Shown here: one piece after another, positions 1 to 51,552 of the stretch
Layout: every line of letters starts with the position of its first letter
Numbering within the stretch: position 1 is the stretch's first letter
The notes under the pieces: generated by a model
Told to the model about the DNA's origin: nothing
Databases searched by the model: none
What the model saw: the letters and a program-made list of their open reading frames with translations, nothing else
DNA from: a virus
Length of the DNA: 51,552 bases
Strand: one strand, 5' to 3'
Virus record (IMG/VR): IMGVR_UViG_3300027987_000379
Coordinates: 1-51,552 of that record
Program-made: the position numbers and the translations under genes

Positions 1-54
1 ATGAATCTAATCTAACGCCGCACGGTTACCAAATCAACCCCAAAGGACACCGCG
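1..54. repeat. Terminal direct repeat, left copy
   Basis: Bases 1-54 recur as 51499-51552 with a single difference (G at 17, A at 51515). This is the usual overlap of a circular or circularly permuted assembly, implying a unit genome near 51,498 bp. It could also be a true short terminal repeat, but 54 bp is far below the size usual for direct terminal repeats. Confidence 0.9.
10..37 (-). promoter_or_regulatory. Leftward promoter with TGGTAACC box
   Basis: On the minus strand TTGATT (37-32) is followed by a 16-base spacer and TTAGAT (15-10). The spacer starts with TGGTAACC, which sits exactly 8 bases upstream of the -10. The same elements recur at 51508-51535 in the right repeat, where they would drive gene 51174-51500. 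This is a consensus match by eye, with no transcript evidence. Confidence 0.4.
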
Positions 55-112
55 AAGGACTTTTTTGGGAGAAATCCAACCAAACCGTGGTGCAGATTAC
101 AAAAGAAACACG

Positions 113-141
113 TTTACACTGGTAACCATATATGGCACAAT
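113..141 (+). promoter_or_regulatory. Rightward promoter with TGGTAACC box
   Basis: TTTACA (113-118) and CACAAT (136-141) are 17 bases apart. The spacer holds TGGTAACC (120-127) and then CCATATATGG, a perfect 10-base palindrome (126-135) that could be an operator. TGGTAACC is again 8 bases before the -10, as in the leftward promoter at 10-37. It would transcribe the ribbon-helix-helix gene at 179. The -10 is poor, so an activator may be needed. Confidence 0.4.
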
Positions 142-178
142 AGGCACCATAAACAGTTGTCTGGAGGGACGCGGATAG

Positions 179-352
179 ATGGGACGCAAGCCAAGTAAAA
201 GCAAGAACAAGGAAAAGCGCATCAATATCAGATTGTCTGAGCAGGAGCTGCAGACGGTCCAGAGGGCGGCAGAGCTAAAGAGCCTAACGCCTGGCACCTA
301 TGCTCGTATGGTTGTTTTGGAGCGCGCCAGGCTAACGATTCGCGACGATTAG
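179..352 (+). CDS. Small ribbon-helix-helix DNA-binding protein
   Basis: A 57-residue protein. A basic N-terminus (GRKPSKSKNKEKR) leads into 'INIRLSEQEL', the strand and first helix typical of ribbon-helix-helix proteins, then a second helix around 'TPGTYARMVVLERAR'. Such proteins dimerise and bind operator DNA through the strand. The ATG lies 8 bases after GGAGGG. It is the first rightward gene after the genome junction, directly below a candidate promoter with a palindrome, so autoregulation there is a natural guess. The family resembles MobC/DUF1778-like antitoxins, but no toxin gene is visible beside it. A second protein of this fold is at 4351. Confidence 0.7.
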   Translation: MGRKPSKSKNKEKRINIRLSEQELQTVQRAAELKSLTPGTYARMVVLERARLTIRDD

Positions 353-392
353 GTAGGCTGATATGTTGCACAAGGAGAGCGGAGGGTCATCG

Positions 393-563
393 ATGCTGGA
401 CAGGTTGTTGTTGGTAATTAGCATCATGATATTGATTCTCTGCGTCGCTGTATGTGCTGGATACCTAATCCTGGCTTTTCATACATCATTGTATGAGGAC
501 AAAAATGGGTTGCCAATCATTATTGAGAGTACTCATCGCCAACAGGCTGAAGAAATCCATTAG
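393..563 (+). CDS. Small single-pass membrane protein
   Basis: A 56-residue protein with one strongly hydrophobic segment (about residues 4-29, 'LLLVISIMILILCVAVCAGY') and a charged C-terminal tail. The in-frame ATG at 363 is possible, but the ATG at 393 has GGAGGG six bases upstream and is preferred. It lies between the ribbon-helix-helix gene and a metalloprotein-like membrane gene, all rightward. Function is unknown; small early inner-membrane proteins in phages sometimes act in host takeover or superinfection exclusion, but nothing here shows that. Confidence 0.55.
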   Translation: MLDRLLLVISIMILILCVAVCAGYLILAFHTSLYEDKNGLPIIIESTHRQQAEEIH

Positions 564-658
564 CAATCCCATTGATAATATTGGACAGCACGCATCCGCG
601 GTGTCATGACAGGTATGATTTTGATATCCTTTGATTAACGCGCCGAAAAAGACGCATC

Positions 659-1138
659 ATGACATATAGATGGTATTATTTCCCAGGATATTTGATGGCT
701 CTCCCCGCAACGCTGATTGGCCTCTTATTCGCCATCATATATCGCCCCAAGAAATGGCAATGGTCGGATGGATGTCTCGAGGCTATTACCAGGCCATTTG
801 GTGGATTCCAGGCTCAAACTCATGGATGGATCATCTATTATCGTGACGATAGCTATAGACGAAACGAAAGCATGCGGGTGCATGAGCGTGTGCACGTCTT
901 GCAGGGATTCGTTGGCGGCCCCCTTTTCTTGCTGGCCTATGGGCTCCACTTCATATGGTTGTTTGCCAAGAAGCGTAGCTTTCAAAGAGCATACCGAGCA
1001 GTATGGGCTGAAAAAAAGGCTTATGACATCCAATGGGAATTCAGCGTTGGATTAAGGCCATATGCGTGGGGAAGTTACCAAAGGAAACAACTATCTTCAT
1101 CATCAAAATCATATGACTTCGATAGGCCTAAGTCGTAG
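659..1138 (+). CDS. Membrane protein with HExxH metalloprotease motif
   Basis: A 159-residue protein. A hydrophobic segment spans about residues 9-28, a second about 85-102. Between them lies 'RVHERVHVLQ', a complete HExxH zinc-binding motif (residues 75-79), and an acidic residue follows at E118 in 'AEKKAYD', the spacing expected of a gluzincin third ligand. I infer a membrane-associated zinc metalloprotein; the substrate is unknown. It is the last gene of the short rightward left-end cluster. Its 3' end overlaps the convergent gene 1075-1290 by 64 bases. No good Shine-Dalgarno sequence precedes the ATG. Confidence 0.65.
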   Translation: MTYRWYYFPGYLMALPATLIGLLFAIIYRPKKWQWSDGCLEAITRPFGGFQAQTHGWIIYYRDDSYRRNESMRVHERVHVLQGFVGGPLFLLAYGLHFIWLFAKKRSFQRAYRAVWAEKKAYDIQWEFSVGLRPYAWGSYQRKQLSSSSKSYDFDRPKS

Positions 1139-1290
1139 AGGTCATCAAGCTCTTGCAGGAAGACATCTTTTGGCACAGCGCAAGAGGTGGCAAGTAGTAC
1201 AAGCTCAGCGCAGAGGATTGGGATCATATCTGCTGGCGGATACATTGCGATGATGCGACGAACTTGTTTCATTGCGATTTTGTCTATCAT
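1075..1290 (-). CDS. Small acidic protein, related to gene 15836-16063
   Basis: A 71-residue protein. The ATG at 1290 lies one base after the stop of the plug-lectin gene (TGA-A-ATG), which suggests translational coupling and fixes the start. The pattern 'P..DMIPILCAEL..LA....VPKDVFLQELDDLYD' matches the small late-operon protein at 15836-16063 ('P.DVGPALVIFLAQVA...GISKRDLVLALDEAYE'), so the two look like diverged paralogs. The tail is very acidic (DFDDEDS). Function unknown; it may assist the structural protein it is coupled to. Confidence 0.55.
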   Translation of the reverse strand: MIDKIAMKQVRRIIAMYPPADMIPILCAELVLLATSCAVPKDVFLQELDDLYDLGLSKSYDFDDEDSCFLW

Positions 1291-1291
1291 T

Positions 1292-2389
1292 TCAATAGAC
1301 CACCAGAGATGGGTATAGATACTTAATCCAGTCAAGCACTTTTTGGTGCTCTGGCGAGGCATCTGTGACATATGTGTTTGTTATGAATATCTGTTTAACG
1401 TTACCTTCAAGCTCCTGTAGGGAGCCGACCCGTCCTACAGGACCCCAGGTATTTGCCCCTGGCGCCCAGGCAGTAGCAAACGTTGACTCCGTACTGTTGT
1501 TGACTGCTACGGTCAACGTATTAGCGACATCGTTCGCGCTAAACCGCAGCAATGTCCATCCAAGCACTGCAGATCCTCCAATTTGGTTCCAGACGCCAGA
1601 AAAGATTCCTGGTCGTTGGTTGCCACCGGGGGATGCGTGAGGAAAGAACCCTATATTGCCGCCATCGCTCCATAATAAGTTTTTGATCCCAGTATTGTTA
1701 GGCAGCTCCATGAATACATATGCTGTAGTATTCGCTCCTATCGATTTTGCGCTGACGAATTGCAGAGAATCGGTTTCTGCTGGGTCATACCAGACAGTAG
1801 GAGTGCCATCGACATCCGATGCAATATATTTGGGGTCAAGCGCTGTGGGCACCCCATTGGTTAAATCGTTATTCGACAGGCTCCTGTCCTCCCAATCAGT
1901 AACCCTACCTGTTGATATCGTGACGCCGAAACTCGCATCAAACCACGCTGTCAAATTTACGCCGAATATTACGGACGGATTATCAGGTATCGGCTTTGGA
2001 AGTCCGAGGTCTGCGCGAACTACATTTGCTGCTTGCGCTGCCTTGGCCTCAGCCTTGATCGTAGCTATCTCTGTCGCATCAAGGTAATTGAGGACAACAT
2101 CTACACCGAGCTCATCGAGCGTCGGCGGCGAGACCCGTGCTCCCTGGCTAACTGTTACGATTTCACCTTCTGGCCTGTTAGAGTCTTTCCAAAGCCTCAG
2201 TAGCGGCCAATCGTTGACCACCTTGATTCCGGATCTGAGGACATTGTCATCAGTATCAAGGATGGTCATAAACCAAGCGCTTCCTCTGTCATTGTATCGA
2301 AGGTCAATTTTAAACTCGACACCATCCAGCTCTACCTCAAAGCTGTAGTTTGGTACGCCGACTGAGATGGGCAACTGCTCTATAGCCAT
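1292..2389 (-). CDS. Baseplate plug domain fused to LamG-like lectin domain
   Basis: A 365-residue protein. Residues 1-105 ('MAIEQLPISVGVPNYSFEVE', 'VKVVNDWPLL'-type core, 'NRPEGEIVTV') match the small baseplate plug proteins of Pam3-like myophages, which close the tail tube end at the hub. Residues 140-365 form a concanavalin/LamG-like beta domain ('AWFDASFGVTIS', 'DWEDRS', 'LQFVSAKSIG'), usual in carbohydrate-binding tail proteins. The plug gene normally sits among the baseplate genes near 32-35 kb; here it lies alone on the opposite strand at the far left. Either it is the real plug carrying a receptor-binding extension, or a plug-derived anchor for a displayed lectin. No second plug gene is evident in the late operon. 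Confidence 0.7.
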   Translation of the reverse strand: MAIEQLPISVGVPNYSFEVELDGVEFKIDLRYNDRGSAWFMTILDTDDNVLRSGIKVVNDWPLLRLWKDSNRPEGEIVTVSQGARVSPPTLDELGVDVVLNYLDATEIATIKAEAKAAQAANVVRADLGLPKPIPDNPSVIFGVNLTAWFDASFGVTISTGRVTDWEDRSLSNNDLTNGVPTALDPKYIASDVDGTPTVWYDPAETDSLQFVSAKSIGANTTAYVFMELPNNTGIKNLLWSDGGNIGFFPHASPGGNQRPGIFSGVWNQIGGSAVLGWTLLRFSANDVANTLTVAVNNSTESTFATAWAPGANTWGPVGRVGSLQELEGNVKQIFITNTYVTDASPEHQKVLDWIKYLYPSLVVY

Positions 2390-2435
2390 ATAAAGAGATT
2401 ATACCAGAAAACCTTTTGATCCACCGATATGTGGG

Positions 2436-2945
2436 TCATTTGGCGCATGATAGTTCGATCGGTGGGATCTGGATCACTATTTCAGACTTGCCGCTTCCGA
2501 GCAGTGAGGTAATTTCCTGCCCGTCAATTGCATCCGATATTACGATCTCAGACCCAAGGAAGAATCCATTGGGGCCAGAAAATCGTGAACATTGTTGCCA
2601 AATTTCATGTTCTCCCTCTACCTCGATGGTACCGGAAATCCTCGGTGCTGTCTTGGATGCTGATAGCGCTATGCCAGTTAACCACGTGAACAATATCTGA
2701 TTGTTGTCGATATCGTATGCTTCGACGCACACAGTAACATCACAAGGCTTGGCGTGTGTAAGCAAGCGATAGAATGATGGTTTGCGGTTTAGGATAATAC
2801 CGTCGATCTCGATAGCGCCAGCAGGGAGGATGCCTGCATCTGTGTTTAGTCGTCCAAAGTCACTGTGGCAGCCAGAGACAACAGCGATGAGCAATATAGG
2901 TGCACACCTAGGCCGGTGGGTTATATGAATAGAATGATCACGCAC
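2436..2945 (-). CDS. Putative lipoprotein, unknown function
   Basis: A 169-residue protein from a GTG start. Residues 15-27 are hydrophobic and end in 'VVSGC', a good lipobox, so it is probably an acylated, membrane-anchored protein of about 145 residues after cleavage. The mature part is rich in beta strands with scattered cysteines and resembles no family I recognise. It lies 46 bases upstream of the plug-lectin gene in the same direction and may be cotranscribed. Phage lipoproteins often act in superinfection exclusion or lysis, but I cannot assign this one. Confidence 0.5.
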   Translation of the reverse strand: MRDHSIHITHRPRCAPILLIAVVSGCHSDFGRLNTDAGILPAGAIEIDGIILNRKPSFYRLLTHAKPCDVTVCVEAYDIDNNQILFTWLTGIALSASKTAPRISGTIEVEGEHEIWQQCSRFSGPNGFFLGSEIVISDAIDGQEITSLLGSGKSEIVIQIPPIELSCAK

Positions 2946-2978
2946 AGATATTACTCATCGCAAAACATAGTGATGACT

Positions 2979-3182
2979 TTACATGCAAGAACGTCTGACG
3001 CTATGATGGAAAAGCCATGCAGTCCTTCTCGGGCCGGAGGGGTAACAGGGACCTTCCGGCCCAAACTCTTTCGAAGAGGAAAGCGAGACAGCGGACGGAA
3101 TGTATACAAAATCATCCGACACGATTATTGTTTTGGCTAAGGAACACCCGTCCACTGTCTCAATAATGAAACTTAACCCCAT
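2979..3182 (-). CDS. Hypothetical small protein
   Basis: A 67-residue open frame with an ATG overlapping the end of gene 3160-3618 by 23 bases. No family is recognised. The frame also contains a strong hairpin (3031-3038 GGGCCGGA with 3055-3062 TCCGGCCC), which may argue that part of this interval is untranslated. The call rests only on position and reading-frame length. Confidence 0.35.
   Translation of the reverse strand: MGLSFIIETVDGCSLAKTIIVSDDFVYIPSAVSLSSSKEFGPEGPCYPSGPRRTAWLFHHSVRRSCM
3031..3062. other. GC-rich stem-loop
   Basis: GGGCCGGA at 3031-3038 pairs with TCCGGCCC at 3055-3062 (8 bp, 16-base loop; two more G-C pairs form inside after a one-base bulge). No T-run follows on either strand, so it is not a standard intrinsic terminator. 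It lies within a weakly supported reading frame. Confidence 0.5.
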
Positions 3183-3618
3183 TCCGTTTTAGATGCATAT
3201 CGATCGCGCCCTCGAACGCTTCACGAAACATCCGTCTAACTTTCATGACGGCATTGGGCACTGTCATCGGCAGCTTCCACTGATGCGCCACGTCGATGCT
3301 GAGCGATTCATTAATATGCAGCTTAAGACCAACATGCGTATTCATCTCCGCTGTCCAGGCACAGACAGCGAACTCGAATGATATCCACTCAGGCATGGAT
3401 AATTCACCAAGAAACGCTTCCAAGTCTCCGTTGCAGCGTATCTCATTATTTGGAAACATTGCCCCTTTGACCACCCCGTCCGATTTACAGGATGACATTG
3501 TGCCATTGACATCAAAAAAATGCATCCTCACGGTGTTTCGACGGATAACATTCTTATTGGTGACATGGCGTGGCCTAATCCCATTCGCCGTATTCATCAA
3601 GTCTGTCCTCCCAGTCAA
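3160..3618 (-). CDS. Hypothetical protein
   Basis: A 152-residue protein of mixed alpha/beta appearance with no recognised family. The frame stays open through the overlap with its upstream neighbour 3575-3760 (44 bases). The first Met is poorly placed for ribosome binding and later Mets (residue 8 or 32) are possible starts. It belongs to a compact leftward run of overlapping small genes (4261 down to 2979), all unassigned. Confidence 0.5.
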   Translation of the reverse strand: MTGRTDLMNTANGIRPRHVTNKNVIRRNTVRMHFFDVNGTMSSCKSDGVVKGAMFPNNEIRCNGDLEAFLGELSMPEWISFEFAVCAWTAEMNTHVGLKLHINESLSIDVAHQWKLPMTVPNAVMKVRRMFREAFEGAIDMHLKRNGVKFHY

Positions 3619-3760
3619 CTAGCATCATCTTTATAGGCCACTCTTTAGGCGAAAGCCGGAACTCTCCAGCATAGAACTCTTCAAACCTGTCGATCATGGA
3701 CTTTTTGAGACGAACAAATTCATCTATGGACAGTATGGTCATTGGGTTCATCAATTCCAC
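3575..3760 (-). CDS. Hypothetical small charged protein
   Basis: A 61-residue protein, strongly charged, with a likely helix in 'IDEFVRLKKSMIDRFEEFY' and an acidic C-terminus (WEDRLDEYGEWD). Its start overlaps the end of gene 3751-4095 by 10 bases, typical of coupled translation. No family recognised. Confidence 0.5.
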   Translation of the reverse strand: MELMNPMTILSIDEFVRLKKSMIDRFEEFYAGEFRLSPKEWPIKMMLVDWEDRLDEYGEWD

Positions 3761-4095
3761 CGTTCCGCAGATGCGCTATATGCGGATTTAATCAGTAATT
3801 CAACTTGGCCATCAATCAACTCGACAATCATTAACGACATGGCCGAATAAGAAATGAACATCGCCTTAAGCGATTCAAGCATCCGCATCCTCATCTCCAG
3901 ACACTTGCCGCATCCTGGACTGCATGGTTTTTGTTTCAGCATCCCAATGGCATCTGCTGATGCTTTTGCTGCTCGTGGCATATATTGGACTATGAGGCTC
4001 TGGATGCGTTCAATGACCATCGAGTCTATGTATACGCGAGCGCCGACATCTTGCCAAGCGAAAAAGCAAAGAAAATTACCACGCCATTCCACCAT
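3751..4095 (-). CDS. Hypothetical protein with CxxxCxxC cluster
   Basis: A 114-residue, probably helical protein with a tight cysteine cluster 'CSPGCGKCLEMRMRML' in the middle, which could hold a metal ion. It overlaps both neighbours in the leftward run. An internal ATG at 4020 ('MVIERIQSL') is an alternative start; neither has a clear ribosome-binding site. Function unknown. Confidence 0.5.
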   Translation of the reverse strand: MVEWRGNFLCFFAWQDVGARVYIDSMVIERIQSLIVQYMPRAAKASADAIGMLKQKPCSPGCGKCLEMRMRMLESLKAMFISYSAMSLMIVELIDGQVELLIKSAYSASAERWN

Positions 4096-4261
4096 GTTTG
4101 CAGTGTTTTGCAGCTAACACTTCAGAAATATCTTGAGCTGAAGGTATAGCGACGCGTATACTGGTCTCATGAACACGAGTCCATTTGACCCAATACTTAA
4201 AAAAATGCGCGGGGAACGCTACCCGGAACAATCTTACACATCCATCAGGACGTATTCTCAT
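4076..4261 (-). CDS. Hypothetical small basic protein
   Basis: A 61-residue, basic and aromatic-rich protein ('FPAHFFKYWVKWTRVHE'). It is the first gene of the leftward cluster that ends at 2979 or continues to 1075, and is divergent from the regulator gene at 4351, which makes 4262-4350 the control region for both. No family recognised. Confidence 0.45.
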   Translation of the reverse strand: MRIRPDGCVRLFRVAFPAHFFKYWVKWTRVHETSIRVAIPSAQDISEVLAAKHCKHGGMAW

Positions 4262-4350
4262 AATGACCTGGGATGGATTGGGATGAGACTATTAGATATG
4301 TATTGTTGGCTTTGCAGGCGTGGGATATTGTAGTAATTATAGTAGTGCGC
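4262..4350. promoter_or_regulatory. Divergent intergenic control region
   Basis: 89 bases between the leftward gene starting at 4261 and the rightward ribbon-helix-helix gene at 4351. It is AT-rich near the right end ('GATATTGTAGTAATTATAG') and must hold both start signals, but I see no convincing -35/-10 pair. The adjacent regulator is the obvious candidate to bind here. Confidence 0.35.
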
Positions 4351-4539
4351 ATGGCAAAGAAGAAGACCACAATCAAGATTGCACGCCCGAGGCAACTCAA
4401 CCAGCGTTATACTGAGAGAGAATATGCCCTCATACAGGGAGCAATATTGAGATCTGGCAAAACTCAGAGCGAGTGGATAAGGGATATGCTCGTTTCGTCG
4501 GCTCAGGTATGTCCCTGCTGTCATCAAGAGATTGGGTAG
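4351..4539 (+). CDS. Ribbon-helix-helix regulator with C-terminal Cys cluster
   Basis: A 62-residue protein. 'KIARPRQLNQRYTEREYALI' gives the beta strand and first helix, 'SGKTQSEWIRDMLVSS' the second helix of an Arc/MetJ-type DNA-binding fold. The C-terminus 'CPCCHQEIG' is a small cysteine cluster that may bind metal. The ATG at 4351 is chosen over an upstream in-frame start because the preceding residues are hydrophobic and unlike the family. It stands alone, rightward, between two leftward gene runs, as expected of a local transcription regulator. Confidence 0.65.
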   Translation: MAKKKTTIKIARPRQLNQRYTEREYALIQGAILRSGKTQSEWIRDMLVSSAQVCPCCHQEIG

Positions 4540-4606
4540 TGGGAAAAATGTCAAAAGGAACCCTTGCTGTCTGTTGGTGATACGCTAAATGAAACGCGCT
4601 ATAGAA

Positions 4607-4795
4607 TCACAGCCAATCATTGAACTCCCAGGTAGCAATAGGGTCATTATGGATTTCGCGATTGGCATGCATTTCAGCATCCTGCTCACGCAGAGTACGA
4701 AAATAGAAAAGCCAATAAATATCCCCTAATGGCAGCCCTTGTATCATCACGCTGATGATGATCCAGGATAGTAATTGGTGGCCATTTGGTATCAT
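4607..4795 (-). CDS. Small membrane-associated protein
   Basis: A 62-residue protein with a hydrophobic stretch near residues 7-32 ('LLSWIIISVMIQGLPLGDIY') and a charged, tryptophan-containing tail. GAAGG lies nine bases before the ATG. It is the last gene of the long leftward early operon and converges on the regulator gene at 4351. Function unknown. Confidence 0.5.
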   Translation of the reverse strand: MIPNGHQLLSWIIISVMIQGLPLGDIYWLFYFRTLREQDAEMHANREIHNDPIATWEFNDWL

Positions 4796-4828
4796 TTGAT
4801 GAGTCCTTCATATGGCCAATTTGCCATG

Positions 4829-4972
4829 CTAATTGCAGCAATGAAGAATATAATGATTTTGATCACGGATATGGCGAATACCCTCCAGGTCTACATGGCT
4901 CATTGGAGATGGTTTATGAACCAACAATTGAGCTCGGTCCTGGTTCTCGATCATTGCTGTCAATGATGACAT
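4829..4972 (-). CDS. Possible 47-residue protein
   Basis: An ATG-initiated frame of 47 codons between two better-supported leftward genes, filling what would otherwise be a 221-base gap (4796-5016). No ribosome-binding site and no family. A longer rightward frame opposite it has only a TTG start. Either could be spurious. Confidence 0.25.
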   Translation of the reverse strand: MSSLTAMIENQDRAQLLVHKPSPMSHVDLEGIRHIRDQNHYILHCCN

Positions 4973-5016
4973 GCAATGGTGATCGGTTCTGTGGAGAACT
5001 CGTACGGTTTATTTAG

Positions 5017-5319
5017 CTATTTGTTAGCTATCAGCTCACGATATACTTCAATTGTGCGGTCTAGGGCGTCTTTTCCGTTGCAGCAGATGATGACCGTCTC
5101 AAGGAGTTTGACATATGCACTGTCTCCTCCTCTGTGCTCTTCAATATACCTCTTGAGCTTACCGACTTCGATGATCAGTCTCTTTCTCTCTTCGTCGAGC
5201 CTGTTATTTGCATCGATCGCATTATTCAGACGAAACTGCATCTGATCGAACTCTTTAGCCATATCTTCTCTGCGCTTCTCAAGAAGACTTTCTACCACTG
5301 CCGATTTTTTTACGGTCAT
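5017..5319 (-). CDS. Coiled-coil protein
   Basis: A 100-residue protein, mostly one long charged helix ('AKEFDQMQFRLNNAIDANNR', 'EERKRLIIEVGKLKRYIEEH') predicted to form a coiled coil through about residue 65, then a short domain with paired cysteines (IICC). It starts five bases after the stop of the small membrane protein 5325-5477, so the two are probably coexpressed. Function unknown. Confidence 0.6.
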   Translation of the reverse strand: MTVKKSAVVESLLEKRREDMAKEFDQMQFRLNNAIDANNRLDEERKRLIIEVGKLKRYIEEHRGGDSAYVKLLETVIICCNGKDALDRTIEVYRELIANK

Positions 5320-5324
5320 TGAGA

Positions 5325-5477
5325 TTACCTGTATGGGTGCGCTTTGAGCGATTCTCGCTTTACACGTCGATAGTAAAGACGATGTTTAAGGAGTAAATTC
5401 ATTATTCCTAATGTAACGATTGGGACCTGAACGATTGCCCAAATCAAGATAGCCCATTCTGGGATAATGATGGTCAT
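5325..5477 (-). CDS. 50-residue membrane protein
   Basis: Its ATG overlaps the TGA of gene 5474-5701 in an ATGA junction, the hallmark of coupled translation in this genome. Residues 3-29 are one hydrophobic segment containing 'WAILIWAIVQVPIVTLGIM', followed by a strongly basic tail (KHRLYYRRVKRE), predicting an inner-membrane protein with its C-terminus in the cytoplasm. Function unknown. Confidence 0.6.
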   Translation of the reverse strand: MTIIIPEWAILIWAIVQVPIVTLGIMNLLLKHRLYYRRVKRESLKAHPYR

Positions 5478-5701
5478 GCCGCCCTTTTGCCACAAGTATC
5501 AAAATGGCAGGTATAGATATCCTTGATAACTAGTTCATTGGCGCGTGCCATGAATGCTGTTGGAATGCCATCATCCTCGTTATCGAGCCAAAACCCTTTG
5601 GCTGATGAGTTAGGAACTTCGTCCATAGGCATCCACTCCCCATTCGATGATTTAGCCCAAAAGATTGTCGCTGAACAATTTTTACATACTGTTGTACGCA
5701 T
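5474..5701 (-). CDS. Zinc-ribbon protein, paralog of 12705-13058
   Basis: A 75-residue protein. 'CKNC' near the start and 'CHFDTC' near the end make a four-cysteine zinc site around a central 'WAKSSNGEWMPMDEVP'. Gene 12705-13058 carries the same arrangement ('CKRC', 'WAKSSLGNWIPMD', 'CHRETC'), so these are paralogs from one phage. The family is common in phage early regions but has no known function. Zn-ribbon proteins of this size usually contact nucleic acid or another protein. Confidence 0.65.
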   Translation of the reverse strand: MRTTVCKNCSATIFWAKSSNGEWMPMDEVPNSSAKGFWLDNEDDGIPTAFMARANELVIKDIYTCHFDTCGKRAA

Positions 5702-5713
5702 CCCATCCTCCTT

Positions 5714-6007
5714 TTACTTGGGTCTAATCTCTATCCATTCCACCGGCGTCTCCGCCGCAATCAATTTCAAATCGTTAACTGTCTGCCCTCCGTCTATTCG
5801 GACCATGGCGTCGCCATTATTCATCGACCAGGCAACAACAACTTCTTTGAAGTCTCCATCAATATATGCCATGATGATATCACCGCCAAGACAGCGTGAT
5901 ATTGTTCCGGGAGTTCCCATTTGGGCAGTTTTATCCTTTGGTGACGTCCTTCTCGTGACACTGTTCGGGAATGATTTTTTATCTATGTCTTCTAGCAAAA
6001 TTGTCAT
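5714..6007 (-). CDS. Hypothetical protein
   Basis: A 97-residue protein. The C-terminal two-thirds look like a small beta-barrel ('GDIIMAYIDGDFKEVVVAWS', 'WIEIRP'). It overlaps the DUF3310 gene by four bases (ATGA), which fixes its start. Cotranscribed with early DNA-metabolism genes; function unknown. Confidence 0.55.
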   Translation of the reverse strand: MTILLEDIDKKSFPNSVTRRTSPKDKTAQMGTPGTISRCLGGDIIMAYIDGDFKEVVVAWSMNNGDAMVRIDGGQTVNDLKLIAAETPVEWIEIRPK

Positions 6008-6252
6008 TTTGTCTGCCCTTCTGCCTTGGTGGACTCAAGGGTCTCACGCATCCACCGGATATAATCTTCAGCCTTTCTCGCTTCATATAAAGAGTCATCC
6101 TTCTCGCCAAATCTAAATAAATACTTAAAGGCAGTAAGACGGCAGAATGCTACGAACTCGCTCGGGGTAGCAATGGCTCGCATAACATCGATACATTCGA
6201 TTCCTCCACGCATATAATGCGTGACATCTCTGAATTTGGTGGTTGATTTCAT
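6004..6252 (-). CDS. DUF3310 family protein
   Basis: An 82-residue protein that matches DUF3310 closely. It has 'HYMRGGIECIDVMRAIATP' at the start, then 'FCRLTAFKYLFRFGEKDD' and 'KAEDYIRWMRE', the conserved helical core found in many phage early proteins. The family's biochemical role is not established; it is sometimes fused to nucleotide kinases and is thought to act in nucleotide or DNA metabolism. ATGA overlaps join it to both the RusA gene and gene 5714-6007. Confidence 0.8.
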   Translation of the reverse strand: MKSTTKFRDVTHYMRGGIECIDVMRAIATPSEFVAFCRLTAFKYLFRFGEKDDSLYEARKAEDYIRWMRETLESTKAEGQTK

Positions 6253-6728
6253 ATCTCTCCTATGACCACGGTAACGCCAATAATAGGCCCGCCCTCCTCC
6301 TTTTTTTGGGCCGGAGTAAACTCAAACATCTTATGGGCGGAGATGGCTACGAGCTGGCTATCATCCTCCCAGAGTCCAGAATCGGTAATACTGTCCTCCA
6401 CTGCTCTCACCAGCTTCGATAGGTCTGGCTTTGTAATCTTGGTATTCGGGTATCCAGCCCGAAACTCACCATTTTTTTTAAGATAGTTTGCTGGGATCGG
6501 AAAAACGAACTCGAAATGTCCATGCAATGGCCCTATCATCATTTGTCCATCTAAAAGGCGTGATCTTGCTTGGGCCGCATATAGCGTTACGGCTTTCCTC
6601 CATTGAGAATGCCCTTTGGTGGATTCATAAAGCCTATGCCTGCGGGGGTCATACCTATGGTTCCCCTGCGAAACAGGCACACCAGGGACGATAAAGCGAA
6701 TGGTCTTTTTATCTTTTGTGGTACTCAT
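6249..6728 (-). CDS. rusA: RusA-family Holliday junction resolvase
   Basis: A 159-residue protein of normal RusA length. 'FIVPGVPVSQGNHRY' is the conserved N-terminal strand and 'KPDLSKLVRAVEDSITDSGL' with 'WEDDSQLV' holds the catalytic acidic residues of the family (the D of KPDL and the DD pair). RusA dimers cut four-way junctions, here probably to debranch replicated or recombined phage DNA before packaging. It fits the exonuclease and annealing genes in the same operon. Confidence 0.9.
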   Translation of the reverse strand: MSTTKDKKTIRFIVPGVPVSQGNHRYDPRRHRLYESTKGHSQWRKAVTLYAAQARSRLLDGQMMIGPLHGHFEFVFPIPANYLKKNGEFRAGYPNTKITKPDLSKLVRAVEDSITDSGLWEDDSQLVAISAHKMFEFTPAQKKEEGGPIIGVTVVIGEI

Positions 6729-6738
6729 TTTTTATTTT

Positions 6739-6999
6739 TCAAAATATGGTGACAATTATGAGACATAATAGAAAACCAATGCCGATCATCCTAACCATTG
6801 GCCATGGCATAGGCTTGCTAAGCTTGCTTTCCTGATTCCAGCGTGCCCACTCGAACAATTGCCCTCTCGTCATTCGCCAATGTCTACTAGCGTCAGGCCT
6901 CCATCCGCTATCTTTCAACTTCCATGTGACAGGAGCATGATTGGGTCGCAAAACAAATGGTTTCGATTCGATCGATAACAGCTTCAATTCTGGTTTCAT
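6739..6999 (-). CDS. Tail-anchored membrane protein
   Basis: An 86-residue protein. The first 60 residues are polar, with several tryptophans (TWKLKDSGW, HWRMTRG). One hydrophobic segment ends the chain ('MIGIGFLLCLIIVTIF'), giving a C-tail-anchored inner-membrane topology. Ten bases separate it from the RusA gene. Function unknown. Confidence 0.5.
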   Translation of the reverse strand: MKPELKLLSIESKPFVLRPNHAPVTWKLKDSGWRPDASRHWRMTRGQLFEWARWNQESKLSKPMPWPMVRMIGIGFLLCLIIVTIF

Positions 7000-7010
7000 A
7001 GGTCCTCATT

Positions 7011-7592
7011 TCAGCTAGTCCTAAAAATCGCGCAGTCGCACGGAGGCGTCGCAGGAGGAACATTTGTCCAAAACACTGCACAGTTTCCGGGTGCAACTGA
7101 AGGTTGTCCATGTACTCGCTGTTTGCGAATGATCTTGCCAGTCTTGTCATGCTTCTCTTCTATGGTCTCGCCTCCCCATATAAAGGAAATGCGATTCCTT
7201 GGCCATATGAGCCATCCTGATACAAAAAATGGCCACGGATCTAGCTGCCTTATCGCTTCCACGTTGAATTGACACCACACAAAGCGCATTCGACCCTGAT
7301 GGCGAATTTGTTCCTCAATGTACTTTCGCCACCACGCTTGGCCCGATCGTCGACTTCCAGGATGATTGCAATATGCAACATCACCCCAATCGCAGGCTAG
7401 ACCATCGCCATCATCAGGACTCCATGCGGCAGGACACGGATCATATATCTGGTGAATCGGTGCTCCCAGCGTTCTCGATATCCAATCCCACCACTCAGGA
7501 GGTGTCCACCAATCAGGAGAATAGTCTCGATGCCGGAGACTGATGTTTTCAGGCTGCCTCATGCTATATGCCATTGCCATGAATGAATTCAC
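7011..7592 (-). CDS. Dam-like phage DNA adenine methyltransferase homolog, atypical motif
   Basis: A 193-residue protein with the layout of phage-type DNA N6-adenine methyltransferases (Dam, PF05869): 'DWWTPPEWWDWI' (27-38), 'DPCPAAW' (51-57), then a catalytic-motif position reading 'YCNHPGS' (74-80), a 'GWLIWPRNRISF' strand, and 'APGNCAVFW'. The usual catalytic NPPY/DPPY is NHPG here, lacking the second Pro and the Tyr, so activity is doubtful. It may be a diverged or inactive member, or modify another base. The start overlaps the upstream gene by 29 bases; later Mets are possible. Confidence 0.65.
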   Translation of the reverse strand: MNSFMAMAYSMRQPENISLRHRDYSPDWWTPPEWWDWISRTLGAPIHQIYDPCPAAWSPDDGDGLACDWGDVAYCNHPGSRRSGQAWWRKYIEEQIRHQGRMRFVWCQFNVEAIRQLDPWPFFVSGWLIWPRNRISFIWGGETIEEKHDKTGKIIRKQRVHGQPSVAPGNCAVFWTNVPPATPPCDCAIFRTS

Positions 7593-8073
7593 GACAGTCG
7601 TTGCAGCACTCCAGCATCCTCTGTCTCATTAATTTGATCGTTCTCGTCTTCGGATCCTTATAGACAGAATGCAACGAGCATGATTCTGGACATCCGCAAG
7701 AAAATGCAATGCGTTCTGTTTTGCAGAATCTCATTGCATTGCTCAATGACTTTCTCGTTACGAAGCTAATGCTAGCAAACTGCTTGCATGTGAGTCTTTC
7801 GATCATTTGTGCGATGATTTCCTCGATAGAAAGTGTTGGATCTTTCAGGATCGGAGATACCTTCGTTGCTAGAAGTCTAAGCACGTCTTGTCGTTGCTTA
7901 TTCGTTCTCTTTTTCCCTGAGAGAGGCGAGTGCAGAGCATCTACAACTTTCGTGATCCACGCCTTGTCGCGCTCTCCCAGCTGAGAGCATGATTCCTGTA
8001 GTCGCATTAATGTTCTTGTGCCGGGGGGCAGTCCGATTTTTCGTGCCTGCGCCCCGTTTTTGTGACCTGCCAT
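7564..8073 (-). CDS. Hypothetical protein with C-terminal Cys-rich motif
   Basis: A 169-residue protein. The N-terminal half is basic and helical; the C-terminal part carries 'CGCPESCSLHSVY' and 'CCNDC', likely one zinc site. It lies between the helicase loader and the methyltransferase-like gene, so a role in DNA replication or a small nuclease adapter is possible but not shown. No family recognised with certainty. Confidence 0.55.
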   Translation of the reverse strand: MAGHKNGAQARKIGLPPGTRTLMRLQESCSQLGERDKAWITKVVDALHSPLSGKKRTNKQRQDVLRLLATKVSPILKDPTLSIEEIIAQMIERLTCKQFASISFVTRKSLSNAMRFCKTERIAFSCGCPESCSLHSVYKDPKTRTIKLMRQRMLECCNDCREFIHGNGI

Positions 8074-8111
8074 TTGTCGTGTCCTTTCTTTTCTGGTGGG
8101 TCTGTTTTTTG

Positions 8112-8771
8112 CTACCGTGAAATTCTCCTGTCTCTATCAAAGATAGATTTCCATCTCCCTGAGCCACGCAATCGGGAAATGATTCGCTCACCATATCGTT
8201 CCTTGAATTCTGTTGATTTCAGATTGGTTGTTATGATTGTTCTAGCTTTGCGGCCACTGCAAACGTCGATCAGCTCATCAAGAACAGCGGTCAACCATCC
8301 TTTCGAATCGGCATACTCCGATCCTAGATCGTCAAGTATCATCGAACTGCTTGCATGCCATTTGCGTCTCAGCTCTTGATCATACTTCCATCCTGTCATT
8401 AGCTCGGTAGCTCTCAAAAAGAATGGAGATCGCCCGCCATGATCTCCCTGCCACCTCAATGACGCAAACGTTTTTCCGACACCTGTTCCACCAGACAAGA
8501 CTCGAATCCGCTTGTCATCATCCAGAAAACCATCAAGCGCTTGAACTGCAGGTGCTGCAAGATCGAAGGAGTGTGCATATACATGCTCGCTGATTAAGTT
8601 CGGGGCGCCACCAGACACAAGAACTGATACCCTGCATTTAAATTCCTCAAAAGCATTGCGACGCCTTATTGCATCTTCATTTTCTTTGATCTGCGCATCT
8701 CTCTCATCCCATTCCTCATCTGTGAGCTTGGGCGTTGGAAACTCTTGAAACAAATCTCCAACAGGGACCAT
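8112..8771 (-). CDS. dnaC: DnaC-like AAA+ helicase loader
   Basis: A 219-residue protein in the DnaC/IstB AAA+ group: Walker A 'GGTGVGKT' (94-101), Walker B 'SMILDDLGSEY' (143-153), sensor 1 'IITTN' (179-183), and the arginine-finger region 'RIISRLRGSGR'. It would load the replicative helicase, here presumably the host's since no phage helicase is visible. The ATG at 8771 follows the upstream gene by 17 bases; an earlier ATG at 8840 would overlap that gene by 52 bases. It lies next to the O-like initiator, as in lambda O/P-type replication. Confidence 0.85.
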   Translation of the reverse strand: MVPVGDLFQEFPTPKLTDEEWDERDAQIKENEDAIRRRNAFEEFKCRVSVLVSGGAPNLISEHVYAHSFDLAAPAVQALDGFLDDDKRIRVLSGGTGVGKTFASLRWQGDHGGRSPFFLRATELMTGWKYDQELRRKWHASSSMILDDLGSEYADSKGWLTAVLDELIDVCSGRKARTIITTNLKSTEFKERYGERIISRLRGSGRWKSIFDRDRRISR

Positions 8772-8788
8772 AGACAGCTTTCTGTCAG

Positions 8789-9622
8789 TCACAGCTTCAC
8801 TTCCCCAGACGGATACGAATCGTGCGGATGTGGTTCGCATCTGCCAAACCTGACATCCTTACGAAAGGAGTCACCTCCCTGTTTTTTCGCCAGCAACTTG
8901 TCCCAGTGCTTTCTAAGACCCTCAGGGGAAACGATGACTTTTACCCAAAAAATATCGTTCTGGAACCATTCAATCATCTCGCCCATGTCTTCCCAGGAAT
9001 GCTTGTCTCGCTGATGCATGATCCGAAATACGTTCGACCACTGTAAAATTTTCGTCGCCTTCCTCTCTCCTGTAAGCTTTGCCAGTGTTGAGCCAGGATG
9101 GTTTTTGCAGATGGCAGCAACGAAACTGTCAGCAAGTTGCCTTGCTTCGTGAGGAGTATTCTTTTGCTGAGGGCTCATGGCCTCAGGTGAGGCGTCCCTT
9201 TTCGTCCCTAAAGCGTCCCTTTTCGTCCCGTTTGTCCCTTTTCGTCCCAGCTCCTTGTTTAATCTCCTCCACTTACGACTACGCTCTGTACTCGAATTGA
9301 AATGGAATATCGATTTTTCAAGGAGTTCTAAACCGTTATCTAGATTACAGATAAGCTCTGCTTTCGTTGCCTTTTCGATCCCAAATTGAATGAGTTTCAC
9401 AGGATCGGTGCAATACTTCACTTTTTGAAGTTTGAGGTAGCTGGCCAGGAACTCTGGCGATGAGTACTCCTCTGGGATTTTCCCCCCAAACCCGTTAGCC
9501 CTGCTAATCAAAATTAGATGCATATAAATGGTAGCTCCCCAAAAGCCTGCTTGTATGCATTTCGGATGTTCCATAAGAGCAGGGTCGATATATGCCCACG
9601 CTCTCTTCACTGCGCTCCCCAT
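8789..9622 (-). CDS. O-like replication initiation protein
   Basis: A 277-residue protein. The N-terminal 100 residues look like the winged-helix replication domains of phage O-like initiators ('WAYIDPALMEHPKCIQAGFW'). A low-complexity linker ('KGTNGTKRDALGTKRDA') is encoded by three iterons at 9194-9248, then a helical C-terminal domain ('SWEDMGEMIEWFQ', 'GLRKHWDKLLAKK') resembles those that contact the helicase loader. Placement immediately before the DnaC-like gene supports the role. Its ATG overlaps the end of the repressor-like gene by 16 bases. Confidence 0.75.
   Translation of the reverse strand: MGSAVKRAWAYIDPALMEHPKCIQAGFWGATIYMHLILISRANGFGGKIPEEYSSPEFLASYLKLQKVKYCTDPVKLIQFGIEKATKAELICNLDNGLELLEKSIFHFNSSTERSRKWRRLNKELGRKGTNGTKRDALGTKRDASPEAMSPQQKNTPHEARQLADSFVAAICKNHPGSTLAKLTGERKATKILQWSNVFRIMHQRDKHSWEDMGEMIEWFQNDIFWVKVIVSPEGLRKHWDKLLAKKQGGDSFRKDVRFGRCEPHPHDSYPSGEVKL
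9194..9248. repeat. Three iterons, candidate replication origin
   Basis: The 15-mer GTCCCTTTTCGTCCC occurs at 9194-9208, 9215-9229 and 9234-9248, all in one orientation, 21 and 19 bases apart (about two helical turns). They lie in the middle of the initiator gene, as the lambda origin lies within O, and encode its repetitive linker. This is the best origin candidate in the window. A coding-repeat explanation cannot be excluded without binding data. Confidence 0.6.
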
Positions 9623-9852
9623 GCTTTTCGCGTGAGAGGGACTTGCCCGTCCGTAATCTCTTCAATCGTCCAGCCCATAGCTCTGGTTGGCCGCAATGAC
9701 CCATTCGCAAGACCATAAACAGTTGACGCACTACAATCCAAAAGCGTCATGATTTCAGCGATTGTCTTTTTTTCTTTGTTGATCCAGCGCCCAAACGCTG
9801 TGTTTTCCGAAACCCCTCTGGGTCTCCCCCTGCGCTTTGCTTTCCTACGCAT
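9607..9852 (-). CDS. Cro/CI-like helix-turn-helix regulator
   Basis: An 81-residue protein. After a very basic N-terminus (MRRKAKRRGRPRG) comes a helix-turn-helix: 'TIAEIMTLLDCSASTVYGLA', with the recognition helix following 'CSAS'. The end 'WTIEEITDGQVPLTRKAW' matches the signature of Cro-type repressors ('IE.IT.G.V....W'). It probably dimerises on an operator. Unusually it lies inside the leftward operon, not facing a divergent promoter, and no CI partner or integrase is evident, so it may control early-to-late switching rather than lysogeny. Confidence 0.75.
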   Translation of the reverse strand: MRRKAKRRGRPRGVSENTAFGRWINKEKKTIAEIMTLLDCSASTVYGLANGSLRPTRAMGWTIEEITDGQVPLTRKAWGAQ

Positions 9853-9899
9853 CCCTTAATCCCAATAACATTATACAATGTTTTTGGTCAATCAGAGAC

Positions 9900-10859
9900 T
9901 TATACTTCTTTCACCTCGCCTGTTTCCGGATCAATGCTCTCTGTCTTTTTCAGCTTATCCTTTACAGCCTTGACACCTTTTGCAGCAGGCTTTGACTTCT
10001 GTCCTCTCTGCGCTCTTTTGAAATCGATGGTTTCTTGCCAGGTCGTCTGTCCGTCCTTGATGGTTGTATAGACCTCTCTCAATTCAACAAGCTCAGCAGG
10101 ACTTACTTTCCCAAGGTCATGACCCAAAAACTCGGCCAGATCTTGAGGCATGATATTCAGATCAGAGAATGCATCAGATAGCCTTCTCTTTTCTGCGTCC
10201 GGGTCTTTCGCGGTATTGTCTGAGTTTGTCTGAATAATAACTTGTTCAGCTTCATCTTGAAGCCATCCAGGAATCAGGCGTAATCCATTGGTTCTGATCG
10301 CCTTTGAGACAAGGGCCGCCTGCTTATTCAGGAGCTCATCTTCGCTAGCTTTTACGAGATAGACCGTTTGCCCTGAGCTATTGGTTCGCTTTGAAACGAT
10401 TTCCTGCCCAGATCTAGGGCTGCGCCTTTCGACTGTTTTGGCGATTGTAAGCTGTGTCGTATGGCTCGCATTGCGTTCGTAATCGGTTACGCTTACCGAG
10501 ATGATGCGCTTTTCGTTGTCTTCATAAATCGTAGACTGTGTAGATTTGAGATTTCCCATGATTTGCATTGCTTGCTCAACAAAGCGAATGGAAAGACCCT
10601 CTATCCCTTGTCCGATAGGCTTTCTGTATCTAGCAACCTGCGCAAAGGAAGGCCGTCGACATTCTCTTAAAAGCTCCGAACGAACCTGGTCTAGGTTCCT
10701 TGGTCTCTGCAATGCCATCAGGTACGAAGCTTCCTCGGCGGCTTTCGCCTGTGCAGCCATGGCGCCTGATGCAGTCTCTACGATCGTTGAAATTTGCTTG
10801 CCAGCAAACTGATCTTGGACCACGAGCGCTTTTTCTTCTTGCTGATTATTTGGTGTCAT
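9900..10859 (-). CDS. Probable single-strand annealing recombination protein
   Basis: A 319-residue protein. The core ('GIEGLSIRFVEQAMQIMGN', 'LNKQAALVSKAIR', 'GWLQDEAEQVI') belongs to a phage family usually found beside a YqaJ or lambda-type exonuclease, and I infer the annealing (SSAP) role from that. The C-terminal segment ('FLGHDLGKVSPAELVELREV') is a conserved helical module, followed by a basic, lysine-rich tail that could hold ssDNA. Here the exonuclease is 765 bases upstream in the same operon. Family assignment is by pattern only, so RecT/Erf subfamily is left open. Confidence 0.6.
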   Translation of the reverse strand: MTPNNQQEEKALVVQDQFAGKQISTIVETASGAMAAQAKAAEEASYLMALQRPRNLDQVRSELLRECRRPSFAQVARYRKPIGQGIEGLSIRFVEQAMQIMGNLKSTQSTIYEDNEKRIISVSVTDYERNASHTTQLTIAKTVERRSPRSGQEIVSKRTNSSGQTVYLVKASEDELLNKQAALVSKAIRTNGLRLIPGWLQDEAEQVIIQTNSDNTAKDPDAEKRRLSDAFSDLNIMPQDLAEFLGHDLGKVSPAELVELREVYTTIKDGQTTWQETIDFKRAQRGQKSKPAAKGVKAVKDKLKKTESIDPETGEVKEV

Positions 10860-11091
10860 TTTTTCGCTTTCTTTTCGCTAGATGTTCGAGCGCAACAAAA
10901 ATCATTGATATCACGATCAATATTATCGCGAATAACATGACCAGTCCCAGAGCGATCAGTGTCGGGGATAACACCCACCACCATGACCAGGCGATCACGT
11001 CAATGAGCTTTAGAACTACAAAAATCGTGGTGAGAACGCCGAAGATTCCCATGCCGCCGCCAGCGGCGGAGCCTGCTTTCCTATTGTCCAT
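10846..11091 (-). CDS. Transmembrane Fragile-X-F-like protein
   Basis: An 81-residue protein with two hydrophobic segments around 'VLKLIDVIAWSWWWVLSPTL' and 'LVMLFAIILIVISMIFVAL', then a basic tail. The W-S-W-W-W-V-x-S-P core is the signature of the small phage/bacterial family annotated as transmembrane Fragile-X-F protein (a name only; function unknown). The ATG at 11091 is preferred because AGAGGA lies 6 bases upstream. The stop overlaps the start of the annealing-protein gene by 14 bases. Confidence 0.65.
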   Translation of the reverse strand: MDNRKAGSAAGGGMGIFGVLTTIFVVLKLIDVIAWSWWWVLSPTLIALGLVMLFAIILIVISMIFVALEHLAKRKRKNDTK

Positions 11092-11191
11092 GATTGTCCT
11101 CTCTTGGGTAACTTCCTGAAACCTGCAATGCGACAAAACCACCACGAGGCGGAAGCACTTCGGTTGCGACCCTTCGTTTCATTCCCACAGT

Positions 11192-11551
11192 TCACCCACT
11201 TCGCTTGTTTTCAAACCAACGTTTTGCAATTTGCCCAAGGATGTCTGATGTAAGCATCTTTTTGCGCGCCCATTTTTTGAGTGAGATCTCAGACCCCTCT
11301 TTTTTATGCGCTCTTTTCAATTTTCTCGTGTCTTTTTTCATTTTCTCCGTGTCCTTTTTTTGATGTCTCTCATAGAGAGAGCAGTCTACACTTTTGGGCC
11401 CGTTGCTTGGTAAGCAATCGCACCACGCAATTACATCTGTGCTTCGCTTGTTATTTCCATGATACACCACCCAGTAGGGACAATTGCGATCGCCTGCAGC
11501 GCATCGGATGTAGCCGCAGAAAGGCAAATAGGTGTCAGCACACCATACCAA
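11192..11551 (-). CDS. Cys-rich protein, start unclear (possible frameshift)
   Basis: A 119-residue open frame beginning only at TTG. The N-terminal part is cysteine-rich and zinc-finger-like ('CADTYLPFCGYIRC', 'CPYWVVYHG', 'WCDCLP'), the C-terminal part very basic ('KMKKDTRKLKRAHKKEG'). The coupled ATG that should begin this gene (ATGA overlap with the exonuclease stop, 11627) opens a 30-codon frame that ends at 11535, one frame away from this one. A +1 shift near 11545-11555 would join them into one protein of about 145 residues. Function unknown; nucleic-acid binding is plausible. Confidence 0.5.
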   Translation of the reverse strand: MVWCADTYLPFCGYIRCAAGDRNCPYWVVYHGNNKRSTDVIAWCDCLPSNGPKSVDCSLYERHQKKDTEKMKKDTRKLKRAHKKEGSEISLKKWARKKMLTSDILGQIAKRWFENKRSG

Positions 11552-11627
11552 AACCGTTTTTGCGTTCTGGCGGAAGCTTGGACCGTGGCTCTGCCGGCTG
11601 CGTCGTCGGTATCCAATCTTTTTTCAT
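11535..11627 (-). CDS. 30-codon frame coupled to the exonuclease stop
   Basis: ATG at 11627 overlaps the exonuclease TGA (ATGA). The 30 residues ('MKKDWIPTTQPAEPRSKLPP' then 'ERKNGFGMVC') read like a normal N-terminus but stop exactly where the Cys-rich frame of 11192-11551 starts, in the +1 frame. It may be the displaced N-terminus of that gene, broken by a real or assembly frameshift. Confidence 0.35.
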   Translation of the reverse strand: MKKDWIPTTQPAEPRSKLPPERKNGFGMVC

Positions 11628-12703
11628 TTGCTCCATTTTCGAGGAACACAAAACCTGCGCGTCCCTTCCGTTTTTCTTGTGCTTCGCTTCTGGATTTCAT
11701 CCACTTCACTGTCAAAGGCAGACCTTTTCATATCAGTCACAGAAAGCCTTAGTGCAGCCCATGTCTTCAAATCATGAAAGGCTTCTTTCCAGTCCGTCCG
11801 TAAGGAGTCCTTCGCTTTCTTCCAGGTGATTTTTCCACCCCCATCTGCATCATCGAACACGATGCCCTGATGGTCGCCAATTCTTTCTTTGAGGCTCTGC
11901 ACTAACATTGCCTCTTCTTTGGAAAGAGTCTTTAGCTCCCCTCTGCATTCCTTTAGCAATTCTATCAAACCGCTCGATTCTTCATCCGCACGAATCATCT
12001 GGTCGTCATGTCTGGGGAACCTGCTCTTTAGGTATGCTGTGTAGCTATCCGAGCCATCTGGGGATAGTGGCTGTTTTTCCACGATATGCCTGGCCCAGAA
12101 CTCTCTTGCGGCTGTGATCAGCATATCTTCCAGCCCTTTATCGTGCATGATCACGTAATCAGTTGGGACCCCATCGACAAAAGCGACCAAATCCCATCGG
12201 TCGATATCCGCCCCATAGTAGGCCCTGGCTACGTAGAGGTTCCACGCGCATTGCACCAGCTCCCACGCAGGCACCTCATCTGTCCCTGGCTCGCCATAAA
12301 GGTCTGAGAGCCACGCAGTATGGGTCTTAATTTCAAGGCCCCTGATGGGCTTCTCGGCGGTTTCGATGGACACTGGAACATGGCGCCATGGAATGAAAAA
12401 TGAGTAAACCACCCCGTCAGGCGTTGCCATTGCCCATGGCTCATCAGGATGAATCAGGGTTCCAGGGACATCGACAGCACGCTGATGCCTTATCGCATAA
12501 TCATCCCTGATTGGACCCTCTAGAAGATTCCCCCATTTCATGCGCTCTGTTTCCACAGCTGGGGTCTCTTGTCCCCACTCGTCGTTCAGTTTGTCCATCT
12601 GAACATCGATTGCTGATCCAAACTGGGACACTCCGACAATTTTGGAGATATCGGTTGCGGTGATTCCTTTACGGCGCAATTCCAGTTGCTTATTTGTTAG
12701 CAT
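11624..12703 (-). CDS. YqaJ-family recombination exonuclease
   Basis: A 359-residue protein. 'RKGITATDISKIVGVSQFGS' opens the YqaJ/lambda-exonuclease fold; catalytic positions are E62 in 'WGNLLEG', D96 in 'ATPDGVV', the E-x-K of 'LEIKTHT' (E124, K126) and the glutamine of 'ELVQCAWNLYVA' (Q151). It should digest one strand from double-strand ends to make ssDNA for the annealing protein encoded downstream. The C-terminal 150 residues include a coiled-coil stretch ('KECRGELKTLSKEEAMLVQS'). The ATG is one base after the upstream gene's stop. Confidence 0.85.
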   Translation of the reverse strand: MLTNKQLELRRKGITATDISKIVGVSQFGSAIDVQMDKLNDEWGQETPAVETERMKWGNLLEGPIRDDYAIRHQRAVDVPGTLIHPDEPWAMATPDGVVYSFFIPWRHVPVSIETAEKPIRGLEIKTHTAWLSDLYGEPGTDEVPAWELVQCAWNLYVARAYYGADIDRWDLVAFVDGVPTDYVIMHDKGLEDMLITAAREFWARHIVEKQPLSPDGSDSYTAYLKSRFPRHDDQMIRADEESSGLIELLKECRGELKTLSKEEAMLVQSLKERIGDHQGIVFDDADGGGKITWKKAKDSLRTDWKEAFHDLKTWAALRLSVTDMKRSAFDSEVDEIQKRSTRKTEGTRRFCVPRKWSK

Positions 12704-12704
12704 T

Positions 12705-13058
12705 TTATCCCCTGTCTCGTTTCATCTGCCGTTGTAGCCGTTCGAACTTTTGCTCATTTCGGTCCTGCTCCAACTGTGCTTCCGTTTTTGGCCTGCAGGT
12801 TTCGCGATGGCATTCGAATCGTGGCGCTTCTGGGTCTTCACCTCCATCCAGTCTGGCAATTGGAACGTCCCTACCCTTGTAAAGCACGTGTGTGCCCGCC
12901 TGGCTTGGCCTAACGTCCATCGGAATCCAATTCCCCAAGCTGGACTTAGCCCACAGCATAGGGGCTCCACACCGCTTACAGCGACCCTTCCTAAGCCCTG
13001 CCGTGGACCTAAGCAAGACTCCTCCGAGGTTCTGCTTGGTATCCATTTTTGATGACAT
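12705..13058 (-). CDS. Zinc-ribbon protein, paralog of 5474-5701
   Basis: A 117-residue protein. 'CKRCGAPMLWAKSSLGNW' and 'CHRETC' match the small zinc-ribbon protein at 5474-5701 in spacing and in the W-A-K-S-S core; this copy has longer ends and a charged helical tail ('EQDRNEQKFERLQRQMKRD'). The ATG at 13058 is chosen because AAGGG lies about 8 bases upstream. The frame remains open to an ATG at 13211, which would add 51 residues but has no ribosome-binding site. It is followed by the exonuclease gene after one base. Confidence 0.6.
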   Translation of the reverse strand: MSSKMDTKQNLGGVLLRSTAGLRKGRCKRCGAPMLWAKSSLGNWIPMDVRPSQAGTHVLYKGRDVPIARLDGGEDPEAPRFECHRETCRPKTEAQLEQDRNEQKFERLQRQMKRDRG

Positions 13059-13288
13059 ATTGAACGCCCTTTCTGTTTTCAAAAAGTTCGATTTTGATAC
13101 CCCCACCCTGCTCGCAACTTGCTGCTTTCTTTCAAAAAACCTATTGAAAATGTCCAACTCAGGACCAAAGTGTCCGGTGAACGTCATTTTTTGGCTTTGA
13201 ACGAATCTCATAAGCGTTCAACTTTTACTAAACACTCGCTGCTGACAGCTGGTATCACTATGGTATTCAAAATACCCACCTTTGGCCA

Positions 13289-13482
13289 TTGACAGGTTTT
13301 CGGCCGATCACATATTTTGCTGATATCGTTTGTATGGGCAGATTCGCTCGTTGCTTGCACTGCCTGGCAGGTTCTGGCGAAAGCGTAGCGTTGAGCCAAG
13401 TAGTTTCCCCTCGAAGAGGGAGGATGCCCGCAGGGCTTTCTTTTCTTGCTCCGATAGGAGCTTTGATCCCCTGTATAGGGGA
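13289..13482 (+). ncRNA. Candidate structured RNA: promoter plus five stem-loops
   Basis: A perfect TTGACA (13289-13294), a 17-base spacer and ATATTT (13312-13317; TATTTT one base later) make a good rightward promoter inside a leftward operon. Downstream lie five short perfect hairpins in 123 bases: 13360-13370 (CTGCC/GGCAG), 13408-13420 (CCCTC/GAGGG), 13426-13436 (GCCC/GGGC), 13448-13461 (GCTCC/GGAGC) and 13467-13482 (TCCCCT/AGGGGA). No convincing gene covers the interval; frames on both strands are short or compositionally odd. I propose a phage small RNA antisense to the early operon. The last hairpin has only a delayed T-run. Confidence 0.4.
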
Positions 13483-13502
13483 ATAGAAATATATTTTTGT
13501 CG

Positions 13503-13619
13503 TCACTTTGCCGCATCAAGTTTTCTTTTATCTTCAGTCGACATAAAGCCAGTGATGCTATCTCGACCTGGGGTTATTGTTACAGAGCGGGCCGGAATGT
13601 CGGAAAAGGAGGCCCGTTC
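13503..13619 (-). pseudogene. Tail-fibre motif fragment after an in-frame stop
   Basis: A 38-codon frame that directly follows the TGA of gene 13620-13898 in the same frame and has no start codon of its own until an internal ATG. It contains 'SITGFMSTEDKRKLD', the same motif as the two copies in the late fibre protein 40700-42061 ('AGFMSAADKTKLD', 'NGFMSSTDKTKLD'). It could be a decayed fibre gene, a readthrough extension, or a small gene whose ATGA-coupled start lost one base. As sequenced it is probably not translated alone. Confidence 0.5.
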
Positions 13620-13898
13620 TCATCGCCGGAAGGTTGATATTTGAAGTAGTGTGCAAATTTGATTGATTGGGGCAGTATGAACCATGCCACTTTGGTTGTT
13701 TATGAACAAAACCTCAGCTTCGATTATGGAGCGACTGAAATCGTCAAATTCTTGGTCGTTTCCCAACTCAAAGTAAACTTCTCCAAGGGATGGGTTCACA
13801 GTTCCAGCCTTGGTGATACTCTTCCCATTCCGAAGCCTCATGAGAAGGCTTACTTCATAGCCAAAAAGGGTGGAATCTGTCTTCAGTGTTACTTGCAT
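13620..13898 (-). CDS. BppU N-terminus-like tail adaptor, diverged copy
   Basis: A 92-residue protein. 'GYEVSLLMRLRNGKSITKAG' and 'GEVYFEL' align with the late-operon adaptors at 39738 ('GYTITLHMRRADGTVLIKAA', 'GHFAFEW') and 44243 ('GYTILLHVRKPNG', 'AMFHFEW'). These resemble the immunoglobulin-like N-terminal domain of BppU-type baseplate upper proteins that fix receptor-binding proteins to the tail. This copy is on the opposite strand, followed by a fibre-motif fragment. It overlaps gene 13889-14233 by 10 bases. Role as an alternative adaptor is inference. Confidence 0.5.
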   Translation of the reverse strand: MQVTLKTDSTLFGYEVSLLMRLRNGKSITKAGTVNPSLGEVYFELGNDQEFDDFSRSIIEAEVLFINNQSGMVHTAPINQICTLLQISTFRR

Positions 13899-14233
13899 TG
13901 GTTCTCTGCCACTTTCTTCTCCTGTGTTTCCCCAAGGATGTACTCGACGTCAATCACCTCGCCTGGTTTGAATGCATCGAAGCCATCAATGATTGCTTGA
14001 TGGGCAATCGTCATGGTTCGTCCGTATTCCCAAGAATATGGATCTGAGCTAGCAGCACCACGTCCTCCATCAATTTGAATCACGAGGATGTACTCAGCTT
14101 GAGTCTTTGGGAAGGAGCTATACCCAGCCCTCTCAAAAAGAACCCTGTCGCGCTCGCATCCTGGCTCCATCTTAATGGCCAAGATCGGAATGAAAGTGCC
14201 CCTGTCTCGAATTTCGAAGGTTTTGCAGATCAT
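13889..14233 (-). CDS. Conserved phage hypothetical protein
   Basis: A 114-residue protein ('CKTFEIRDRGTFIPILAIKM', 'RAGYSS', 'YILVIQIDGGRG', 'SWEYGRTMTIAHQAII', 'PGEVIDVEYILGET'). I recognise this pattern as a conserved phage protein often found near tail-fibre or lysis genes, but with no established function. Its ATG overlaps the upstream TGA (ATGA). Its surroundings here (adaptor-like and fibre-like small genes) agree with a tail-related role. Confidence 0.6.
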   Translation of the reverse strand: MICKTFEIRDRGTFIPILAIKMEPGCERDRVLFERAGYSSFPKTQAEYILVIQIDGGRGAASSDPYSWEYGRTMTIAHQAIIDGFDAFKPGEVIDVEYILGETQEKKVAENQCK

Positions 14234-14403
14234 TCTCGTTCTCCTTCTCCGCTCGCCAAATTAACAGCTTGCGCAAGTTTCCCTCTGATCTCGGCCAGAA
14301 ATCTCACATCATCGAGATGAGACAGGCAGTATCCCTCGTTCAATACCTCATGTTTGTCGCATTCTGGCATTTTGCATATCATTGGCTGTTTTGCATTAAT
14401 CAT
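14230..14403 (-). CDS. 57-residue zinc-finger-like protein
   Basis: A strong ribosome-binding site (GGGGGGCAG) precedes the ATG, and ATGA overlaps couple it to the genes on both sides. 'CKMPECDKHEVLNEGYCLSH' gives a C-x4-C ... C-x2-H arrangement like the small zinc knuckle that precedes HNH nucleases; no nuclease domain follows here. The C-terminal helix is charged. Function unknown. Confidence 0.6.
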   Translation of the reverse strand: MINAKQPMICKMPECDKHEVLNEGYCLSHLDDVRFLAEIRGKLAQAVNLASGEGERE

Positions 14404-14498
14404 CTGCCCCCCTTACGGTGGCTAGAAACACTAATTGCATTAAAAAGAGTTGCACGTGCAGTTTCCGTTTCTTTTTGAAACTGTTCTCTATTTGTCAT
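14400..14498 (-). CDS. Possible 32-residue peptide
   Basis: ATG-initiated frame of 32 codons. It overlaps the preceding gene by 11 bases and the next by an ATGA, and its last codons contain the ribosome-binding site for that next gene. The peptide is polar (EQFQKETETARATLFNAIS). It may be a real microprotein or a translation-coupling leader. Confidence 0.4.
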   Translation of the reverse strand: MTNREQFQKETETARATLFNAISVSSHRKGGR

Positions 14499-14847
14499 TC
14501 CTTGACTCCCCAATGATTTTGTCAATGGTGACCTTTTTCCCGTTGAGAGTTAAATAGAATCCATCTTCGCTTAGCTCTATTTCATAGAATGAATCAGTCA
14601 AGCCAAGTGCTTTCATCGCAAACGTTAATCGTCGTCCGTCTGTCAGCTCTAGAGATATATATCTTTCGCCATCCTGGCAGCTGGTATCGAAATCGTACGC
14701 TTGGCAAGCGTTACGCAAACGTTTAACCTTGCAGCTCTTGCATAATTCTTTACGGAATCCACACCGGCATGGATGCATGCCAAGTAACATCTCGACCATT
14801 TTCTCTAAAAGAGAAACTCTCAAGGTTAGATTTCTAACGTCGTCCAT
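14488..14847 (-). CDS. Hypothetical protein with coiled coil and Cys cluster
   Basis: A 119-residue protein. It opens with a short coiled coil ('NLTLRVSLLEKMVEMLLG'), then a cysteine cluster ('CRCGFRKELCKSCKVKRLR') likely to bind zinc, then a small beta domain ('YISLELTDGRRLTFAM'). It overlaps the first gene of the operon by 14 bases. No family recognised. Confidence 0.55.
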   Translation of the reverse strand: MDDVRNLTLRVSLLEKMVEMLLGMHPCRCGFRKELCKSCKVKRLRNACQAYDFDTSCQDGERYISLELTDGRRLTFAMKALGLTDSFYEIELSEDGFYLTLNGKKVTIDKIIGESRNDK

Positions 14848-15139
14848 TAGTTTCTTCCTCGTTGATTACAAAAACAGCATAAGGACAGTCATCTGCCTTC
14901 ATGTCTGCAGCAGTGCCAGACCCTGCCAGATATGTAATCTCAACGCCTGAGATGACGATATCCCAACCTTCTTGTTGAAGGATGCCATTCAGGTAAATGC
15001 CTACGAAGTAATCGTCACGCAGATCTAGCCTGTCAGCGAGAATCGCATCAACTCCGGTGATGCTTTCTGCGCATAGGGACTGCCTGCGCTCATTGAGCAA
15101 ACGAGTCGGAGACCATCTTTTCGTTAAAGGTTCACGCAT
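14834..15139 (-). CDS. Small protein with tail-fibre 'NGV' module
   Basis: A 101-residue protein. Its C-terminal two-thirds ('YFVGIYLNGILQQEGWDIVI', 'ITYLAGSGTAADM') match the module ending the late fibre proteins 40049-40687 ('SFALYVNGVLINDVVNYT') and 40700-42061 ('RLFLNGVFQKQGAGEDYTIS', 'ITWLASTGTAVDM'). So a single fibre-type beta module is expressed alone, as the first gene of the leftward early operon. It might be captured into virions by the same partner as the late fibres, or act as a decoy or chaperone. Those roles are inference. Confidence 0.6.
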   Translation of the reverse strand: MREPLTKRWSPTRLLNERRQSLCAESITGVDAILADRLDLRDDYFVGIYLNGILQQEGWDIVISGVEITYLAGSGTAADMKADDCPYAVFVINEEETNGRR

Positions 15140-15292
15140 CGTGTCTGATAGCCACTGTAATACACAGTTGGTATTTTTCCCAGCGATTTTGTAAAAAATC
15201 GAGAAGGGCCATACAAGTCAACTTTTACACGAGTGAGTGGTAATATCCCCTACAGAAAATGCAATCATACTGCATCTTGGGGGGTATGGATT
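15140..15292. promoter_or_regulatory. Early/late divergent control region
   Basis: 153 bases between the leftward early operon and the rightward genes leading to the late operon. It contains an 18-base hairpin or operator (15184-15201), a smaller inverted repeat ACTGT-AATAC-ACAGT (about 15155-15169), and TAATAT (15241-15246) as a possible rightward -10 with a poor -35. Both transcription units must start here. Confidence 0.5.
15184..15201. other. Inverted repeat, candidate operator
   Basis: CGATTTT-GTAA-AAAATCG: perfect 7-base arms with a 4-base centre, at the midpoint of the divergent region. Binding by the Cro-like protein (9607-9852) or a ribbon-helix-helix regulator is an untested possibility. 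Confidence 0.5.
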
Positions 15293-15592
15293 ATGATCAT
15301 CAACGCGCAAAGGCTGTATCGTACATTTTTGCGTATTCTTCCCGATTACGATCGAAACCCAAAGTTTATCGAGATGTTCGCCTTTTTCTGCGAAGCACTA
15401 GAAATCGAATCTGAAGACGCCGCGATTAACCATCGACGAAAAGGGACAATTCACGATTCGAGGATCGATCGTCTGATAGACCCATATGCACCTGTTGATG
15501 AGTTCGAAGCTGCAGACACTTCTCCCATTTGCAAGTTCTGTGGGAAAGTCTGCCAGAGGGCAGGGATTTGTGATGATTGTGGGATAGGATAG
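15293..15592 (+). CDS. Hypothetical protein with C-terminal zinc ribbon
   Basis: A 99-residue protein. The start at 15293 has GGGGGGTATGG upstream; an earlier alternative start lacks one. The N-terminus is helical and aromatic ('YRTFLRILPDYDRNPKFIEM'), the C-terminus 'CKFCGKVCQRAGICDDCG' is a compact zinc ribbon. First gene of the rightward late-direction operon, before the terminase; it may regulate late expression or assist packaging, but there is no direct evidence. Confidence 0.6.
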   Translation: MIINAQRLYRTFLRILPDYDRNPKFIEMFAFFCEALEIESEDAAINHRRKGTIHDSRIDRLIDPYAPVDEFEAADTSPICKFCGKVCQRAGICDDCGIG

Positions 15593-15596
15593 AAAT

Positions 15597-15836
15597 ATGG
15601 CCAATGACCAAGATGTTCAAGGCATGATGGATCGGATAAGGCATTGGGCAATATCTATCTCAACGCATTATAAGCTCCGCCAAATGACTATTGCTAAAGG
15701 CGTGATCGTCGACGATGACAAAGCTATAGGTGATTACGAGTATGTTCTCGACAAGGAAAAGGAGCACGTAGTCATCAACGTCACTTTGGATGCCGAAATT
15801 AATCAAATTGAAATTAATGGAGAGATTTCTGTTTGA
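15597..15836 (+). CDS. Hypothetical protein
   Basis: A 79-residue acidic protein with an N-terminal helix and a beta-rich C-terminal half ('HVVINVTLDAEINQIEING'). It starts four bases after the previous stop and ends in a TGATG junction with the next gene, so all three small genes before the terminase are translationally linked. No family recognised. Confidence 0.5.
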   Translation: MANDQDVQGMMDRIRHWAISISTHYKLRQMTIAKGVIVDDDKAIGDYEYVLDKEKEHVVINVTLDAEINQIEINGEISV

Positions 15837-16063
15837 TGCGAAAACTGAGACGCTCAGATACTGAAGCATTGCGTGGTGTCGATGCAGTTTTTGATGCCAT
15901 AGATCAGGCAATGCATGGGATGCTTCCCGAAGACGTTGGTCCTGCGCTAGTCATATTTCTGGCACAAGTTGCATGCCGTCTAGGGATTTCGAAAAGGGAC
16001 TTGGTGCTTGCGCTCGATGAAGCATATGAGATTTGTGCAGGAAAGAACTCGATTGCGCCATAA
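15836..16063 (+). CDS. Small helical protein, related to gene 1075-1290
   Basis: A 75-residue protein. ATG overlaps the preceding stop (TGATG), so 15836 is preferred to a TTG at 15833. 'LPEDVGPALVIFLAQVACRL' and 'SKRDLVLALDEAYE' parallel the small protein coupled to the plug-lectin gene at 1075-1290, suggesting a duplicated family in this genome. Function unknown. Confidence 0.55.
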   Translation: MRKLRRSDTEALRGVDAVFDAIDQAMHGMLPEDVGPALVIFLAQVACRLGISKRDLVLALDEAYEICAGKNSIAP

Positions 16064-16140
16064 CGGCTTGTTTTTTCAGGTATATTCAATTGATGATGAT
16101 GCTTTGATTATATTCAAAAAAAGGTACAATTGTCTTGACT

Positions 16141-16536
16141 ATGTCGGATGCTCATAGCAACAAAAATCAGCAAAAGAAGAAACCGGGAAAGAGAAAACCT
16201 ACACCTGCATCCTGGAAACCAGGACAAAGTGGCAACCCGAGCGGCCGAAGAAAAGATGTTGGCCATGTCCAGTTGCTGGCCAGGGAGCACACAGAGTCCG
16301 CCTTGGCTACGCTCGTTGAGGTCATGCAGAATCCCGCAGAGTTGGGCGCTGCGCGTGTTCGCGCGGCGGAAGCTGTCTTAGATCGTGGCTGGGGTCGACC
16401 TCATGCGGCTGTCGAGGTAACTGGTGCGCATGGGGGACCCATCCAGTTTGAGGAGGCCCGAGATGAGCTCTCCAGCATTATTGCTGGCATCGCTGCCCGA
16501 GGACGAGAGGATAGCTTGGTTAAAGAGCCTCACTAG
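16141..16536 (+). CDS. Putative terminase small subunit (DUF5681-like)
   Basis: A 131-residue protein. A basic, low-complexity start is followed by 'WKPGQSGNPSGRRK', the hallmark of DUF5681, then helices ('LAREHTESALATLVEVM', 'ARVRAAEAVLDRGWGRP'). Proteins with this head are regularly encoded directly before the large terminase and are taken as small terminase subunits that recognise phage DNA. Here the large-subunit gene overlaps it by 74 bases. ATG at 16141 is chosen over a TTG two codons earlier. Confidence 0.7.
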   Translation: MSDAHSNKNQQKKKPGKRKPTPASWKPGQSGNPSGRRKDVGHVQLLAREHTESALATLVEVMQNPAELGAARVRAAEAVLDRGWGRPHAAVEVTGAHGGPIQFEEARDELSSIIAGIAARGREDSLVKEPH

Positions 16537-17794
16537 CGAGCAAGCCGCACAGCTGCGATACAGCTGGGAGTTTTTTGCTAGGCCCTCACAGATGGCTCCT
16601 GATGGAGATTGGACGACATGGCTTATTCTAGCGGGCCGTGGGTTTGGCAAGACTCGTTCAGGGGCGGAGTGGGTTCGCAGCCAAGTGGAATCTGGCGAAG
16701 CGCGACGAGTAGCACTTGTGGCCAGATCTGCCCCTGATACACGTGATGTCATGATCGAAGGGGAAAGTGGCATTTTGGCGATTAGTCCTCCATGGTTCAA
16801 GCCGAAATATGAGCCAAGTAAGCGTCGATTAACATGGCCCAACGGTGCGATTGCGACGACCTATAGCGCAGACGAACCAGCGCTGTTACGTGGTCCTCAG
16901 CATGATGCAGCCTGGTGTGACGAGCTTGCGGCATGGCGCTATGAGGAGGCATGGGATCAGCTTTTACTTGGCTTGCGTCTTGGAACAAAGCCGAAGGTTG
17001 TTATTACGACGACACCAAGACCAACTGAAATTATCAAGAACCTCATCAAGGATAAGGCTACTGTAGTCACGCGTGGCTCTACCTATGAGAACAAATCAAA
17101 TCTTGCTCCTACATTTTTCACTCATGTTGTAGCGAAGTATGAAGGTACGAGACTTGGCAGGCAGGAGCTCAATGCAGAAATATTGTTAGACAACCCTGGC
17201 GCGTTATGGAACCTATCGCAATTGGATGCGCTTAGAATTCGGTATGCTCCGCCTCTTAGGCGTATCGTTGTGTCTGTGGACCCAGCAATGACTAGTACAG
17301 ATGAGTCAGATGAGACCGGGATTATTATCGCCGGAATCGACAGTGAAGATAATGGTTATGTATTGGATGATATCAGTGGTCATTATTCCCCAGATGAATG
17401 GGCTCGTATTGCTGTGACAGCCTATCGCGATTATGCAGCAGATAGGATCATAGGTGAGGTCAATAATGGAGGAGATCTAGTAGAGTTGACCATCAGGACC
17501 GTTGATAAATCTGTAAGTTACAAGGATGTTCGTGCCACTCGTGGAAAATACAGAAGAGCAGAGCCTGTTGCTGCATTATATGAGCAAAAGCGTATTTTTC
17601 ATGTGGGTAGCTTCCCGAAGCTCGAAGACCAAATGTGTAGCTATACTCCTACTTCCAAGCAGTCACCTGACAGGATGGATGCTTTGGTTTGGGCATTCAC
17701 CGATTTGATTTTAGGTAGCCAATCCTTTGCTGTTGAGCCATTTGACACCTCTTCCTTTGTTGCCGGCTTGCGAGATAGCTCCACGCGCCTATAG
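16463..17794 (+). CDS. terL: Terminase large subunit
   Basis: A 443-residue ATPase-nuclease that drives DNA into the prohead. Walker A 'LAGRGFGKTRSG' (56-67), Walker B acid pair in 'WCDELAAW' (D153, E154), coupling motif 'ITTTPRP', then an RNase H-like nuclease with 'SVDPAM' (D273), 'GEVNNGGD' and 'SPDRMDALVWA'. Closest in style to the Terminase_6/gene-transfer-agent group. AGGAGG six bases before the ATG at 16463 decides the start, inside the small-subunit gene. No cos-like site is recognised, so headful packaging is compatible with the circularly permuted contig. Confidence 0.95.
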   Translation: MSSPALLLASLPEDERIAWLKSLTSEQAAQLRYSWEFFARPSQMAPDGDWTTWLILAGRGFGKTRSGAEWVRSQVESGEARRVALVARSAPDTRDVMIEGESGILAISPPWFKPKYEPSKRRLTWPNGAIATTYSADEPALLRGPQHDAAWCDELAAWRYEEAWDQLLLGLRLGTKPKVVITTTPRPTEIIKNLIKDKATVVTRGSTYENKSNLAPTFFTHVVAKYEGTRLGRQELNAEILLDNPGALWNLSQLDALRIRYAPPLRRIVVSVDPAMTSTDESDETGIIIAGIDSEDNGYVLDDISGHYSPDEWARIAVTAYRDYAADRIIGEVNNGGDLVELTIRTVDKSVSYKDVRATRGKYRRAEPVAALYEQKRIFHVGSFPKLEDQMCSYTPTSKQSPDRMDALVWAFTDLILGSQSFAVEPFDTSSFVAGLRDSSTRL

Positions 17795-17857
17795 ACTAAT
17801 CTGTATGGATACTTACAATGCTAACATGGCTTTATCGGTTAATCCGAAGGGGATGCG

Positions 17858-19414
17858 ATGCCTGAATTGATGACGTCTATGACCGATGTACCATCTCTGG
17901 ATGTTGCCGGATCGACTGGGCTCAAACATCACGACGGAATGATTGATGAGGAGCATTTGCTTAGACTCCGGGGTCGTAATGCGATCCGGCTGTATCGAGA
18001 GATGATCGATAACAGTCCTGCGATTGGCTCAGCTCTTAATGCAATCAAGATGCTGATACGTCAGGTCAAATGGCGCATTGAGCCGGCGAATGAATCAGAC
18101 GAGGCAAAAATAGAACAGGAGGAAACTGAGACAGCCCTTGAGGACATGAGCCATACGTTTCAGGATTTGATTGGCGAGTCACTTTCGATGATATGGGCCG
18201 GGTTTGCACCATTCGAGATTATTTATAAGTTGCGCAAGGGGCCAGATCAGTCGGATGGGTCTCTGCGTAGCAAATTTAGCGATGGGAAATGGGGGTGGCG
18301 AAAGATTGAAATTAGGGGGCAGGAGACGGTTTCGCGCTGGGTCTTCGATCCTGATGGTGGGATGAACGGCATGGTGCAGATGGATTACCACTCCATCAAA
18401 AGAGGTCCTGTGTTTATCCCTATTGATAAAATGCTCCTGTTTCGTATTGAGAGTTTTAAGGGAAACCCAGAAGGCAAATCCCTCATTAGGCCCGCTGTAA
18501 TCCCGTATTGGTATACAAAGCGCATCCAGGAATTCGAAGCGATTGGTATTGAGAGAAATCTGGCCGGTATGCCTATCATGGAGGTTCCGGCACAAATATT
18601 ACTTTCTAACGCATCTGCGCAGGACAAGTTAATTCGTGCTGCACTGAATAGGTTTGTTACTCAGATAGGGATGGATGAAAGATGGGGGGGCTTAGTTCCT
18701 TCAGAGCTTAGGCCAGACGGGTCTCCTAGCGGATACAAGTTTAAGCTCATGCAGTCTGGCGGAAGCAAGGTGGTCGACACCGATATCATCATCAAGCGAT
18801 ATCGCAGTGAAATGCTCATGTTGTTCATGGCTCAATTCCTCACTATGGGAACGGAAAAGGTTGGTTCATTCTCATTGGCGAGCAATATGACTGATTTGTT
18901 CGGCACTGCCCTTGGCACCATTATGGATAGTATTGCCGATGTAATCAATCAGTTCATGATTCCCAGGCGACAGCGTCTTAATAATAGACCTATTGAGCTA
19001 GATCCGTATATTGTCCATGGTGATATCGAAGGACCTGAGCTTGATAAGCTGGCAACATATATCAATCAACTTTCGAGCTCGGGCATGATTGGACCCAATC
19101 CGGCACTCGAACGCAGGTTGCTAGAGATTGGCAATTTGCCCCAGCCCCCAGAGGAGGAGGCACTGCCTGCCTCTCTCTCTGAAAATGTCGTCGACTCAGT
19201 AAGTAGGACAACGATTTCTTCCGATCAAGTTAGAATGATATTAGATGTCAATCGAGCACTGAAGAACGGAGAGCTCGATAGGCTTGCCGCAATACAGACA
19301 CTCGCTGTCTCTTTGGGAATTGAGACAAAAGATGCCGAGAAGTTCATCCCTTCAAATGTTGCACAAACGCCTGCAGGCACGGAGGAATCTAATGACCATA
19401 GCAACATTCCGTAA
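17858..19414 (+). CDS. Portal protein (Mu gp29/DUF935-like)
   Basis: A 518-residue protein of portal size, directly after the large terminase. 'RGRNAIRLYREMIDNSPAIG' and 'GFAPFEIIYKLRKG' fit the DUF935/Mu gp29-like portal family; the middle ('PEGKSLIRPAVIPYWYTKRI') and the stem region are also typical. The dodecameric portal forms the DNA channel at the capsid vertex and docks the terminase and the neck. AAGGGG lies 5 bases before the ATG. The C-terminal 100 residues are a charged, variable extension. Confidence 0.88.
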   Translation: MPELMTSMTDVPSLDVAGSTGLKHHDGMIDEEHLLRLRGRNAIRLYREMIDNSPAIGSALNAIKMLIRQVKWRIEPANESDEAKIEQEETETALEDMSHTFQDLIGESLSMIWAGFAPFEIIYKLRKGPDQSDGSLRSKFSDGKWGWRKIEIRGQETVSRWVFDPDGGMNGMVQMDYHSIKRGPVFIPIDKMLLFRIESFKGNPEGKSLIRPAVIPYWYTKRIQEFEAIGIERNLAGMPIMEVPAQILLSNASAQDKLIRAALNRFVTQIGMDERWGGLVPSELRPDGSPSGYKFKLMQSGGSKVVDTDIIIKRYRSEMLMLFMAQFLTMGTEKVGSFSLASNMTDLFGTALGTIMDSIADVINQFMIPRRQRLNNRPIELDPYIVHGDIEGPELDKLATYINQLSSSGMIGPNPALERRLLEIGNLPQPPEEEALPASLSENVVDSVSRTTISSDQVRMILDVNRALKNGELDRLAAIQTLAVSLGIETKDAEKFIPSNVAQTPAGTEESNDHSNIP

Positions 19415-19565
19415 TTACAAACTCACCGTTTTTTGCAAGGCGTGCGGCAAGGTTATCTTCATCGATGAACGTGGGGGCAAGATGAGTAAGAGTGAATGTC
19501 AATGCGATACCCCGAGTTATGAGGACGGGACGCAGCAAAACGATGACTTCCAAAGCCCCCTATAA
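19392..19565 (+). CDS. 57-residue zinc-finger-like protein
   Basis: ATG at 19392 overlaps the portal gene end by 23 bases and has GGAGG six bases upstream. 'CKACGKVIFIDERGG' and 'CQC' give a likely zinc site; the C-terminus is acidic. Small zinc proteins at this place, between portal and head morphogenesis genes, are Com-like in position (Mu com also encodes a small zinc protein), but no regulatory role is shown. Confidence 0.55.
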   Translation: MTIATFRNYKLTVFCKACGKVIFIDERGGKMSKSECQCDTPSYEDGTQQNDDFQSPL

Positions 19566-19695
19566 GGTATGCTTTTTCTGCAAGAAAAAGATAGATCCTC
19601 TGGCCAAGCATTGGACCAATGTCCCGGTGATTAGCGATGTCGTCGCAAATGTCTGTGCTCGTTGCCATATGCAATGGCTGGATGAAAAATGCTGA
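19543..19695 (+). CDS. 50-residue zinc-ribbon protein
   Basis: 'CFFC' and 'CARC' pairs 29 residues apart form a four-cysteine zinc ribbon. It overlaps the previous gene by 23 bases, and the next gene's ATG overlaps its end (ATGCTGA). Function unknown. Confidence 0.55.
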   Translation: MTSKAPYKVCFFCKKKIDPLAKHWTNVPVISDVVANVCARCHMQWLDEKC

Positions 19696-19826
19696 AATTC
19701 ATCATGATGGTTTGTGCGTTAACATGGCTCATATTCTTTGGTATATGGGCCAAAGAGCGCAAGAAGGTTCATGATGAGGATTGTGTGGTCCATTGCCGTG
19801 ACTTTTGCGAAATGGTTATTAGGTGA
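19689..19826 (+). CDS. 45-residue membrane protein
   Basis: ATG overlaps the previous stop (ATGCTGA). Residues 2-20 are one hydrophobic segment ('FIMMVCALTWLIFFGIW') followed by a charged tail with three cysteines. A frame this short was found by reading the gap between neighbours. Its stop lies seven bases before the next gene. Function unknown. Confidence 0.5.
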   Translation: MLKFIMMVCALTWLIFFGIWAKERKKVHDEDCVVHCRDFCEMVIR

Positions 19827-19833
19827 AGCCCCC

Positions 19834-20787
19834 ATGCCTTTAGTTACAAAAGCGTCCCGTCGCGTACGAAAACCGGCTTGGCAATCAGGACTTAGGGTTC
19901 CCGATAAGGCTCAGAGAGACTCATTGGCGATAGCGGCCAATCATGAACGAAAGTTGTCGGGTGCATTTTACACACTGCTCAGGCAGCTCGTAAGTGATGA
20001 GCTGTTGAAGCAAATATCCATTGCTGCACGAGAGCAGACGGTCACGTTGGCAATGTCGAAGATCCAATTCTTTGACGAGTCCAACCCAGAAACATTTGCT
20101 ATATGGAAACGTTTCGCTGACCGAATTGCCTCTGCATACAGACTCATCATCAATGAAACAATTGAGAACGAGAATCGCAAATATGGCTGGAAATTATCGA
20201 TTGAAAAAGTCGAGAGTCCCACTCTGCCTGTCAATCCTTCGGCCGCTGATTTTATTAGGATCAAGTCATTAAAGGATGCGGTGGGGTTGTCTGAGTCCGA
20301 AAAAAAACGCATCCGGGCAATCCTTACAAAGGGAATGGAAGAGCGCGTAGTCCCTGCATCCATGGTAGACGAGATCAGGGATACCGTTGGGTTAACTGAG
20401 ACTCAGCTGCTAAGAGTGCAAAAAAGAGTTGCTGCTGCTAAGGCGTCCGGGATGAAATCCTCACAGCTTAAAGTTCTGCGTGAGCAGATGTCTGATAAGA
20501 TTAGACTCCAACGTGCTAGAGCCATTGCTAGAACAGAAACAACAGCTGCGATATCGCAGGGATTATCAGAGGCATGGCGGCAAGCCTCTAATAATGGATT
20601 AGCGCCTCCAGAGACAAAGAAACGTTGGGTTGCTGTTCCTGATGCTAGTGAGATTTGCCAGGATCTGGATGGCCAGGAAGTCGGATTAAATGAGAATTTT
20701 TTCAGTAGCGCAGGACAGGGTTTTTCTGGAGACGGCCCCCCCGCGCATCCTAATTGTAGGTCTACGGTTGTGTTGATCTTCCCATGA
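19834..20787 (+). CDS. Phage head morphogenesis protein (Mu gpF/SPP1 gp7-like)
   Basis: A 317-residue minor head protein. The C-terminus holds the family signature: 'ARAIARTETTAAISQG', 'RWVAVPDASEICQDLDGQEV', 'GPPAHPNCRSTVV'. Such proteins enter the capsid with the portal and may be ejected with DNA. The start at 19834 has AGGTGA eight bases upstream; the frame is open further left, but that would overlap the small membrane protein gene. Confidence 0.85.
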   Translation: MPLVTKASRRVRKPAWQSGLRVPDKAQRDSLAIAANHERKLSGAFYTLLRQLVSDELLKQISIAAREQTVTLAMSKIQFFDESNPETFAIWKRFADRIASAYRLIINETIENENRKYGWKLSIEKVESPTLPVNPSAADFIRIKSLKDAVGLSESEKKRIRAILTKGMEERVVPASMVDEIRDTVGLTETQLLRVQKRVAAAKASGMKSSQLKVLREQMSDKIRLQRARAIARTETTAAISQGLSEAWRQASNNGLAPPETKKRWVAVPDASEICQDLDGQEVGLNENFFSSAGQGFSGDGPPAHPNCRSTVVLIFP

Positions 20788-20821
20788 TCAATGGGGGGAA
20801 TAAAAGGATTGAAAATTAAAA

Positions 20822-23164
20822 ATGCCCTTGATTGAAACATGCACAATTGACGCATTCCGCCAAAATATTCGGACCGAAATTGATTCAGGCTCAAAGCCAA
20901 ATCAGGCGGTGGCAATAGCAAGACGCGTTCTAGAGGAATCGTGCAAAAAGGAGAATAAGCCCATGCCTATGACAATGGCAAAAGCAAACGGCAAAGGTAA
21001 GAGTCGCGAATATCTCGAAGCGGCATTAGAACAGGTGAGGAAGCTTTTGCCGGGATGGGTTTTCGCTATGATTCATCAAGCAGCATTCCCATCCTCTGGT
21101 GGACGAGCGCGACGGAATCGCCGCATCTCTGCTGCAGAGAAGGTATGGATAGAGAAGCGCTCCGTATCCTCGCTGTCCGACACGGAGGTTAGGGAAATCT
21201 TATATAAGCTCAATGTTGCTTTTGCTGCGAACCTCCGGCAGGGAAAGGATGTTTCTCCGATCGTTCGAAGAACAAAGACCGTAGTATTGGAACTCAAACG
21301 AAGGGGTCTGCCATATAGTGGATCCGCCGTTGATGAAGCGATGAAGAAAGGTTTCATCAGGGCAGAATTGCGGCAGGATTGGACGGAAATCGCCAAGGGA
21401 TTCATTAGCGGCGAACCAGACGGCGGTATGCATGCGCACGGCCTGGACAGGATTAATAGCAAGACGCTTTTAGATGGTGGCCATATTCATATTTTTGTGG
21501 TCCCAGGTTCTGGCGAAATTCTTCTGACGGAAGAGGACGGTGCTCACGCTCATGTTATTGGGCGCGAAGGAGTGAGGACTCCATCGGATGGTGTGCATTC
21601 TCACAGGGTCGTCACGCCTAATGGGAGCTCATTGGAGACGAAACTGGACGGTGCTCATTCTCACGAATTAATGGTTGAGACCTCTGGGTTTGGCGGCCTG
21701 CACAATCATGTCTTGGTACTGAGCGATGGCACTGAGATTGAGTCAATGTCACCTGCTGAATTTATTGCCCGATTCGTTAACCTGCCAACGTTGCCATCAT
21801 TACCCATCTACTCATCAAGAGAGATATCCGATGCGCTCAATCAGAAGCGAGAATTGGAATCCGATATATTCGATCAGAATTCGCTAGCGAGTACAGATGA
21901 GGTTATTGCCGAATTCGCAAAAACAGGTGAGATGCCAGAATTTCCCAATACTCATTGGGAGGTTGTCGAATTGGCAAAGGGGGGAGCATGGTGCACTCTT
22001 CTTGATATGGATGAGCCGATCCTTCTTAAAGATGCAAATAAAATCGGCGTTGACGTTGGCGACATTGTCGAAGTGGACAACTTTGGACAAATCATCAAAT
22101 ATGCGCAATCCTGTGAACCCCATACATTGCAGGATGCAAATGAGATTGCATCCTATAATGCCATCATAGGCGATGCGATAGATTCTGTTTCATTTGTCGG
22201 TCCGCAGGATGCCAAGATTGTATTTGTCTCTGCGAGCCCATGCCCACTAGAATTTGCGCGCAAAGAAGCTCTTGCAGGTCCAGATGGTGAGATATTTCAA
22301 GATAGATATCTCACCCCGCTTGGGTTAACAAAGAGCGATGTTGCGGTTGGGTTCTCGATCCCTGTTCGATGTGAAAACCCGGATGATGAGCAAATTGATT
22401 TATGGAGAGATAGCCTGTTGAAATCATTGGCTCTATATGATCGTGCAAAGGTTGTTGCGCTGGGTCGCGTAGCGAAGCAAGCATTGGGTCCGCTTGCGGA
22501 ATTTTCACTTCCCCATCCAGCCGCCATTCGCCGTCATGGTGATAGAGGTGAGGTGAGTCGTAAACTCAAGTCGATCCGCAAAGTACTTGACAATATGCAA
22601 GGCAACGTTGATTCTGAATCAAGCTACAGCTCTGGACCGAGAGAAGGTCAATCTGCAGCGACCCTCGCTGATACCATAAGTGAGCTGAGAGGTAGCGGAA
22701 GTCTTCGCGTGGCAGTTACGAAGTCGTTACCAGAAAAGCAAATCGTTTATGGTGTTATCCTGGATCCATATCAGGTTGATTTGCATAACGACTGGATACC
22801 TCCCGCTGAGATTGAGGCTACAGCTCATGACTTTATGACTAAGTCACGTGTGATTGGCCTTCGTCATACTGGCAAGGCTCAAGCCGAAGTGGTGGAAAGC
22901 TGGGTTGAGGTATATCCAACAAAAGAAGACAGGGAGCTGGCATTGCAGAACCTTGCGCACAAAGCGTACCGAAGAAAGTTCGGCGATGACCTGGTGCATT
23001 CTGGAGCCTGGATTGCTGGCGTTAAACTCTCAGATGACTTGTGGGAATCGCACAAGCGTGGGGAGCTCGATGCGTTCAGCATCGGCGGATTCAGTTTTAA
23101 GACGAAAGTATCGACCGATGCGATGCCAGAGGTTGAATTCGTCGATTTACAGCCAGCTTCATAA
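20822..23164 (+). CDS. Head polyprotein: His-x-His repeats, UDG-like domain, XkdF protease
   Basis: A 780-residue fusion. Residues 1-45 resemble short 'KPNQAVAIA' modules; 60-190 are helical. Residues 199-297 hold six G-x-H-x-H units (GMHAH, GHIHI, GAHAH, GVHSH, GAHSH, GLHNH) that could bind metal. Residues about 462-592 look like a uracil-DNA-glycosylase superfamily domain ('DAKIVFVSASPCPLEFARKE', 'LPHPAAIRR'). Residues 625-763 match the XkdF-type prohead protease ('VYGVILDPYQVDLHNDWIPP', H681 in 'LRHTG', S753 in 'FSIGGF'). It lies between head morphogenesis and scaffold genes, the place of the maturation protease. Domain calls are by pattern. Confidence 0.75.
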   Translation: MPLIETCTIDAFRQNIRTEIDSGSKPNQAVAIARRVLEESCKKENKPMPMTMAKANGKGKSREYLEAALEQVRKLLPGWVFAMIHQAAFPSSGGRARRNRRISAAEKVWIEKRSVSSLSDTEVREILYKLNVAFAANLRQGKDVSPIVRRTKTVVLELKRRGLPYSGSAVDEAMKKGFIRAELRQDWTEIAKGFISGEPDGGMHAHGLDRINSKTLLDGGHIHIFVVPGSGEILLTEEDGAHAHVIGREGVRTPSDGVHSHRVVTPNGSSLETKLDGAHSHELMVETSGFGGLHNHVLVLSDGTEIESMSPAEFIARFVNLPTLPSLPIYSSREISDALNQKRELESDIFDQNSLASTDEVIAEFAKTGEMPEFPNTHWEVVELAKGGAWCTLLDMDEPILLKDANKIGVDVGDIVEVDNFGQIIKYAQSCEPHTLQDANEIASYNAIIGDAIDSVSFVGPQDAKIVFVSASPCPLEFARKEALAGPDGEIFQDRYLTPLGLTKSDVAVGFSIPVRCENPDDEQIDLWRDSLLKSLALYDRAKVVALGRVAKQALGPLAEFSLPHPAAIRRHGDRGEVSRKLKSIRKVLDNMQGNVDSESSYSSGPREGQSAATLADTISELRGSGSLRVAVTKSLPEKQIVYGVILDPYQVDLHNDWIPPAEIEATAHDFMTKSRVIGLRHTGKAQAEVVESWVEVYPTKEDRELALQNLAHKAYRRKFGDDLVHSGAWIAGVKLSDDLWESHKRGELDAFSIGGFSFKTKVSTDAMPEVEFVDLQPAS

Positions 23165-23188
23165 TCAAACATTCAATAGGGGGCAATC

Positions 23189-24037
23189 ATGCCCAGTGCT
23201 GTGAACATGCTTACCGCCGTTCAAACGGCAGAGGTGAGCCTTGTGAAGCGTGGTGCGAATAATAAACGTTTCGCATTAACGAAATCGGAGGAAAAGATGC
23301 CATTTAATGAATTGGCCAAGACGGTCTTGGAGGTTGAGGCAGAGGGTGAAAGTAAACTTGTTGAGACATTGAAAGCATCTGGCGTCGCGGATGATGTGAT
23401 CGATGTAGCTGTGGCTAACTTTCGCATTCAGAGCGGATTTAAGGACAAGCTCAGCAAGGACGCATTTGATGTAGTAGCCAAGTCATCCGGCTATGCTACT
23501 GCAGAAAAGAAAGCGGAAGAGAAGGTTATTGAGAAGGCTCATACGCCTATTGAGATGCCTGAGGAGATGCGCAAAGCATTCGATGACCAGCAAGCTGAAC
23601 TGGTTGCTCTTCGCAAGGAAGCTGCGGAAAAAGACGAGCGAATCAAAAAGATTGAAAAGGCAGCAGCCTTAAAAGAGTACATAACCAAATGCGAATCTCA
23701 GTATTCGCATGTCCCTGGCCTGTCCTCGGAAGAGATGGGCGACATGCTGCAAAAGGCTTATGCCATTAGCAGCGATATGGGCCAAAGGCTTGAGAAAACA
23801 TGGGCTGAAACATCGCAGGCACTAAAGAAGTCCAGACTGTTGGCTGCGCAGGGTGTGACGTCCATCAATGATGGAAGTGGAACAGCTTGGGGCAAGATGG
23901 AGACGCTTGCCAAGGAGCTTGTTTTAAAAACGAACGGTCTTTCTAACGGCAAAGCGATGAAGATTGTCATGGAACAAAATCCTGAGCTTTACCAAGAGTA
24001 TCTAAACGAGAATCCTGCCCAGCAGGGTCGTCGATAA
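23189..24037 (+). CDS. Capsid scaffold protein
   Basis: A 282-residue protein. The N-terminus 'EVSLVKRGANNKRFAL' is a motif found at the start of protease-linked scaffold proteins; the middle is a long charged coiled coil ('MRKAFDDQQAELVALRKEAA', 'EKDERIKKIEKAAAL'). It sits between the protease and the decoration/capsid genes, the usual scaffold position. A good GGGGG ribosome-binding site precedes the ATG. It probably directs prohead assembly and is then cut by the upstream protease. Confidence 0.75.
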   Translation: MPSAVNMLTAVQTAEVSLVKRGANNKRFALTKSEEKMPFNELAKTVLEVEAEGESKLVETLKASGVADDVIDVAVANFRIQSGFKDKLSKDAFDVVAKSSGYATAEKKAEEKVIEKAHTPIEMPEEMRKAFDDQQAELVALRKEAAEKDERIKKIEKAAALKEYITKCESQYSHVPGLSSEEMGDMLQKAYAISSDMGQRLEKTWAETSQALKKSRLLAAQGVTSINDGSGTAWGKMETLAKELVLKTNGLSNGKAMKIVMEQNPELYQEYLNENPAQQGRR

Positions 24038-24058
24038 AAAAGGAAAGGAAGCTGAATC

Positions 24059-24433
24059 ATGGCATATGAAAATGTTAGTCATACTGTCCCCGGTATTGCT
24101 GCCGGTGCTGATCTGACCGGTTCGCAAAATCGGTTTGTATCTATTGACTCTACTGGTCGTGCTGTATTGACGGGCGCTGGCGCGCGAGTAGACGGTGTTG
24201 TTGGTAATAAACCAAATACTGGAGAGCCTGTATCAATGATTGGATATGGGTCTGTTGCTAAGGTGGAAGCTAGTGCTGCTATTGCGCTTGGTGCCTCCGT
24301 TGCGTCTGCAGCGAACGGGCAGGCGGTCACAGCAACCCTGAATGCATTTATTGCTGGCGTGTGCGTGAGCGCTGCAGGTGCAGCTGGGGAGCTTTGTTCT
24401 GTATACCTCGCATCTCATGGGCAGTCGCCGTAA
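24059..24433 (+). CDS. Head decoration protein (DUF2190-like)
   Basis: A 124-residue glycine/alanine/valine-rich beta protein ('VSHTVPGIAAGADLTGSQNR', 'GVVGNKPNTGEPVSMIGYGS', 'GELCSVYL'). This is the pattern of DUF2190 cement proteins that trimerise on the capsid surface. It is directly before the major capsid gene, as in many phages. Confidence 0.8.
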   Translation: MAYENVSHTVPGIAAGADLTGSQNRFVSIDSTGRAVLTGAGARVDGVVGNKPNTGEPVSMIGYGSVAKVEASAAIALGASVASAANGQAVTATLNAFIAGVCVSAAGAAGELCSVYLASHGQSP

Positions 24434-24485
24434 TAGCTAACGACAATTTTAGGTTTTCACTTCTAGCAAGAAAGGATAGGGGACA

Positions 24486-25454
24486 ATGCCTCAACCAACC
24501 GCATCGGATGTACATGTTAATGCTCCGCTCACAAACGTGAGTGAAGCATTTTTGCAGGACCTGAAAGGGTTTGTGGCCCGCCAGGTATTCCCTGTCGTTC
24601 CTGTGTCTAAGCAGAGCGACAGATATTTTAAATATGATAAAAAACAATGGTTCCGTACGGACGCCAAAGTGCGTGGACCTTCAACTGAATCAGCAGGTTC
24701 CGGGTTCACGATTGATAATACGCCGACATACTTTGCTGATGTCATCGCATTGCATAAGGATATTGACGATCAGATTCGTGCCAATGCAGATTCTGTTATT
24801 AATATGGATAATGATGCAACGGAATTTGTAACCCGCCAATTATTGCTGCAACAAGAGCTTGATTGGGCATCGAAATATTTTACGACTGGTGTATGGACAG
24901 GGTCCACGACTGGATCAGACGTAACACCCGGCGTTCTTTGGGATGTCCCCGCGACGTCTAATCCCATTGAAGACTTACGAGCGCAAATTACGGCGGTAGG
25001 AAAAAATTCAGGATTGGAAGCAAACACCCTAGTTCTTGGTAAAGAAGTTTGGGACGTTCTTGCAGATCATCCTGACTTTCTTGAGCGCATCAAGTTCACC
25101 CAGACCGCCGTTGTGGCTCCAGACCTGCTTGCCGCGGTCTTGGGTATCGATAGGGTTTTGATTGCCAAGGCAATTCAGGACACTGCCCAGGAAGGCGCTG
25201 CGTCAACCCATGCATTTGTACATGGGAAGAATGCCCTGGTAACATATGCTGCTCCACGTCCTAGCCTGATGCAGCCAAGCGGTGGTTACACCTTCGCATG
25301 GACAGGGTTCTTGGGGGCGAATGCTGCTGGGATGCGTATCAAGAGGTTTCGCATGGAGCATTTGTCTTCTGATCGCATCGAAGGCGAAAGTGCATATGAC
25401 CATAAGGTAGTGTCACCTGAAGCTGGTGCGTTCTTGACTGGTGTTATTTCATAA
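24486..25454 (+). CDS. Major capsid protein
   Basis: A 322-residue protein. It opens with 'NVSEAFLQDLKGFVARQVFP', then has 'VITMHKDID'-like spine helix residues ('ADVIALHKDIDDQI') and ends with the lattice-forming P-domain strands ('GYTFAWTGFLGANAAGMRIK'). Length, order (scaffold, decoration, capsid) and pattern fit an HK97-fold major capsid protein. An RNA hairpin follows the gene at 25470. Confidence 0.9.
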   Translation: MPQPTASDVHVNAPLTNVSEAFLQDLKGFVARQVFPVVPVSKQSDRYFKYDKKQWFRTDAKVRGPSTESAGSGFTIDNTPTYFADVIALHKDIDDQIRANADSVINMDNDATEFVTRQLLLQQELDWASKYFTTGVWTGSTTGSDVTPGVLWDVPATSNPIEDLRAQITAVGKNSGLEANTLVLGKEVWDVLADHPDFLERIKFTQTAVVAPDLLAAVLGIDRVLIAKAIQDTAQEGAASTHAFVHGKNALVTYAAPRPSLMQPSGGYTFAWTGFLGANAAGMRIKRFRMEHLSSDRIEGESAYDHKVVSPEAGAFLTGVIS

Positions 25455-25469
25455 TTTGTGAGAACTCAT

Positions 25470-25510
25470 ATGAGGGCGTGGGCAAAATTTATGAAGGCTC
25501 ACGTCCTCAT
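25470..25510 (+). other. Stem-loop after the capsid gene
   Basis: ATGAGGGCGTG (25470-25480) pairs with CACGTCCTCAT (25500-25510) over 11 bp with one G-U pair and a 19-base loop. There is no T-run, so it more likely stabilises the abundant capsid mRNA end or slows transcription than terminates it. Confidence 0.5.
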
Positions 25511-25527
25511 CGATCAGGAGGTGACTC

Positions 25528-25950
25528 ATGTATAAAGCGCTCCGTCCCTTTAAGTATCAAACGGCTAATGGTGAAGTCAGGATGACGAAACCTGGGGATT
25601 CCATCCCCGAAGCTGGCGGGTGGAAGAATCTAAAAGTCTTCATAGAACGCAGATGGATTTGCCGGGAAGGTGAGGAAGTAAACAAGAAGCATTACTCTGC
25701 AAAAATTGCACCTCCTGCTGCAAAACCAAAGATCACGACAGAACCAATGGCGAAACTCCCTCGTGCTAAGACGGCTGATTTACCGGAGCCTCCTAAGCCT
25801 GCATTATTCAAAGAGTCTGCGCGCAAGCATACAGAGGAATCTCTTGGTAAAATGTCTAAAAAAGAGCTCAAGGAACTCGCCATATCCTTGGGTATCAACC
25901 CGCAACAGTCTAAAGCTGATCTTGTAATATCTGTCTTGGCTGTACAATGA
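25528..25950 (+). CDS. Head-associated protein with SAP/HeH-like C-terminus
   Basis: A 140-residue protein. The N-terminus ('YKALRPFKYQTANGEVRMTK') is a small beta domain seen in proteins encoded after capsid genes; a proline-rich linker leads to a C-terminal helix-extended loop-helix ('MSKKELKELAISLGI', 'SKADLVISVL') like SAP/HeH DNA-binding modules. AGGAGG sits eight bases before the ATG. It may contact packaged DNA or the neck. It overlaps the next gene by an ATGA. Confidence 0.6.
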   Translation: MYKALRPFKYQTANGEVRMTKPGDSIPEAGGWKNLKVFIERRWICREGEEVNKKHYSAKIAPPAAKPKITTEPMAKLPRAKTADLPEPPKPALFKESARKHTEESLGKMSKKELKELAISLGINPQQSKADLVISVLAVQ

Positions 25951-26414
25951 GCGGAGTCAGCCCCAGATTCTCTTATGCGGGTGACCCATCGGCTTCACCG
26001 AGGGACGCGGTACGTTTCTTGGTTGGCGATACGAATCCGTTGCGTCCATTGTTGGATGATCGAGAGGTTGATTATGCGATCTCCGAAAACCCAAATCAGA
26101 GTCTGGCGGCTGCACTTTTAGCAGAGCATCTATTTGGGCGCTTTGCTGCACAGGCGGATATTACTGTTGGGCCCGTATCCAAATCATTCAGTAAAGTTGC
26201 AGAGCTTTTTAAACAAAAGGCAGACCAGCTCAAAGATGATGCATACAGAGGTGCGATACCATCGTTTCCGGCAATCTATGTTGCTGATAAATCCGCATTG
26301 GAGCAGGATTCAAGCCTAACAAAGCCAAGCTTTCGTGTCGGGTTATCTGATAATCCGTTTGCTGTACAATTAAACGATAGTCTTGATGATGCGGGATTCC
26401 ATGGCTTCTATTAA
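25947..26414 (+). CDS. Head-tail connector (adaptor) protein
   Basis: A 155-residue, mainly helical protein. 'DAVRFLVGDTNPLRPLLDDR' followed by 'NQSLAAALLAEHLFGRFA' is the typical start of gp6/gp15-like adaptors that dock below the portal. The genome position (first after the capsid block) agrees. The next gene starts within its 3' end. Confidence 0.75.
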   Translation: MSGVSPRFSYAGDPSASPRDAVRFLVGDTNPLRPLLDDREVDYAISENPNQSLAAALLAEHLFGRFAAQADITVGPVSKSFSKVAELFKQKADQLKDDAYRGAIPSFPAIYVADKSALEQDSSLTKPSFRVGLSDNPFAVQLNDSLDDAGFHGFY

Positions 26415-26859
26415 AGAAATAGATACGGGCTGGAATCGGTTCAAAAAATCATTGGCCAGGATTGGCGACAAGGAAGTTATTGTTGGTATTCCTGGCGAGG
26501 TTGATTTTTCAAAGCCAACCACTGCGGCGATCGGAATGATTCATGAATTCGGGTCTGCTGATGGAACCATCCCAGAGAGGTCGTTCATTCGTTCTACGTT
26601 TGACAAGAACGTCAACAAATATGAAAGAGAACTCAAAAAAAGACTTACTTCTTCTATCAGAAAGACAAAAATGGCGGATGATGCGGCACTATTTCAGGTC
26701 GGAGAGATCGCCAGAGCCGATGTTATCAACAGCATCGTAAAACGTGAGATTAAGCAGGATTTAAAACCAGAGACCATTGCAAGAAAGGGATCAAGCACTG
26801 CGTTGATAGATACTGGTAATCTCATTGGATCAATAGAGTCGAAGGTAAGGAGTAAGTGA
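26401..26859 (+). CDS. HK97 gp10-like/virion morphogenesis neck protein
   Basis: A 152-residue protein. 'EVIVGIPGEVDFSKPTTAAI', 'IHEFGSADGTIPERSFIRST' and the C-terminal 'ALIDTGNLIGSIESKV' are the conserved blocks of the HK97 gp10/Mu gpG-like tail-completion family. ATG at 26401 (MASIKE) is chosen over upstream in-frame starts; it overlaps the connector gene by 14 bases. It joins head and tail. Confidence 0.8.
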   Translation: MASIKEIDTGWNRFKKSLARIGDKEVIVGIPGEVDFSKPTTAAIGMIHEFGSADGTIPERSFIRSTFDKNVNKYERELKKRLTSSIRKTKMADDAALFQVGEIARADVINSIVKREIKQDLKPETIARKGSSTALIDTGNLIGSIESKVRSK

Positions 26860-26865
26860 TACCCA

Positions 26866-27225
26866 ATGCTCAATGACTTGTCGAGCGCTGTTATTGATTG
26901 CACTGTATGCGCAACCCTATGCAGATTTTCTTCAACTGCCCTTGAGAAGGGTCGTAAACAAGAGCCAATCAGGGAAGAGAAGGAGATTTTGGCAAGCATA
27001 TCTCCTTTGACGGCGCGAGATTTGAAAAGATTTCCAGAGGGGCAATTGGCCGAGGGGACGATTTTGATTATCACTACAGAGGAATTGCATACGGTATCCT
27101 CCAGCAAGTGCCAGATAGCCGATGAGGTTATTTATAAGGATACCTGCTACCAGATATCAACTGTGAATGATTGGTACGACCTGGGCGGTTTTTATGAAGC
27201 TATAGGGACCAGGCTTAAGCGATGA
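26866..27225 (+). CDS. Head closure/neck protein
   Basis: A 119-residue protein. The C-terminal half ('GTILIITTEELHTVSSSKCQ', 'ISTVNDWYDLGGFYEAIGT') is the beta-barrel ending of head-closure proteins placed here in many myophages. AAGGAG lies 14 bases upstream of the ATG. It overlaps the next gene by an ATGA. Confidence 0.6.
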   Translation: MLNDLSSAVIDCTVCATLCRFSSTALEKGRKQEPIREEKEILASISPLTARDLKRFPEGQLAEGTILIITTEELHTVSSSKCQIADEVIYKDTCYQISTVNDWYDLGGFYEAIGTRLKR

Positions 27226-27839
27226 TTGACTGGGAATCCATAGATAGCGCTTTGTTCGATTGGGTGCAAACATCATTTGATGGGATCGGCGAGGAAGTAT
27301 CGTTGAATAACGGACAGATTATCTGGGCGAATCAAAATATCCCACAGCCAGCATATCCCTACATAACACTTAGACGTGACAGCCTGATTCGATTGGGCGG
27401 TCGTGATGAAATAAGACAATCAGTTGATATGAGTCAACCCCAAGGCCAAGAGGTTGCGCTTGAAACAGTAGGCGTTCGCGAGTTTACACTAACATTGAAT
27501 GCTTTCGTTGATGAACAAACGGGAGCGAACAATCCAAATTGTGATGCGATTTATCTGCTCAGTGTTTTGCAGTCGAGCCTAAGCCAGCAGTCTATTATTG
27601 AGGCTTTTTGCCTTTCTGGAATTGCTGTCGTTGAAGAATTGGCCGTTACAGACCTGAGCGAAGTTGTGAATGGTCTGTTCATCAGTCGGGCGTCAATGGG
27701 CGTCCGGTTTCGTACTACTTTCACTTGTATTGAGCGTACTGGGTTTATTGATACGGTTGAAATCCAATCTGTCCCAAGCAATCCAAGTGACCCCAACGAT
27801 GTCAGCGGGGTGTCATTAACAGTGCAGCTCAATAATTAG
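27222..27839 (+). CDS. Neck/tail terminator protein (LIC_12616-like)
   Basis: A 205-residue protein. 'PYPYITLRR'-like text ('PAYPYITLRRDSLIRLGGRD'), 'REFTLTLNAFVDEQ' and 'SRASMGVRFRTTFTCIERTG' match the family annotated as phage neck terminator gp12-like (LIC_12616). It would cap the tail tube and sheath and join the neck. It lies directly before the sheath gene. Confidence 0.75.
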   Translation: MIDWESIDSALFDWVQTSFDGIGEEVSLNNGQIIWANQNIPQPAYPYITLRRDSLIRLGGRDEIRQSVDMSQPQGQEVALETVGVREFTLTLNAFVDEQTGANNPNCDAIYLLSVLQSSLSQQSIIEAFCLSGIAVVEELAVTDLSEVVNGLFISRASMGVRFRTTFTCIERTGFIDTVEIQSVPSNPSDPNDVSGVSLTVQLNN

Positions 27840-27850
27840 GAGGGATACCG

Positions 27851-29230
27851 ATGAGTCTCCAAGATATTGTTGACGTCCAGATAAGCAAGGAAACCGCGAC
27901 TGTGTCGCGTGTGGGATTTGGTGTTCCGCTGATTCTCACCTATCACACAAAAGACGCGTCTAGGGTGCTAGAATTTACTGATGCACCATCAATGCTGGTA
28001 GCTGGAGGAGGGCCGTTCGCATCAACGGACATGGCGTATATTTTGGCCAATGCCGCGTTTTCGCAAAACCCGCGCCCCAGCAAAGTTATTATTGGAAGGC
28101 GTGTGCATCCCACAATCAGAACAGTCACGATAACGCCACGGTCTGGAACGATTGCGGGTGAGACATATCCATTAAATAATACAGCATACACAGTAACCAT
28201 CAACGGGACCGCATTCACATTTACGACCGACGCAACAGCTACGGTTGCTGAGATTACGGCTGGGTTAACAGCACTGATCAATGGCGGAACAGAGAACGTT
28301 CTTGCTACCGATAATACAACGAGTATTACGATCGCAAAGGCTGCCACTCCAGGAGGTATTGCAACCGCAGGCGTTCCGTTTACAATAGCGCAAAATCGTT
28401 CTTTGATGGAAATCGATGATATTACTCCAGCGGCAGCAGGGGGTACATTGGCATCAGAAATAGCTGCGATTAGGGATATTAATGATGATTGGTATGGGAT
28501 CTGTGGGGATTGGTGGGGGACTATTGAAATTACGGCAGTCGCTGCGGCAGTGGAAGGGCTAAGCAAGCTGCATATCGCGGCATCTCCAGACGATAATATT
28601 TATGATAACGCTGTTACGGATGATATCGGGTCTGATCTTCAAACTGCCGCATATGCCAGGACTGCTTTGTATCATCATATAACCCCCGAGACAGGTATCG
28701 CTTCTGCAGTGCTGGGCAAAAATTTGCCGAAGGATCCGGGCTCCATTACATGGAAATTCAAGACTCTTAATGGGATCGCTACCGTTACCTATACGGCCAC
28801 AGAAAAATCGACCTTGGTGAACAAGAATGTCGAGAGATATATTACTGTTGCCGGAGTTAATATCACCTGCGATGGGAAAACGAGCTCTGGCGAATTTATC
28901 GATGTAACCAGGTTTGTTGATTGGTTGACGGTGAGATTGCAAGAAAATGTGTTTTTCCGTCTCGCCAATCTCGATAAAGTCCCCTATACGGACCAAGGTG
29001 TCGGGGTCATCGAGAATGAGGTTCGCGGAACGTTGAATCTTGGGATTAGTGTAGGTGGATTGGCAGCAGATCCTGAACCTACGGTAACCGTTCCAAGCGC
29101 AATTGTTGGATCAACAAAGGGTGTATCGGCAAATGATAAGGCAAATCGTTTGTTGCCTGATGTCAATTTTACTGCAGTTCTTGCTGGCGCAATCCACAGT
29201 CTTGAGATTAACGGCAAAGTGACGGTATAA
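27851..29230 (+). CDS. Tail sheath protein (DUF3383-like)
   Basis: A 459-residue protein. 'MSLQDIVDVQISKETATVSR' and 'GFGVPLIL' open the DUF3383 sheath family; the C-terminal part ('DNVNVTFGS'-style ending here 'INGKVTV' after 'VRLQENVFFRLANLDKVPYT') is the polymerising sheath core. Residues about 90-190 form an extra beta module ('YTVTINGTAFTFTTDATATV') akin to one in the baseplate J protein. The contractile sheath makes this a myovirus-type phage. Confidence 0.85.
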   Translation: MSLQDIVDVQISKETATVSRVGFGVPLILTYHTKDASRVLEFTDAPSMLVAGGGPFASTDMAYILANAAFSQNPRPSKVIIGRRVHPTIRTVTITPRSGTIAGETYPLNNTAYTVTINGTAFTFTTDATATVAEITAGLTALINGGTENVLATDNTTSITIAKAATPGGIATAGVPFTIAQNRSLMEIDDITPAAAGGTLASEIAAIRDINDDWYGICGDWWGTIEITAVAAAVEGLSKLHIAASPDDNIYDNAVTDDIGSDLQTAAYARTALYHHITPETGIASAVLGKNLPKDPGSITWKFKTLNGIATVTYTATEKSTLVNKNVERYITVAGVNITCDGKTSSGEFIDVTRFVDWLTVRLQENVFFRLANLDKVPYTDQGVGVIENEVRGTLNLGISVGGLAADPEPTVTVPSAIVGSTKGVSANDKANRLLPDVNFTAVLAGAIHSLEINGKVTV

Positions 29231-29244
29231 GGAGGGGGTGACCT

Positions 29245-29667
29245 ATGAGTGTAAAGACATACGATCCGGCAGCCATTGCCATCATTTTCGCTGGGATTCC
29301 ATTCGATGGGTATGGAGATGGAACCTTCGTCACCATTGCTAGGGATAATCCATCATTCAACTCTATCGTGGGCAGCAACGGCGAAGGTGCCAGAGCAAAA
29401 TCAAATGACCAGTCTGGGACTGTGGTGGTCACACTTTTACAGACATCCAACACCAACGCATTGCTGTCTGAAATCTCCAGGATTGATGAATTAACAGGAG
29501 ATGGAGTTCATCCCCTCCTGGTGAAAGATAACTCTGGAACGACTATTTATCAGGCAGAGACGGCCTGGCTCGAAAAACCAGCGGATGCGGAATTCGCAAG
29601 AGAAATTACTAATAGGGAATGGACGATTAAGACTGATAAGTTACTCATGTTTACTGGAGGCAACTAG
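29245..29667 (+). CDS. Tail tube protein (DUF3277-like)
   Basis: A 140-residue beta protein. 'KTYDPAAIAIIFAGIPFDGY' and 'SGTVVVTLLQTSNTNALLS' are the conserved blocks of the DUF3277 tube family found next to DUF3383 sheaths. GGAGGG precedes the ATG. It polymerises into the inner tube under the sheath. Confidence 0.85.
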   Translation: MSVKTYDPAAIAIIFAGIPFDGYGDGTFVTIARDNPSFNSIVGSNGEGARAKSNDQSGTVVVTLLQTSNTNALLSEISRIDELTGDGVHPLLVKDNSGTTIYQAETAWLEKPADAEFAREITNREWTIKTDKLLMFTGGN

Positions 29668-29787
29668 CTTCCCTTTATCCTTATCGAGCGCTGTATTCCT
29701 CGTTTTCAGACGTCTCCCCCAAAAGCCGTCCTCTCTGGGAATGCAGTCGCTTGACGGATATTGCAGTACGCGTGTAAAACCCATTGT
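29668..29787 (+). promoter_or_regulatory. Gap before the tail chaperone, possible promoter
   Basis: 120 bases without a gene in an otherwise tight operon. TTGACG (29751-29756), an 18-base spacer and TAAAAC (29775-29780) form a weak internal promoter. No ribosome-binding site is visible before the chaperone ATG at 29788, which is odd for a highly expressed tail gene. Confidence 0.25.
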
Positions 29788-30288
29788 ATGGCACAATATG
29801 ATGGGGAAACATCGGAAGAAATTGACGGCTTTCGTTATCGGGTTCTGATGCTAGATCCGCTGAAAGCATCTGATATTCTTGCAGATTTGGGGTATCTCTT
29901 GGCACCTGTGGTGGGATCTTTGGGTGGTACCCTTGTTAAAGAGAAGGGTGATCTGCTAGAGCGGGCGATGGATGGTTTTGGCGATGACGATAAAACATCC
30001 ATTGATACGGCAATAGAAAGGGCTGTGACGGGCTTTTTCGATCGGTTCAGCAAGGACAAACAAAGGGAGCTCATGGACCTTATGGCCAAACAGACGATGG
30101 TCATCATGGGTGACGGCAAGGAGCCGAGATTGTCGGACATGTTTAGTACTCATTTCCGAGGCCGGGTTAAATCTATGTACCGTTGGTTCTTTTTCGCCAT
30201 TAAGGTGCAATTTAAGGATTTTTTTACTGGGCTGGACGGAGATATCGGCCACGCCGTCCAGCAAGCACTGGCGCGAGTAGCAACGTAG
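29788..30288 (+). CDS. Tail assembly chaperone, short form
   Basis: A 166-residue zero-frame product between tube and tape-measure genes, the usual place of the gpG-like chaperone. 'EIDGFRYRVLMLDPLKASDI' and 'LLAPVVGSLGG' match DUF6246-like chaperones. ATG at 29788 is preferred to an upstream TTG. The gene contains a slippery T7 run and stem-loop near its 3' end that should allow a longer form. It coats the tape measure during tail assembly and is absent from virions. Confidence 0.8.
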   Translation: MAQYDGETSEEIDGFRYRVLMLDPLKASDILADLGYLLAPVVGSLGGTLVKEKGDLLERAMDGFGDDDKTSIDTAIERAVTGFFDRFSKDKQRELMDLMAKQTMVIMGDGKEPRLSDMFSTHFRGRVKSMYRWFFFAIKVQFKDFFTGLDGDIGHAVQQALARVAT

Positions 30289-30488
30289 AAATTCCAGAGC
30301 ATCTATTAAAACATTCGCATATTTGGCGGCTGGTAAATCGTAAGATCGCTACCTATGGTGATATAATTAAGGTCTGGGATATCAACGAGGTCATGACTGC
30401 AAACGAATGGCTTGATATCGCAGATGACATGGAGTGGCTCGAGGCTAAAGAGCAAGAACGCAAGATGAAGTCTCAATCACGGCGGTGA
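29788..30488 (+). CDS. Tail assembly chaperone, -1 frameshifted long form
   Basis: Read 29788-30225 in frame, slip back one base at TTTTTTT (30219-30225), continue 30225-30488 in the -1 frame. This gives 146 + 87 = 233 residues. The added C-terminus ('EHLLKHSHIWRLVNRKIATY', 'INEVMTANEWLDIADDMEWL') fills an interval with no other start codon and ends one base before the tape-measure ATG. This mirrors lambda G/GT, where the T part links chaperone to tape measure. No other explanation for 30289-30488 is apparent. Confidence 0.75.
30219..30262 (+). promoter_or_regulatory. -1 frameshift signal: T7 slippery site and stem-loop
   Basis: The zero-frame codons GAT TTT TTT ACT give the canonical X-XXY-YYZ heptamer T TTT TTT at 30219-30225. 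Five bases later GCTGGACGG (30231-30239) pairs perfectly with CCGTCCAGC (30254-30262), nine base pairs with a 14-base loop. The -1 frame is open from 30216 and the zero frame stops at 30286. Confidence 0.75.
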
Positions 30489-30489
30489 C

Positions 30490-32046
30490 ATGGCCCTTCG
30501 AGAACTCCTATTAAAGCTTGGTATTGATGTAGACAAGAGCGGTGTCAAAAACGCCGATCAGTCTCTTGCCAAGATTAAGAAGGCAGCCATTGTTGCAGGC
30601 GCGGCCTTTGCTGCCATAAAAGCCGTTGGCGCGATCAAGGGTGTTGTCGATGATGTCCGTGCCATTGGTGACGAGCTAGATAAGACGTCTAAGCAATTAG
30701 GAATCTCTACTCAGGCGTTGCAAGAATTCAGGTTTGCCGCTGGATTGGCTGGCGTTAACGGAGGGGAGTTCTCGACATCTCTAAGATTCTTGCAGAAGAA
30801 TGCATTTGAGGCGGCTCGTGGATCCAAATCCATGGAAGAAGCCTTTGCCAAGGCTGGCGTTTCTGTAAAGGATGCAAATGGGCAACTGAAGAATGGGGAG
30901 CAGTTGCTGATCGAACTTGGTGATGGGCTTGCCAAGACCACCAATTCAACCGAAAAGGTTGCGATTGCTCAGACCTTGATGGGGCGCTCTGGCGCCAAGC
31001 TTTTACCTCTGTTTGAGGGTGGCGCTGAAGGCATGGCCAAGATGCGGGAAGAAGCTCGCAGTCTTGGCGGCGTGCTTGATCAGGAGCTGATTGATGCAAC
31101 AGTACAGCTTACGGATGACCAATTTCGCCTTGAACAGGCATGGCAGGGTGTTAAGAATGAGATAGCCACGCAGGTGATACCTGCGTTTCTGAAGGTTACA
31201 CATGCAATGACGCAGATTGCCAAGATGCTGCGTGGTCCTGTGTCGGTCGCATTCAAAATTATATCTGGCATATTTTCTGCGATTGGCAACATCGCATCGT
31301 TTCTGAATGAGAAATTGCAGGGGCTCGGTACCATATTTGGCACCGTTGCGACAGCTGCGGGAACCCTCGGTGTCGCGATGATTATCCTGGGTAGGAAATC
31401 TGTCTTCGCTGCCATCCGATTCGCTGCTGGATGGATAGCGGCTGCCGCACCTATTCTGTTGATTATGGGCCTAATAGGCCTGCTTTTACTCATTGTCGAT
31501 GACGTGGTCACTTTTTTCAAGGGTGGCGATTCATTGACGGGCAGATTTGTCAATGCGATTCGTAAATGGGTGAGGAAGATGGGTGGATTCACCAAGGCTG
31601 TTGGTGAGCTATTCAAAAAGTTCCTCACGGATGTTCTTGGTGTCTCTGAGGGAACTGCGATGAAGATGCAGAATGCCTTTGAGGCGATTTTAGAGACAAT
31701 TGGTAAAATTATTAAAGGCATTGGTACGGCGATTGGGTTTGCAATTGATTTGGCAACGAAGCTTACAGATGCTTTGGGGATTACAGATTCTGAATCTGCT
31801 GAACGAACAGAACAGAATAGAGCGGCGAAGGCTAGAGAGCTTCGACGAAGAAGAGGGATGAGCGCAGCAGCAGCAGCGCAGGTGAGAGCTATCAATCAAC
31901 TTAATACCATTAATAGCAGTGTTTCAGTGGCAGTTGATGCGAGAGGGCAATCCAATCCTGCCGCAATCGCCAACGCAGTGGGTGACAAAGTGTCAAGAGT
32001 GCAGGCGCAGCGGCAAACTGCCAATGCATTTGCAACGTCGAGATAG
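30490..32046 (+). CDS. Tail tape measure protein
   Basis: A 518-residue, mostly helical protein. It starts with 'LRELLLKLGIDVDKSGVKNA', has 'DELDKTSKQLGISTQALQEF' typical of tape measures, then hydrophobic segments near residues 290-345 ('AAPILLIMGLIGLLLLIVDD') that may enter the host membrane, and ends in an alanine-rich helix. The length suggests a short tail of roughly 80 nm at about 1.5 angstrom per residue. ATG lies one base after the stop of the frameshifted chaperone. Confidence 0.9.
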   Translation: MALRELLLKLGIDVDKSGVKNADQSLAKIKKAAIVAGAAFAAIKAVGAIKGVVDDVRAIGDELDKTSKQLGISTQALQEFRFAAGLAGVNGGEFSTSLRFLQKNAFEAARGSKSMEEAFAKAGVSVKDANGQLKNGEQLLIELGDGLAKTTNSTEKVAIAQTLMGRSGAKLLPLFEGGAEGMAKMREEARSLGGVLDQELIDATVQLTDDQFRLEQAWQGVKNEIATQVIPAFLKVTHAMTQIAKMLRGPVSVAFKIISGIFSAIGNIASFLNEKLQGLGTIFGTVATAAGTLGVAMIILGRKSVFAAIRFAAGWIAAAAPILLIMGLIGLLLLIVDDVVTFFKGGDSLTGRFVNAIRKWVRKMGGFTKAVGELFKKFLTDVLGVSEGTAMKMQNAFEAILETIGKIIKGIGTAIGFAIDLATKLTDALGITDSESAERTEQNRAAKARELRRRRGMSAAAAAQVRAINQLNTINSSVSVAVDARGQSNPAAIANAVGDKVSRVQAQRQTANAFATSR

Positions 32047-32049
32047 AGT

Positions 32050-32697
32050 ATGGCCGGCTCATTCTTAGACAGTACAACCGATCAAAGGCAGCGCGTTGTT
32101 ATCGCTTGGGAAGAAAATAGTAGCGAGGTCGTGGAGTTTGATGCTGTCATCACCGAAAACCATCTATCTGCATCAGAGATTACAGATCACCCTGTCGAGA
32201 GTGGAGTTGACTTCACAGATCATATTCGTAGCGTCCAGGACGAATTGAGAATCACAGGAGTGGTCACAGATACGCCCGTCATTAGAGATGCGTCGATTAG
32301 TGCTGGTGCACCTAATACGGGCGGAGACTCAAAGGATAGGGCAGCGAGCGCATATCGATGGCTATTAGATGTTAAGGACAGGGCGAAACTTGTTACTATC
32401 ACTACTAAACTTCGTGATTACAGAAATATGGCTCTCGTATCTATGGCCGTTACGAGAGATGCGGGTTCATCACGCATCTTGAATGCCGATCTGTCTTTCA
32501 GGGAAATATTCATAGCAATCACAGAGAAGGTGGATGCTCCGATACCTACCGCTGCGGCGGCACCTGCACGAAACAAGAAAAGGCCGCAAGGAAAGAAAGC
32601 AAAAAGGTCTGAGACGCAAGCGAACCAGGACAAGGCGAAGACGACACAGCAATCTGTACTCGTATCTGGGGCCAAATCTCTTGGTCTTATTGAATAA
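32050..32697 (+). CDS. Dit-like baseplate protein
   Basis: A 215-residue protein. 'FDAVITENHLSASEITDHPV' and 'DFTDHIRSVQDELRITGVVT' match the Dit-like phage tail protein N-terminal domain; the C-terminal 45 residues are lysine-rich and low-complexity ('RNKKRPQGKKAKR'). It connects the tail tube end to the hub in compact baseplates. It lies directly after the tape measure. Confidence 0.75.
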   Translation: MAGSFLDSTTDQRQRVVIAWEENSSEVVEFDAVITENHLSASEITDHPVESGVDFTDHIRSVQDELRITGVVTDTPVIRDASISAGAPNTGGDSKDRAASAYRWLLDVKDRAKLVTITTKLRDYRNMALVSMAVTRDAGSSRILNADLSFREIFIAITEKVDAPIPTAAAAPARNKKRPQGKKAKRSETQANQDKAKTTQQSVLVSGAKSLGLIE

Positions 32698-32702
32698 ACC
32701 CC

Positions 32703-33590
32703 ATGGCTGATAAGCTTTTCAAGAGAGACTTTGTTATTACTGTTGGAACGACGCGAATCGCAGCAAGATTGCTTGACAATACCCGTAAAGAGCTTGGGCT
32801 CATCAAGGATGAACTCACAAATATTTTGAAGGTTGAGTTTAATATCGTAAGAACCATCAAGGGTGAACCGAATAAATGTGATCTGTCTATCTACAATCTG
32901 AACAAGGATAACCGTATCAAGTTTCAGCCCAGGGGGCAGGCGGTTATCATCGAAGCGGGTCACCTGGATAATATGTCTCAATTGTTTTCTGGACAGATTG
33001 AATATGCATCCAACATGCTCGATGGTCGGGACTGGATTACAACAGTCCAAGCAGGGGATGGCACCAAAAAGATAAAATCATCAAGGATTAACACATCCTT
33101 AAAGGGACCTGTAAAGGTAAAGGATGCTTTAAGCATCGCTGCAGATGCACTGGGGGTGAATCCTGGCAACCTCGCAACAGCGATTCAAAAAGGTGCCTTG
33201 CGGGGAAATTTGACTGAGTTCAGCAATGGAATTGTTCTTTCGGGCAAGGCGGACAAAGTTCTCGCCAGCGTTGCATCATCGATGGGTTATTTCGCATCCG
33301 TTCAGGACGGGCAATTGATTCTGCTTGGCAAGGAAGATTTTCTTGGGAATACGGCAGCAGTTATTTCGCCTTCGCGCGGCATGGTTGGATCGCCAGAGCC
33401 AGGCGAAGATGGTTTTGTGAGTGTACGTACAATGGTGCAGCCTAATCTTCTCCCTGGATATAGAGTCAAGATTGAATCGGCCCAGGTGAACGGTTTCTAC
33501 CGCATTGACCGGGTCGAATTCTCTGGTGACACTTGGGGAACAGATTGGTATGCGGATCTGGATTGCAAGCCACTTTTGGGGGCATCATGA
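32703..33590 (+). CDS. Baseplate hub protein
   Basis: A 295-residue protein. 'FNIVRTIKGEPNKCDLSIYN' and 'GHLDNMSQLFSGQIEYASNM' are typical of hub proteins in Pam3/AP22-like baseplates, and the C-terminus ('MVQPNLLPGYRVKIESAQVN') is a gp27/GpD-like barrel. In related phages the plug gene accompanies this block; here it is at 1292-2389. The stop overlaps the next ATG (ATGA). Confidence 0.75.
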   Translation: MADKLFKRDFVITVGTTRIAARLLDNTRKELGLIKDELTNILKVEFNIVRTIKGEPNKCDLSIYNLNKDNRIKFQPRGQAVIIEAGHLDNMSQLFSGQIEYASNMLDGRDWITTVQAGDGTKKIKSSRINTSLKGPVKVKDALSIAADALGVNPGNLATAIQKGALRGNLTEFSNGIVLSGKADKVLASVASSMGYFASVQDGQLILLGKEDFLGNTAAVISPSRGMVGSPEPGEDGFVSVRTMVQPNLLPGYRVKIESAQVNGFYRIDRVEFSGDTWGTDWYADLDCKPLLGAS

Positions 33591-34285
33591 GCGCTGTGTC
33601 AAGAACGCCCGAGTTTGAGGAAGTGCTCAAGCTGGCAATTAATTCGTTCCTTGAGGATGTTCACACGGGCCTTCCTGGCAGGGTGACTGAGTATTTCCCG
33701 GCAACGCAGAGGGCGCATATAAAACCCCTGGTGAAACGACGTATTATCCATCAGGATGGCAGCGAATTACTCGAAGAGCTTCCTGTTATCCCAGATGTGC
33801 CAATCGCCTTCGCCAGAACGCAAAAGTTTTTCTTCACACTCCCGATCAAGCAGGGTGACTTAGTCACGCTGCATTTCATGGAAAGGAGTATTGATAATTA
33901 TCTGTCTGGAACCGGAGAGGATACTGATCCGGATGAGTTCAGGCGTCATGATCTGTCTGATGCGGTGGCAATACCAGGATTTTATCCATTCAAAAAATCA
34001 ATCAAGGACATCAGTTCTGACAATACTGTCATCGGCTATGACAACGGTGGGATTCAGCTTCATCTCACACCCAATGGAACGATGGAAGTGAAGCTAGGTG
34101 GATCTTCAAATGAAGCGGTTGCATTAGGGAACGCGCTGCAATCATTTTGGACAAACCTCGTAAAGCCATACATAGATAGCCATTTTCACCCTACTGGTGT
34201 AGGCCCTTCTGGGGCTCCGACCACACAGCTCCCAAGTTTTGATGAATCAATTATTTCTAAAGTCATCTTGGTAAAAGGACCGTAG
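33587..34285 (+). CDS. Baseplate spike protein (Gp138-like)
   Basis: A 232-residue protein. ATGA overlap with the hub gene sets the start at 33587. Residues 20-115 ('LPGRVTEYFPATQRAHIKPL', 'TLPIKQGDLVTLHFMERSID') form the Gp138 N-terminal OB-fold, then a short beta segment ('GGIQLHLTPNGTMEVKLGG') and an end containing 'DSHFHPTGVGP', an H-x-H that often binds iron at spike tips. It is the membrane-piercing spike. Confidence 0.8.
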   Translation: MSAVSRTPEFEEVLKLAINSFLEDVHTGLPGRVTEYFPATQRAHIKPLVKRRIIHQDGSELLEELPVIPDVPIAFARTQKFFFTLPIKQGDLVTLHFMERSIDNYLSGTGEDTDPDEFRRHDLSDAVAIPGFYPFKKSIKDISSDNTVIGYDNGGIQLHLTPNGTMEVKLGGSSNEAVALGNALQSFWTNLVKPYIDSHFHPTGVGPSGAPTTQLPSFDESIISKVILVKGP

Positions 34286-34287
34286 CC

Positions 34288-34791
34288 GTGGCGTTTTCTC
34301 AAACTAAATTAGCAGCAATGTTTACGGGGCCTCCGACAGCGATAGAATCCGAAGTCATTGATTTTATGGCGATAAAATGGTTGGATTTTTTCTCGGATTC
34401 GACGGTTGCTGGGTCTGGAGCGATCCCCTCAGCTCTGTCTGGGGCTGATGCAGCATTCCGGTCTTCAGCTGTAGGCCTGTCGGTGTCCGGTCAAGGTGCC
34501 CAAAAGATGCAGGATGCAATGTCTGCGTTTTGGGCGGCGGCGATGGCGAGTGCGCCATCAGTATGGATTACGGTACCGACCATTGTCCCTGGTACGGGCA
34601 TAGTACCTCCCGGACTCTCAGGGATGGTATCATCGTTGTCGCCCGTGTTTGCCTCAAATACTTCGGGGTCGGTTGATACAGCGGCGGCGGCGGCGAACCT
34701 CGCGTCTGCAATTATAGCGGCACAATCTGGCGCAACTGTAACTTTGGGTCCCCCGCCCCCTGGCGGAACGCCGTTGGTGCCGGTACTCTAG
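34288..34791 (+). CDS. Baseplate-associated protein, Ala/Ser-rich
   Basis: A 167-residue protein from a GTG start two bases after the spike stop. Composition is Ala/Ser/Gly/Pro-rich ('DTAAAAANLASAIIAAQSGA', 'LGPPPPGGTP'). Genes of this type occur between spike and gp25-like genes in related phages, but I know no assigned role. Probably a minor baseplate component. Confidence 0.55.
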   Translation: MAFSQTKLAAMFTGPPTAIESEVIDFMAIKWLDFFSDSTVAGSGAIPSALSGADAAFRSSAVGLSVSGQGAQKMQDAMSAFWAAAMASAPSVWITVPTIVPGTGIVPPGLSGMVSSLSPVFASNTSGSVDTAAAAANLASAIIAAQSGATVTLGPPPPGGTPLVPVL

Positions 34792-34813
34792 CGGAAGGGA
34801 AAGGGGTTATTCG

Positions 34814-35179
34814 ATGTCTGATATTGCATTAGATGCCGATGGTGATTTGCTCATTGCCACGAACTCACTTTCGCTCGTGACTGGCGACGATGCTATTGTT
34901 CAGAATCTGAGGATACGGTTCCAATTTGTCCTTGGGGAATGGTTTCTGGATTCAAGGATTGGAATCCCTTATTTTGCAGAAATTTTAATCAAGAACCCAG
35001 ACTTGACCAGAGTGAGAGGCATCTTCCGGCAGGCCATACTAACAACACCGGGTATTGATTCTCTCGAAGAGTTCACTCTAGATTTTGATCGTGCTATCAG
35101 AAGGCTAACGCTGGAATTCATTGCACGAAAAGATGACGGTGGGATCCTGGAATTCAATGAGGAGTTCATAATCGAATGA
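34814..35179 (+). CDS. Baseplate wedge protein, gp25/W-like
   Basis: A 121-residue protein. 'VQNLRIRFQFVLGEWFLDSR' and 'GIPYFAEILIKNPDLTRVRG' are the conserved core of gp25/DUF2634-like wedge proteins, which join sheath and baseplate. It overlaps the baseplate J gene by an ATGA, and the pair is standard. Confidence 0.8.
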   Translation: MSDIALDADGDLLIATNSLSLVTGDDAIVQNLRIRFQFVLGEWFLDSRIGIPYFAEILIKNPDLTRVRGIFRQAILTTPGIDSLEEFTLDFDRAIRRLTLEFIARKDDGGILEFNEEFIIE

Positions 35180-37383
35180 CATTTGGAGTTACACCCGAAG
35201 GATTCAGGGCAAAAGATCTTGAAATAATCATCGATGAGCTTGAGCAAGACCAGCGTAAAGAGATTAGTGCGGCGATCAATACGCAAGCGGACAGCCTGCT
35301 GGGGATTTTGAATGGTATCTTTGGCGACAAAATAGCGGAGCTGTGGGAAGTACAGGAAGATCTGTATCGCGCCAATCATCCTGACTTCGCTGAAGGGGAT
35401 GCACAGGATAATGTTGCCGCAATTACTGGCGCTGAGAGGTTGGCGGCAGCATCGAGCGAAGTGACATTGAGCTTAAACCTTGATGCGGCAACAACGGTTC
35501 CGATCAATAGTATCGTTCGTATTGGTGCAACTGGGGAGAGGTGGCTAACTTCGGCAGCTGTCACAAATGGGGGATCAGACCAAGCGACGGTTACTGTCGA
35601 TGCTACATCCGAGAATACAGGTACTATTGCTGGTAATGCATATTCGATTGATTCAATCGTAACACCAGTGTCTGGATGGTCGGCGAAAGCGGCAATCAAC
35701 AATCTAAATGTAGAGCCTTTCCCTCTAGCTGATCTGTATACGTTATTGCTTGAAGTTGATGAAGGGCAAACTCAAACTGTGGTATTCAGGTCGGCAGACT
35801 TTATATCCATCGCAGCGGCGACAGCACAGGAGGTGATTGATGCAATTGCGGCAGCGACGACAGGCATATCGGGTCTGGACGTATCTGGGTTTATTCGTAT
35901 CTTTAGTGACACTGATGGGAGCGGCAGTGCTATACGCGTGGTCGGTGGTACGGCTGCTGAGGCTCTTGGGTTTTCCCAGGATATTTTCAAGGGATTTAAT
36001 CAAAGCTCATCGGCAAAAATAATCAATGCCAATAACGAACCATATAACTTATCAGGCGGGCCGACATTAGCGGTTGCCATCGATGGTGGCACCTCTCAGG
36101 TTATTTCATTCACGAATAGCGACTTCGGAGTGCATGCAATCGGCAATATTGTTGTTGTCGCGGCGAGTGCTCTTGCTTCTGGGGTTGATACAGATACGTT
36201 TGTATTAAATGATGGGGCCAATCCGGCTGTTACATTTATTTATGATGATGATGGATCGGTAGTAGAGACAGCCACGACTAGAGCCATCAACCATAATGGG
36301 ATTGAAACTATAACGCAGATAAGAGACCTAACGATTGCCGCAATCAATAATGCGCCGACACTAGCGATTACCGCGTCTAACGGTCCAACCATCTCTGATT
36401 TAAATCTAATCAACGATGCAACAGGGGTGGCTGGCAACGTTGCAATCATAGAGACTGTTGCAAATGTTTCATTCATTGTCGCCGGAATGGCCGGAGGTGT
36501 AAACGATGATGCGGCCAATGCGACAGCAATATTGGTTGCTAAGGCCATTAATTCTCAGCTGTCTGGCGGTGTTGCTTATGAGGTGGGTGGTAAGGTTCAG
36601 ATTGAGTCTCTTACGGTTGGCCTGAATAGTAGGATAGAAGTAACCGGAGGGACGTCGAATGGTGCACTTGGTTATACTCTCAACGACGAGAAGGGTGGAT
36701 CTACCGGTGACGCGACGGAAGGTAGAGAAGTAGAATCATCCTCTGCTTTTCGTTTGCGCCGAAATCTATTGTTGCAACTAGCCGGATCTGGAACTGTTCC
36801 AGCGGTTAGGTCTGCCGTCCTAAAAGTGGATAATGTTTCCCAGGTTTTTGTCTTTGAGAACTATACCGATATTACTAGTTCAGACGGTCTCCCACCGCAT
36901 TCAATCGAAGTGGTAGCAGAGGGCGGTGACGATACGGAGATTGCTCAGGCCATATCAACAAACAAGCCTGCCGGCACACAGACATATAAGGTTCCTGGGC
37001 CAAATGGGGTAACCGTCTCATTGGTTGATTCTCAGGGTGTATCGAACGACATCAAGTTCAGCAGGCCGAACAAAATAGAGATGCACGTTATTGTCGATGT
37101 AACCGTCAACGCATCCCTGTTTGGCAGTGGCAGCCAATCGGCAGGCGAGCAGGAAGTTCGAGACGCAATCGAAGAGACAGGAGGGAACCTGGAGATTGGT
37201 CAGGATGTTGTCGTATTGGTATTTAGATGTGCGCCGCTATCCGTTGCCGGCGTTCTTGATGTTACCTCGATTCTTATCGAAGACGTAGATCCCCCAACAA
37301 ATAGCAGCAATATTGCAATCGCAGGCAGGGAGCTCGCGACCTTCTCAACCGCAAACATTGATGTAAACGTCACATTCGTCTGA
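35176..37383 (+). CDS. Baseplate J-like wedge protein with large insert
   Basis: A 735-residue protein, much longer than the usual 350-450. Residues 1-180 ('RAKDLEIIIDELEQDQRKEI', 'DFAEGDAQDNVAAITGAERL') and 515-735 ('RLRRNLLLQLAGSGTVPAVR', 'VRDAIEETGGNLEIGQDVVV') are baseplate J. Between them is a flagellar-hook-like repeat at 186-266, and a second copy split into 295-317 and 445-500 by another beta domain (about 325-441). The insert probably projects from the baseplate rim. J forms the wedge ring and carries the fibres. Confidence 0.85.
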   Translation: MTFGVTPEGFRAKDLEIIIDELEQDQRKEISAAINTQADSLLGILNGIFGDKIAELWEVQEDLYRANHPDFAEGDAQDNVAAITGAERLAAASSEVTLSLNLDAATTVPINSIVRIGATGERWLTSAAVTNGGSDQATVTVDATSENTGTIAGNAYSIDSIVTPVSGWSAKAAINNLNVEPFPLADLYTLLLEVDEGQTQTVVFRSADFISIAAATAQEVIDAIAAATTGISGLDVSGFIRIFSDTDGSGSAIRVVGGTAAEALGFSQDIFKGFNQSSSAKIINANNEPYNLSGGPTLAVAIDGGTSQVISFTNSDFGVHAIGNIVVVAASALASGVDTDTFVLNDGANPAVTFIYDDDGSVVETATTRAINHNGIETITQIRDLTIAAINNAPTLAITASNGPTISDLNLINDATGVAGNVAIIETVANVSFIVAGMAGGVNDDAANATAILVAKAINSQLSGGVAYEVGGKVQIESLTVGLNSRIEVTGGTSNGALGYTLNDEKGGSTGDATEGREVESSSAFRLRRNLLLQLAGSGTVPAVRSAVLKVDNVSQVFVFENYTDITSSDGLPPHSIEVVAEGGDDTEIAQAISTNKPAGTQTYKVPGPNGVTVSLVDSQGVSNDIKFSRPNKIEMHVIVDVTVNASLFGSGSQSAGEQEVRDAIEETGGNLEIGQDVVVLVFRCAPLSVAGVLDVTSILIEDVDPPTNSSNIAIAGRELATFSTANIDVNVTFV

Positions 37384-37952
37384 TGCCCTATACATACAAA
37401 TCAAATCATGTAGAAGAGGGCCTATCGAGGCTCATTAGCCAGTTTCGAGATAAAAAGAACATCACTAAGCTAGTGACGACATATCTGAGGAAAATTCAAG
37501 AACTCGAAGATGTCGCCGCTGATATGCATTTGAAGATTTATAGTATTGATAATGCTGAGAATGCACAACTCGATATGATTGGTGTATTAGTTGGTGAGCC
37601 GAGGGCAGGGCGAACGGATGTGGCCTATCGGGATGCGCTTAAGATACGCATTAAGCTAAACTCCTCAAACGGAACCAGGGAGGAGCTTATCGACCTCGCT
37701 GTATCGGTGGCTGGAACCCCTATTACGGTAACCATGGTAGAATCCCAGCCGGCGACATTCGAAATGTTTATTGACGGTGATATTGATCCATTGCTGGTTG
37801 ATACCAACAAGATGTCTTACTACATATCTCAAGGGCGCGGCGGTGGTATCAAGGGGCTGTTAACCTTCCATGTTGCCGGGTCTTTCCAGTATGATGGGAG
37901 TGGCTCTGTTGGATATGACGACGGCAAGTATGGAACAACTCTTAGTTCTTAG
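37383..37952 (+). CDS. Baseplate protein, gpI/DUF2612-like
   Basis: A 189-residue protein. 'GLSRLISQFRDKKNITKLVT' and 'LDMIGVLVGEPRAGRTDVAY' with 'YRDALKIRIKLNSSNGTREE' match the DUF2612/gpI-like wedge family that attaches tail fibres. The C-terminus ends in 'GYDDGKYG', as in related proteins. Overlaps the J gene by one base (TGATG). Confidence 0.8.
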   Translation: MPYTYKSNHVEEGLSRLISQFRDKKNITKLVTTYLRKIQELEDVAADMHLKIYSIDNAENAQLDMIGVLVGEPRAGRTDVAYRDALKIRIKLNSSNGTREELIDLAVSVAGTPITVTMVESQPATFEMFIDGDIDPLLVDTNKMSYYISQGRGGGIKGLLTFHVAGSFQYDGSGSVGYDDGKYGTTLSS

Positions 37953-37959
37953 GTGAATT

Positions 37960-39099
37960 ATGGCTAGCTTTTCAAAACCAGCAGATATTCCAAGATGGGC
38001 AGATACGGGAACAAAAACTGAGCCATCCGAAGCTCAGAAGGATTCTGGATGGACATTTCAGCAAATCCCATCGTCCGCACAGGAGAACTGGAAGGAGAAC
38101 CTTACCGGGGAATGGATTAAATGGTTAGACGAGCGTCTTGATGATGGCGGCACTGCGGATGTTTTTGTATTGAGCAACCCTGCTGCGGCGAACGACCTGA
38201 TTTCCTTTTCTAGGACTGCCGATGTCATCACCATGAGCTTCTCCGGTACCAATAACTTGGTATTCGATATTACTGCGGCATCTGAGTTTTTTGATATTCG
38301 AGTGGCGAGCGCGACACCATCTAGTCGCCACAGAGTCGATAGGGTTAATGTGTCAGGTGGATTAGTTGTAGGTAATGCCGACACTGCAGATCTTGGTACG
38401 GGTATTATTCTCGCTACTGTCGGATTAAACATGAACGGGACCACAGTACCAGAGTCTGGCGCGGGAATATTCACTGGGAGCATTGCTGTCGGGACCGATG
38501 CAAATGATCCAAATGCTGATACCGGCATCATCATCAATGATTCTAACTTTAGGCTGAGCGGAGCGAACGGATCTGATGTACGATTCTTGTTTGATAGCAA
38601 TGACAGTATGTTCTATCGAAGGGGAACGAACCGATGGGAGTTTCAGGTAGGCGGTGTTCAGCAATGGTTTATTGATAGTACCGCCATATGGCCAGCCTCT
38701 GCCGGCGCAAGGGACCTAGGTACAGATACGCTATACATGCAAACCATCCATGCAGAGAGGATAGAGCCGCATGGCATAGTTCAAGATCCAGTAAACACGC
38801 GTTTTGAACTTGGCCTAGTAAATATTCCTACGGCAGTTGTAAGGTTTGGATCAACCGGGACGATATTGGGGAACAGTTGGAATATTGCAACTGTAACCAA
38901 TCCTGCAACTGGTACGTATTCAGTAACATTTACCGAAGCGGTCGGGAGTAACCCGGCTATTATTGCTACGCCTAACAATGGTGTAGGTGTTGTTAGACGT
39001 GCGGCCGCAACTACAAATGGTTCCGCAATTGAAGTTTACATCAACGATGATACCGGAACAGCGCAAGCGTCAACAGCATCGTTGGTAGTATACGGATAA
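37960..39099 (+). CDS. Tail fibre protein
   Basis: A 379-residue, beta-rich protein. The start 'FSKPADIPRWADTGTKTEPS' is a conserved attachment segment of phage fibres placed after the gpI-like gene; the middle has repeated short beta segments ('NDLISFSRTADVITMSFSGT'), and the C-terminal 90 residues are a compact beta domain that may contact the receptor. No intramolecular chaperone is recognised. Confidence 0.75.
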   Translation: MASFSKPADIPRWADTGTKTEPSEAQKDSGWTFQQIPSSAQENWKENLTGEWIKWLDERLDDGGTADVFVLSNPAAANDLISFSRTADVITMSFSGTNNLVFDITAASEFFDIRVASATPSSRHRVDRVNVSGGLVVGNADTADLGTGIILATVGLNMNGTTVPESGAGIFTGSIAVGTDANDPNADTGIIINDSNFRLSGANGSDVRFLFDSNDSMFYRRGTNRWEFQVGGVQQWFIDSTAIWPASAGARDLGTDTLYMQTIHAERIEPHGIVQDPVNTRFELGLVNIPTAVVRFGSTGTILGNSWNIATVTNPATGTYSVTFTEAVGSNPAIIATPNNGVGVVRRAAATTNGSAIEVYINDDTGTAQASTASLVVYG

Positions 39100-39112
39100 A
39101 ATAGGGGGGGCG

Positions 39113-39445
39113 ATGTCGAATATCCTGATGATTAGAACAACGAGTGGAAAATACCTCACTCATCAAAGGGCTGATGATAATTATACCGATGCGAACGAAA
39201 TAGCAGCTAAATGCATTGAAATTCATTATCCAGGTGAAAAGATGGATACGTTCGCCATATGCGGCGCGCTCGCTCTGCATGAAGCAGTAGAAGAGGGGAA
39301 AAAATTTGTTCCTGGGATGACGTCCGGGGCGGGTGATTTTTCAATCAAGACAAAACGCCAGATTACAACACAGACAATCATTCCACCATTCGGTGTTGGC
39401 ATTTCAGCAATCTCAAGCGACGAGAATGTTGTTTGCTATCTTTAA
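39113..39445 (+). CDS. Hypothetical protein in fibre region
   Basis: A 110-residue protein with an N-terminal alpha/beta part and a beta C-terminus ('TIIPPFGVGISAISSDENVV'). GGGGGG lies 4 bases before the ATG. It lies between fibre genes, so an assembly factor or minor tail protein is possible. No family recognised. Confidence 0.5.
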   Translation: MSNILMIRTTSGKYLTHQRADDNYTDANEIAAKCIEIHYPGEKMDTFAICGALALHEAVEEGKKFVPGMTSGAGDFSIKTKRQITTQTIIPPFGVGISAISSDENVVCYL

Positions 39446-39468
39446 TAAAAGAGAGGGGATTCTTTTAG

Positions 39469-39738
39469 GTGCCTACTCATAAGATTCAGGCCGTAGAAAA
39501 AGATATCGATTCATTGATTGCAGATATGGTGTCTGGCAATGCTAGCCCAAAGAGCGAGTTGATTAGCTATTTCGTCGAGCAAATCAGATTACTGCTAAAG
39601 GAAGGGCAGGATGCTCAATCTGAATATGACAAAGTGCTCAAAAGAAAATCAGAGATTGAGCGAAGAGCGATAGAAATCCGTGCATCACTCAAAAAGTATC
39701 GTGATGATATTAACCATCATTCTGATGACATCGAATAA
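39469..39738 (+). CDS. Small coiled-coil protein
   Basis: An 89-residue helical protein from a GTG start. 'SELISYFVEQIRLLLKEGQD' and 'YDKVLKRKSEIERRAIEIRA' predict a coiled coil. It overlaps the adaptor gene by one base (TAATG). Possibly a fibre assembly chaperone, by position only. Confidence 0.5.
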   Translation: MPTHKIQAVEKDIDSLIADMVSGNASPKSELISYFVEQIRLLLKEGQDAQSEYDKVLKRKSEIERRAIEIRASLKKYRDDINHHSDDIE

Positions 39739-40049
39739 TGTCTACTATACCAAAATTCCCAGTATGCTTTGTTGCGAATGACCAGTTACCAAATATGGTT
39801 GCGACTTTGGTCAACGTGGATTTGACTGGGTATACGATTACGCTGCATATGCGTCGTGCAGATGGAACCGTTTTGATTAAGGCCGCTACTGCTATTGATC
39901 TACTGCAGGGTCATTTTGCATTTGAGTGGTCAGCGGGAGATTTGCAGGCTGGCATTAATCAGGAGACGGAGATCCAATTTGTCGAGCCTGGGGGGAAGCC
40001 GCTAACCAGTTCACTGTTTTTGGTCGATGTTCGAGATGAGGTTGCATAA
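39738..40049 (+). CDS. BppU N-terminus-like adaptor, copy A
   Basis: A 103-residue protein resembling the immunoglobulin-like N-terminal domain of BppU-type baseplate upper proteins ('FVANDQLPNMVATLVNVDLT', 'GYTITLHMRRADG', 'FAFEWSAGDL'). Copy B at 44243 shares these blocks, including the identical 'FEWSAGDL', and a diverged copy is at 13620. Each leads a set of receptor-binding genes. I infer an adaptor that fixes the following fibre to the baseplate. Confidence 0.65.
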   Translation: MSTIPKFPVCFVANDQLPNMVATLVNVDLTGYTITLHMRRADGTVLIKAATAIDLLQGHFAFEWSAGDLQAGINQETEIQFVEPGGKPLTSSLFLVDVRDEVA

Positions 40050-40687
40050 TGGCATTTCCGTCTGGGACAGAATTAATCCTCACTGTTGAGGATACATCGC
40101 TAAATCTCACTGTTGAGCAGCAAGAATTGAGATTGACGATACCTGTCCCTGTTGATGTAAACCAGCAAACGCTTGCAGCGAATGTTGGTGGGGGTTCTGG
40201 AACATTCCGCGACAAGGTCGCCAACACGCTTAATTTTCGCAGTCTTGTTGGAAACTCCCCCATTACTGTCCAGCAGGTTGGCGACACAGTTGAGATTAGT
40301 ACGAGTGTTGGTTCGAGCCAGGTAACTATCGACACAGTTGACCCAACAGTCACAGACGACTCAAATGCTGGTTTTTCTGTTGGTAACTTTTGGATAAATA
40401 CTACGAATGACACAGGTTTTTTACTTGTTGATGCAACAATAGGGGCTGCGGTCTGGACGCCATTCGTGGGTCAAGTTTGGGAGGAGGATGAGTTTACGGC
40501 AACTGCCGGGCAGATAACTTTTATCCTGAGCAACGCTCCTAGCGACCCGGAATCTTTTGCGCTCTATGTCAACGGTGTTCTGATTAATGATGTTGTAAAC
40601 TACACACGTTCCGGCGTGACGGTGACATGGCTGAATATTTTATTCACCATGGGGGATGGGGATGAAGTCATCGCAAGATACAGATAG
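40049..40687 (+). CDS. Tail fibre protein, proximal part
   Basis: A 212-residue beta protein. The last 65 residues are the 'NGV' fibre module ('FALYVNGVLINDVVNYTRSG', 'MGDGDEVIARY') shared with 40700-42061 and 14834-15139. The middle has 'GNFWINTTNDTGFLLVDATI', common in fibre shafts. It overlaps the adaptor stop by one base. Confidence 0.65.
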   Translation: MAFPSGTELILTVEDTSLNLTVEQQELRLTIPVPVDVNQQTLAANVGGGSGTFRDKVANTLNFRSLVGNSPITVQQVGDTVEISTSVGSSQVTIDTVDPTVTDDSNAGFSVGNFWINTTNDTGFLLVDATIGAAVWTPFVGQVWEEDEFTATAGQITFILSNAPSDPESFALYVNGVLINDVVNYTRSGVTVTWLNILFTMGDGDEVIARYR

Positions 40688-40699
40688 GGAGCTTTAGAA

Positions 40700-42061
40700 A
40701 TGGCAAGGATTAGAGGGAAGCAGCTAGCAGATAACACAATTACTTCTACGCAAGTAGATGTCACCAACGGGGCAATATCGACTATCAATGCTGGTGATGC
40801 TGCCGTTGAGGGAAGTGGGACAGGCCTCTCGAAGCGTGACCATCAGCATGCGGTGGCAACAGGTGCTGCAACTGTCCAGATTGACATTGGTGATTCTGCG
40901 GCAGAAGGGGTAAGTTCGAATCTGGCTCGCGAAGATCATCAGCATGCGCTTCCCGCGCCTGCGGCTCCTGCCGATGTCACAAAGGCTGCCGCATCTGCGG
41001 GTGCTGCAACAACTGTAGCAAGGGCCGACCACAAGCATGATGTATCAACGGCATCAGCAATCGAGCTAACGGATTCGACAAATTCTGAAGGCACGGCAAC
41101 ATCCTTAGCCAGGTCTGATCACACTCATGCCCACGGCAATAGAGGTGGTGGTTCTCTCCATGCTGCTGCAACGACATCTGTCGCCGGATTTATGTCGGCT
41201 GCAGATAAAACAAAGCTTGATACGCTTGTAGATCCGAATCTAAGAGACCCAAAAGACTCAATTCGCCTGCTGGCTACAGGGAATGTAACGCTATCCGGTA
41301 ATCAGACTGTTGACGGGGGGACAACTTCCCCTGGGGATCGTATCGGCTGTTTTCTCCAGACAACAACGACTGAGGACGGTATCTATATTGCTGCCGCAGG
41401 GGCATGGACGCGGGCACCAGACTTCCAAAATGGCAGCAATCAGGCTGGTGCTGTCATTCCGGTTGAGGAAGGTACATCGAATGCAGATACTCTTTGGCTG
41501 CTTACCAATAATGCTGGGTCTGACGTTGTTGGAACCAACGATCTAACGCTATTGCAAATTGGCTCTGGGTCTCCTCGTGGCGCTGGTGCTGGTCTCATTC
41601 TTAACGGGAACGATCTAGACGTCGTTGCGGCGAATGCATCAATCACTGTAAATGCTAACGACATCACTGTTGGTGTACTGCAGAACGATACGATGCATGG
41701 AAACCTTGGTGGTGGTGGGATCCATGCGGCTGCTACCACTTCTGTCAATGGGTTCATGTCCTCGACGGACAAGACAAAGCTTGACGGCATCGCAACAGGC
41801 GCGGAAGTCAATGACACCCAGCAACAAGAGGAAGTCACCACGCAGGTTATTACCGGGACAGACACTGCTCTTACCGATACTCTTAACAATACCCCAGTAA
41901 GCAATGCTAGCGTCCGCCTCTTTCTGAACGGTGTCTTTCAAAAGCAGGGGGCCGGAGAAGATTATACGATATCTGGAACGACTATTACCTGGTTAGCCTC
42001 TACAGGGACTGCGGTTGATATGGATACAACCGATGAACTCTTTGCGGCGTATGATAGCTAA
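40700..42061 (+). CDS. Tail fibre protein with H-x-H and GFMS repeats
   Basis: A 453-residue fibre. Residues 1-145 hold four 'DHxH' units (RDHQHA, EDHQHA, ADHKHD, SDHTHA), each after a 30-35-residue spacer; in phage fibres such H-x-H sites bind metal along a trimer axis. Two 'LHAAATTSV.GFMS..DKTKLD'-type units follow (about 152 and 346), then a C-terminal 'NGV' module ('RLFLNGVFQKQGAGEDYTIS'). The mosaic of repeats suggests a long trimeric fibre built by duplication. Receptor unknown. Confidence 0.75.
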   Translation: MARIRGKQLADNTITSTQVDVTNGAISTINAGDAAVEGSGTGLSKRDHQHAVATGAATVQIDIGDSAAEGVSSNLAREDHQHALPAPAAPADVTKAAASAGAATTVARADHKHDVSTASAIELTDSTNSEGTATSLARSDHTHAHGNRGGGSLHAAATTSVAGFMSAADKTKLDTLVDPNLRDPKDSIRLLATGNVTLSGNQTVDGGTTSPGDRIGCFLQTTTTEDGIYIAAAGAWTRAPDFQNGSNQAGAVIPVEEGTSNADTLWLLTNNAGSDVVGTNDLTLLQIGSGSPRGAGAGLILNGNDLDVVAANASITVNANDITVGVLQNDTMHGNLGGGGIHAAATTSVNGFMSSTDKTKLDGIATGAEVNDTQQQEEVTTQVITGTDTALTDTLNNTPVSNASVRLFLNGVFQKQGAGEDYTISGTTITWLASTGTAVDMDTTDELFAAYDS

Positions 42062-42564
42062 TGTCTTTGGTACGTTTAAAGCAGTTTGCGCAAGATGGCG
42101 CAACCGATGGCCAGTGCATGGTTTGGAACAATTCTTCTGGACTATGGGTACCAGCGACACGTCTGGCCAACATTGTCGAAGATACAACCCCCCAGCTTGG
42201 GGGGACTCTCGACTGTCAAAGCAATGAGATTGATAACGTCGAAGTCATCACTTATGAAGCTGAACACAGCAATGGAAATAGCGGCGCATCGTTTACTGTG
42301 AACTGGAACAACGGCCAGCACCAAAGCATAACGTTGACGGCAAACTGTACGTTCACGTTCACAGCTCCAGCTGGGCCAGGAAGCTTTATTCTTAAGGTGC
42401 TTCAAGATGCAACTGGTAGTAGGACTGCGACATGGCCTGCTACTGTTGAATGGTCTGGCGGTGCATCGCCGACGTTAACAACGACGGCTAGTGCAAAGGA
42501 CCTAATCGCATTCTACTATGATGGCACCAATTATCATGGACAGTTCTCGGGAGATTATAGTTAA
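42061..42564 (+). CDS. Tail fibre distal or tip protein
   Basis: A 167-residue beta protein. Starts 'SLVRLKQFAQDGATDGQCMV', common in fibre proteins, then 'VEDTTPQLGGTLDCQSNEID', a fibre repeat motif, and a C-terminal beta domain with 'GSFILKVLQDATGSRTATWP'. Overlaps the previous gene by one base. Probably the receptor end of the same fibre. Confidence 0.65.
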   Translation: MSLVRLKQFAQDGATDGQCMVWNNSSGLWVPATRLANIVEDTTPQLGGTLDCQSNEIDNVEVITYEAEHSNGNSGASFTVNWNNGQHQSITLTANCTFTFTAPAGPGSFILKVLQDATGSRTATWPATVEWSGGASPTLTTTASAKDLIAFYYDGTNYHGQFSGDYS

Positions 42565-42594
42565 TTTTGGGACAGGGCAGATAGGGGGTCAAAA

Positions 42595-43059
42595 ATGGCA
42601 AATGAGATTTTTATAGTTTATGTGAACGATGATAAGACATTGGACCCAGTCAGGATATCCGCGAGCAATTGCGCCATTCTTCAAGATACTCGACCCATCA
42701 TTATGGGTAAATTCAGACGCCCAAATCCAAGCGGGCCAGGATGGTTTCAGGATGAATTCTCTGGATGGCCGGTATTCGCAGTAAAGCGTTACCTTCCAAA
42801 AGGGCAATTGCCTGGAGGTCACACTATCACCAGGGCACGGGAGCGTGATGGTGCACAGCCTCCCGAGGCTAGAGAAATCCATTTTGATGATAATGGAGCA
42901 AACGGTAGACATGTGATATGGCCGGAAACGATTCCTCAGGCTGCAGTCGGTGGTGCTATAGCAGTATTGAGAGGATATGATTTCAATGAACCAGATTGGC
43001 AATCGCTGCTTGATCAGGCAAGGGCTATGGACCCGGATGACACTCCGCTTACCGAATGA
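42595..43059 (+). CDS. Hypothetical protein in fibre region
   Basis: A 154-residue protein with alternating strands ('NEIFIVYVNDDKTLDPVRIS', 'WFQDEFSGWPVFAVKRYLP'). Proteins like this precede the 43064-type structural protein in other phages, but no role is known to me. GGGGG precedes the ATG by 9 bases. Confidence 0.5.
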   Translation: MANEIFIVYVNDDKTLDPVRISASNCAILQDTRPIIMGKFRRPNPSGPGWFQDEFSGWPVFAVKRYLPKGQLPGGHTITRARERDGAQPPEAREIHFDDNGANGRHVIWPETIPQAAVGGAIAVLRGYDFNEPDWQSLLDQARAMDPDDTPLTE

Positions 43060-43063
43060 TTAA

Positions 43064-44230
43064 ATGAAAGTTCTCGTGCAGTGGTCGCAGGGAACCCCTG
43101 CAGACTGGGATGTTATTGATTCTTCCGCCTGGATGTTTTTGCCTACAAAGGCAAGGCCGCTCAACGGTGATCGGCGACTGATCGATGACGTCTCGGGGTG
43201 GATAACATCTGTTAACGTGCAAGGCAATATCTTCTCTGGGGATGTTATCGCGATAGAAGACATGCCCCACGGCGGTGTACGGGTCACTCAGCTTAATGAT
43301 GACCCATCGGATTGGAGCGGTTTCAGATATGCGCGCGTTTGGGATATCCCGCCCATTGGCCATGATCCGAATATGGGCAATGCAATCAACACGCTATGGA
43401 GGCAAACTGTCTATGCAGACTCGACAGCATTGAAGCGTATCGCAGGAATACCGTGCTGCAGGACCGAATATCATCCCTGGGATAAATTTGTCCCTCCGCC
43501 TGCAGCAACACAAAAATTCGGTGTTTGGTTAAGCGACGCGCTATATAATGATCATCTCTCATCAAGGTCGAGTTGCGGATGGAGGACGTGGTGCGAACAT
43601 CTTCCCACCGAAGAAGTGAGAAATGGCCGGCTAAAATCGCAAAGGGCAAGAGGGCGATATATTCCACCAAAGGGTACCTTGACATGGTATCATAACAACA
43701 CAGCACGAACACTTGGTGGTATCTCTGCAAACGTAGAACATACTGCCGCCACTACGCCAGGGGGTGCTGCAACTTCAAATAGCGGAAACATAGGCACTGG
43801 CGGGATTGATGCATATGCGGCTCAGACGCTAAATATAATCGGTCTATCACAATGGCCAACCGGTAATTATAGACATCAGATAGACGTCACGACAACAACC
43901 GCAGATTTGGTTTGTGGGTTGCTCACTCTCGGCTCCGGTTCTGGCGGTTTCGTTAGAGCACAATCGGATGGTACCTCGCTGGAAAAGAAGCAACAGCAAG
44001 AGAGCTCGTTTGCCGGTACTGGTCTGCACTTGGCCACCAGTGGTAGCGTCTCATGGTCATCAGGTGCAACAACTAATTATTACCAAGTTCTCATTGCTGG
44101 ACAGAAAACCGCTGGGCATGGAAATGACACAATGGATTTGCAGGTAGGGGAAAGCGATGATTTTCTTGATGGCCCCTTCCCTTCTGGGGCTGCTCCTGAT
44201 GTAACTCTTTTCTTTGGAAAAAATCATTAA
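43064..44230 (+). CDS. Putative structural protein in fibre region
   Basis: A 388-residue protein. 'KVLVQWSQGTPADWDVIDSS' and 'GVRVTQLNDDPSDWSGFRYA' are conserved in a phage structural protein of unknown role. The C-terminal 150 residues ('TLNIIGLSQWPTGNYRHQID', 'DLVCGLLTLGSGSGGFVRAQ') form a beta domain that could bind sugar. It starts four bases after its neighbour. A minor tail or capsid-surface protein is likely. Confidence 0.55.
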   Translation: MKVLVQWSQGTPADWDVIDSSAWMFLPTKARPLNGDRRLIDDVSGWITSVNVQGNIFSGDVIAIEDMPHGGVRVTQLNDDPSDWSGFRYARVWDIPPIGHDPNMGNAINTLWRQTVYADSTALKRIAGIPCCRTEYHPWDKFVPPPAATQKFGVWLSDALYNDHLSSRSSCGWRTWCEHLPTEEVRNGRLKSQRARGRYIPPKGTLTWYHNNTARTLGGISANVEHTAATTPGGAATSNSGNIGTGGIDAYAAQTLNIIGLSQWPTGNYRHQIDVTTTTADLVCGLLTLGSGSGGFVRAQSDGTSLEKKQQQESSFAGTGLHLATSGSVSWSSGATTNYYQVLIAGQKTAGHGNDTMDLQVGESDDFLDGPFPSGAAPDVTLFFGKNH

Positions 44231-44242
44231 AGAGGTAGACCA

Positions 44243-44566
44243 ATGGCAAAACCCAGAGCGGTACTAAATTTCGTTGAAAACAATCTGCTTCCAAACATTT
44301 CCGTGGAATGGAAAGATCAGGACATCACCGGATATACGATACTGCTTCATGTCCGAAAACCAAACGGATTAAAATTCACCAAGACCGCTGTCATCGACGA
44401 TGCCAATACAGGCAATGTATCTGGAATCGCAATGTTCCATTTTGAATGGTCAGCGGGTGACTTGGTCGCCGGCAAAAGCGATGCTGAGATCGAAGTCTTC
44501 GACGTATCATCGAAAAACGAAACATTCAAGGGGTTAATACTCGATGTCGATGAGGCCTTAGCATGA
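44243..44566 (+). CDS. BppU N-terminus-like adaptor, copy B
   Basis: A 107-residue paralog of 39738-40049: 'NNLLPNISVEWKDQDITGYT', 'LLHVRKPNG', 'FHFEWSAGDLVAGKSDAEIE'. It overlaps the first spike gene by an ATGA, so adaptor and spike are made together. Its presence before a second set of receptor-binding genes repeats the order seen at 39738. Confidence 0.65.
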   Translation: MAKPRAVLNFVENNLLPNISVEWKDQDITGYTILLHVRKPNGLKFTKTAVIDDANTGNVSGIAMFHFEWSAGDLVAGKSDAEIEVFDVSSKNETFKGLILDVDEALA

Positions 44567-45579
44567 CAAAGCTGTTACTGAAAACTGTTCGAGAAGTAAG
44601 CATTGGAGGATCTTTTTCCAATTCGTTCGTATTTCAGCCTGGTGGCAGCGGTAATGGTCCATCAGTATTTTCGGACTGGGGTGATCTGATCAACGCTCTG
44701 ACGGCAGCCAGAGTTGCGAGCGGAGGAAATGGTTTTTTTATTATTCAATTTGACGATTCCGTCGTCACACCATGCGTCATCCCTCCCGGCAATTACGATA
44801 TGATTAATGTTACATGGCAGGGTATCCCCCGCGATGGAGGATTATTTGCGGAAGTTTCAGTCCCAGAAGGTGTTACCTTTACAAGATTAAGGCGGCTTTC
44901 CGGACTCCTGTCTGTTACATTCACAGGAGTAACTCCACCTGTAAGTGATTTTGGACTTTTAAATACATTTCAAATCGATGACGGTTGCTCATTATCATGC
45001 AGCGGGACAGGTACATTTATAAGCATTGCTTCTGCGGTAACTGTGTTTGTATTTGTTAACAAGTCCAGCTCTTTTCAGACAGGGTCTACCGAATGCCTCG
45101 GGCTGCCTGTCTCTGGTGCATCTGTTATTTTGTTCCCGTTTAATGATAGCGCCATCAACCAGGACACGATATCCGGCGTCGCCGGCTCATCGCTAATAAT
45201 CCCTGTTAGCGACACTGCAAGTGTATTTTCTGTTGTGCAAACAAATTTCTTTGGAACAAAGACTCCCTCTTATGATGGATTCTGGCGGATGGAACCACGT
45301 GCCGCGGTAACAGCGCCAATAGGGTCTTTGAATGTAGGGAAACTATATAAATACAACACAACAGCAGGTGCTATAATACAGCCGCTCCCTTCTGCTGCAA
45401 CGATATTCCCTGGAGATACTATCGTTTTTAAAAAGGTTGCGGGTGCTAATACGCTGACGATATCCCCAGATGGGACTGATACTATCGACGGTGCATCTTC
45501 GCTTATCCTGTCTGGAACCACCGAAAGTGCTATTCTCGTAAGGGGGGAGCAGGCCAGCTCAGACTGGTCTGTTTTATAG
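44563..45579 (+). CDS. Tailspike-like protein, first of tandem pair
   Basis: A 338-residue beta protein. 'KLLLKTVREVSIGGSFSNSF', 'VFQPGGSGNGPSVFSDWGDL' and a C-terminal 'GDTIVFKKVAGANTLTISPD' are shared in order with 45586-46647, while the centres (about residues 95-230) differ. The centre looks like short parallel beta turns. I infer a receptor-binding or depolymerase spike; no catalytic residues can be assigned. Confidence 0.65.
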   Translation: MTKLLLKTVREVSIGGSFSNSFVFQPGGSGNGPSVFSDWGDLINALTAARVASGGNGFFIIQFDDSVVTPCVIPPGNYDMINVTWQGIPRDGGLFAEVSVPEGVTFTRLRRLSGLLSVTFTGVTPPVSDFGLLNTFQIDDGCSLSCSGTGTFISIASAVTVFVFVNKSSSFQTGSTECLGLPVSGASVILFPFNDSAINQDTISGVAGSSLIIPVSDTASVFSVVQTNFFGTKTPSYDGFWRMEPRAAVTAPIGSLNVGKLYKYNTTAGAIIQPLPSAATIFPGDTIVFKKVAGANTLTISPDGTDTIDGASSLILSGTTESAILVRGEQASSDWSVL

Positions 45580-45585
45580 AAGACG

Positions 45586-46647
45586 ATGAGCTTCGCTATC
45601 CTGGAAAACAACAATCAAACGTTACTGCTCAAGACAGTTAGAGACGTATTGGGTCGATCGATATCAACATCGTTTATCTATCAGCCGGGTGGAGCTGGGA
45701 ATGGTCCGGTAGTGTTTTCTAGTTGGCAATCGCTGATAACCGCATTGAATTCAGCAAGAGTAGCTGGCGGTGGAAATGTTGGCGGTCCATTTACGATAGT
45801 AATTGACGATTCTATCACCTCACCTGCAACAATACCTGCTGGCACATATGATATGACAAATGTTGCATTATCCGGGCTTCCTGTTGGCGCGTTTGCATCA
45901 GTTGCAAATGTTAGCGAAGGAGTCATCTTCACACGATTGAGAAGAGTCATTTCTAGCCTTGAATTGGCATTCACAGGTGCGACTGCCCCTATAGCAGATA
46001 TGCAAAGCAGTGATGTTTTTTTCATCCAAGATAATTCGACCATAAGAGCAGACGGGACAGGGCCAATGGTGGATATCTCTGGAGGGTCAAGTGCATTTTT
46101 TATTGTCAATAGCAATGCATTTATAAATCAGGGATCTGCTCCAGCAATTCATGCACGCGATTCTTCTGCGGCATTCATTATTGTTGGTAACGACTGCATT
46201 GTGTCGCAGAATTCATTGTCATGCACTGCAGACTCTTCGATTATATGCAGTGCGCAAGATCCAAGCGTCGCTATTTCAACAGACCATTCTGGCATACTAG
46301 GGTTTAGTCAATTCGCTTACACTGGGGTTACACGGTGGAGAGCAAATGCGAAAAGAACGACGCCGGTAACCACTGTTAACCCTGGATACATGTATAAGTT
46401 TGATACTACCTCTGCGGCTATCGCTCAGACTATGCCAAGTGCTGCCACTTTTTTCCCTGGCGATTCCGTAATATTCAAGAAGGTTGCTGGGGTAAACAGT
46501 TTAACTATTACGCCATTTAGTGGAGATACGATTGATGAATCATCAGCTCCGGTTGTCATTTCATCGCCTACGGGGGTAGCGACATTCGTCCGCGGAGATC
46601 TTCCTGGGCTTGATTGGTCGTTGATTCATCTAACTGGTATAATTTAA
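45586..46647 (+). CDS. Tailspike-like protein, second of tandem pair
   Basis: A 353-residue paralog of the preceding gene. Matching ends: 'TLLLKTVRDVLGRSISTSFI', 'YQPGGAGNGPVVFSSWQSLI' and 'GDSVIFKKVAGVNSLTITPF'. The centre is diverged and serine-rich ('AFFIVNSNAFINQGS', 'SSAAFIIVGNDC'). Tandem duplication with a diverged centre is what host-range diversification produces. It ends overlapping the lysis-region gene (TAATG). Confidence 0.65.
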   Translation: MSFAILENNNQTLLLKTVRDVLGRSISTSFIYQPGGAGNGPVVFSSWQSLITALNSARVAGGGNVGGPFTIVIDDSITSPATIPAGTYDMTNVALSGLPVGAFASVANVSEGVIFTRLRRVISSLELAFTGATAPIADMQSSDVFFIQDNSTIRADGTGPMVDISGGSSAFFIVNSNAFINQGSAPAIHARDSSAAFIIVGNDCIVSQNSLSCTADSSIICSAQDPSVAISTDHSGILGFSQFAYTGVTRWRANAKRTTPVTTVNPGYMYKFDTTSAAIAQTMPSAATFFPGDSVIFKKVAGVNSLTITPFSGDTIDESSAPVVISSPTGVATFVRGDLPGLDWSLIHLTGII

Positions 46648-47006
46648 TGATGGCAGTTCCTCCACGTCGTCGGATATCTACAACAGAGCCCGGGTATCAG
46701 TCATCGGAGTTAAATGCATTGCGCATCGACCAACTTCAGCATGAGGCAGATAGTTTGCGATCAACAAGCTCCAGGATGACGTCAAAGATCGAAGAATTAC
46801 GCAATCTTCTGACTAGCCATACAGAGCGACTTGAGCAATTGAAGGAGTCTCGTGATAAGATAGGGGCAAGGGTCGGTCATATTGAAGGGCTCGTATCCGA
46901 CCTTGTCGGATGGAAGAAACTTCTATTATTTATAGGCGGGGTTGGTTCAATTGGGTTAGGCGCATTAATCAAATCACTGATTGATGCACTCATGGCAGGA
47001 GGATAG
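46647..47006 (+). CDS. XhlA-like coiled-coil membrane protein
   Basis: A 119-residue protein. A coiled coil ('RIDQLQHEADSLRSTSSRMT', 'LTSHTERLEQLKESRDKIG') precedes one C-terminal membrane segment ('LLLFIGGVGSIGLGALIKSL'). This is the layout of XhlA-type proteins that work with a holin. ATG at 46647 overlaps the spike stop. It opens the lysis cassette. Confidence 0.6.
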   Translation: MMAVPPRRRISTTEPGYQSSELNALRIDQLQHEADSLRSTSSRMTSKIEELRNLLTSHTERLEQLKESRDKIGARVGHIEGLVSDLVGWKKLLLFIGGVGSIGLGALIKSLIDALMAGG

Positions 47007-47013
47007 AGAGAAA

Positions 47014-47247
47014 ATGGCTGATACGACAATCATGAAACCTGGATACAAAACAACAGAGTTTTGGCTCATTGTGGCCGTTATGACTCTCTGCACCCTTGTC
47101 TCATCTGGCATCCTGGGCTCGGGTGGCATGGTTGAGACTGTGGTTGGTATTGCGGGACAGATTCTGAGCGGACTTGGATATGGCCAGTTCCGCGCCACGG
47201 TAAAGAAGGAATTTGAGAAACGTCTTGGCCAAGGTTCTGAGGAGTAA
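47014..47247 (+). CDS. Putative holin
   Basis: A 77-residue protein with a hydrophobic segment ('FWLIVAVMTLCTLVSSGIL'), a second moderately hydrophobic one ('MVETVVGIAGQILSGLGY') and a charged C-terminus. The 'KTTEFWLIVAV' start is common in small phage membrane proteins encoded before endolysins. AGGAGG precedes the ATG by 14 bases. It overlaps the next gene by one base (TAATG). Endolysin here lacks a signal peptide, so a holin is needed; this is the best candidate. Confidence 0.6.
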   Translation: MADTTIMKPGYKTTEFWLIVAVMTLCTLVSSGILGSGGMVETVVGIAGQILSGLGYGQFRATVKKEFEKRLGQGSEE

Positions 47248-47465
47248 TGTGGGCCATCATCGCTATCTGTCTTGCTGCTGTCGTTGGCGGCTTGGGGGTT
47301 CTTCTGTTTAAAAAAGTTCGCCAGGACAAAGCAATTGAACAGACAATTCAGGACAGCGTTGACCAGAAGGTTAGCGGCTGGATTGCAAGAGAACTGCAAA
47401 GACGAAAGACAGAGGATGATGCATCAGCGCTCGATGATTTCACAAATCGTTTTGGTAGGGATTAA
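47247..47465 (+). CDS. Small membrane protein, i-spanin-like layout
   Basis: A 72-residue protein. An N-terminal membrane segment ('WAIIAICLAAVVGGLGVLLF') is followed by a charged, helical tail. This is the topology of an inner-membrane spanin subunit, though shorter than usual. A holin or antiholin role is also possible. Confidence 0.5.
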   Translation: MWAIIAICLAAVVGGLGVLLFKKVRQDKAIEQTIQDSVDQKVSGWIARELQRRKTEDDASALDDFTNRFGRD

Positions 47466-47471
47466 GATATG

Positions 47472-47831
47472 ATGTCAAGGATAATCTTGGCGTTCGCATT
47501 CCTTCTTTCTGTTTGCATCGCTCAGGCGGATGATGCACGAATACTCCCTGAGGGGACTTTGGTAATTGTCAAGAAGCCAGACAACCCAATGCCAATCGAG
47601 TTCAGTGTTATAGATCAGACTCACTTTATTATCACTCGTGACGAGCTCGACAGAGCCAGCGCAGTCGATGTGGTCAACAACGAACTTAAGAAGTATTTGA
47701 TTGACTGCCAACATCAATTAGTTCAAGAAAGAAACCGGGATAGGGGCACGAGATTTACGTCTGTTTTGAAGTGGACCGGTGTCGCCGCGTCCATCGTGGG
47801 GGCATTCTATCTTGGAACACGAATCCGATGA
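47472..47831 (+). CDS. Exported protein with C-terminal membrane segment, spanin-like
   Basis: A 119-residue protein. A signal peptide ('MSRIILAFAFLLSVCIAQA') is followed by a periplasmic part of about 75 residues and a C-terminal membrane segment ('VAASIVGAFYLGTRIR'). A lipoprotein signal plus C-terminal membrane helix is the plan of unimolecular spanins; here the Cys lies in 'LLSVC', a poor lipobox, and signal peptidase I cleavage after 'AQA' is as likely. Lysis position supports a spanin-type role. ATG at 47472 is used. Confidence 0.5.
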   Translation: MSRIILAFAFLLSVCIAQADDARILPEGTLVIVKKPDNPMPIEFSVIDQTHFIITRDELDRASAVDVVNNELKKYLIDCQHQLVQERNRDRGTRFTSVLKWTGVAASIVGAFYLGTRIR

Positions 47832-48009
47832 CTCTTTATACCATGCGTTTCAAGACGCATACCTGGAAGTGCAGCGCTTGAGAGATGAACTCCATAGTAT
47901 ATTGTACATTGTAAGAACGCAGAAGGATCGTGACATCTGGCTTTCTATCATTGAGAAGGCATTGCGCCGTTCGCTGCAGAGATATTCGGCTCCAATACGA
48001 CTCAGGTGA
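47812..48009 (+). CDS. Small helical protein before endolysin
   Basis: A 65-residue protein. 'FQDAYLEVQRLRDELHSILY' and 'WLSIIEKALRRSLQRYS' are amphipathic helices. The start is uncertain: TTG at 47812 has GGGGG nine bases upstream; a GTG at 47779 is also in frame. It overlaps the previous gene by 20 bases. Function unknown. Confidence 0.45.
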   Translation: MEHESDDSLYHAFQDAYLEVQRLRDELHSILYIVRTQKDRDIWLSIIEKALRRSLQRYSAPIRLR

Positions 48010-48012
48010 AAT

Positions 48013-48735
48013 ATGGACTGGTTGGCAAAATTTCTGCATTGGCTCCTGGCAAAACGTGACACAGGTATTGTTCCGCCGCGAGAGCCTCGCCAGGAAGATC
48101 ATCCCGGCGAGGCGGATAGCTCCATCGGTCCCGTTGCGATTATTCGAACAAGAGAGTGGAAACCATTCGATGGCCCATTGGACGCGATGCCAACGAATCG
48201 TCGAGAAGTATATGAAATGTTCGGAAATCCCGGATCTGGATCGGTCAATCCGAAGTGGCGCAAAGAAAATATAGAGACATACAGAGACCTGCCTGGGATT
48301 CCACGCAAATGGTACTTTCAATTTCATAGGCTTTGCGAACCTTATCTGCGAGAGGGGTTGCGAAGGGCGCAAATAGCCTCGCCGGAGCATGTCATCACGC
48401 GGGCGGCCGGATTTGTGTTTCGGCACATGCGGCATGACTCATCGCAGCCATTATCTATGCATTCGTTTGGTATTGCCGCGGATTTTAACCCCAAGGAGAA
48501 TTCTGCGAAGTGGTTCAGGCCTCGAGGGACCGCCCCAGAGGCGTGGAGCGACCAGTATTGGGATATCTGGCCCAAAGGATTGCCAAGACCATGGACAGAG
48601 GCCATGCAATCTGTTGGGTTCGCCTGGGGAGGTGACTGGGATGAGGACGGGTCTTCCGTTGATCACACTTTCTTTGATGGCATGCATTTTGAATGGATTG
48701 ACCGCAGCAGGGGGAAATTTCCACATAAAGTGTGA
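48013..48735 (+). CDS. Endolysin, M15-family peptidase
   Basis: A 240-residue enzyme that should cut the peptide stems of peptidoglycan. 'SMHSFGIAADFNP' supplies zinc ligands H150 and D157, and 'DGMHFEW' supplies H225, the M15 (VanY/Ply500-like) pattern; 'GFAWGGDWD' is also typical. There is no signal peptide, but the first 14 residues ('MDWLAKFLHWLLAK') could form an amphipathic membrane-binding helix. It ends the late operon. Confidence 0.85.
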   Translation: MDWLAKFLHWLLAKRDTGIVPPREPRQEDHPGEADSSIGPVAIIRTREWKPFDGPLDAMPTNRREVYEMFGNPGSGSVNPKWRKENIETYRDLPGIPRKWYFQFHRLCEPYLREGLRRAQIASPEHVITRAAGFVFRHMRHDSSQPLSMHSFGIAADFNPKENSAKWFRPRGTAPEAWSDQYWDIWPKGLPRPWTEAMQSVGFAWGGDWDEDGSSVDHTFFDGMHFEWIDRSRGKFPHKV

Positions 48736-48757
48736 ACATAGTATTACAATGACTTCA

Positions 48758-48825
48758 GGGCCATCGTGGGGCTCGTGTCTGCCAGGAGATTCCCATCTGT
48801 AAACTCCTGGTTCCCACGATGGCCC
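48758..48825. other. Large nested inverted repeat
   Basis: GGGCCATCGTGGG (48758-48770) and CCCACGATGGCCC (48813-48825) form a perfect 13-bp stem; inside it CCAGGAG (48782-48788) and CTCCTGG (48804-48810) form a second 7-bp stem. It follows the endolysin gene by 22 bases. No T-run flanks it, so a factor-dependent or two-way terminator, an RNA-processing site or a protein-binding site are all possible. Confidence 0.75.
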
Positions 48826-48830
48826 GCCTA

Positions 48831-49109
48831 ATGTTTCATGTGGAACGGCTGCTTGGTTGGATTGGACAAAACCACAGAGGTTACCACAAACTTGCAATCT
48901 CCATTAACATCATTCAATCTGTTGACATTATGATGTTACAGATGCATTGCAATCCGCTGCTAAAGCAATGGCTGCTACGCCAGAGTGACAAAATGGCTCA
49001 TGATCTGGGCTGGGGCCTGAGTATAGAGAAACAACCGGAAGCTGCTCCAGGGGTCGCCAAGATATCTATTTCTCGTTCTGAGTATCGATATCAACCATCT
49101 CAATGGTGA
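48831..49109 (+). CDS. Hypothetical protein, parS-like sequence at its start
   Basis: A 92-residue frame. The first codons (MFHVER) are written by TGTTTCATGTGGAACG (48832-48847), which differs at three of 16 positions from the bacterial parS consensus. The rest is helical ('PLLKQWLLRQSDKMAHDLGW') with no family. It overlaps the convergent gene 49066-49767 by 44 bases. An ATG at 48819 would add four residues from inside the hairpin. Coding status is uncertain. Confidence 0.4.
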   Translation: MFHVERLLGWIGQNHRGYHKLAISINIIQSVDIMMLQMHCNPLLKQWLLRQSDKMAHDLGWGLSIEKQPEAAPGVAKISISRSEYRYQPSQW

Positions 49110-49767
49110 TGGCCTGGCGACTGCCTATGACTGTTCTGTAGTGCGTGGTGCCTGTGATTGCAAAATAGGGCTTGTTCAAAGCCGTGATTGATGCGCCTTG
49201 AATGACAGCTCCCTCATGGTTGGGCAATATGAATATGATGCCTCTGAGGTTTAGGCTTCTGAAAAACGCCAATGAATCGTTAGGGACCTGGAACGACTCA
49301 ATTTGCCTGTCCTCGTAAAAGTCGAGCTCAATGACATGATTCTGTAAATCTTCCAATGAATCAGTGCCGTCGAGTACGGATTGCATGACTGTCGTTAGTC
49401 CTGCATCGAAAATTACACCCTTGTATCCAAGCTTGATTGCCTGATTTACTACTTTCTGTTTTGCTTCATTCCGCTTTTTCTGGAGCTCAAGAAGTGCGTT
49501 AGCTTCGGATTCTCTGATTTGCGCGCGCCGCTCTTCTTCAGCCTGCTTTTCCTGCTCTAGTAACTGCTGCTTGCGTTCGTGTTCAGTGACCCGTTGCTGC
49601 TGTCGCTTGGCTGCGGCATCTCTTTCCGCTTGCTGCCTGTTGCGAGCGCGTTGTTCCAGCGCTTGGTATTCAGCCATGTTTTGGGCGCGATAGTCTTTGC
49701 GTGTGTTGCTATGGATTGGCGCGCATGAAGCCATGGTGAGAACAATTGCTATTGTTGATAGTTTCAC
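49066..49767 (-). CDS. Lipoprotein with long coiled coil
   Basis: A 233-residue protein from a GTG overlapping the upstream TGA (GTGA). 'STIAIVLTMASC' is a lipoprotein signal with the acylated Cys at 15. A long charged coiled coil follows (about 30-100, 'EQRARNRQQAERDAAAKRQQ'), then a C-terminal globular domain ('LGYKGVIFDAGLTTVMQSVL', 'LRGIIFILPNHEGAVIQGAS'). It would span from a membrane into the periplasm. Function unknown; superinfection exclusion or a moron-type envelope effect are possible. Confidence 0.65.
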   Translation of the reverse strand: MKLSTIAIVLTMASCAPIHSNTRKDYRAQNMAEYQALEQRARNRQQAERDAAAKRQQQRVTEHERKQQLLEQEKQAEEERRAQIRESEANALLELQKKRNEAKQKVVNQAIKLGYKGVIFDAGLTTVMQSVLDGTDSLEDLQNHVIELDFYEDRQIESFQVPNDSLAFFRSLNLRGIIFILPNHEGAVIQGASITALNKPYFAITGTTHYRTVIGSRQAITIEMVDIDTQNEK

Positions 49768-49913
49768 TTTTGTCTACCTTTCGAGAATGGGCCAATAAAT
49801 CCATATGACATCGCGGGATTGTTATCGATCAAATCATTTTTGATCTGGTCCATGACATCTGTCAATTGCTTTCTAAATTTAGTCTCGCCCTTGTCATTGT
49901 TGTTTGTCATCAT
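49764..49913 (-). CDS. Small polar protein
   Basis: A 49-residue protein. Its ATG overlaps the upstream TGA (ATGA), its stop overlaps the lipoprotein GTG, and AGGAAGAG precedes the start. The sequence is polar with a helix ('FRKQLTDVMDQIKNDLI') and ends 'SYGFIGPFSKGRQK'. No family. A second in-frame ATG lies one codon later. Confidence 0.55.
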   Translation of the reverse strand: MMTNNNDKGETKFRKQLTDVMDQIKNDLIDNNPAMSYGFIGPFSKGRQK

Positions 49914-50422
49914 TTCTCTTCCTTTATAGGAAACGACGGGCTAACAAGGATTGGAAGGTGTAGGCCGGAAAATTCTGTATTGTCCAGCGCCTCGTATAAC
50001 TCTCCAAAGCATGAGCATTCATTTAGATCGATCTGTCTTTTGCAGTCCTCGAGTGCTTCAAAAGTCACAATCTTTCCAACAGAGAATCTTCTGTCATCTC
50101 GCAATATATTCCAATAGACATGGCGCTGCCATTTTGCGTATTTCTCCGAAGCTTTTACCTCGAATTCCTTTTCAGTCACTTTGATGACAGTGCCGATGGC
50201 GCGAGGTAGTTCAATGGGAGCATTGGGCACAAATCGGCGCCATGAGAATTTGATAGGCGCTGTAAACTCTTCAGGCCAAAGCTTACTGAAGATTACCTGC
50301 TTCAATGCTTCTATTGCTTGTCCGGTTACTTCCCTGGCTGTTCCCTCAAGATGAGGCTCCATGTCTTTCAACAATCTATGCACGTAATGCCGAAATATCT
50401 CATCGCTATAAATGTAGCTCAT
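49910..50422 (-). CDS. Hypothetical protein
   Basis: A 170-residue protein. Start at 50422 has AGGAAAGG 8 bases upstream; the frame is open much further but without support. N-terminal helix ('SDEIFRHYVHRLLKDMEPHL'), then mixed alpha/beta. It lies in the leftward right-end operon below the receiver gene. No family recognised. Confidence 0.55.
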   Translation of the reverse strand: MSYIYSDEIFRHYVHRLLKDMEPHLEGTAREVTGQAIEALKQVIFSKLWPEEFTAPIKFSWRRFVPNAPIELPRAIGTVIKVTEKEFEVKASEKYAKWQRHVYWNILRDDRRFSVGKIVTFEALEDCKRQIDLNECSCFGELYEALDNTEFSGLHLPILVSPSFPIKEEK

Positions 50423-50454
50423 GATTAAAACCTTTCCTGGGTTAATGGGAGTGC

Positions 50455-50535
50455 CTAGTTGGCGACGAGCGTGATGGATGCTGGTTTTCTGATAACTGTC
50501 CCAACAAATAACTGTGAATGCGCGGTATCTCCCAT
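50455..50535 (-). CDS. Possible 26-residue peptide
   Basis: An ATG two bases after the receiver gene's stop, with AAGGA 10 bases upstream, opens 26 codons ('MGDTAHSQLFVGTVIRKPAS' start). It fits exactly in the gap before gene 49910-50422. A microprotein or coupling leader; coding status is uncertain. Confidence 0.35.
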   Translation of the reverse strand: MGDTAHSQLFVGTVIRKPASITLVAN

Positions 50536-50537
50536 TT

Positions 50538-50843
50538 TTATCGTGTCCTTTCTGATGTTGTTTCATGTCTTTGGCGTCGCATATGGAGACGGGCTCCATG
50601 ATGAGCAAATGATCTGTCTGTCTTCGCAATAACCGATGCGAATTGTAACCAATGGCACTGGGTTGCCCTTGATTCGGGAGGGATGCTAAGAAACGCATCG
50701 GAAATGACGAGTACAATGTCCCGATGCGTCTTCAAGAGCTGAAATGCTTCCCGATTATCAATCGCGGTAAGAACCTCGTGATTTTTAAAAGATGGATGCA
50801 GGTGAAGATTTGATGCTTTCGTGTCAATAAGTAGTATTTTCAT
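50538..50843 (-). CDS. CheY-like receiver domain protein
   Basis: A 101-residue protein with the shape of a stand-alone receiver: 'MKILLIDTKASN' (acid at D7), 'HEVLTAIDNREAFQLLKTH', 'DIVLVISDAFLS' (phosphoacceptor position D49), and 'ASVIAKTDRSFAHHGARL' (T75). The second acid of the usual DD pair is T8 and the late conserved Lys is not evident, so it may be phosphorylation-independent. AGGAG lies nine bases before the ATG at 50843. In a phage it could titrate a host kinase or partner; this is inference. Confidence 0.45.
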   Translation of the reverse strand: MKILLIDTKASNLHLHPSFKNHEVLTAIDNREAFQLLKTHRDIVLVISDAFLSIPPESRATQCHWLQFASVIAKTDRSFAHHGARLHMRRQRHETTSERTR

Positions 50844-50897
50844 TTTTGGGGGTCTCCTGTGGTTTTTTGCAAGGGGATTAAGCTGCGCGCTCACCGG

Positions 50898-51128
50898 CTA
50901 GACGCCGGCATCTATTTTTGCGACGAGCTCATCGAGGTCGTCCTGTGATAGCCATTTGCCTTCGTGTGGATTTCGTCCGATCCATACGGCGCCATCGTCG
51001 GTGATTTCGACGTGGGGGCAGTTGGTGGCTCGCACAATCCACGTCTCAAGCGTATCGTCGCTCCCCATCGCGTTGATGCGGCAGTCGGTGATCCAGTCAT
51101 TGTCTAGGGTGGCGATTTCTGTGGTCAT
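50898..51128 (-). CDS. Hypothetical acidic protein
   Basis: A 76-residue acidic protein ('ITDDGAVWIGRNPHEGKWLS', 'QDDLDELVAKIDAGV') with a good AAGGAG before the ATG. Small beta domain then a helix. No family. Second gene of the leftward right-end operon. Confidence 0.6.
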   Translation of the reverse strand: MTTEIATLDNDWITDCRINAMGSDDTLETWIVRATNCPHVEITDDGAVWIGRNPHEGKWLSQDDLDELVAKIDAGV

Positions 51129-51173
51129 TGTCTTGCTCCTTTTTGCAGTTAGGTGACGGAGGGCAATAAAAAT

Positions 51174-51500
51174 TTATGCGGCGAGCTGATGCAACCATGG
51201 ATCGTCCTCCTCAAAGGAGGACTCAAAACCCCATTCGGTTGCGACTTCAGCCCAAAAATCTTTTTGCTGTATAGGAGCGGTCTTGCGGCTAGAGCCGCGG
51301 GTAATTACAGCTGTTGCTGGAGCTTGGATAAAATCTGAGTTGCCTGCTGCCAGGACCCATCCATGGTCCCATTCGGATTGAGCATCTGACCAGAATTCGT
51401 TTTCGGCGAGCACCTCATCACGATAAGCCTGGGAAGTGGCTGGAACCTGAAAGAAGGGGGAAAGTCCGATTCGCGTCCTTTGGGTTTTTGTCGTGTCCAT
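51174..51500 (-). CDS. Hypothetical acidic protein at the genome junction
   Basis: A 108-residue protein with two related halves: 'AENEFWSDAQSEWDHGW' and 'QQKDFWAEVATEWGFES' share F-W-x-[DE]-[AV]-x-[ST]-E-W. It is the first gene of the leftward right-end operon, with its promoter in the terminal repeat (51508-51535). Many acidic and aromatic residues suggest a host-protein inhibitor or DNA mimic, which is speculation. Confidence 0.6.
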   Translation of the reverse strand: MDTTKTQRTRIGLSPFFQVPATSQAYRDEVLAENEFWSDAQSEWDHGWVLAAGNSDFIQAPATAVITRGSSRKTAPIQQKDFWAEVATEWGFESSFEEDDPWLHQLAA

Positions 51501-51552
51501 GAATCTAATCTAACACCGCACGGTTACCAAATCAACCCCAAAGGACACCGCG
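51499..51552. repeat. Terminal direct repeat, right copy
   Basis: Second copy of the 54-base end repeat. It starts at the initiation codon of the leftward gene 51174-51500 and carries that gene's candidate promoter. The one mismatch to the left copy, at 51515, falls in the spacer between the TGGTAACC box and the -10 element, so it may be strain variation rather than an assembly fault. Confidence 0.9.

Follow-up and report, generated by a model that had tools for sequence, protein, structure and literature searches.

A phage prohead protease joined to a uracil-DNA-glycosylase-like domain and a six-unit His-x-His domain, and its relatives with other DNA-directed partners

The window analysed here is the whole of the IMG/VR record IMGVR_UViG_3300027987_000379 (51,552 nt), which belongs to a contractile-tailed phage. 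Its head and tail genes run in the order terminase, Mu-type portal, MuF, fused protease, scaffold-like protein, cement and major capsid protein E, followed by tail sheath, tape measure and baseplate (Table 1). The fused ORF starts with ATG, is uninterrupted by stops and lies between the portal/MuF and the scaffold/major capsid genes, the usual location of XkdF proteases. The first-pass annotation had described it as a single 780-residue chain with an N-terminal module, six repeats, a UDG-like domain and an XkdF protease, and this architecture is borne out by Pfam, by the AlphaFold2 model and by homologues. Three homologues keep the same domain order without frame breaks at 56-66% identity to the window protein, and two further ones (L121 and L105) have the window-type order. 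The homologue L004 lacks the first ~45 residues, so that the two-helix module (residues 1-43) is missing from it in the alignment, and its contig stops 10 residues early. The model led us to redraw the domain limits as given in the table and to add a small beta-barrel (residues 376-428) that had been overlooked. We considered whether this barrel might be the remnant of a ligase OB domain, and rejected the idea after a profile comparison with the ligase C-terminal region of relatives gave a probability of 1.6%. The helical 'LPGW' module is common to the window group, and a similar stretch stands immediately N-terminal of the UDG domain in L059, L082 and L120. As for the neighbouring gene, the scaffold-like protein starts 'TAEVSLVKRGANNKRFALTK' (window positions 23189-23300), a match to the beginning of phrog_3017, which is a family of head maturation proteases; hence, the boundary between protease and scaffold varies among phages.

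Table 1. Features of the fused gene and of the surrounding head genes (positions in the window)
Feature	Positions	Strand	Basis or remark
Mu-type portal protein	17858..19414	+	
MuF-like head morphogenesis protein	19738..20787	+	
Whole fused gene, XkdF-type prohead protease with N-terminal modules	20822..23164	+	780 aa
N-terminal two-helix module (residues 1-43), phrog_2423-like	20822..20950	+	phrog_2423 E 4e-9; model pLDDT ~90
Helical 'LPGW' module (residues 55-175)	20984..21346	+	alignment, AlphaFold2 model
Six-unit His-x-His domain (residues 199-310)	21416..21751	+	motif count, conservation; model of moderate confidence only
HxH unit 1 (H204, H206)	21431..21439	+	
HxH unit 2 (H221, H223)	21482..21490	+	
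HxH unit 3 (H242, H244)	21545..21553	+	
HxH unit 4 (H259, H261)	21596..21604	+	
HxH unit 5 (H279, H281)	21656..21664	+	
HxH unit 6 (H294, H296)	21701..21709	+	
Small beta-barrel (residues 376-428), conserved 'GD[IV]VE[VL]'	21947..22105	+	pLDDT ~95, five-stranded
UDG-superfamily fold domain (residues 455-593)	22184..22600	+	Pfam PF03167, Foldseek
Degenerate UDG motif A, S470-A-S-P-C474 (family 4: GExPG)	22229..22243	+	
UDG motif B, kept, H565-P-A-A-I-R-R-H572 (family 4: HPSxxxR)	22514..22537	+	
Low-confidence linker between UDG and protease (residues 597-629)	22610..22708	+	pLDDT <50
XkdF / Peptidase_S78_2 protease domain (residues 630-763)	22709..23110	+	Pfam, conserved His/Ser
Scaffold-like protein	23189..24037	+	
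Cement/decoration protein	24059..24433	+	
Major capsid protein (family E)	24486..25454	+	

The AlphaFold2 model of the full-length protein, built from a 28-row alignment (A6), has a mean pLDDT of 78.5 and a pTM of 0.41, which suggests that the domains are individually confident and their mutual arrangement uncertain. The UDG (~95) and XkdF (~90) domains have the higher pLDDT values, the His-x-His part ranges from 45 to 78, and values fall below 50 in the linkers 51-62, 176-203 and 597-629, the last of which is a possible release site. When the model was compared with a library of viral structures by Foldseek, the best matches were unnamed proteins of 789 and 892 residues, with about 490-560 columns in the alignment; XkdF proteins and polymerases came next.

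The first-pass annotation had staked its proposal on two folds, a protease at the C-terminus and a UDG in the middle, and both are there. Pfam matches PF14550 (XkdF/Peptidase_S78_2) to residues 632-758 with an E-value of 1.1e-18 and 67.8 bits, for a cut-off of 24. No solved XkdF structure was found among the matches of the protease domain, whose identity comes from its sequence family and from predicted viral structures. H682 and S753 are near-invariant in the 28 alignment rows, one His and one Ser are invariant in 101 members, and these two residues are our candidate catalytic pair. The domain and its gene position resemble those of known XkdF / Peptidase_S78_2 proteases (PBSX XkdF, PaP1 gp048, HHTV-2 gp38). 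Yet, the XkdF proteases of the isolated phages examined are mostly about 120-350 aa long and have no recognised enzymatic cargo, whereas some 600 residues precede the protease in the window protein. In Pakpunavirus-type phages the XkdF protease bears the annotation 'DNA methyltransferase' (phrog_1530; PaP1 gp048 is L014 in our set). This label misleads for PaP1 gp048, which is no more than a 156-aa protease, and it may derive from genuine fusions of D12 methylases with XkdF.

Pfam places the UDG superfamily at residues 460-575 (E 1.8e-7, 31.8 bits for a cut-off of 24.3) and repeats the call in three homologues (E 3e-7 to 5e-6). The best 50 Foldseek matches of this part in the PDB all belong to the UDG superfamily; the leading ones are UdgX and the family-4 enzymes of T. 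maritima and T. thermophilus (1l9g, 1ui1, 6iob etc.), with the family-4 UDG 1l9g at the top (E 1e-7). The window protein thus shares its fold, and the HPxxxR pattern of motif B, with the family-4 UDGs (T. maritima TM0511, Tth UDGa) and UdgX. The active site is another matter. Work on UdgX and family-4 UDGs (PMC10359453, PMC10776899) singles out the Glu of motif A, an aromatic side chain that stacks against uracil, an Asn that recognises the base and, in motif B, a His and an Arg. Of the five family-4 positions that we checked, three are replaced in the window protein (Glu by A471, Phe by L484 and Asn by F511), and S470-A-S-P-C474 stands where family 4 has GE[AG]PG, whereas the motif B His (H565) and the Arg contacting the DNA backbone (R571) remain, with the Ser of motif B changed to Ala. 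The UdgX mutants N91A and F65A have lost activity (PMC10776899). The KRRIH loop, which holds the cross-linking His of UdgX, was not found in the stretch of the window protein that separates motif 3 from motif B, and the match of the domain to TIGR03914 is far under the cut-off. Hence, the UDG fold and its DNA-contact surface are retained, but uracil excision by the window protein, as implied by the base-excision function first proposed for it, is unlikely. In this protein the UDG-fold piece probably serves to bind DNA or lesions and does not work as a uracil glycosylase. The third position of motif A, a catalytic Asp or Asn in families 1-3, is Ser in the window protein and polar in many members, and given this Ser some other chemistry is possible. 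A search of the whole 51,552-nt record found no second UDG.

The nearest match to the UDG-like domain in phage records is in a polymerase of Microcystis phage Mvi-JY20 (33.7% identity, E 2e-3). The two have a similar motif A, of SSAPCDEE type, but that of Mvi-JY20 is partnered with a replicative family-A DNA polymerase and that of the window with a capsid protease. In this polymerase (L005) the UDG-like domain is N-terminal and an intein lies within the polymerase domain.

The six-unit domain had been annotated as G-x-H-x-H units at residues 199-297. The number of units stands; the motif is better written H-x-H, with a Gly one or two residues before it. Six such motifs are far from what composition alone gives, since 2,000 shuffles of the protein had a mean of 0.64 and a maximum of four. 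The six-unit layout holds in nine non-redundant proteins with identities as low as 36%, none of the 12 histidines varies among them, and the spacing is constant at both ends (17 for the first, 15 for the last). Given these invariant histidines, we infer metal binding, and the domain is probably a metal-stabilised beta structure. Modelled alone it has a pLDDT of 66, and this low-confidence monomeric model, like the sequence, found no match in the PDB (best E 0.9). A search of 146 Myxococcota genomes found no relatives, but it had no positive control and so shows little. The domain occurs on UDG-bearing proteases (window, L002, L003, L004, L105, L121), on proteases with no recognised enzyme (L008/L043, L090) and on a protease with a D12 methylase (L198); in L090 it is attached straight to a minimal 300-aa protease. 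Its carriers occupy four places on the XkdF tree, which makes it an independent module. Beta-rich sequence with repeated His-x-His is also a trait of the YmaF family (PF12788), and phage fibre tips (T4 gp37) contain metal-binding HxH repeats. The window domain differs from both by its constant six-unit layout and its capsid-protease context. Pfam matches to YmaF stayed at 10.5-14.5 bits in three homologues, for a cut-off of 27 (E 0.05-0.9), and none was listed for the window protein.

To place the fusion among its relatives we made a census of XkdF ORFs, using scans with protease-domain alignments together with earlier loci. It has 203 ORFs, or 111 non-redundant ones at 80% identity. Naturally, a sample seeded from chosen proteases by similarity is biased, and its counts indicate breadth, not frequency. 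Among the 111, our own profile finds a UDG domain in 34, and Pfam in 18 at E <1e-3. Pfam further finds a D12 adenine methylase in 24 and an ATP-dependent DNA ligase in 11, and, in a few, 2'-5' RNA-ligase-like, AAA_33, ChaB, DUF5824 or Tad3 domains; these Pfam tallies cover 101 members plus individual scans of the ten longest. The ligase motif I Lys (K.[DN]G) and the methylase DPPY are discernible in most carriers. The largest chains combine several partners. L134, an open frame of 1,846 codons in a search of the whole record, joins to XkdF a D12 methylase, a second methylase, a ligase and a UDG (E 2.4e-25), and also has a weak match to the LigD phosphoesterase. Six other ORFs (L138, L136, L149, L116, L047 and L155) have this order in shorter form. 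These single ORFs of 1,054-1,846 aa thus combine ligase, UDG and XkdF, in most cases with one or more methylases, in the slot of the capsid protease; chains with the methylase(s) as well as ligase, UDG and protease measure 1,100-1,846 aa, and the weak LigD-phosphoesterase-like match is found in two of the ORFs. A scaffold-like gene lies immediately downstream in 81 of the 111 members and in 32 of the 34 with UDG, and a portal or MuF gene lies upstream in 28 of these 34, contig ends explaining at least some of the gaps. The fusions therefore fill the protease slot of the head operon. The combination had been presented as a lone oddity, which it is not: UDG and HxH are separable, and each is found apart from the other on the same protease. 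What had been proposed more generally, a DNA-directed module made in one chain with a maturation protease, is strengthened by relatives fused to ligase, adenine methylase and better-preserved UDGs.

Preservation of the UDG domain varies among these relatives. The His-Pro of motif B is retained in 33 of the 34 UDG-bearing members. Asn and Phe are kept jointly only in members bearing a ligase, and the motif A Glu is missing from all ligase-bearing members and essentially from the whole UDG-bearing family. Marine-type members have lost or shortened the central UDG strand and the Asn motif but retain motif B. In a tree of the XkdF domain, where 111 rows and only 133 columns leave many forks open, the six proteins with UDG and HxH, including that of the window, form one clade (support 98/71). 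UDG-bearing members appear in both main groups, and the ligase-bearing ones require several changes. Modules have thus been gained or lost again and again around a constant protease.

What might a maturation protease do with such partners? Our preferred reading, to which we give a probability of about one half, is that the gene encodes an XkdF-type prohead maturation protease as part of a polyprotein, whose N-terminal cargo is directed at DNA and goes into the prohead together with the protease. The C-terminal protease would co-assemble with scaffold and major capsid protein, so that the N-terminal part is carried into the prohead. The protease would then cut flexible linkers (597-629, perhaps 176-203), and folded pieces too big to exit would stay behind with the DNA, to act on it while it is packaged or once it has been ejected. 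Packaging, ejection and cleavage, like metal binding, are predictions for the window protein. The cargo reading is supported by the ligase-, methylase- and UDG-fused proteases that relatives have in the same gene slot. There is also precedent for its steps: in SPN3US a prohead protease cleaves head proteins and internal head proteins are ejected, and more generally prohead proteases of other phages cut head proteins and themselves inside the prohead, and internal head proteins can reach the host by ejection (PMC10052503). Yet, the general expectation is that propeptides removed by a prohead protease exit the head (PMC10052503), the His-x-His region is weakly modelled (pLDDT 66) and without structural match, and many XkdF proteases are cargo-free (e.g. 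PaP1 gp048, 156 aa), so maturation does not need cargo.

Alternatively, the N-terminal modules may be aids of head assembly: the UDG fold, the His-x-His domain and the helical modules would bind DNA, portal, scaffold or metal, position or time the protease, and be digested and expelled at maturation. Marine-type members that keep motif B without the central UDG strand and Asn motif fit a structural or DNA-sensing role of this kind, as does the His-x-His domain set directly on the minimal protease L090. But a purely structural role leaves unexplained why ligases and methylases at the same position retain catalytic signatures, and we regard it as a possible but doubtful account. These same enzymes have obvious roles in cytoplasmic replication, and one might imagine the fusion as a co-expression device, with the polyprotein cut in the cytoplasm and its enzymes acting there. 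This is improbable, because the gene is in the head operon, away from replication genes, and phage maturation proteases cut head proteins within proheads (PMC10052503). It is hardly less unlikely that the middle domain functions as a uracil-DNA glycosylase and removes uracil from packaged or incoming phage DNA. Its fold is nearest to family-4 enzymes, the motif B His and Arg are in place, and other members retain the uracil-reading Asn and the stacking Phe in the same chain as a ligase. However, this has to contend with A471, L484 and F511 in the window protein, with the inactivity of UdgX N91A and F65A (PMC10776899), and with the loss of the motif A Glu in every ligase-bearing member and essentially family-wide.

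The cargo reading can be extended to the family, more tentatively. XkdF would then be a dedicated head-loading route by which ligase, UDG, phosphoesterase-like domains and adenine methylase travel as self-cleaving polyproteins, to mend and disguise the genome at entry. The window protein would be a derived member, its UDG having become a sensor of DNA or lesions that no longer excises and is coupled to the metal-binding domain of six units. There is a parallel with the polyvalent proteins of phages and conjugative elements, which combine disparate domains, including DNA-targeting enzymes, are encoded beside late virion genes and have been proposed to travel with the DNA (PMC5512222). The window-type fusions likewise have several disparate domains in one chain among late virion genes. 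That study stresses processing by zincin-type domains, whereas here the prohead protease itself would do the processing, and XkdF polyproteins with ligase or UDG were not seen in its relevant passages (PMC5512222).

In the open-access full texts searched, we found no account of an XkdF protease that is joined to a UDG or a ligase. The UDG-bearing fusions that we found are all on metagenomic contigs; with the queries used, none turned up in 50,697 phage records, and a scan of genome contigs with the full-length alignment returned no relatives. Yet, the C-terminal part of phrog_14859, named 'RNA ligase', matches the window protease, which suggests that databases already contain chains of this kind that have gone unnoticed. 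The window gene belongs to a larger group, apparently not yet described, of shell proteases joined to enzymes that repair or methylate DNA. Every component was already known; what seems new is the multi-domain prohead protease with its putative DNA-directed cargo. The fused enzymes may travel in the virus head as cargo. If so, the maturation protease doubles as loader and releaser of internal head enzymes, which would explain why ligases, methylases and UDGs are fused to a capsid protease. Virion-delivered DNA repair would become directly testable, and the region N-terminal to XkdF would be a sequence handle for head cargo in metagenomes. Even under a weaker reading, the UDG family offers a graded loss of the uracil pocket with the DNA-contact motif retained, a natural series for studying the change from glycosylase to binding module.

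Other partners of XkdF surfaced along the way. Domains of 2'-5' RNA-ligase-like type (2H phosphoesterases) lie N-terminal of XkdF in L178 and L109, and one XkdF member (alignment A8) matches the Thoeris inhibitor Tad3; both kinds of domain are possible anti-defence cargo. A DUF5824-like domain is N-terminal of XkdF in L051, L076, L091, L102 and L188, mostly alongside a UDG-like domain. D12 adenine methylase-XkdF fusions are present in L026 and L037, which are Myxococcota genome contigs and probable prophages. The ligase gene of the archaeal ANMV-1 virus (L203) was considered as an example of the fusion in a named virus and ruled out, since XkdF and UDG are absent from it. This gene (3200-5800) directly follows a portal-like gene and has an apparent LigD-phosphoesterase-like C-terminal part, and the first ORF of the same virus (22-1176) is rich in HxH.
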